Shown here: piece by piece, positions 1 to 33,208 of the stretch
Position numbering within the stretch: position 1 is the first letter of the stretch
Layout of the letters: each line of letters starts with the position of its first letter
Source: Fidelibacterota bacterium CG1_02_48_14
GTDB lineage: Bacteria; Fidelibacterota; UBA8477
NCBI GenBank assembly: GCA_001872685.1
Contig: MNWS01000016.1
Coordinates: forward strand, 1-33,208
Direction of reading: 5' to 3'
Length of the DNA: 33,208 nt
The notes under the pieces: generated by a model
Databases searched by the model: none
What the model was told of the DNA's origin: nothing
Seen by the model: only the letters and a program-made list of their open reading frames with translations
Translations under genes and position numbers: made by a program

Positions 1-9
1 AATGAATAA

Positions 10-29
10 CCCCGGGGCAAGCCCCGAGG
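10..29. repeat. IS200/IS605-like end hairpin (CCCCGGGGCAAGCCCCGAGG), 3' side of tnpA
   Basis: Imperfect palindrome with CAAG centre just downstream of the tnpA stop (minus strand); a same-orientation homologue lies at 550-569. Confidence 0.75.
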
Positions 30-37
30 TATCTCTC

Positions 38-478
38 CTAAAACAGGTGAAGCTGCTCATCATAAATTTTGACATACTTCTTTCCTTGACTCTCAACATA
101 CCGTTTGATCACCTCTTCATTCCCATATTGACCTACCGTATTCGCGTAATAACCACTCGTCCAAAAATTACCGCCCCAAAGCTCATGCTTGATCTCTGCG
201 TGTCTTGACAATATCAGACGGCCTAATATACTCTTTATCGTTCGCACTATCTTTTCAACCGAGAACACCGGTATACTCTGAACCAAAAAGTGTACATGGT
301 CTTCGTCTGTTCCAATTTCAATGAAATTTATCTCATATCGGTCACTTATTTCAAGACAGGTCTCCCGGATTGTTTGGCCAACCGGCGCACTGATCACCTT
401 GCGACGATACTTTACCGGGAATACTAGATGATACAGTAAAAGTGTTTTGTTGTGCCGTTTATGGACATGCTCACTCAT
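38..478 (-). CDS. tnpA: IS200/IS605 family transposase TnpA (HUH Y1 transposase)
   Basis: 146 aa; YHLVFPVKYRRKVI N-terminal motif, HUH motif in DEDHVHFLVQ, and FWTSGYYANTVG...VIKRYVESQGKKY C-terminus typical of IS200-type TnpA. Confidence 0.93.
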   Translation of the reverse strand: MSEHVHKRHNKTLLLYHLVFPVKYRRKVISAPVGQTIRETCLEISDRYEINFIEIGTDEDHVHFLVQSIPVFSVEKIVRTIKSILGRLILSRHAEIKHELWGGNFWTSGYYANTVGQYGNEEVIKRYVESQGKKYVKIYDEQLHLF

Positions 479-516
479 CTCTAAACTTATCCACTAGCCG
501 GTTAACTACAACCTTC

Positions 517-536
517 TTGAAAACCCAGGTTTTCAA
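517..536. repeat. Near-perfect inverted repeat TTGAAAACC-CA-GGTTTTCAA upstream of tnpA
   Basis: 9-bp arms read directly from sequence; lies between the tnpA start and the end hairpin. Confidence 0.7.
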
Positions 537-549
537 ACTTTCCTATTTA

Positions 550-569
550 CCCCGAGGCAAGCCTCGAGG
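550..569. repeat. IS200/IS605-like end hairpin (CCCCGAGGCAAGCCTCGAGG), 5' side of tnpA
   Basis: Same architecture as 10-29 with a paired G-to-A / C-to-T substitution preserving the stem. Confidence 0.75.
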
Positions 570-655
570 AATTCTCTCGATTAAACAAGCAGAAGACTAA
601 ATTGTGAGTGCACTCATGCACTCGTCAATAACCCGCTTTTCCGGAAAATTTTGAA

Positions 656-1006
656 ATGACAAAACCGCGTATTTATACCATGAGCTTTGCGAGTGTCTAT
701 CCTCTCTATGTTGCCAAGGCAGAGAAAAAAGGACGAACAAAATCAGAGGTGGATGACATTATTCGGTGGCTGACCGGGTATAGTCACGATTCGTTTATAG
801 CGCAAGTGGACAACCAGACAGACATTGAGACCTTTTTTGCGGCAGCGCCACGACTCAATCCATCCCGGCGTTTGATTAAAGGGATGATATGTGGTGTCAG
901 GGTGGAAGAGATCGAAGAACCAACCATGCAGGAAATTCGCTATCTGGACAAGCTCATTGATGAGTTGGCTAAGGGGAAGGCAATGGAGAAAATTTTACGG
1001 ACTTGA
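656..1006 (+). CDS. DUF2200 family protein
   Basis: [38 protein letters not shown]...[48 protein letters not shown] is characteristic of this family. Confidence 0.9.
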
Positions 1007-1112
1007 TTTTTTGGTTTTTTTTACCGTTTTCGGGTACTGACGGATCAAGAAAATAGACACAAGAGTGAGGGGTTGCCTGTCCGGCTCAGACGGAGAGCTC
1101 GTGGCAACGGAA
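1002..1112 (+). repeat. Dispersed intergenic repeat, copy A
   Basis: Shares CTTGATTTTTTGGTT, TACTGACGGATCAAGAAAA and GGTTGCCT..GTCCGGCTCAGACG with the reverse complement of 29961-30235. Confidence 0.75.
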
Positions 1113-1174
1113 TAGCCCATCCGTAGTGGATTCCAAAAAAAATTGGTTTTCGCATTAGCCCAATCCGGTAGTCG

Positions 1175-1206
1175 GAAACCAGGTTGGCTGCGCGAAACCT
1201 GGTTTC
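1175..1206. repeat. Inverted repeat GAAACCAGGTT...AACCTGGTTTC
   Basis: 11-bp perfect arms with about 10-nt loop, between the convergent DUF2200 and EVE genes; possible terminator but no clear T-tract. Confidence 0.6.
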
Positions 1207-1212
1207 AGCGCA

Positions 1213-1683
1213 TCACTGAATAAGCGCAAGTAGAATCTCCGCTTCTGTCCGGGTCACGGGCTGGATTGATAAACGCTGGCCCTTTTGTAGTAACCGCATA
1301 TTCGACAATTCGGGAATTCTGCGTAATTGATTCAGCGTGAGTGGTTCATCAAACTTCCGAATAAAGGTGACATCTACCATGAACCAACGGGGATTTTGTG
1401 GATTTGATTTGGGATCAAAGTGATCGTTTTCCGGGTCGTATTGGGTATGATCCGGGTAGGCTTCCCGGGTGATTTCCGCCAATCCTGCAATAGCCATAGG
1501 TTCCACCCGACTGTGGTAGATGAAAACGAGATCTCCTATTTTCACATCATCCCTAAGGAAATTCCGGGCTTGATAATTACGAACACCATCCCAATGGTCG
1601 GTTCGCTTTTTCGCTAAGTCGTCGATGGAATAACACGCCGGCTCTGTTTTAAACAGCCAATATTGCGGGGACATTTTCTTCAC
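1213..1683 (-). CDS. EVE domain-containing protein
   Basis: YWLFKTEP...YSIDDL...WDGVRNYQARNFLRDDVKIGDLVFIYHSR...PRWFMVDVTF motifs of the EVE (PUA-like) family. Confidence 0.93.
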   Translation of the reverse strand: MKKMSPQYWLFKTEPACYSIDDLAKKRTDHWDGVRNYQARNFLRDDVKIGDLVFIYHSRVEPMAIAGLAEITREAYPDHTQYDPENDHFDPKSNPQNPRWFMVDVTFIRKFDEPLTLNQLRRIPELSNMRLLQKGQRLSIQPVTRTEAEILLALIQ

Positions 1684-1724
1684 CTGGGTTTTGATTTATG
1701 GGAAGTCAGTTGATATTTATCGAG

Positions 1725-2309
1725 TTAGTTGTGGGATAACTCACGCAGCTCATCGCGAATCATCGCTGCCATTTCATAATCCTCGACCTGGATAGCCGAG
1801 GCTAGTTTCTGTTCCAGGTCATACCGCTTCTTGGCGACGATTGCAAGTTTATCCATCCGGGATATGAGCTCCAAATCCGACTCCCCCGTCCCGGTGGTGC
1901 CTTTGGGCGCGATGGTGACACCGGCCTCATCCATGATCCATTCTTCTACGAAAATGGGCGCTTTGGTCCGGATCGCGATGGCGATGGCATCGCTGGGGCG
2001 CGCATCAATTTCCTCTAATCCGCCGACCTTTCGGACCATTAGTTTCGCGTAAAATGTCCCCTCTTTCAGATCCGAAATGACGATGGAATCCAAGCCGAAG
2101 GCCAGTTCCTCAATCACTTTGGAAAGCAAATCATGGGTCATGGGGCGCGGTAAATCAATCCCCTCCATAGCCAGAGCAATAGCCTGAGCTTCGAACTGCC
2201 CCACCATCACCGGTAATTGGCGCGTGGCGTGTTCACCCGCTTGTAACAGAAGGGTGTACCCATTACTGGGTGCGTAAAAAATGATGCTTTTTATGAAGAT
2301 TTCGATCAT
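1725..2309 (-). CDS. Bifunctional nuclease (BFN/DUF151) domain protein with C-terminal UvrB/UvrC motif
   Basis: LPVMVGQFEAQAIALAMEG...RPMTHDLL and DARPSDAIAIAIRTKAPIFVEE are BFN hallmarks; YEMAAMIRDELREL matches a UVR motif. Confidence 0.92.
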   Translation of the reverse strand: MIEIFIKSIIFYAPSNGYTLLLQAGEHATRQLPVMVGQFEAQAIALAMEGIDLPRPMTHDLLSKVIEELAFGLDSIVISDLKEGTFYAKLMVRKVGGLEEIDARPSDAIAIAIRTKAPIFVEEWIMDEAGVTIAPKGTTGTGESDLELISRMDKLAIVAKKRYDLEQKLASAIQVEDYEMAAMIRDELRELSHN

Positions 2310-2368
2310 TGATTCACCGACATGAAATTATCTGAAAGGCCAGGCAGTGTCAAGACTCCATCCGGGAA

Positions 2369-3427
2369 TCAGACCGTTGCCAGATACGCTTTCAATTCGT
2401 CAATAGCTGTGACCGGAGTTGGGTCTTCCTGATTCAACAAAGCCAGATAGAAACTCGTGAAATCGCCCAGTTGGACCAGTGACAGCATCCTTGAAACAAC
2501 ATTCGAACCATGAGACTGGAGATAGTAAATGCCGCCACTCAGACGAGAGATCATGCGACCGGTTTTATCCATGCGCACGGAGACGCGCTCATCATCGTCC
2601 TCATCCTGCAGATGAACCACCACAATTTTATTGAGCAAATCCGGCATTTGACGCCAGCCCACAATTTCGTTGTGGTTCATTTCAGGGTAGACATTATGGT
2701 AGGCCAACATCTTCGCATTTTCGCTGATCTGGCCTTTCCAGCGAATTCCCACGGGAGCCAGGACGCCGGGACCCGTATAAATGATTGGGAGTTTGTTTTC
2801 CAGCGCTCGCGCCAATTCAAACGCCCTGCCCCCTACTTCACAGGGTAGTAAGGGATGTATGTTGAATTCAGTTTCCTGAACAATGCTGCGAATCCATTTA
2901 TCCATGGGCAAGTTCATGAGTCCTAACTTCCAGAACGCGGTAATTTGAGCCATGAACAGGTAACCAAATGCTGCCCGCGGTGGGAGTCCGCCGGGAACGA
3001 TAATGGTGTCAACACCTGCGGATTGAGCGACTTCACTGAGTTTGCCACCACTGGTAATCGCGATAAAAGCGGCCTTCCGGGCAATCGCCTGATTCAGTGC
3101 GGACAGTGTTTCCTCGGTATTGCCTGAATAAGAAACCGCCACCACCAGGGTGTTTTGATCAACCCAGGAGGGAGTCTGATAATTGCGAAAGATGAAAAAT
3201 GGAACTTTGCCGAAATCATGTGCCAGACCAACACTCATCTCGCCACCAATCGCCGACCCGCCCATCCCCAAAATGACAACCTGATTGATGCTTTTGGTCG
3301 GTGTTATAAAGGTGTGTTTATCAACCAGATCATATGCTGTTTGCAGATGTTGCGGAAAATTTTTAAGATGATCCAGCATGTTCTGACGATCCAGAGTCGA
3401 TACAAGATGTTGCAGGTGGTTTACCAT
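2369..3427 (-). CDS. Bifunctional phosphoglucose/phosphomannose isomerase (SIS domain)
   Basis: GMGGSAIGGEMS, VAVSYSGNTEETLSAL, NHNEIVGW motifs. Confidence 0.92.
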   Translation of the reverse strand: MVNHLQHLVSTLDRQNMLDHLKNFPQHLQTAYDLVDKHTFITPTKSINQVVILGMGGSAIGGEMSVGLAHDFGKVPFFIFRNYQTPSWVDQNTLVVAVSYSGNTEETLSALNQAIARKAAFIAITSGGKLSEVAQSAGVDTIIVPGGLPPRAAFGYLFMAQITAFWKLGLMNLPMDKWIRSIVQETEFNIHPLLPCEVGGRAFELARALENKLPIIYTGPGVLAPVGIRWKGQISENAKMLAYHNVYPEMNHNEIVGWRQMPDLLNKIVVVHLQDEDDDERVSVRMDKTGRMISRLSGGIYYLQSHGSNVVSRMLSLVQLGDFTSFYLALLNQEDPTPVTAIDELKAYLATV

Positions 3428-3438
3428 TCAGACGCTCC

Positions 3439-4428
3439 TCACGATTTTCGATGAAGAATTAAGGTTAATAAGGCTTTCAGTGATTCCGGATTTTGAAATC
3501 CACTCAAATTTATCCTCTCGTTAGCCGTATCCAGCCATTGCTGGATTCGATGACTGGCACGATCAATCGTTCCGGTAGAATTCATCCACTCGCGAACCAA
3601 GGCAACGCGGGCTTCATCAGACAAATCCTGATTCGCTTTTACAGAAGCCCATTCCTCGCTTGCTGATGCCGGCAAATGGTACCACAAGTCGATCCAGAGC
3701 CAGGTTTTTTTCTCATTGAGAATGTCACTGCCCAGACTCTTTCCCATGGTGGCGCTGGAGGATGTCACCTCCAGAAGATCATCCTGCATCTGGAAGGCGC
3801 GACCGGTGAGAAGCGCGATCTCTCCCAAAGCAATTGACTGCTCTTCGGAACCACCACCGACCAAACCTCCCAAATAGGCCGAGAGATTCAATAGTGCCCC
3901 GGTTTTCGCATCAATCATTTTGTCGTAATCCGAAACTTCAATATGCTTCTGATTCTCGAACTGCATGTCCCAGGCCTGACCTTCACACACCGCAAACCCA
4001 TATTTGTTAAAGGCTTCAAACGCGCGTTTCAGGATATTTTCCGGAAGCTGCGTAAGTAGTCGGTAGGCATAAATCAGGAGAGCGTCGCCACCCAACAGCG
4101 CTCGGTTCAGATCAAAGGCTGAATGAACAGCCGGGCGTCCCCGGCGCATGGTGTCGTGGTCCATGATGTCATCGTGAACGAGTGTAAAAAGATGGAAAAC
4201 CTCAACTGCCGCGGCTGCATTCAGGGCATTACGCCACTCCCCGCCTACTGCCTCCGTCCCGGCAAAAACGAACGCCGGGCGCAATCGTTTGCCCTTGCTT
4301 TCCAATGCATAACGGATGGGTTCGTAGAGATAACCGGGTTCACGAGGAAACGGTGCCCGTTCCAGTTTGATCTTTAGGGCATCTTGCCATTCCAGCAGAC
4401 GCTCTTCAAAATGATCGGTTACTGACAT
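3439..4428 (-). CDS. Polyprenyl synthetase family protein
   Basis: First Asp-rich motif LVHDDIMDHD, second QMQDDLLEV, GKRLRPAFV. Confidence 0.93.
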   Translation of the reverse strand: MSVTDHFEERLLEWQDALKIKLERAPFPREPGYLYEPIRYALESKGKRLRPAFVFAGTEAVGGEWRNALNAAAAVEVFHLFTLVHDDIMDHDTMRRGRPAVHSAFDLNRALLGGDALLIYAYRLLTQLPENILKRAFEAFNKYGFAVCEGQAWDMQFENQKHIEVSDYDKMIDAKTGALLNLSAYLGGLVGGGSEEQSIALGEIALLTGRAFQMQDDLLEVTSSSATMGKSLGSDILNEKKTWLWIDLWYHLPASASEEWASVKANQDLSDEARVALVREWMNSTGTIDRASHRIQQWLDTANERINLSGFQNPESLKALLTLILHRKS

Positions 4429-4498
4429 TCGCTTTCCCGGGAGTATGAGGTGGAAACCTGCATGTTATTTTGAAGAAGCCCTTTTGAGGAAAAATTAC

Positions 4499-5869
4499 TT
4501 AATGCTCTTCATCCAGGGAGATGTCACCAAATTCCTGAAGCTTTGAGATGACGATATTTTGAATTTCGTCCATACGCTCCTGAGTTCTGGCTTCAAAGCG
4601 GCAAACGATTACCGGTTGCGTATTGGATGCGCGTACCAATCCCCAGCCGTCGCCAAACCGGATGCGCACACCATCCACCGCCACGCAATCGTAATTTGCC
4701 CTGAAGAAATCATGCGCTTTGTCTGCTATGATGAATTTTTCTTCGTCCGTGGGACAACTGAGACGCATCTCCGGCGTTGAGAAATACTTCGGCAAGGTTG
4801 CCATCATTTCGGAGAGTGTTTCGGTTTTACGGCTGATCAGTTCCAGCATGCGAGCGCCGTTGTAAATGGCATCATCGAATCCAAAATATTTGTCAGCAAA
4901 GAACAGATGGCCGCTCATTTCACCACCAAACGGTGATTTCAACTCACGCATTTTATCCTTGATGAGTGAATGACCCGTCTTGTACATCACCGGCGTACCG
5001 CCATATTCGGTGATTTTTTCCTCCAACGCTTGAGAACATTTGACATCAAAAACGATGTGATCAGCTTTGGATTTAATGACATCTTGGGCGAATAAAATCA
5101 TCTGGTAATCGGCTAAAATGACCTCGCCGGTTTCATCAATCACACCCAGACGGTCGGCATCACCATCAAATGCGATTCCAACATCATAGCCGCCCTTGCG
5201 AATCTCCTTGCGCAAATCTTCCAGGTTTTTCATGACAGTGGGGTCGGGATGGTGATTTGGGAAGGTGCCATCAACCTCACAGAAAAGTTCGGTGACCTCG
5301 CAACCCAGTTTTTTGTAAATCTCCACCGCACACAACGCTCCGGCAGCATTCCCGCAGTCTACTGCGATCCGCATGGGACGCTTGAGTTGAATTTTTTCAA
5401 CGACATTCTGAATGTATTCCGGCATCAGATTGTATTCACTGGCGCTGCCATTTCCTGTCTCAAAATCATTGTTATCAATGAGTTCCCGCATGGCCTGAAT
5501 GTCCTCACCAAAAAAGGCGCGTTTTTCAAAGGTGAGTTTGAATCCGTTGAATTCCGGTGGGTTGTGACTGCCTGTAATCTGGCAAGCGCCGTCAACATCC
5601 ACTAAATGGTAAACGCTGAAATAATTTGCCGGCGTTGGTAAGATACCAATATCCACCACATGAATGCCGGTAGACAGAACACCAATGGAAAAGCTTTTTT
5701 TCAGTTCTGGTGTGGTGAGTCGGACATCGCCGGAAAGACTGATTTTCTTCCCGCCACGGCGTTTGACAATGGTTCCAAATGCCTGACCAAGTTTTACCAC
5801 AACATCCGGGGGGAAATCTTCGGCAACCTTGCCGCGAATATCGTATTGACGAAAAATGTAGGGGTTCAT
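4499..5869 (-). CDS. Phosphomannomutase/phosphoglucomutase
   Basis: IFRQYDIRG, TGSHNPPEFNGFKLT, AFDGDADRLGVIDE, GGEMSGHLFF motifs of alpha-D-phosphohexomutases. Confidence 0.95.
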   Translation of the reverse strand: MNPYIFRQYDIRGKVAEDFPPDVVVKLGQAFGTIVKRRGGKKISLSGDVRLTTPELKKSFSIGVLSTGIHVVDIGILPTPANYFSVYHLVDVDGACQITGSHNPPEFNGFKLTFEKRAFFGEDIQAMRELIDNNDFETGNGSASEYNLMPEYIQNVVEKIQLKRPMRIAVDCGNAAGALCAVEIYKKLGCEVTELFCEVDGTFPNHHPDPTVMKNLEDLRKEIRKGGYDVGIAFDGDADRLGVIDETGEVILADYQMILFAQDVIKSKADHIVFDVKCSQALEEKITEYGGTPVMYKTGHSLIKDKMRELKSPFGGEMSGHLFFADKYFGFDDAIYNGARMLELISRKTETLSEMMATLPKYFSTPEMRLSCPTDEEKFIIADKAHDFFRANYDCVAVDGVRIRFGDGWGLVRASNTQPVIVCRFEARTQERMDEIQNIVISKLQEFGDISLDEEH

Positions 5870-5871
5870 TT

Positions 5872-6795
5872 TTATTGTTTCTCCAATTCTGAAATTGCTT
5901 TGCGCACATTACCTCCAAAACGATCCAAATACGCGTGTGCCTGCTCGGGAGACACGCCACCTTTTTTCATGACCAACGCAACTTTCACAAACTTGTTCGC
6001 CTGGTCGAGTAACTCGCTGGCTTCATCATAGGGACATTCGGTAATTGATGCAATAATTCGTCGAGCACGATCGGTCAATTTATAATTTGTGGCTTTTAAA
6101 TCCACCATCAAATTCTCATAAACCTTTCCCATTTTGATCATGGCCGCTGTTGTGATCATGTTCAGGACAAGTTTGGTTGCGGTGCCGGCTTTCATCCGCG
6201 TACTGCCGGTGACAACCTCCGGACCAACTTGCGGAGCGATGATGATGTCAGCATCTACGGATATATCGGCCGGATTGACACAGGTAAAGAAAATCGTTTT
6301 CGCGCCCATTAATCTAGCTTCGGTGAGCGCACCCAGGACATAGGGTGTGACGCCACTCGTGGCAATACCCATCACCACATCTTCCGGGATGACGCCGATC
6401 TCCTGCATCAATGCTGCGCCATTTTCGGGAAAATCTTCCGCGCCTTCAATGGCTGAGCGCAGGGCTTTGTCACCACCGGCGATGAATCCCTGAACCAACT
6501 CGGGTGAGGCATTATAGGTTGGTGGAATTTCTGAGGCGTCCAGTATACCCAATCGGCCACTGGTACCTGCCCCCACATAAATCAGACGGCCGCCATTCTG
6601 GAAAGCGTCAATCACCAATTGCGTGGCTTGCTCAATATGCTGAATTTCTCCGGCGATAATGCCCGGAATTTTCTGATCCTCAGCATTAATTATTTCGAGA
6701 ATTTCAACGATTGGTTTTGCATCAATGTCGCGGCTGGCCAGGTTGCGTTGCTCGGTTAACAAATTACCGTGTACAATTTTTCGAGTTTCCATCAT
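5872..6795 (-). CDS. murQ: N-acetylmuramic acid 6-phosphate etherase
   Basis: GGRLIYVGAGTSGRLGILDASEIPPTY, GPEVVTGSTRMKAGTATKLVLNMITTAAMIKMGKVYENLMVD motifs. Confidence 0.96.
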   Translation of the reverse strand: MMETRKIVHGNLLTEQRNLASRDIDAKPIVEILEIINAEDQKIPGIIAGEIQHIEQATQLVIDAFQNGGRLIYVGAGTSGRLGILDASEIPPTYNASPELVQGFIAGGDKALRSAIEGAEDFPENGAALMQEIGVIPEDVVMGIATSGVTPYVLGALTEARLMGAKTIFFTCVNPADISVDADIIIAPQVGPEVVTGSTRMKAGTATKLVLNMITTAAMIKMGKVYENLMVDLKATNYKLTDRARRIIASITECPYDEASELLDQANKFVKVALVMKKGGVSPEQAHAYLDRFGGNVRKAISELEKQ

Positions 6796-7511
6796 CTCCC
6801 ATCGTCCGCATTTTGAACCGTCTGAATGGCGGAAAATTCAGCCTTTAATTCCTGCGGAATGATAAAGGCAAACAGGTTAGTTAGCCAGATGATATCATCC
6901 TCAGACCACCCAACATTAGCCATTCCCCGGCGGTGTGCTTTGAACTGATTCACCATTCCCGTGACCATTAAAGCGACTAAAACAGCCCACTCCCGATATT
7001 TCAACTCCAACCCGGTCCGGGATAAAACCCGACCATATCCATCCGCCAACATCCATTGAGTCAGATCAGGGTGTAGCCGATTCATATTGACTAAAAGTCT
7101 GTCGAATTTCGTGCCATAAATTGTCTGGCACGTGATAGCCCCCTGTTTTTCCGACGGAAAGCGTTGGTGATTCTTTGGCGGTGTATTCTCGGGTGTTAAT
7201 TTTCGCAACACCGTCAAAGCTTCGATGGTCCGTGGAAAACCGGCAAAGAGCAGGGTTTGCAGGATGACTTCCTCAACCTCCGTGATTGAAACATGATCCG
7301 AATTAAATGTCATTTTAAGCCAGTCTGATAGGATCCGGGGTTTATGATCCGCCGTCAAACCGCTTACCCCGCCAAGAATGACTGCCTTGAGCAAATGATC
7401 CGGAATTTTTCCCGTTGTGACCCAATCTGTCAAAAGGGGCCAGGAAAGGAGCGTTTTAATTAATTCCGGAGTTACCATTGATTCCAAATTTCTATTCATT
7501 TTATTGACCAT
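6792..7511 (-). CDS. Carboxymuconolactone decarboxylase-like (AhpD/CMD fold) protein
   Basis: Tandem CMD-like segments (EEVILQTLLFAGFPRTIEAL; LELKYREWAVLVALMVTGMVNQFKAHRRGMANVGWSEDDI); 4-nt overlap with murQ. Confidence 0.7.
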   Translation of the reverse strand: MVNKMNRNLESMVTPELIKTLLSWPLLTDWVTTGKIPDHLLKAVILGGVSGLTADHKPRILSDWLKMTFNSDHVSITEVEEVILQTLLFAGFPRTIEALTVLRKLTPENTPPKNHQRFPSEKQGAITCQTIYGTKFDRLLVNMNRLHPDLTQWMLADGYGRVLSRTGLELKYREWAVLVALMVTGMVNQFKAHRRGMANVGWSEDDIIWLTNLFAFIIPQELKAEFSAIQTVQNADDGR

Positions 7512-7598
7512 TTTCCCAATTGTCCGCTCCCTATTATCCCATTATACTTAAAGCGATGCAAGGATTATCCAGGTTCAACCTCAGCAACTGAAATAAAC

Positions 7599-8810
7599 AT
7601 GGCAATTGAAATCACACTAGCGGTTATAGGGCTTATTTTGAGCGCACTTTTTTCAGGTGCTGAAATCGCCTTGTTGTCAGCAAACCCGTTACAAATTGAG
7701 GTTTGGAACAAGCAAGGAATCAGTGGTTCCGGCTCGGCACTCCGGGCGACCCGGAATTCTGAAGTATTTTTAACCACCTCTTTAATCGGGATCAACATTG
7801 CCAATGTTCTGACAACCTCCTTTGCAACGATTATGCTCTATGTCTATATCCCCTATAAATGGTTGGTGGTCGTCATCGTCTCGATTGTGATACTGTTAGT
7901 CGGGGAAATTTTCCCTAAGACCATATTCCGCGAATTCCCCAACGCCTCCATGCTCTTTTTCGGGCGGTTTGTCCAAATATTCCAAATTGCCTTTTTCCCG
8001 TTGATCTGGATTTTGAGCTGGTATCGCCTTATTGTGCTGAAAAGCAGTACGCCGGACGCATCCCTCACCAGCATGGACCGGAACGAACTACAGCTCCTTT
8101 TCCACCAGGTGAAGGACACACACAGTGAGGAGGTTGATGTCCACGAGCGACAGACGATTGCCCGGATTTTCAAGTTCCGGAACCGCACAGTAGGTGAGAT
8201 CATGACTCAGCGACCGGACATCACGGCTGTTCCGGTGACTGCAAGTATCGCTGAAGTAGAATCGGCATTTCTCGAATCAGGCTATTCCAAATTGCCGGTT
8301 TATGACCAGACGATTGACAACATTATTGGCGTCGTTTTTCTACACGATTTTTTCCAAAACCCGAAAATCCTCTCTGAAATCGTTCGTGAAACCTATTTTG
8401 TTCCGGAAAGCAAACAGGCTGAAGAACTCCTGCAGGAATTCAAACACAACCGTATCAGCATGGCAATTGTCATTGACGAATTCGGCGGTACCGCCGGACT
8501 CGTAACCATGGAAGATTTGTCGGAAGAATTATTCGGTGAATTCACGGATGCCTTTGATGGAGCAGCAGATCCGGTCCAAATTCTGGAGCAAGGGCTGCTG
8601 GTGAACGGAAATGCCGAAGTTGAACTGCTGAATAATCAGTACAAACTCAATATTCCCCCGGGTGACTATGAGACACTGGCTGGATTTTTAATCGAATCCC
8701 TGGGTCATATACCCTTGAAAAATGAGACATTTGAAACCGAAAATCACCGCTATGTGATCTCCTCTGCCTCCCCTACCCGCATCGAAAAAATCTTTATTCA
8801 ATCGACTTAA
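7599..8810 (+). CDS. Hemolysin-family / CNNM (DUF21)-CBS-CorC_HlyC membrane protein
   Basis: N-terminal DUF21 membrane region (LFSGAEIALLSA; GEIFPKT), CBS pair (EIMTQRPDITAVPV; MAIVIDEFGGTAGLVTMEDLSEELFGE), CorC C-terminal domain. Confidence 0.95.
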   Translation: MAIEITLAVIGLILSALFSGAEIALLSANPLQIEVWNKQGISGSGSALRATRNSEVFLTTSLIGINIANVLTTSFATIMLYVYIPYKWLVVVIVSIVILLVGEIFPKTIFREFPNASMLFFGRFVQIFQIAFFPLIWILSWYRLIVLKSSTPDASLTSMDRNELQLLFHQVKDTHSEEVDVHERQTIARIFKFRNRTVGEIMTQRPDITAVPVTASIAEVESAFLESGYSKLPVYDQTIDNIIGVVFLHDFFQNPKILSEIVRETYFVPESKQAEELLQEFKHNRISMAIVIDEFGGTAGLVTMEDLSEELFGEFTDAFDGAADPVQILEQGLLVNGNAEVELLNNQYKLNIPPGDYETLAGFLIESLGHIPLKNETFETENHRYVISSASPTRIEKIFIQST

Positions 8811-9892
8811 TGTCCACACTCGACCGCTATATCCTGTCTGCCTTTTTACGCATCTTCGGACTGGTACTGGTTTCGTTAATTGGTGTCATTCTCATCGTGG
8901 ATTTCGTTGAGCACATTGACGCTTTTGTGGACCAGGGATTGACGCCGACACTCGTGGTTATTTACTACTTTTACAATTTACCTTCCTTCATTGATATGTC
9001 GCTGCCCATGTCCACGCTTCTGGCGACGGTATTCACACTGGGGACTCTTAATCGTAATTATGAAATTGCGGCATTAAAAGCCTGCGGAATTAGTTTATAT
9101 CGTATCACCCGGTCCCTGCTGTGGCTGGGTGTATTCCTCACCGTTTTCCAGTTTCTCTTTCAAAACTTCCTGGTGATGCCTTTTAACCACAAAAACAAAC
9201 AAATGGCGCGTGAATACCTCAAACCGGTGCGCACACCAACCGTCTTACGTGAGGTTATACGGCAGGATTTGAACGGGAATATTGTCGTCTTTTCCCAATA
9301 TTTCCCGAAGCAAAATCGCGGTGCAGAAGTAGCCATTTACAGCTTCAATGATTCCACGTTGCAGCAGCGCTGGGACTATGTCAGGATGAATTGGATCGAC
9401 TCGTTGGGTGTCTGGGAATATAAAAATGGTGTCCAACGAACTTTTTCCGCCGGGGGTGAAGTTGCCTTCGAAAAGCTACCGGAAGTAGGGAATGTCCCGT
9501 TGACACTCACACCCGGGGACATTGAAAAAGAGGAGATTCGACCAGATGAAATGAACATTTTTCAACTGGCAAAATTCATCGAAAAGAAGCGAATTCTCGG
9601 ACTGAATCCCCGACATTGGATAACGGATTTTCATTTCAAAATCGCGTTTATCTTTACCGGTTTTATCACCATTTTTCTGGGAATTTCTTTCGCGCTACAG
9701 GGATCGCGTGAGAATCTGGCTCCTGCGGTGGGGAAGAGTATTTTTGCGCTTTTCATCTACTACATATTCATTATGGGCGGGAAAAAAGTCGGCAATTCTG
9801 CCTCTTTTCACCCGGCCTACGCGGTCTGGGCTGGCAATTTTATTCTTTTATTTGTGGGCAGTTTTTTGTTTTGGCGAACGTCGAAACGCTAA
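8810..9892 (+). CDS. lptG: LptF/LptG family permease (YjgP/YjgQ), LptG-like
   Basis: MSTLDRYILSAFLRIFGLVL...NLPSFIDMSLPMSTLLATVFTLGTLNRNYEIAALKACGISLYRI; start overlaps the upstream stop (TAATG). Confidence 0.88.
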   Translation: MSTLDRYILSAFLRIFGLVLVSLIGVILIVDFVEHIDAFVDQGLTPTLVVIYYFYNLPSFIDMSLPMSTLLATVFTLGTLNRNYEIAALKACGISLYRITRSLLWLGVFLTVFQFLFQNFLVMPFNHKNKQMAREYLKPVRTPTVLREVIRQDLNGNIVVFSQYFPKQNRGAEVAIYSFNDSTLQQRWDYVRMNWIDSLGVWEYKNGVQRTFSAGGEVAFEKLPEVGNVPLTLTPGDIEKEEIRPDEMNIFQLAKFIEKKRILGLNPRHWITDFHFKIAFIFTGFITIFLGISFALQGSRENLAPAVGKSIFALFIYYIFIMGGKKVGNSASFHPAYAVWAGNFILLFVGSFLFWRTSKR

Positions 9893-11325
9893 CGCCCCGC
9901 AGGGGTTGTTGCGGCTGAGCGGAAAGGCTTCATCTTGCGGAATGAAGCACCCACTGCGAATTGAAATCCGGTAGCCGTGGTGAGAGAATAGCCGCCGTAC
10001 ATTCTAAGACCCAGACTGATGTCCGCCCATGAAGTCGCAAAACCAAATCCAAAGGACATTTCGGGACTAAATTCTCCACCCCAGGCAAGGCCGGTACGGA
10101 TGGGCAGGTATTTGAAATGGGTCACCTCGGTAGCAACGGACAAGCGCCATTGCTTGCGTGCGAAGTAATAATCAGTGAATCCGGTGGAAAGATCAAAATA
10201 GAGGGTCACTTCCGGATCAACAAAGTAGGCTACCCCCATGCGCAAGATCGCAGGGTAATTGCTGGAAAATTGACCGATGAGAGAGTCCGGAATCGCCTCG
10301 CTGGATTTTTGGAAAAGGCTGTCCGGGGGCAAATTAAAAAACCGACGAACATTCAGACTGTCCACCCAAAATTGATTGAGGGTTCCGGAGGTGTAGACAC
10401 CGGATTCGGTTGGAATCCCCAGCGTGCTGCGAATTGGGTAGAGTGCTTCGATCCAGTCAATATTCCGGTTGATGTAATTCCGGCGACCCCAGTAAATTTT
10501 TCCAACGACATTATTAATAGCCGCGCCAAACTGCCATTTATCCACCCGATCGGATGTGAATCCAAAGTCCAGAGCAATTCCATCGCCGCCGATTGCCTGG
10601 CGATTTTGGTAGAAAGATTGGCTGGTGATATACTGCTCACCTGTGTGGAAATACCCTCCGGAAGAATCAACCGCTGCGTAACCAATTCCCGCCAAATATT
10701 TGATGGTAAAGCCTACTTTGAATTCTGGAAATGGAATGGCGAACGAAAATCCCAAATGCTGAATGATGAGAATATCCTGTTTAAAGGACATGTCATAAGT
10801 AGAACCAACCGGATTTAACTCCAGGAGTAATTTGAAAAATGGGCTGGGCAGGTTGGATTCCCAAAATACCTGAATACCCGAGGTAATGGCATAATTCCCC
10901 CAGGAGAAATTCAGTCCCGGAAAACTCGTGTTCGAGCCCATGTCGAATACCAAACCACGCGATGGGATATAACCTTTCAGAAGTGTTTTATAGGTATAGT
11001 TCTGCCCGGGAACTCGCTGTTCCAGGTCCAGGGGTTCACCCGGTGTATCCGGGTCGCCTGTGAAAAACTGATTGTAGAGACTGAGTGTGATGAAATTATT
11101 GCGTATCAGAAAATTGGTATTGAGCAAACTCATGGAAAAGGGTACTTCCTCAACAAAACCGAGATTTGCCGGATTATACCCAACCGCATTATATCCCCGG
11201 GAAGCAATGGTATAGGTTCCACACAATCCAACGCCACGTGCGTCAATCAGCGGTTGTGCCACGAGGCTGCCAATGCTTATCACTGTCAGCGCGAGAAGGA
11301 CTTTGATGGTGCTATTATTGACCAA
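9889..11325 (-). CDS. Putative outer-membrane beta-barrel protein (DUF5723/PorV-like), FCB type
   Basis: Signal peptide, then DARGVGLCGTYTIASRGYNAVGYNPANLGF, alternating beta-strand-like pattern, aromatic C-terminal barrel segments. Confidence 0.65.
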   Translation of the reverse strand: MVNNSTIKVLLALTVISIGSLVAQPLIDARGVGLCGTYTIASRGYNAVGYNPANLGFVEEVPFSMSLLNTNFLIRNNFITLSLYNQFFTGDPDTPGEPLDLEQRVPGQNYTYKTLLKGYIPSRGLVFDMGSNTSFPGLNFSWGNYAITSGIQVFWESNLPSPFFKLLLELNPVGSTYDMSFKQDILIIQHLGFSFAIPFPEFKVGFTIKYLAGIGYAAVDSSGGYFHTGEQYITSQSFYQNRQAIGGDGIALDFGFTSDRVDKWQFGAAINNVVGKIYWGRRNYINRNIDWIEALYPIRSTLGIPTESGVYTSGTLNQFWVDSLNVRRFFNLPPDSLFQKSSEAIPDSLIGQFSSNYPAILRMGVAYFVDPEVTLYFDLSTGFTDYYFARKQWRLSVATEVTHFKYLPIRTGLAWGGEFSPEMSFGFGFATSWADISLGLRMYGGYSLTTATGFQFAVGASFRKMKPFRSAATTPAGR

Positions 11326-14242
11326 AGAGCGGTCCTGACTTCAGTACAAATTCAATATAGGATGAGACCCGGATACCTGCCGCCGCCGTCAAAAGCGCCG
11401 GGTAGGGTATGGATTCCAGTCTGAATTTTGTCGCAATAAAATGATCTCTGTCGTCCAACAACCATCCCAGTTCGCCATAAGGTGATGTGTCGTAAATGAG
11501 CAGAAGCTGGGTGTTGTCCGGACTCAGGGTCAATTGGTACAATGTATCACTCACGGTTGGGGCTGGAATATTGGTAATGACGAGGGCATCCTCTACCGAG
11601 GTAAACGGCTGATCAACAGCAATGGCCAGCGTGAATGTATCCAGCAGTGCAAATTGATGATGGACGAAAGTGCCAAAGGTGGAATCCGGACTGGTGTCGG
11701 TAATATTGAAGTCGGCTGAATTCTCAAATGTGACGAAACCATCCTGGCCGGGCAGAACAATTCCAGTCAGGGAATCAACCATCCCACCCTGCAATTGCAC
11801 TGAAAACATGGGAATATTGGGATGCATGATCAGTGTGTCGAGGTTCAGCTCCAGCGTGTCCACCTCTCCATCGTCATTGAGGTCGGCGCTTACAAGCACC
11901 TTATTTTGAACCGAGTTGTAGAACGGAAAATATTTGAGATCGGAAACGAGCATCTGCAACACGCCATTCAAACCACTCTGATTGGTGATGGTTGTGATCA
12001 TGCGAGAACTCTGGAGCATGTCCGATTGATCCGGGATGGAATCTGTCCCTACGAGTTTTTCCCGCATACCCTGATCAATGGGAGCGACTTTCGAGAATTG
12101 GCCCGGCATAAATTCAATACCATTGGGATCAACATCAAAATAAAATGGCACCTCCACCCGCCAGGTTCCCCAGAGTTTGGCGCCCAGTGTAATGGTGGAT
12201 AATCCACTTCGATCAATCTTGGCGGCGCCACCAACCATCACGGCCGTCGGAACAATCTTAAATAAATCCGTGATCGCTTCGCCGGGCTGGAAATGCTGCA
12301 CTTCGGAGGTCTGACCATTATACGTGCGCTGTACCGCCGAGCGGTTCAGACGAATGGTGGTGTGTGCCGGCAAACCCAAGTCACCTCCGGCAACAATCAC
12401 CGAATCCTTATTCAAACTCACCTGCGCCGTATCAGTGGCATTAACACCGGTTACCAAAAGTCCCAGTCCCGGGGCGACCTGGAGCTCGTTATAAACGTCC
12501 AGCGTCAGGATAACATCGGCAAAACTAACACCGGTAAAACCAGGCATGCTGATTGGAATAGACTGATCGCTCAGCGCAAAGCCAATATCAAAGTATCCGG
12601 AGAGGTCGTTGAATTGAATCGCTGCAACATTAACGGATCCGGTGAGCGATAATGAATCCTGTGTCAAATCGAGGGTCGTTACACCACCGCCCCCCATAAT
12701 CACCTCTGTCAGCACGCTTAGTGTATCAATGGGCTCGCCGGTGGTATTCGGACTTTTCAGAAAATAGCCATTCAAAACTATTGTATCGTTGATGGTTGTA
12801 TTTTGGGGAACAGTGATGGTATCCGTGAGGTATGTTGCCGCATCCAGCGTGGCATAAAAATTTTGCATGTGCATGATGATCTGAATGTCTGTCCCCAAGC
12901 TATTCGAGATGCTCATGACAATTCGGTTGGTGTCTGGCGACGCAATATTGTCTTTCACCTCGGCGGAGACCAAGCTGATTTGAAATGTCGTGCTGTCACC
13001 GGTTGCCGGATCCGCACTGGTGGTGGTTGTATTAAAGGGCAAAACCGTGGGCTGTGAGACATCCTGAAAGACGACATCAGCGCTGAGGAACTGATTGATA
13101 CTGACGGTAAATCCATAACGGACATATGGATCGATGCCTTGCAGAAACGTAAGTGTCTGGCCGATTGAGGCGGGTATATATCCCCGGAATTCGACGATGA
13201 GACTATCGTAAAGCGTGACACCCGCCAGATCGGTCCGGATGCTGTCCGGAACCTGGTTCAAATGAAAATAGGGTGAAATCTGGGCGAATTGATGATCATG
13301 CAGCGTGATGGTGTCGCCGGAAGCTTTTTTGGTATAGACACGCAGGTCGTAATCATTGATTGGCACAGGCATCTGGTTGGAGATGAGTGACTCGATGTAG
13401 CCTTGCCCGATCGTTACCGATTCAAAACTCTGGATAGCGCTATTCTCGCCGAGTGATGCCGGATCCGGTAACACACCAACGGCTTGCCGGACGGCCGGTA
13501 ATGCGATTTGGGGGACATTAATGGTATCGGTGATGGTGTACCTAAGTGTATCAGCATAGATGGCAAAATTGGCATCGCACTGTGTCACAAAATCCGGTGT
13601 TGAAATCTGCTGAAAAGTATAGCTGGTATCAATGCGGGTATAACCTGGAATCTGAACATCCGAGTCACGGTTAAGATCGGTGGGATCGCTGCCGAATGTG
13701 AATTTGATGGTGTCGTTGACGACGGTCGTGGGTTCAGCACATGTTGCGCGTGGAATGGAAATGGGAATAGCGGGAGGTCCCAGGTTCACCATTTGCATTA
13801 AATAAATCATCGAATCAATACCCACATGGATGCTTTCGGGCAACTGACTACGCAGAGCGATGGGGCCCACCCCAAATGGCAACGGTGCCTGTTCCGGAAC
13901 CCGAAAGATATTGGTGGGAATATTCAAAGTGTCCAGCAAACCTTCTACTGCCAAGTAAATGCCGCCCGGGTAATTGCCGGCTACTGAATCGACCGGAATA
14001 TCCATGATACCGTCTGAGTTGGTGTCTGCAGAATCAGCGTATACATAGATCAGATTAGCGCTATCAACCAGTCCGTCAAATCCATAACGCTGATTGATGA
14101 GGGGCATGGTAAGTGTCATATTCCAGGTGGGTGCCTGAAATTTTCCCGGAAGTTGGAATTCACACTGGAGCACCGTAATCAACCAGATCAGGCTGGTGAC
14201 GATGGCTGTTCGCTTGGCTGATTTATTTAGATCAAGTGGCAA
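11315..14242 (-). CDS. Large secreted protein, probable lipoprotein; function unknown
   Basis: 975-aa ORF; hydrophobic N-terminus ending ...LITVLQC (lipobox-like); beta-rich; Ca-loop-like DTNSDGIMD and DLNDDGEVDTLE; 11-nt overlap with the downstream OMP gene. Confidence 0.75.
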   Translation of the reverse strand: MPLDLNKSAKRTAIVTSLIWLITVLQCEFQLPGKFQAPTWNMTLTMPLINQRYGFDGLVDSANLIYVYADSADTNSDGIMDIPVDSVAGNYPGGIYLAVEGLLDTLNIPTNIFRVPEQAPLPFGVGPIALRSQLPESIHVGIDSMIYLMQMVNLGPPAIPISIPRATCAEPTTVVNDTIKFTFGSDPTDLNRDSDVQIPGYTRIDTSYTFQQISTPDFVTQCDANFAIYADTLRYTITDTINVPQIALPAVRQAVGVLPDPASLGENSAIQSFESVTIGQGYIESLISNQMPVPINDYDLRVYTKKASGDTITLHDHQFAQISPYFHLNQVPDSIRTDLAGVTLYDSLIVEFRGYIPASIGQTLTFLQGIDPYVRYGFTVSINQFLSADVVFQDVSQPTVLPFNTTTTSADPATGDSTTFQISLVSAEVKDNIASPDTNRIVMSISNSLGTDIQIIMHMQNFYATLDAATYLTDTITVPQNTTINDTIVLNGYFLKSPNTTGEPIDTLSVLTEVIMGGGGVTTLDLTQDSLSLTGSVNVAAIQFNDLSGYFDIGFALSDQSIPISMPGFTGVSFADVILTLDVYNELQVAPGLGLLVTGVNATDTAQVSLNKDSVIVAGGDLGLPAHTTIRLNRSAVQRTYNGQTSEVQHFQPGEAITDLFKIVPTAVMVGGAAKIDRSGLSTITLGAKLWGTWRVEVPFYFDVDPNGIEFMPGQFSKVAPIDQGMREKLVGTDSIPDQSDMLQSSRMITTITNQSGLNGVLQMLVSDLKYFPFYNSVQNKVLVSADLNDDGEVDTLELNLDTLIMHPNIPMFSVQLQGGMVDSLTGIVLPGQDGFVTFENSADFNITDTSPDSTFGTFVHHQFALLDTFTLAIAVDQPFTSVEDALVITNIPAPTVSDTLYQLTLSPDNTQLLLIYDTSPYGELGWLLDDRDHFIATKFRLESIPYPALLTAAAGIRVSSYIEFVLKSGPLFGQ

Positions 14243-14353
14243 TTTGTCCCGATGCTTCCAGAAATGTCGCTATGAGCTATTCGTTTGATGGTTGCGCTAA
14301 AGATAATAATTATTTTGCCGCATTAAAGCACCACATTCACTGCTAATGACCTG

Positions 14354-14387
14354 TGGCTCAACCATTTTGGCGATTGATTTTGAGCCA
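14354..14387. repeat. Inverted repeat TGGCTCAA...TTGAGCCA
   Basis: 8-bp perfect arms in the ahcY / 975-aa gene intergenic region. Confidence 0.6.
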
Positions 14388-14412
14388 TTAATGAAGGGAT
14401 AGGCATAATGAT

Positions 14413-14442
14413 ACAAACGCCCGGCGGGAACCAGGCGTTTGT
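14413..14442 (-). terminator. Candidate terminator of the metK-ahcY unit
   Basis: 9-bp perfect arms ACAAACGCC / GGCGTTTGT with 12-nt loop just downstream of the ahcY stop; weak T-tract. Confidence 0.5.
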
Positions 14443-14470
14443 CAGTCACTATCTTCGTAAATATCTGTTT

Positions 14471-15817
14471 TTAATAGCGATAATAGTCCGGTTTGTAGGG
14501 ACCTTTTTTGTCAATCCCCAGGTAATCAGCCTGTTTATCAGAAAGTTGCGTCAGATGCACACCCAGTTTATCGAGATGCAGACGGGCAACTTCTTCGTCC
14601 AGTGCTTTGGGCAGGACGTAAACTTTACCGGTTTCGTACCTGCCGTCATTCTGCCAAAGAGCCATCTGAGCCAGAACCTGGTTTGTGAAGGAATTGCTCA
14701 TGACAAAACTGGGATGACCGGTGGCATTACCAAGGTTTACCAGGCGACCCCGGGACAACAGAATGATCGAGTGACCGTCAGGAAAGATAAATTTATCAAC
14801 CTGTGGTTTGATATTTTCCTCAACGATGGCTTTATCATTCACCAATCCAGCCACATCAATCTCCAGATCAAAATGGCCGATATTACAGACAATTGCCTGA
14901 TCTTTCATTCTTGCCATGTGATCTTTGGTAACGATGTCCCGATTGCCGGTGGCGGTAACAAAAATATCGCCGCTGCTGCAAGCTTCTTCCATGGTGACGA
15001 CCTGGTAACCTTCCATGGCAGCCTGTAGAGCACAGATGGGGTCGATTTCGGTGACCAAGACCCGGGCACCAATGCTACTCATGGACTGAGCGCAACCTTT
15101 GCCAACATCACCATAACCGGCCACGACAACGATTTTGCCGGCGACCATGACATCCGTGCCGCGCTTGATGCCGTCAGCAAGGGATTCACGGCATCCGTAC
15201 AGATTATCGAATTTACTCTTGGTAACCGAATCATTCACATTGATGGCCGGAAACTTCAATTCGCCGGTTTCCATCATCTGATAAAGCCGGTGAACTCCTG
15301 TGGTGGTTTCCTCTGAAACGCCCTTAATCGTATCCCACATGTGAGTATGATCGCGCTGAACGACCAGCGTCAAATCACCACCATCGTCCAAAAGCAAATT
15401 CGGGCCTGCTCCGTCCGGCCAGGCTAATGTCTGGTCAACGCACCACCAATACTCTTCCTCAGTCTCACCTTTCCAGGCGAACACGGGAACACCGGTGACA
15501 GCTAATGCGGCGGCAGCATGATCCTGAGTTGAGAAAATGTTACAGCTCGACCACCGGACCTCTGCGCCCAGCTCAACCAATGTTTCCACTAAAACCGCGG
15601 TTTGTACAGTCATGTGGATGCATCCGGAAATACGAGCGCCCTTGAGCGGTTTATGCTCACCATATCGTTCCCGAAGTGCCATTAAACCCGGCATTTCTTT
15701 CTCGGCGATTTCTATTTCTTTGCGCCCAAATTCAGCCAGTTTGATGTCGGCAACCTTATAATCGGCTGTTTTGGCTTTTGTCTGTGCTGGCTTGGGGGCT
15801 GTCAATATTTGAGACAT
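14471..15817 (-). CDS. ahcY: Adenosylhomocysteinase
   Basis: [61 protein letters not shown]-terminal KPDYYRY. Confidence 0.98.
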
Positions 15818-15820
15818 GCG

Positions 15821-16984
15821 TTATTTTCCTTTCAGGAAGCTTTTGATTTCTTCGACCTTATCAGTCTGCTCCCAGGGGAACTCGGAACGACCAAAATGTC
15901 CATAGGCGGCTGTTTTACCGTATAGTGGCCGCTTGAGTTTAAAATGATCGATGATTCCCCGGGGTTTGAGTGGGAATAACTCACGCACCATCGTGGTTAA
16001 TAGCGTTGGATCATATTTTTTGTCCCCATGTGTATCAATGTAAACGGAGACGGGTTCTGCAACGCCGATTGCGTAAGCTAATTGCACCGTACAGCGATGG
16101 AGTACGCCCGCTGCAACGATATTTTTTGCGATATAGCGTGCCATGTAGGCTGCAGACCGATCGACTTTCGATGGATCTTTTCCCGAGAAAGCGCCACCAC
16201 CATGAGGGGCAGAACCGCCATAGGTATCAACAATAATTTTCCGACCGGTTAATCCGGTGTCGCCCATAGGTCCACCAACGACAAAACGGCCCGTGGGATT
16301 GATGTAAATTTTGGCTGTGTTGTAATTAATGAGGTGAGCAGGAATCACTGGTTTGATCACATGTTCCATTATGTCGCGACGCATCTCCGTTTCCACATCA
16401 ATGTCTTCTTCGTGCTGGTTGGAGATGACGATGGTGGTGACAGCTTCTGGTTTATGCGTTTCAGAATTGTATTGGACCGTAACCTGGGCTTTGCCATCGG
16501 GACGCAGGTAGGGAATCACGCCGCTTTTCCGAACCTCAGCCAGACGGGAACAGATTTGATGGGACAATTGCAATGGCATGGGCATTAATTCCGGGGTTTC
16601 ATTCACAGCGTAACCAAACATCATGCCCTGGTCACCCGCCCCTTGTTCATGATCACCCGTTTCATCCACACCCTGGGCAATATCCCCAGACTGCTTATTG
16701 ATGGTGGTGATGACTGAACAGGTATGATAATCAAATCCCATTGAAGCGTTGGTATAGCCGATGCGTTTGATGATGCCCCGGGTAATTTTGGTGATGTCCG
16801 CATAACGGGAAGTTGTGATTTCACCCCCCACCAATACCAAACCGGTGGTGACAAAAGTTTCGCAGGCTACCCGGGCTTCAGGATCTTTTGATAAGATTTC
16901 GTCTAAAATTCCATCCGATATTTGGTCAGCAATTTTGTCTGGATGACCCTCGGTGACAGATTCAGATGTAAACAAATACGACAT
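15821..16984 (-). CDS. metK: S-adenosylmethionine synthase
   Basis: [62 protein letters not shown]. Confidence 0.98.
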
Positions 16985-17045
16985 TAATTGTTCTCCTAAG
17001 ATTTTCTGATTTCAAGGTAAAAGGATAATGACTGCGATGGCGATG

Positions 17046-18020
17046 TCAATAGGATTTAAGTTCGGAAAAATCACCAATATTGAGTGTCCGGGCCGCCTCC
17101 TGAACAATCGCACTGTCCCCGATCAGGGAATCTTTGAGTACGACATTCTCCACGGTTGCGTACCGACCAACAATGACATTTGCCAGCACGGCATTCCGGA
17201 TGACCGCGTTCCTGGCGATGGTGACATTGGGACCGATTACGCAATTTTCAACATCGGCATCGGGGTGGATAAACACCGGTTGATGCTGAATAACCGAGGG
17301 CAGGTTGTTGTGAGTCTGGATGGTGGACAGGAGGAATTTATGAGACGCCAGAAGTGATTCTTTCGTCCCGCAATCATACCAGCCACTGATGGTTTTTGTC
17401 CGGATTTCTTCCCCGTCCGCGATCATCAATTGCAGCGCATCCGTGAGTTGATATTCGCCCTTGGTTGTAATGCCTTCAGAAATGGTTCGCTCGATCGCGC
17501 GTTTTAGAATGCCCTGGTTTTTGATGAAATACAAGCCAACCAACGCCAGATTTGACCGCGGCGCGTCGGGTTTCTCAACCAAACGGGTCACGCGACCATT
17601 CTCGATCTCAGCAACACCAAACCGGCGGGGATCCTCTACCGGCACAACCGCCAAAGTGGTCTGGTTCAGATTCAGGAATTGTTTAAAATCCAAATCGAAG
17701 ATCGTGTCACCGAGAATGATTAAAACCGGCTCATCTGAATCACTTAGCCCTTGAAGGACAGCGTGTCCCAAACCGGATCGCTCAACCTGGAGTGGAAAAT
17801 TGGGTTTTAATGAACTGTAATGCAGATCCACATATTTTTCGACCTGATCATTTTTGTAACCCACAACGATTTCCAAATGGGTTACGCCGGCGGCCGATAT
17901 GGCATCAATAATGTGACCGATAATCGGTTTCCCGGCCAGATTGATCATGACCTTGGGAACCAGAAGCGTATGGGGGCGCAGGCGTTTGCCGATACCTGCT
18001 GCGGGGATGATTGCCTTCAA
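17046..18020 (-). CDS. Sugar-phosphate nucleotidyltransferase with left-handed beta-helix-like C-terminus
   Basis: MKAIIPAAGIGKRLRPHTLLVPKVMINLAGKPIIGHIID; hexapeptide-like tail (VIGPNVTIARNAVIRNAVLANVIVGRYATVENVVL). Confidence 0.9.
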   Translation of the reverse strand: MKAIIPAAGIGKRLRPHTLLVPKVMINLAGKPIIGHIIDAISAAGVTHLEIVVGYKNDQVEKYVDLHYSSLKPNFPLQVERSGLGHAVLQGLSDSDEPVLIILGDTIFDLDFKQFLNLNQTTLAVVPVEDPRRFGVAEIENGRVTRLVEKPDAPRSNLALVGLYFIKNQGILKRAIERTISEGITTKGEYQLTDALQLMIADGEEIRTKTISGWYDCGTKESLLASHKFLLSTIQTHNNLPSVIQHQPVFIHPDADVENCVIGPNVTIARNAVIRNAVLANVIVGRYATVENVVLKDSLIGDSAIVQEAARTLNIGDFSELKSY

Positions 18021-18980
18021 CTACTTTTTTCCTCCAAACATATCTACACGAACTTCAACGGATTCCAGATATTTTGCCGGGTTATCCCGAACATCAGCAA
18101 TCAGACTGTCCACACTCACCATGACGGTGCTCAATAGTTGATAGAGCGAATCGGAAGAGATCATTTTACTGAAAGAATTATTCGGACTCTGAATCTGTTC
18201 CAGCAGCGTCTTAAGACTAACACTCACGCCATCAATTGTTGCCAGGGTTGTCTCGAGGCGTGAACGGTTGGATTTGACAATGTCCTGGAGTTCAGCGCTG
18301 GAATTCTTGAGATTATCCACAATTGCCACGACATCTGATCGTTTTTCCACCGTAAGCGAATCGAGTCTTTCAGCCATCATTCTCAAGGCGTGGGAGCCGG
18401 GACGAATCTCATCTTCGAGTATGGAATTGAGGTTTCGGATCGTTACCCGAATTTCCTTGAAGCCGGGGCTTATTTCATCGTTGATCAACTTATTGGTGTT
18501 GCGACTAATATCATCCAGATTACGCACGACGCCGTCAATTTTGGTAGTGATGGAGCCGAAACTTTCCATGAGATCTTCTATTCCACCGGCAAAACTGCCC
18601 CGGAATATGCCATTCTCATGCAATTCAATGCCGCTGTGTCCGGGATTAACTTCAATCTTTTTGCTGCCCAGTAATTCCTGATTGACGATCATACCCGCGG
18701 CGTCCTGATAAATGATAATATCCTTGTCCACGGCGATAATCACATCCACCGAATCTTTGTGGACGATGAAATCACTGACGATTCCTTTCGGCACACCACT
18801 CACCGTAACAGGATTCCCCTCCTCCAGACCACTGGCCCGGCTAAAGCGAACCGTGTAATAATTTCTCGCTGAAAAAATGTGGTACTTATTCCCCCACATC
18901 ACACCAAAGATGGTGAGGACGATAATGAAAATCATTACCGTCCCAACGATGATTTCTAATTTTCGTTCTTCACGTCGCAT
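18021..18980 (-). CDS. MlaD/MCE family protein
   Basis: Single N-terminal TM, MCE domain (YYTVRFSRASGLEEGNPVTVSGVPKGIVSDF), coiled-coil-like C-terminal half. Confidence 0.9.
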   Translation of the reverse strand: MRREERKLEIIVGTVMIFIIVLTIFGVMWGNKYHIFSARNYYTVRFSRASGLEEGNPVTVSGVPKGIVSDFIVHKDSVDVIIAVDKDIIIYQDAAGMIVNQELLGSKKIEVNPGHSGIELHENGIFRGSFAGGIEDLMESFGSITTKIDGVVRNLDDISRNTNKLINDEISPGFKEIRVTIRNLNSILEDEIRPGSHALRMMAERLDSLTVEKRSDVVAIVDNLKNSSAELQDIVKSNRSRLETTLATIDGVSVSLKTLLEQIQSPNNSFSKMISSDSLYQLLSTVMVSVDSLIADVRDNPAKYLESVEVRVDMFGGKK

Positions 18981-18982
18981 GC

Positions 18983-19270
18983 TTAGGTCCGAAATTTACT
19001 TTTATATTTTTTAATCTGTCGAATCATTTTCTTTACAACAAAATCCGTGGATTTGGTAAGATCGTCACTCTTTTCTGACGCAGAAAGTTGGTCGCCCGGA
19101 ACGCTCACCAATAGCTCAGCGCCATACTCCAAATCTGTGATTTTTTCCAGGATAACCTTGCAACTGGTGATGCGGTCACTGAATTTTTCTAACTTGGCGA
19201 CTTCGTTGGTAACATAAGAATTGGTTTTTTCTGAAATGTCGAAATGACGAGCGACGATGTCTACTTTCAT
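18983..19270 (-). CDS. hpf: Ribosome hibernation promoting factor / RaiA family (short form)
   Basis: 95 aa; VDIVARHFDISEKTNSYVTNEVAKLEKFSDRITSCKVILEK pattern. Confidence 0.88.
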   Translation of the reverse strand: MKVDIVARHFDISEKTNSYVTNEVAKLEKFSDRITSCKVILEKITDLEYGAELLVSVPGDQLSASEKSDDLTKSTDFVVKKMIRQIKKYKSKFRT

Positions 19271-19317
19271 GTTATCCTCCTTGGATTGTTAAAGGGTGTT
19301 CACTACCGAATTTTCTT

Positions 19318-20241
19318 TTAATCATGCTGTGATTGGGCTGCCCGAGGGTGGGCGGTTTTATATACCGATTTCAATTTATCAGTTTGCAAATGGGTGTAGA
19401 TTTGAGTCGTCGAAAGATTCTCGTGCCCGAGTAGATCCTTCACGGCCATCAGGTCTGCGCCACGATTCAACAGGTGGGTGGCGAAACTGTGTCGCAACAC
19501 ATGGGGACTCACTTTTTTCATATCTGCAATTTTTTTTATCGCCTGTTTCACCCGGACCCGAATCCCACCAGCGGTGAGCGGCCTGCCATTTTTATTCAAA
19601 AAGACCACGCCATCTCTTAGCTGCATATTCGGGACCAACTGTTTCCGAAGCGTCAAATAGGATTCAATCGAATCAGCGGCCATGCGCCCCACCGGGATAA
19701 TGCGCTCTTTCGATCCTTTTCCGAATACACGGACCGTCATACGCTCCAGATTAAGTTGTCCCAGGGTCAGATTCGCCATCTCAGAAACACGCATGCCGGT
19801 GCTGTAAAAAAGTTCCAGAATGGCATAATCGCGTCGCCCCAACAGAGAGTCATCCGTGTGACTATTATCCATTAGGTCACTGATTTGATCCTCGGATAAA
19901 AACGATGGTATTGATTTTCGCAGTTTGGGTGTTTGGACAAAAGAGGCCACATTCACCGGAATATCACCCCTCAGGTGCAGGTATTTGAAAAATGATTTCA
20001 GCGTGGCGAGTTTCCGCGCCAGGGAACGCGGATCGCGTCCGGTTTCACCCAACATGCCCAGAAAATGTCGAATGGTGAGCCGATCAATTCGTTTGACATC
20101 CTTCAGTAACTCCGGATCATAGTCTGCAACAAAATCCGCGAACTGCTTCAGATCAATGGAATATCCCCTCACCGTCTCCGGCGAATATCGCTTCTCTTCA
20201 GCAATGTGCTGTAAAAATGAGGCGATAAACCGATTAAGCAT
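19318..20241 (-). CDS. Tyrosine recombinase XerC/XerD
   Basis: Catalytic motifs STGMRVSEMANL, HVLRHSFATHLLNRGADLMAVKDLLGHENLSTTQIYTHL. Confidence 0.95.
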   Translation of the reverse strand: MLNRFIASFLQHIAEEKRYSPETVRGYSIDLKQFADFVADYDPELLKDVKRIDRLTIRHFLGMLGETGRDPRSLARKLATLKSFFKYLHLRGDIPVNVASFVQTPKLRKSIPSFLSEDQISDLMDNSHTDDSLLGRRDYAILELFYSTGMRVSEMANLTLGQLNLERMTVRVFGKGSKERIIPVGRMAADSIESYLTLRKQLVPNMQLRDGVVFLNKNGRPLTAGGIRVRVKQAIKKIADMKKVSPHVLRHSFATHLLNRGADLMAVKDLLGHENLSTTQIYTHLQTDKLKSVYKTAHPRAAQSQHD

Positions 20242-21277
20242 TTTGCTCCCGTAGCAAGCCGAGAATTTCTAAATAATCGTCATGCAAAGGCGCTTCACAG
20301 CTCACAATGGCTCCCGAGATTGGATGTGTAAAAGATAAAGACTGGGCATGTAGTGCCTGGCGTTTCATCACCGATAATAATTTGGCTGCTAAAAGCCGGT
20401 TCCGCAAATTCAATGTAATCATTTTGGTGTTGCGACCGCCATAGTACGGGTCGCCGAAAACCGGGTGATTCAGATGCGAAAGATGTACGCGAATCTGATG
20501 TGTCCGGCCAGTCTCCAATTTCAATCGCAAGAGTGTTAAAAACTCGAATTGCTCCACCACTTCATACCGGGTTAGAGATTCCCGCCCATCCGGGACGACG
20601 GCAAATTTCTTCCGGTCCTTCAGACTTCGCCCGATGGGCAGGTTAATATCACCTGACGGTTGTTTCATCACACCCCAGACCAATGCCAAATAGCGTTTGT
20701 CAATTTTCCGGTTCGTAAATTGTTTTCTGAGGCTGGAGTGGACGGAATTATCCTTCGCCGCCACCAGTAGTCCGGAGGTTTCTTTGTCCAGACGATGAAC
20801 AATTCCCGGGCGGTAGGGTCCATTTTCGTTGGACAAATATTCGCAGTGATACAAGAGCGCATTGACCAGTGTTCCGGTTGCATTGCCGGCACCGGGATGA
20901 ACAATCAAACCCGGTGGCTTGTTGATTACCAACAGATAGTTGTCCTCATAAACCACATCCAAAGGGATGTTCTCACTGTAGAGAGTTGGGTCGTAGGGTA
21001 ATTCATAATCCACCGTGATAATTTGCCCCGGCTCGATGAGCTGACTGACTTTTCCCGGCTTGGCATCAACCAGGATTTTCCCGGATTTGATGAGTTTTTG
21101 GATTTGATTGCGGGTGATTTCCGATGGCAGCGTGGTGGTGAGGTACTTATCCAGTCGCATCGTATGCTGGTATCGCGCGATCTTAAATTCGAAGGTGCGC
21201 TGACGTGGTGAAACGACCTCTTCTGACTGCAAATTTTTATTTATCAATAACTTCTGGGATGACATTAATCGAGACAA
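20234..21277 (-). CDS. RluA family pseudouridine synthase (RluD-like)
   Basis: S4-like N-terminus (MRLDKYLTTTL), PGIVHRLDKETSGLLVAAK, ETGRTHQIRVHLSHLNHPVFGDPYYGG. Confidence 0.95.
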   Translation of the reverse strand: MSRLMSSQKLLINKNLQSEEVVSPRQRTFEFKIARYQHTMRLDKYLTTTLPSEITRNQIQKLIKSGKILVDAKPGKVSQLIEPGQIITVDYELPYDPTLYSENIPLDVVYEDNYLLVINKPPGLIVHPGAGNATGTLVNALLYHCEYLSNENGPYRPGIVHRLDKETSGLLVAAKDNSVHSSLRKQFTNRKIDKRYLALVWGVMKQPSGDINLPIGRSLKDRKKFAVVPDGRESLTRYEVVEQFEFLTLLRLKLETGRTHQIRVHLSHLNHPVFGDPYYGGRNTKMITLNLRNRLLAAKLLSVMKRQALHAQSLSFTHPISGAIVSCEAPLHDDYLEILGLLREQNA

Positions 21278-21336
21278 TTGCTATTTAACTCCGGCTTTTT
21301 GATGCCGATTTAATATAGGGGAATTTGAGGAAATTA

Positions 21337-21897
21337 CTAATTGCCGTTTTTTGAACTGGCGTTGGCGGTTGCTTCGCGTGGCTCGAAAAATATTGCGTAA
21401 ATGATAAACAGGGTGATGCCTATGGTAACGGCTGAATCGGCGATGTTAAAGGTGGGCCAGCGGTAAAAATAAAGCCAGTCCGGCCAGTCAAAACTGATAA
21501 AATCAACGACATAACCTTTGAACACTCCGGTGTTCGCCATGGCACGAAATCCGGTAATAAATCGCTCGATTAAATTGCCGAATGCCCCACCCAGTATCAG
21601 CGCCATTCCCCAGGCGGGTAATTTTGCCGGTCCTGCCGCATAGCGCCAGAGATAAAAAATAACCAGGCAGGTTGCCACCAATCCCAGCAAATTCACCCAA
21701 ACCATACTGATGGCGGTGATTGAAAAAGCCATGTTATAATTCTCGGCGTACTGAAAATAGAAAAAGTTCCAACTCCGGGGCCAATGGGGTGCATTCTTGA
21801 GATAAACCGTGGCCAGGTATTTCGTGAAATGATCAATAATTAAGACACCGATGGAGATCAGCAGATATTTCAGGAAGGATCTAAAGTTTGATGGCAC
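21337..21897 (-). CDS. lspA: Lipoprotein signal peptidase (signal peptidase II)
   Basis: Multi-TM; GGAFGNLIERF...VVDFISF and FNIADSAVTIG with the two catalytic Asp. Confidence 0.95.
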   Translation of the reverse strand: MPSNFRSFLKYLLISIGVLIIDHFTKYLATVYLKNAPHWPRSWNFFYFQYAENYNMAFSITAISMVWVNLLGLVATCLVIFYLWRYAAGPAKLPAWGMALILGGAFGNLIERFITGFRAMANTGVFKGYVVDFISFDWPDWLYFYRWPTFNIADSAVTIGITLFIIYAIFFEPREATANASSKNGN

Positions 21898-24800
21898 CGG
21901 CAGTAACCTTGAATTCCCCCACGCTAAATGTGGCTTTTGGTTCGGCAGTGACCTGGATAAAATCCAGTGATTCGGCCAGCGTTTCTGACTTCAGATAATC
22001 TGCATTTTTTAAGATGATTGTCGTTAGTGCTGCTTCGGTTTCCAGCGTGAGTTTGATCCGATCGGACACATCGAAATCCGCCTCCTTCCGGAGGTTCTGG
22101 ACATGGCGTACCAGATCACGAATCATCCCTTCTTCAAGTAACTCATCTGTTAAGACGGTGTCCAGAATGACGATAGCGCCGCCATCTTCAACAATAGCTC
22201 TGCCAGCAGGCTCCAGGACGCTAACCAACAGGTCGCCTGGCTCCAGAGTGACCGTAAAAACATTATCCGTTAGTGTCACGGTTGAGCCGTTCTGAACTTG
22301 AGTTGCAACGAATTTCACATCGGCATCGAGCAACAATTTACGAATGCGACCCAAATCTTTACCGTACTTCGGACCCAAGATCGCCAGATTGGGTTTTACA
22401 TCGTAGCTGACGCTCTCACCGGCTTCTTCCAAAACGGTCAAAGTTTTGATATTCAATTCATCCAAAACTTGTTGTTGTAGTTCAGCGACGAATTTGCGAC
22501 GAGTGACTTCCGGCCAGAATACCTGAATACCGGCAAGTGGTTGCCGCACCTTCAAATTCGCTTTGTTGCGTGCAGCCCGTCCCAATTCAACGGTTTTGAT
22601 GATGGTGTTAATCTGATCCATCAACGCATCGTCAATCCATCGCTCATCCGCCACCGGAAAGCCGGAGAGGTGCACGCTTTCCGGTGCATCAGGATTAAGT
22701 GCAACGACCAAATTCTGATAGATGGATTCGGTCACAAAGGGTATCACCGGCGCTAAAATCCGAATCGTTGTGGTTAATGCCTGATACAGTGTATGGTAGG
22801 CAGCCCATTTATCCTGGTCGTTTTCGCTCTTCCAGAAACGACGCCGGGAACGACGGACGTACCAGTTGGAAAGGTCATCGATGAAACGGTTCACCTTATG
22901 AATGAGTTTATCAACCTGGAAATTTTCATAATCAGACCTGGACTGTTGAATCAACTGATTCAGGCGTGCCAATAACCAGCGATCAAGCTGGGTGAGTTTG
23001 GTTTCATCTAACGGCAGTTTTGGATCAAAATGATCTAATTTGGCGTAGGTGACGAAAAACGAATAGGTGTTCCACAGCGTCAGGAGCTTGCGACGGACTT
23101 CGTCTGCGGCGTGATAACCGAAATTGAGATTATTGTAGGGAACCTGACTGGCATACATCCAGCGCATGACATCCACGCCCATTTTTTCGGCGGCATCCTC
23201 AAACCAGATGGCATTCCCGGATGATTTGTGCATGTCATCGCCGTGCTCATCTTTCACCAGTGCGTGTCCCATGATGGTGCGTACTGGTGGTCTGTTTTCC
23301 ATCACCGTACTCATGGCGAGAATGGCGTAAAACCAATTACGGAACTGACCTGGCAACGATTCGACGATAAAGTCAGCCGGGAACCATTTTTCCCAATACT
23401 CATGATCGGTGAGGTAATGCATGGTGGAATAGGGTACGATTCCCGCATCCAACCAGGGGTTGCCGACATCAGGGATTCGACTAACGATTTCACCGCATTT
23501 TTCACACTTAATTTTCACCTGATCAATCCAGGGACGATGCGGCGTATGGCCATCAAAAGCATCCCAGCCCTCAACGGCATTTTCCCGGAGTTCCTCACGA
23601 CTTCCGATCACATGGACATGACCGCAGGATTTACATTCGAAAATTGGCAACGCCAGACCCCAGTAACGTTTCTTGGAAATCATCCAATCGCCCATGTTGC
23701 GCAGCCAGTCCAGCTCGCGATCCAGACCGTACTCGGGGTACCATTTGATCTGTCTGACGACAGCCATAATCTCCTCGCGGAGGGCATCCATGGAGATAAA
23801 CCATTCATCCACCAGGCGGAAAACCAATTCCGTCCCATGCCGCCAGCAGGTGGGATAGCGGTGTGTGATGGGTTCCTTCTTGTAACGCAAACCTTTCCCG
23901 GAGAGATTGTCAATCACCAGGCTATTGATCTCAGCGACATTTTTGCCGACCCATTCGCCATAACCGTCCAGGTAATTTCCGAATTCGTCAATGGGACGCA
24001 GAACAGGAAAACCATCGCGCTTCGACAATTGATGATCTTCGCGACCGCAACCGGGGGCAATGTGGACAATGCCGGTTCCATCAGTTTCGCTGACATCATC
24101 CCAAGCGATCACGGCATGTTCGATGCCCTGCTGAATCGGAAGTTCGTCAAACGGACCGTAGTATTGCCAACCGAGTAGTGCTTGGCCTTTCATCTCAGCC
24201 AGAATTTCATACTCACCCTGAAGGATTGAGAGTCGGGATTTGACGAGATAATAAATTTCTTTGCCCTGGCTGACTTTCACGTAATCCAGCGTCGGATTGA
24301 CCGCAGCCATGACATTGGATGATAGCGTCCAGGGAGTGGTGGTCCAAACCAGCAGGTTTTCGCCGGGGTGATCTTTCAGGGGGAATTTCAGGTAGATGGA
24401 GGTATGGGTAAGTTCCTTGTACCCTTCGGTGGCAATTTCGTGTTCCGAAAGCGCTGCACCACAACGGGTGCACCAGGGCATGACATCATACCCTTTGAAA
24501 ATCAGACCGCGTTCGTGGACTTTTTTCAGAAATTTCCAGATGGAATAGTTGTTCTCCTCGGACATGGTGAAGTAGGAATCATCCCAGTCCATCCAATAGC
24601 CCAAACGTTTGGACTGCTCTGTCTGAATGGCAGAGTACTTCAGTACCCGGGCTTTGCAGGCTTCCACAAATTTTTCAATACCATAGGTTTCGATGTCGGT
24701 CTTGGATTTGAACTTCAGCTCTTTTTCGACTTCGACTTCCACCCACAATCCCTGACAATCAAATCCATTCTGATAGCGCTGATCCTGCCCCAGCATGGCG

Positions 24801-25081
24801 TGAAAGCGTTGGTAAAGGTCCTTATAAGAGCGACCCCAGGCATGATGCACGCCCATGGGATTGTTGGCAGTGATGGGTCCATCCAAAAATGACCAACGTT
24901 CATTTCCGGCATTCTGTTTACGCAATTTATTAAAGGTGTCATGATTCTTCCAGAAATCCAGAATTTCATGTTCCAAAGCAATGAAATCGACTTTGCTGGT
25001 GACATCCTGCATGGTGTCAGAATGGGTATCCATATTGGTTTTTGAGGTATCAACGACCGGAGTGTTTTTTAATTCAGGCAT
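21881..25081 (-). CDS. ileS: Isoleucyl-tRNA synthetase
   Basis: 1066 aa class I synthetase; HIGH-like GVHHAWGR, ..DDMHKSSGNAI in the KMSKS position, editing and anticodon-binding regions. Confidence 0.95.
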   Translation of the reverse strand: MPELKNTPVVDTSKTNMDTHSDTMQDVTSKVDFIALEHEILDFWKNHDTFNKLRKQNAGNERWSFLDGPITANNPMGVHHAWGRSYKDLYQRFHAMLGQDQRYQNGFDCQGLWVEVEVEKELKFKSKTDIETYGIEKFVEACKARVLKYSAIQTEQSKRLGYWMDWDDSYFTMSEENNYSIWKFLKKVHERGLIFKGYDVMPWCTRCGAALSEHEIATEGYKELTHTSIYLKFPLKDHPGENLLVWTTTPWTLSSNVMAAVNPTLDYVKVSQGKEIYYLVKSRLSILQGEYEILAEMKGQALLGWQYYGPFDELPIQQGIEHAVIAWDDVSETDGTGIVHIAPGCGREDHQLSKRDGFPVLRPIDEFGNYLDGYGEWVGKNVAEINSLVIDNLSGKGLRYKKEPITHRYPTCWRHGTELVFRLVDEWFISMDALREEIMAVVRQIKWYPEYGLDRELDWLRNMGDWMISKKRYWGLALPIFECKSCGHVHVIGSREELRENAVEGWDAFDGHTPHRPWIDQVKIKCEKCGEIVSRIPDVGNPWLDAGIVPYSTMHYLTDHEYWEKWFPADFIVESLPGQFRNWFYAILAMSTVMENRPPVRTIMGHALVKDEHGDDMHKSSGNAIWFEDAAEKMGVDVMRWMYASQVPYNNLNFGYHAADEVRRKLLTLWNTYSFFVTYAKLDHFDPKLPLDETKLTQLDRWLLARLNQLIQQSRSDYENFQVDKLIHKVNRFIDDLSNWYVRRSRRRFWKSENDQDKWAAYHTLYQALTTTIRILAPVIPFVTESIYQNLVVALNPDAPESVHLSGFPVADERWIDDALMDQINTIIKTVELGRAARNKANLKVRQPLAGIQVFWPEVTRRKFVAELQQQVLDELNIKTLTVLEEAGESVSYDVKPNLAILGPKYGKDLGRIRKLLLDADVKFVATQVQNGSTVTLTDNVFTVTLEPGDLLVSVLEPAGRAIVEDGGAIVILDTVLTDELLEEGMIRDLVRHVQNLRKEADFDVSDRIKLTLETEAALTTIILKNADYLKSETLAESLDFIQVTAEPKATFSVGEFKVTAGAIKL

Positions 25082-25155
25082 AGGAAATCAATAGTTATCC
25101 AGGGGTTAAACATTGGGTGAAATTTTCGCTCTCAATTTGACGTGGTCATTTTTTT

Positions 25156-26016
25156 TTAAAAAAAGCGATGGAGAATCGGCTCCAGGTTTTGCCGGGTAGT
25201 CGCGGGAATGTCTTCCAAAGCGGTCATGAGTGCGCCATCCAGGCTGTGATGACTGGGAAAATCAGCTTGCTGCGGATCGAAAATCTCCAGAAAGCGGGAT
25301 ACCAATTTTCTGGCATTAGCACCGTTGGCTTGCAGGTTTTTCACCACCATCTCTACGGAAACGGCATCGTGATGGGGGTGCCAGGCATCGAAGTCAGTCA
25401 CCATGGCGATAGGTGCGTAGGCGATTTCGGCTTCCCGGCAGAGCTTTGCTTCGGATAAGCTGGTCATGCCGATGACATCCGCGTCCCAACTCTTGTACAA
25501 TCTTGATTCTGCAAGGGTTGAGAATGCTGGTCCGGCCATATTGACGTAGGTACCGCCCAATTGATGTTTCAACCCAAGTTCGATAGCGCATTGGGCTAAA
25601 ATCTTTGACAGGCTTGGTTCAGTCGGATAGGCAAAACCCACGCGGGCTACCAAGCCATTACCGAAAAAAGTCTGGACCAAACGAGTGCGATCGATGAACT
25701 GGTCCACGAAAACCATGGTCTGGGGTGGGAGTGCTTCTTTAAAACTACCCACAGCGCTCACACCAATAAGCCATTTCACACCCATCATTTTCATGGCCAT
25801 GATATTGGCGCGATGATTCAGTTCCGTGGGAAGCAAATGATGGTTTTCACCATGCCGGGGCAGGAAGACCACCTCTTTTTCGCCCGATTTCAGAATTTTC
25901 AGGGGTGCAGAGGGCTCACCGAAAGCGGTGGTAATCGTTTTTTCGTCAACTTTTTCAAATCCGGGTAGCTCATACAATCCGGTGCCGCCAATGATACCGA
26001 TGCGCTGGTCATGCAT
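25156..26016 (-). CDS. mtnP: S-methyl-5'-thioadenosine phosphorylase
   Basis: IGIIGGTGLYELPGF, FLPRHGENHHLLPTELNHRANIMAMK, NMAGPAFSTLAESRLYKSWDADVIGMTSLSEAKLCREAEI. Confidence 0.94.
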   Translation of the reverse strand: MHDQRIGIIGGTGLYELPGFEKVDEKTITTAFGEPSAPLKILKSGEKEVVFLPRHGENHHLLPTELNHRANIMAMKMMGVKWLIGVSAVGSFKEALPPQTMVFVDQFIDRTRLVQTFFGNGLVARVGFAYPTEPSLSKILAQCAIELGLKHQLGGTYVNMAGPAFSTLAESRLYKSWDADVIGMTSLSEAKLCREAEIAYAPIAMVTDFDAWHPHHDAVSVEMVVKNLQANGANARKLVSRFLEIFDPQQADFPSHHSLDGALMTALEDIPATTRQNLEPILHRFF

Positions 26017-26227
26017 TTAGATTAACACTCTCATTCTTAAGCAGTTACGCCGTCCATTTTCCGTCAGAAAGCGCTTGTTTCCACTCATCTTAAAAAGCCC
26101 ACGAATATAAACGCCGGCCATGACCAATGTCAACGCGTTCAGACTGAATATCTGATGTGAAGTCGGGCGGTTGAATCAATCGAAGTCATTGATAAGGCGT
26201 ACTATTTTCGATGTACCACAAAACAAA

Positions 26228-26265
26228 GCAGGGACGAGGATTATCAATCTATCCAACGTCCCTGC
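26228..26265 (-). terminator. Candidate intrinsic terminator
   Basis: 9-bp perfect arms GCAGGGACG / CGTCCCTGC, 20-nt loop, T-rich TTTGTTTTG on the minus strand; downstream of the 26300 gene. Confidence 0.6.
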
Positions 26266-26299
26266 GCAATTAAAAATGCGACAGAATTCGTGCTGTAAA

Positions 26300-26754
26300 T
26301 CAAAACCTCATCCCATTGGCTGTTAGAATAGCCAGAAAGAGAATGAGTAGGAGCAAGACCAGTTCAATTCTCAGGATGAATTGGATCCATGTCGCTTCAG
26401 GCAATGGTTGTGACAATTCAGTTTTGGTTTTTCTCAGTTTCAGGAAGCTTTTCGTTGGATAAATCGACAATAAAATAACCAAGATTAAGAGACCCATTTT
26501 AATGAGAAAAAGCGGATGGGAGAGATAATAAATTACTCATTCCCAAAATAGAATAATCGTAAGAGTCCGGTAACTACCGTCAGGACTGCAAAAGCCCCAA
26601 AGCTCAAGTCAATCTTGACAACCTTGGTCAGACTGAAAAAAGTGAGGGCCGACGACTCGCGAATAATCAGTACTTCCAATATCAGGCAAACGAAAATACC
26701 AATGATCGTCAGGATGTGAAGTGTCGGCGTGAATGAGTACAGCCACATGATCAA
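26300..26754 (-). pseudogene. DUF2214-like small membrane protein, apparently frameshifted (ORFs 26533-26754 and 26300-26497)
   Basis: N-half ends ...TGLLRLFYFGNE*; the other frame continues VIYYLSHPLFLIKMGLLILVILLSIYPTKSFLKLRK, reconstituting one about 150-aa multi-TM protein. Confidence 0.7.
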
Positions 26755-27380
26755 TTAAACCGGGTCGGTGCAGATTCGTGGGTAACTGGCCGGAAAATTT
26801 GAGCGGTTTCTTCGATTTTGATAAAAGGTATTTCCAAACTGCCCTTGAGTTTGAACAGCTCAACCGTTTCCATCAACAATCCTTCTTCGTATTTGTAGTG
26901 CTGTGTAATGCGGAATGTATTGTAGGGTGCATATAAACTGATACCCTCTGCAGCAAACTGTAGTGTCTGTTCGCGGAATTCTTTATCTGATGTTCCGGCT
27001 CCTGATCCGAGTGTGGATTTGAGGGTTGAAACGATATTTCCGTCTACCTCCTGAAAGTTAAGACCGAAAAACATCGTTTGCTCCCGGGGGCCAGATTTGC
27101 CATCGTAATCGGGATGGATGCGATGCATGTTTTTCACTGACTTCCACGCATTGCCATATCGTCTTTGAACCACTTCAAAGGAGTAATCATTGGATTCACT
27201 CCGTTCATATTGACCATTTACATAAGTGTAAGCCTGACCCCCACCCACCCAAACGATGCTGTAATTGTCTGTTGTTGAGAGCAAAGTTTTACTTTCCGGG
27301 ATGATACTCTGCCCTGTGGAGCTACAAGAGGAAAGTGCCAAAGCTGCAATGAAAGTCATTAAAACTGTGAGTCTTCGCAT
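26751..27380 (-). CDS. Putative lipoprotein of unknown function
   Basis: Signal peptide with lipobox ALALSSCSS; 4-nt overlap with the following membrane protein ORF. Confidence 0.75.
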   Translation of the reverse strand: MRRLTVLMTFIAALALSSCSSTGQSIIPESKTLLSTTDNYSIVWVGGGQAYTYVNGQYERSESNDYSFEVVQRRYGNAWKSVKNMHRIHPDYDGKSGPREQTMFFGLNFQEVDGNIVSTLKSTLGSGAGTSDKEFREQTLQFAAEGISLYAPYNTFRITQHYKYEEGLLMETVELFKLKGSLEIPFIKIEETAQIFRPVTHESAPTRFN

Positions 27381-27470
27381 GATGATCTACCTTTTTCGTT
27401 AACGGTTAATTTGTCGTTTTTTTTCACGACATACGGTAGATCGCCGAACCCATCAATCAATTGATGTATG

Positions 27471-28061
27471 TTAATATTTAGCGGATTTTGTGGAGATTTC
27501 TTTGCGGATGCGACTGAGACTTTCCGGTTCGATTCCGAGATAGGAAGCCAAGTGAAAGAGCGGGATGCGTTGAATAAAGCGAGGATAATCTTTCTGCATT
27601 TGGAGATAGCGGTCTCGAGCGGAAAGAAACAAAAAAGACTCAAATCGATTCGTCGCTGTGGCATAAGCGCTTTCAGCAATGATCCGACCAAAGCGTTCCC
27701 AGTTTTTTGACTGGTCATAGGCAGCTTGAAGTGACTGGGAGTCAAAGGTTAGCAACTCACAATCCTCCAACGCTTGGATGAAGTAGCGGCTGGGTCGCTG
27801 TTTCAAAAAGTCCAGATAGGAGACTGCGTAGTCACCTTCTAAAAAGAAGTGATTGTTGATCTCCTTCCCATCCGACAGGTAGTAAAGGCGCAGGTTGCCT
27901 TTTTCTACAAAAGCAATGGAATTGACTGACTGTCCCTCTTTTAGAAGGTGCTCATGCTTTTTTAATAAACGACGATTAAGGTAAGGCAGGAATAAGGCAC
28001 ACTCATTTTCAGAGAAATCCGTGATTTTGCGTATCTGTATCTTGAAATTATTGAGATCCAT
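27471..28061 (-). CDS. Crp/Fnr family transcriptional regulator
   Basis: cNMP-binding-like N-terminus (LLKEGQSVNSIAFVEKGNLRLYY) and C-terminal HTH (IPLFHLASYLGIEPESLSRIRKEI). Confidence 0.92.
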   Translation of the reverse strand: MDLNNFKIQIRKITDFSENECALFLPYLNRRLLKKHEHLLKEGQSVNSIAFVEKGNLRLYYLSDGKEINNHFFLEGDYAVSYLDFLKQRPSRYFIQALEDCELLTFDSQSLQAAYDQSKNWERFGRIIAESAYATATNRFESFLFLSARDRYLQMQKDYPRFIQRIPLFHLASYLGIEPESLSRIRKEISTKSAKY

Positions 28062-28218
28062 AACTCTTATTAATATCGTGTTTCAGTCGCTGAAGTATTG
28101 ACCATTTTGGTTATTCAAACGGCGAAAAGTTTAATCATTTGCCCAATGAAATCAACGATAATCGAAAATGCTCTCATCGATGAAAACACCTTAATTCAAA
28201 CCTGATGACCTACAATCC

Positions 28219-28254
28219 TAAAAAACAGAAGCCCCACATTTCGGCGGGGCTTTT
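28219..28254. terminator. Probable intrinsic terminator (bidirectional look) downstream of the htrA-like gene
   Basis: AAAAACAGAAGCCCC...GGGGCTTTT hairpin with A/T tracts on both sides. Confidence 0.75.
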
Positions 28255-28279
28255 AGGTGTCTGAATTTTAAATGTCTGC

Positions 28280-29725
28280 TTACTTTTCCGGAATCGTCAA
28301 CGCCACGAAAAAGTTTTCCCCTTCCCGCTGCATGAGAAATAACACGGTATCCCCGGATTTGTAGCCGGATAATGCGCGCTGGTAATCTTTCGTTGATGCA
28401 ACGGCATCCAGTTTTCTGACTGTCGGACCCATTTTTTCAATGAGCATGCCGACCTGGACATTTTTCTGCTGAGCTTCGCTTCCGGGCATCACGCTGGTTA
28501 CCAAAACACCCCTGCTGTCCTTGTCAAGTCCGTAGCGACTCACCTCTTTGGGCTCAAGATTTTGAACCTGCATTCCCAATGTCTCATCATTTTGTTGACG
28601 GGTGTCCGCTGCCAGGTTGTACTCCTCTGGGAATTCAGCCAGCTTGACTTTGATTTCCTTTTGTTTGCCCTCACGCAGCACCGTCAGAGTCACTTTATCT
28701 TCCGGATGTTTGGCTGCGATCAGGTTCATCAGGGTACGAGAATTTTTAACCGCCTCATTGTTCACTTTGAGAACCACATCCCCAACTGCCAGATCCGCAT
28801 TAGCCGCCGGACTGTCCTTTACAATTTCCCCGACCAATGCGCCATAAGCACGTTCAAGCTCCAGCGTCTTGGCCATGGCTTCATCGACATTTTGAATTTT
28901 CACACCCAGCCAGGCTCTGACGACTTTGCCTTTGGTACGGAGGTCACTCGTCACCCGATTGACCATCGTCACCGGAATAGCGAACCCTATCCCTTGATAC
29001 CCGCCACTTCTGGAAGCAATAGCGGTGTTAATGCCAACCAGTTCGCCATCCAGATTCACCAGCGGACCACCTGAATTTCCCGGATTAATGGCTGCATCAG
29101 TCTGGATAAAATTCTCATAATCCACCAGACCAACGGAGGAGCGCCCAATGGCACTGACAATACCTTGGGTAACCGTATGCGACAATTCGCTGCCGAAGGG
29201 GCTACCGATGGCGAGGACCCATTCGCCCACTCTCAACTTGTCAGAATTTCCAAGTTTAATGGGTTTTAGTTTCATCCCTTTCGCATCAATTTTTATGAGG
29301 GCGACATCGCTTTTGGGGTCCGTCCCTACAATTTCAGCATCCACAATTTTGCCTTCAAAAAATTGAACCTTAATATTTTCACCCTTTTCGATCACATGGT
29401 TATTTGTAACGATATAGCCGTCTGCATCAATGATTACGCCTGAACCAAGGCTGGTCGTTTTTAATTCACGGTTATTATCGGGTCCCCAAAACCAATAGAA
29501 TGGACTATCCTGGCTTGGGCCACGACCATCTCGATTGGATAACGCGGGGTGTTTCATCATGTGCTCACTGGTAATCGTTACGACAGAAGGTTGGACCTGC
29601 CCGGCGATTTGTGCGAAAGCATCACTGAGTGCTTTAGCCATATTGAGACCATCCGCATGTGCCAGCGATAATGTTGTAAAAAGCAAGCCAGCCACTAGTG
29701 CGAGGTGAGAATTGAATCGTTTCAT
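28280..29725 (-). CDS. DegP/HtrA (Do) family serine protease with PDZ domains
   Basis: Signal peptide; GYIVTNNHVIEKG (His), DVALIKID (Asp), NPGNSGGPLVNLDGELVGINTAI (Ser), two PDZ-like regions. Confidence 0.96.
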   Translation of the reverse strand: MKRFNSHLALVAGLLFTTLSLAHADGLNMAKALSDAFAQIAGQVQPSVVTITSEHMMKHPALSNRDGRGPSQDSPFYWFWGPDNNRELKTTSLGSGVIIDADGYIVTNNHVIEKGENIKVQFFEGKIVDAEIVGTDPKSDVALIKIDAKGMKLKPIKLGNSDKLRVGEWVLAIGSPFGSELSHTVTQGIVSAIGRSSVGLVDYENFIQTDAAINPGNSGGPLVNLDGELVGINTAIASRSGGYQGIGFAIPVTMVNRVTSDLRTKGKVVRAWLGVKIQNVDEAMAKTLELERAYGALVGEIVKDSPAANADLAVGDVVLKVNNEAVKNSRTLMNLIAAKHPEDKVTLTVLREGKQKEIKVKLAEFPEEYNLAADTRQQNDETLGMQVQNLEPKEVSRYGLDKDSRGVLVTSVMPGSEAQQKNVQVGMLIEKMGPTVRKLDAVASTKDYQRALSGYKSGDTVLFLMQREGENFFVALTIPEK

Positions 29726-29960
29726 TTATTGTGCTCCATTGTTGTTTTTCATACACGCTTTAATGCGAACGGATGGTAAAGGTTCACCCATTAAAAAACA
29801 AGAGACGGTCTGGAAAAAAGCGGCTTCCATGAGCGTCAAAATGCAGTCGTGGTTTTCATTGTCACGGGCTTTTGCGGGCGGATAGCAGAAAATAACAAAG
29901 TGGGGGTTTTCCAGGGGGGTCCTGTGGACCTACGAGGTAGCCGCCAACTCTTCCGTTCTT

Positions 29961-30235
29961 TTTTCTTGATCCGTCAGTAGCCGGAGGCACTAAAAAAGAA
30001 CCAAAAAATCAAGTCTGTAAAATCTTTCACCGATGTCGTTCAGCGCTTCCGCTACAGCAATTCGAACTCAGTCCCTAGCCGGACTTCAAACATGAATTGC
30101 TGTTTACGCTGCGGCGCTTCCGACTCTACCAGGAAAGATTTTAATGACGGGTTGAAACCGGCAGGTACGGTTTTTTTCTGTTACCACGAACACTTCGTCT
30201 GAGCCGGACAGTCGGGTTGTGAATAATAGGCAACC
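29961..30235 (-). repeat. Dispersed intergenic repeat, copy B
   Basis: Reverse complement shares several exact blocks with 1002-1112; contains nested inverted repeats at 30019-30142. Confidence 0.75.
30019..30142. repeat. Nested inverted repeat (outer AAAATCTTTC/GAAAGATTTT, inner ACAGCAATTC/GAATTGCTGT)
   Basis: Two sets of 10-bp perfect arms at 30019-30028/30133-30142 and 30054-30063/30094-30103. Confidence 0.75.
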
Positions 30236-30300
30236 AGAATGAGACAGGGCTTTAGCCCCGGCGAGCTGTTCGTGAGGTCAGGGTTAAAAATCGACTAAAT

Positions 30301-30338
30301 AAAAAAACCCGCTGAGTAAAAACTAGCGGGCTTTTAAA
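30301..30338 (-). terminator. Probable intrinsic terminator for the 30362-30790 gene
   Basis: Hairpin CCCGCT...AGCGGG, followed on the minus strand by TTTTTTTATTT. Confidence 0.8.
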
Positions 30339-30361
30339 TTTCGTAAACTTGCAAGAATGAT

Positions 30362-30790
30362 CTATTTAAACATTGCCTTGATTGAGCCCCACGTGTGTTT
30401 GGCACTGGAAATTTGGGATTCGATTGTAATCACACCGGAGTATTCGATGCTGCCATTTGCGTTGACAATTTTCAAACGGTAGTAATAGACACGGCCGGAT
30501 AATTTGGCGAAAACCGAATCATCCACATAGGTATAACCCGTGTTACTTCCCCGGGCATCCAAAAATCCCAAGCGATTGAAGGTCTGTCCATCCATGCTGC
30601 GTTGAATTTCATAACCCTGCAGGTTTTGCTCAGCGACACTGGTCCACTGAATGACAACCCGTGAGGTTTCAGAATAACCGCTAAAATCAATGATGGTTGC
30701 GCTACCGAACAGGCTGGCGATCATCAAGCAGTTCAATCCAATTGTGAGCAGGTTTTTCATAGGCGGAAGGTAGATTTTTCCATTTTTCAA
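30362..30790 (-). CDS. Small secreted protein with FN3-like / pre-CTD-like domain
   Basis: Signal peptide followed by VVIQWTSVAEQNLQGYEIQRSMDGQTFNRLGFLDARG...YTYVDDS...YYYRLKIVNANGSIEYSGVITIE. Confidence 0.7.
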   Translation of the reverse strand: MKNGKIYLPPMKNLLTIGLNCLMIASLFGSATIIDFSGYSETSRVVIQWTSVAEQNLQGYEIQRSMDGQTFNRLGFLDARGSNTGYTYVDDSVFAKLSGRVYYYRLKIVNANGSIEYSGVITIESQISSAKHTWGSIKAMFK

Positions 30791-30842
30791 GTCAACATTT
30801 AAAGCAAGTCATTGATTTAAGTCATACTTACCAGACGAATCA

Positions 30843-30868
30843 AAGCCCCCTCACGCTGAGGGGGCTTC
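30843..30868 (-). terminator. Candidate terminator for the T9SS-secreted protein gene
   Basis: AAGCCCCCTCA-CGC-TGAGGGGGCTT, 11-bp perfect stem immediately downstream of the stop. Confidence 0.65.
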
Positions 30869-30903
30869 AATCCTTCTTTAAGAGCGTAAACCGCCAGGGT
30901 TTA

Positions 30904-31188
30904 CTACTTCATATACATCATCTTCATGGTCTTGGTGAATGAACCAGCCTGGATGCGATACAGGTAGATACCCGATGCGATCTGCGAACCATTATTCGTC
31001 TGACCGTTCCAACGGAGGTTGTAATAACCAGCATTCTGATGGCTATTTACCAAGGTTGCCACTCTTTGACCCAGCATGTTGTAAACCATGATGGTTACAT
31101 CTGTCGCTTCCGGCAGATCATACCGGATGGTGGTGGTTGGGTTGAACGGGTTCGGATAGTTCTGGTGCAATGCAAACACATCCGGAAT
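30904..31188 (-). other. T9SS type A C-terminal sorting domain
   Basis: IPDVFALHQNYPNPFNPTTTIRYDLPEATDVTIMVYNMLGQRVATLVNSHQNAGYYNLRWNGQTNNGSQIASGIYLYRIQAGSFTKTMKMMYMK. Confidence 0.95.
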
Positions 31189-33208
31189 CTGAGCGTTATC
31201 AATGGAGACTGTTGTTGCATCAATACTCAGCATGAACGGCCCGTTCGCTGCCCAAGTCGTGTCAACACCATCAGTGGCATAGATTGCCCAATCACCTGAT
31301 ACGGTTGTGACCTGTACAAGCTGAAGAGCAATGTAAATGGCTGAGTAAGGAATCGAGACTGATGTACCCGTGGTATCACCAAAAACGATTGCATTCATCA
31401 AACCATCACCGACCATGATACCGTACGAGACGACATCATCATCAGGATCAAGCGCTGGTTCCCATGACAAGGTCAGGAAATCTGTCTCGAGATTACCACT
31501 GGTGATATAAACCGTATCATCATCGGCTGGTGTCAACATGTTGAATGCCATGGGTGGTTGATTGCCGAACATGTCGGTTTCAAGCATGACATCATCAATC
31601 CACCAGTTATCCATGGTGAAGGTGCCATCACCCCAGGCGGTAAAGCGTACCTGAGCATTTGCTGAACCAGCGATAATATCTGACACATTAAAGACTGTTT
31701 CACCTTCGATATTGCCGAAGATTGAGTCATTATGCGCCCAGAGCACTGTTTCAGTGGCAAATCCATCAGTTGAAGCTGAAATCTTCATGTTGAACTGACC
31801 GTTGTCACTGTCATCATAATCATCGAACAAGTGATAGAAACGCAGACGGACGATACTGGCGTCAGTCAAATCAGCGACTGGCGAAGTCAGTGTCATCTCG
31901 AAGGAATCACTCTGTGATGGAGAATAATCGAAATGGGCCATCATATCTTCGATGTTCCAGTTGCCTGGTGTACCAGCACCATCATCTGCAACCCAACCGG
32001 TTGTGTCAAATGGTGTATCGTCCGGGTAATCGAAGTTCTCGACGAATGAAGGCACAAGTGGTGTCCATTCAAGTACCGGCAGCATATTCGAAGGCATGGA
32101 TTCACCTTCATCATAAATAGCCGTCACCCGATACCAATATTCTGTATCAAAAGCGAAATCCGCGTCTGTAAACATTGTACCGGCAACATTCTCATAGGCA
32201 TCGCCCCATGTTTCCGGATCGGTTGTCCGGTATACATTGTAGCTCTGCAATTCGCGTGAAGCGTCATAGATGCCAGGTGCTGCGATGTGAGCATTATTCT
32301 CAACAACGGCTTCCTTGGCGTTGAATGCTTGCCGTGTGGTGAACTTCGTAGCTTCCACGGTAGCACTCGTCAGAGTTGCCTGATCGCGGACAGGTGTATC
32401 GCCTACGAATGCACGGATCATGAAGTTGTAAGCAATGCCATTCCATGTCATACCTGAATCTGAAGACCAGAATGAGTTGGCGTGTGGCATACCATTTAGA
32501 TCCGTTGCGACGTATGGCCCCATTGTGTTGCCTTCCGGCCATTGAAGCAAAACCCAGAAGTCGTCAGAAGCTGGAACTGCGTTTACATTCCTGACTTCCC
32601 AACGAACATTTGGATATTCAGCGGCCTGGACAGGTGTGCTATTCCAAAGAACCGCACCCATATCCGGCATACCTGTTGAGTCAGAACCCACGACGAGGAA
32701 TTTCTCGAAGTCGATCCGGGCAGCGTCGGCAGTCGCCAACACAGCAACCTGATTCACTGAATAGCCTGTCGGCAGCGGTGAATGGAAATGCTGTGCAAAG
32801 AACTGCGCGGTCGTTGTTGGACCAGAGACCCAGTAGAATGTTTCGAAAGTATTATCGTCACTGGCGAGCATACCCATTGGCAGAGGAGCGCCCCACTCCA
32901 ATGAAATGTCACCTGGCTCTGTCATGGCACGATGCAAACCGTAAGGTTCTGGCAGGTGCAAATTCAGAGTGAAGTCTACTGTGGTTGTTGCGCCTTCGTT
33001 AACAACAACAGCGGTAACGAATGCTGGTTCATGGTTTAATGCCCAGGCATTCACATCGTAGGTACCAGCAGGTACATCGATTGAATAAGCGCCGTTAGCA
33101 TCAGCCTGAGTGGTGAAATGGAACAGCGGGCTATCAACATTGATAATCGCGTATCCAAGACCCTCATCAGCAACATTACTGACAGTACCAGCAATTATAC
33201 CTGGTGCA
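30904..33208 (-). CDS. T9SS-sorted multidomain surface/secreted protein (5' end outside the window)
   Basis: Frame stays open to the window edge (upstream translation APGIIAGTVSNVADEGLGYAIINV...PAGTYDVNAWALNHEPAFVTAVVV, carboxypeptidase-regulatory-like). FN3-like and choice-of-anchor-like regions. C-terminal T9SS signal. Confidence 0.9.
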   Translation of the reverse strand, partial: APGIIAGTVSNVADEGLGYAIINVDSPLFHFTTQADANGAYSIDVPAGTYDVNAWALNHEPAFVTAVVVNEGATTTVDFTLNLHLPEPYGLHRAMTEPGDISLEWGAPLPMGMLASDDNTFETFYWVSGPTTTAQFFAQHFHSPLPTGYSVNQVAVLATADAARIDFEKFLVVGSDSTGMPDMGAVLWNSTPVQAAEYPNVRWEVRNVNAVPASDDFWVLLQWPEGNTMGPYVATDLNGMPHANSFWSSDSGMTWNGIAYNFMIRAFVGDTPVRDQATLTSATVEATKFTTRQAFNAKEAVVENNAHIAAPGIYDASRELQSYNVYRTTDPETWGDAYENVAGTMFTDADFAFDTEYWYRVTAIYDEGESMPSNMLPVLEWTPLVPSFVENFDYPDDTPFDTTGWVADDGAGTPGNWNIEDMMAHFDYSPSQSDSFEMTLTSPVADLTDASIVRLRFYHLFDDYDDSDNGQFNMKISASTDGFATETVLWAHNDSIFGNIEGETVFNVSDIIAGSANAQVRFTAWGDGTFTMDNWWIDDVMLETDMFGNQPPMAFNMLTPADDDTVYITSGNLETDFLTLSWEPALDPDDDVVSYGIMVGDGLMNAIVFGDTTGTSVSIPYSAIYIALQLVQVTTVSGDWAIYATDGVDTTWAANGPFMLSIDATTVSIDNAQIPDVFALHQNYPNPFNPTTTIRYDLPEATDVTIMVYNMLGQRVATLVNSHQNAGYYNLRWNGQTNNGSQIASGIYLYRIQAGSFTKTMKMMYMK

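Follow-up and report, generated by a model that had tools for sequence, protein, structure and literature searches.

We report that the large nested hairpin in the gap between the htrA-like gene and the next gene of the analyzed stretch is one copy of a small non-coding repeat scattered through many bacteria, mostly Bacteroidota. The invariant part of this repeat seems to fold into a pseudoknot held by a three-stranded helix. The repeat is best described as a non-autonomous, probably mobile element that has a folded body and a triplex-type pseudoknot head, and that may be recognized in a folded single-stranded form, either as RNA or as ssDNA. The window, meaning the whole stretch of DNA that was analyzed, comprises 33,208 nucleotides of contig MNWS01000016.1 from Fidelibacterota bacterium CG1_02_48_14 (GCA_001872685.1). 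It carries this full copy (copy B) as well as a partial one (copy A).

The initial annotation had described copy B as two concentric perfect 10-bp inverted repeats that resemble a structured RNA or MITE-like unit rather than random spacer. Both inverted repeats are present, perfect and nested, although their centers (30080.5 and 30078.5) coincide only to within 2 nt. The region from 29940 to 30240 folds more stably than dinucleotide shuffles on both strands, with z = -3.70 on the plus strand (0 of 100 shuffles as good) and z = -3.15 on the minus strand (1 of 100). The blocks said to be shared with copy A are also real, and they occur in inverted orientation. However, the extent originally assigned (29961-30235) cuts off the first bases of the conserved head and includes an adjacent repeat block, and the annotation missed the head with its pseudoknot and likely triple helix. 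The proposed interpretation is supported, and both halves of it may be true at once, because the unit behaves like a mobile element and its folded single strand is under constraint.

Coordinates of the element and neighboring features in the window
Feature	Position	Strand	Description
Element core	29953..30159	+	Head plus hairpin body, as shared by full copies in the genus
Conserved head	29955..30013	+	Hairpin S1, linker and downstream hexamer
Predicted head hairpin S1	29955..30001	+	GTTCTTTTTT (29955-29964) pairs with AAAAAAGAAC (29992-30001); loop CTTGAT (29965-29970); extra 21-nt loop insert (29971-29991) in this lineage
Linker	30002..30007	+	CAAAAA, putative third strand over the S1 purine tract
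Predicted pseudoknot stem S2, downstream strand	30008..30013	+	ATCAAG, pairs with the CTTGAT loop
Predicted body hairpin	30013..30148	+	Closing GTC/GAC (30013-30015/30146-30148); terminal stem 30070-30074/30081-30085; conserved unpaired GAACTC (30064-30069) and TTCAAACA (30085-30092)
Outer stem of body	30019-30028/30133-30142	+	AAAATCTTTC and GAAAGATTTT
Inner stem of body	30054-30063/30094-30103	+	ACAGCAATTC and GAATTGCTGT
3' end of element	30146..30159	+	GACGGGTTGAAACC
Copy A	985..1066	-	Remnant of the head without the hairpin body
Blocks shared by copies B and A	29957-30007 with 1007-1057; 29993-30026 with 989-1022		Inverted orientation
Second repeat block	30176-30211 with 1077-1112		GTTACCACGA...TCTGAGCCGGACAG, inverted orientation; 3' of the body in copy B, upstream of the head in copy A
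htrA-like protease gene	28280-29725	-	
Small gene	30362-30790	-	
DUF2200 gene	656-1006		Abutted by copy A
IS200-like Y1 transposase gene	38-478	-	About 500 bp from copy A
Palindrome	near 550-580		CCCCGAGGCAAGCCTCGAGG, may be the end of the Y1 transposase gene's element

A search of the own genome (3.02 Mb, 277 contigs) with positions 29900-30300 revealed nine places, two of which are parts of copy A. Several lie at contig ends, as expected of a repeat that breaks assembly. Further copies are present in two sister species (genomes G001 and G002), whereas the other relatives searched with DNA gave none. When the head pattern was used to search 245 genomes of the phylum, one genome of the sister family (G007) was also found to carry a copy. 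Ten full copies from the genus align over 237 columns, and RNAalifold predicts 53 consensus pairs over the core, 12 of which have at least one copy where both sides are changed and the pair is kept. Orthologous copies upstream of htrA likewise differ by a compensatory change (CAATTCG/GAATTG versus CAAATCG/GATTTG). In addition, most copies in the window's own genome share a loop insert that G001 lacks, which may mean gene conversion between copies. The unpaired GAACTC and TTCAAACA motifs are conserved in the genus, and similar motifs recur elsewhere while the stem between them is replaced. An end similar to the 3' end of copy B recurs in other copies of the genus and, loosely, in Flavobacterium. 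However, other genomes have other bodies, and one genome can hold several.

In contrast, the head recurs throughout as a hairpin whose six-base loop CTTGAN is complementary to an NTCAAG hexamer placed a few bases downstream. Covariation supports this H-type pseudoknot. Among 68 distinct heads, the variable loop base and its partner are T-A in 44, A-T in 14, C-G in 5, and unpaired in 5. S1 is nearly invariant in the genus, but its innermost pair varies across genomes as T-A (36), G-C (15), C-G (12) and T-G (3).

The linker between the hairpin and the downstream hexamer is a C followed by A or G. Its length equals that of the S1 purine tract, counted from the second base of the tract to its G (5/5, 6/6, 7/7, 9/9), in 53 of 60 parsed heads, whereas re-dealing the linkers gives 23.5 on average and at most 36. 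Copy B itself fits this rule (tract 6, linker 6). Where the tract contains G, the linker tends to contain G at the mirrored place, as seen for AGAAAAG and GGAAAAG with CAAAAG (Pedobacter, Parabacteroides and further Bacteroidota genomes), for AAAAAGAAAG and ACAAAGAAAG with CAAAGAAAA (Segetibacter), and for ACAAGAAAAG with CAAAAGAAA (Arcicella). No shuffle of 10000 reaches the G statistic, although these shuffles do not correct for shared ancestry and heads with interior G come from only two genera (Segetibacter and Arcicella). There are also exceptions, in that one Segetibacter head (ACAAGAAAG) is off by one in length, one Arcicella head has an extra G, and heads with C at tract position 2 are not explained by the simple triplet code. 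Mirror order is not produced by direct or inverted duplication, but it is the order required by a major-groove triple helix. Thus, we infer from comparison alone that the linker lies as a third strand in the major groove of S1. On the minus strand of copy B this would be a pyrimidine third strand parallel to the purine strand (Y.RY, with U.A-U and C+.G-C), whereas on the plus strand it would be an antiparallel purine third strand (R.RY), which suits DNA rather than RNA. Departures from pairing do not favor either strand. On pairs predicted for both strands, A-C and G-T departures (read on the plus strand) number 22 and 17, so wobble use does not tell RNA on one strand from the other, or from ssDNA.

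Heads occur across Bacteroidota, with scattered finds in other phyla. Forty-one genomes hold 1 to 31 exact-pattern heads each, and none were found with a reversed control pattern. A plasmid of Ilyobacter polytropus (Fusobacteriota) has eight places, of which one was read. Two viral contigs carry one copy each, whereas phage records gave no match.

Several lines of evidence suggest that the repeat is mobile. The site of copy B upstream of htrA is occupied in the window's own genome and in G001 but is a short spacer in G002, although this could also reflect a loss in G002. Copy A abuts the last codons of the DUF2200 gene and supplies its stop codon, whereas the orthologous genes in G001 and G002 end normally without it. 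In Flavobacterium sufflavum, Labilibacter sediminis and Arcicella rosea, near-identical copies sit in unrelated flanks. In Arcicella the unit is about 230-290 bp and is bounded by the inverted repeat AAACATGAGTCATCCCGAATTTT, whose 20-base core has 116 hits in the genome at up to three mismatches. Similar inverted ends are visible by eye in Labilibacter and Flavobacterium, and the core shared between Flavobacterium species has rather sharp ends (about 172 bp in the query). The domain left of the head in Labilibacter sediminis also occurs alone elsewhere in the loci examined, sometimes in inverted orientation, so the unit looks modular. However, 26 paired Arcicella copies show no target-site duplication (mean best shared length 1.15, against 1.04 for shuffled flanks), and no precise empty-site junction was obtained, as both Flavobacterium loci tested were rearranged on one side. 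Moreover, no terminal inverted repeat rises above background for the window's own copies. No parent transposon with the same ends was found among paired Arcicella ends, which were sought only 100-500 bp apart.

Of 67 heads, 64 lie outside ORFs of 100 codons or more, with ORFs called by length alone. The neighboring genes are convergent at 21 sites, divergent at 5 and tandem at 33, and both orientations occur within tandem sites (14 and 19). This fits insertion filtered by selection against broken promoters and argues against a cis-regulatory RNA tied to one gene. No protein family accompanies the heads. The broadest protein cluster near them (11 loci, 229 bp and more away) looks like a common surface or secretion-type protein and was judged to be background. 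In Parabacteroides distasonis, the element sits just after an HU-family gene in two paralogous loci of one genome.

Considering these findings, we are moderately confident that copy B is a member of a family of small, non-coding, non-autonomous mobile elements that occur mainly in Bacteroidota. We infer that the folded single strand, whether a transcript or ssDNA exposed during replication, is what an enzyme recognizes when the element is copied to new intergenic sites, and that bodies drift as long as they fold because mainly the head is read by sequence. No mobilizing enzyme or autonomous copy was found. More tentatively, the repeat might represent a class of mobile element spanning several phyla whose recognition signal is not a sequence site or a simple hairpin, but a triple-helix pseudoknot in single-stranded nucleic acid, and which is moved by an enzyme not yet known.

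Other explanations appear less likely. The repeats might be expanded genes for trans-acting or dual-use non-coding RNAs that are transcribed from their own promoters, with the head serving as an RNA stability or protein-binding element. This possibility is consistent with the strong covariation, the conserved unpaired motifs, and a pyrimidine third strand on one strand as in known RNA triplex pseudoknots. However, we consider it unlikely because bodies differ wholly between and even within genomes, copy number varies from 1 to 31, copies are absent at orthologous sites in sister species, and G-U is not favored over A-C on either strand.

A cis-acting regulatory RNA or a bidirectional transcription terminator for flanking genes is more doubtful still. 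Copy B lies upstream of htrA in two species, convergent sites outnumber divergent ones, and Arcicella rosea copies carry a long, nearly perfect hairpin flanked by A and T runs that resembles a bidirectional terminator. However, orientation relative to transcription is random in tandem sites, neighboring genes are unrelated, and the terminator-like hairpin is not part of the conserved head and is absent from copy B. Similarly improbable is a REP/REPIN-type repeat moved by an IS200-like (Y1/RAYT) transposase, which also works on folded ssDNA. Y1_Tnp genes exist in the own genome, including the one near copy A, and in this genus the element is often next to other palindromic repeats such as TTGCCACGGGCTTTAGCCCGTGG, but Y1_Tnp was not found in three copy-rich genomes (31, 13 and 7 heads), although draft genomes could lack the gene, and no head lies within 1.5 kb of the 29 Y1 genes read in the others. 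A tyrosine-recombinase core site (an 11-6-11 palindrome resembling dif) does not predict the loop-to-downstream covariation.

The repeat is common in Bacteroidota genomes, yet Rfam 15 has no match to the element in the window or in sets of relatives (only tRNAs were found, in flanking DNA), and no description of it was found in the open papers searched, although an account in subscription papers or preprints cannot be excluded. Its recognition gives annotators a way to label many unexplained intergenic regions. If the head is indeed a triplex pseudoknot, it would be a bacterial example found through three-strand covariation and spread over several phyla.

Among known systems, bacterial MITEs such as BrickBuilt of Porphyromonas gingivalis (PMC4596501) and the IS982-derived MITE of a Cardinium strain (PMC9769881) are likewise short, non-coding, multicopy and intergenic, and the inverted terminal repeats in Arcicella may be a further similarity. 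For our repeat, however, no target duplication was seen in Arcicella and no parent transposon was found among Arcicella ends 100-500 bp apart, and it has a conserved internal pseudoknot and is spread over many genera and several phyla. Those two elements are described as restricted to one species or strain and, judging from their descriptions rather than from a sequence comparison, appear to be other elements. REP/REPIN repeats with RAYT or IS200-like transposases (PMC3733652, PMC6006769) are also intergenic and palindromic and possibly act as folded ssDNA, but our repeat is much longer and has a pseudoknot head, and a Y1 transposase appears to be neither required nor adjacent in the genomes examined. 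Triple-helix RNA pseudoknots such as that of telomerase RNA appear to share a hairpin whose loop pairs outside, with a pyrimidine third strand parallel to the purine strand as inferred for the minus strand of copy B, whereas the present case is found in an interspersed bacterial repeat and has no sequence relationship to them. Finally, the mirror symmetry of a purine tract recalls H-DNA (intramolecular triplex) mirror repeats, although here the symmetry is short (5-9 positions), combined with a hairpin and a second stem, and conserved between phyla.
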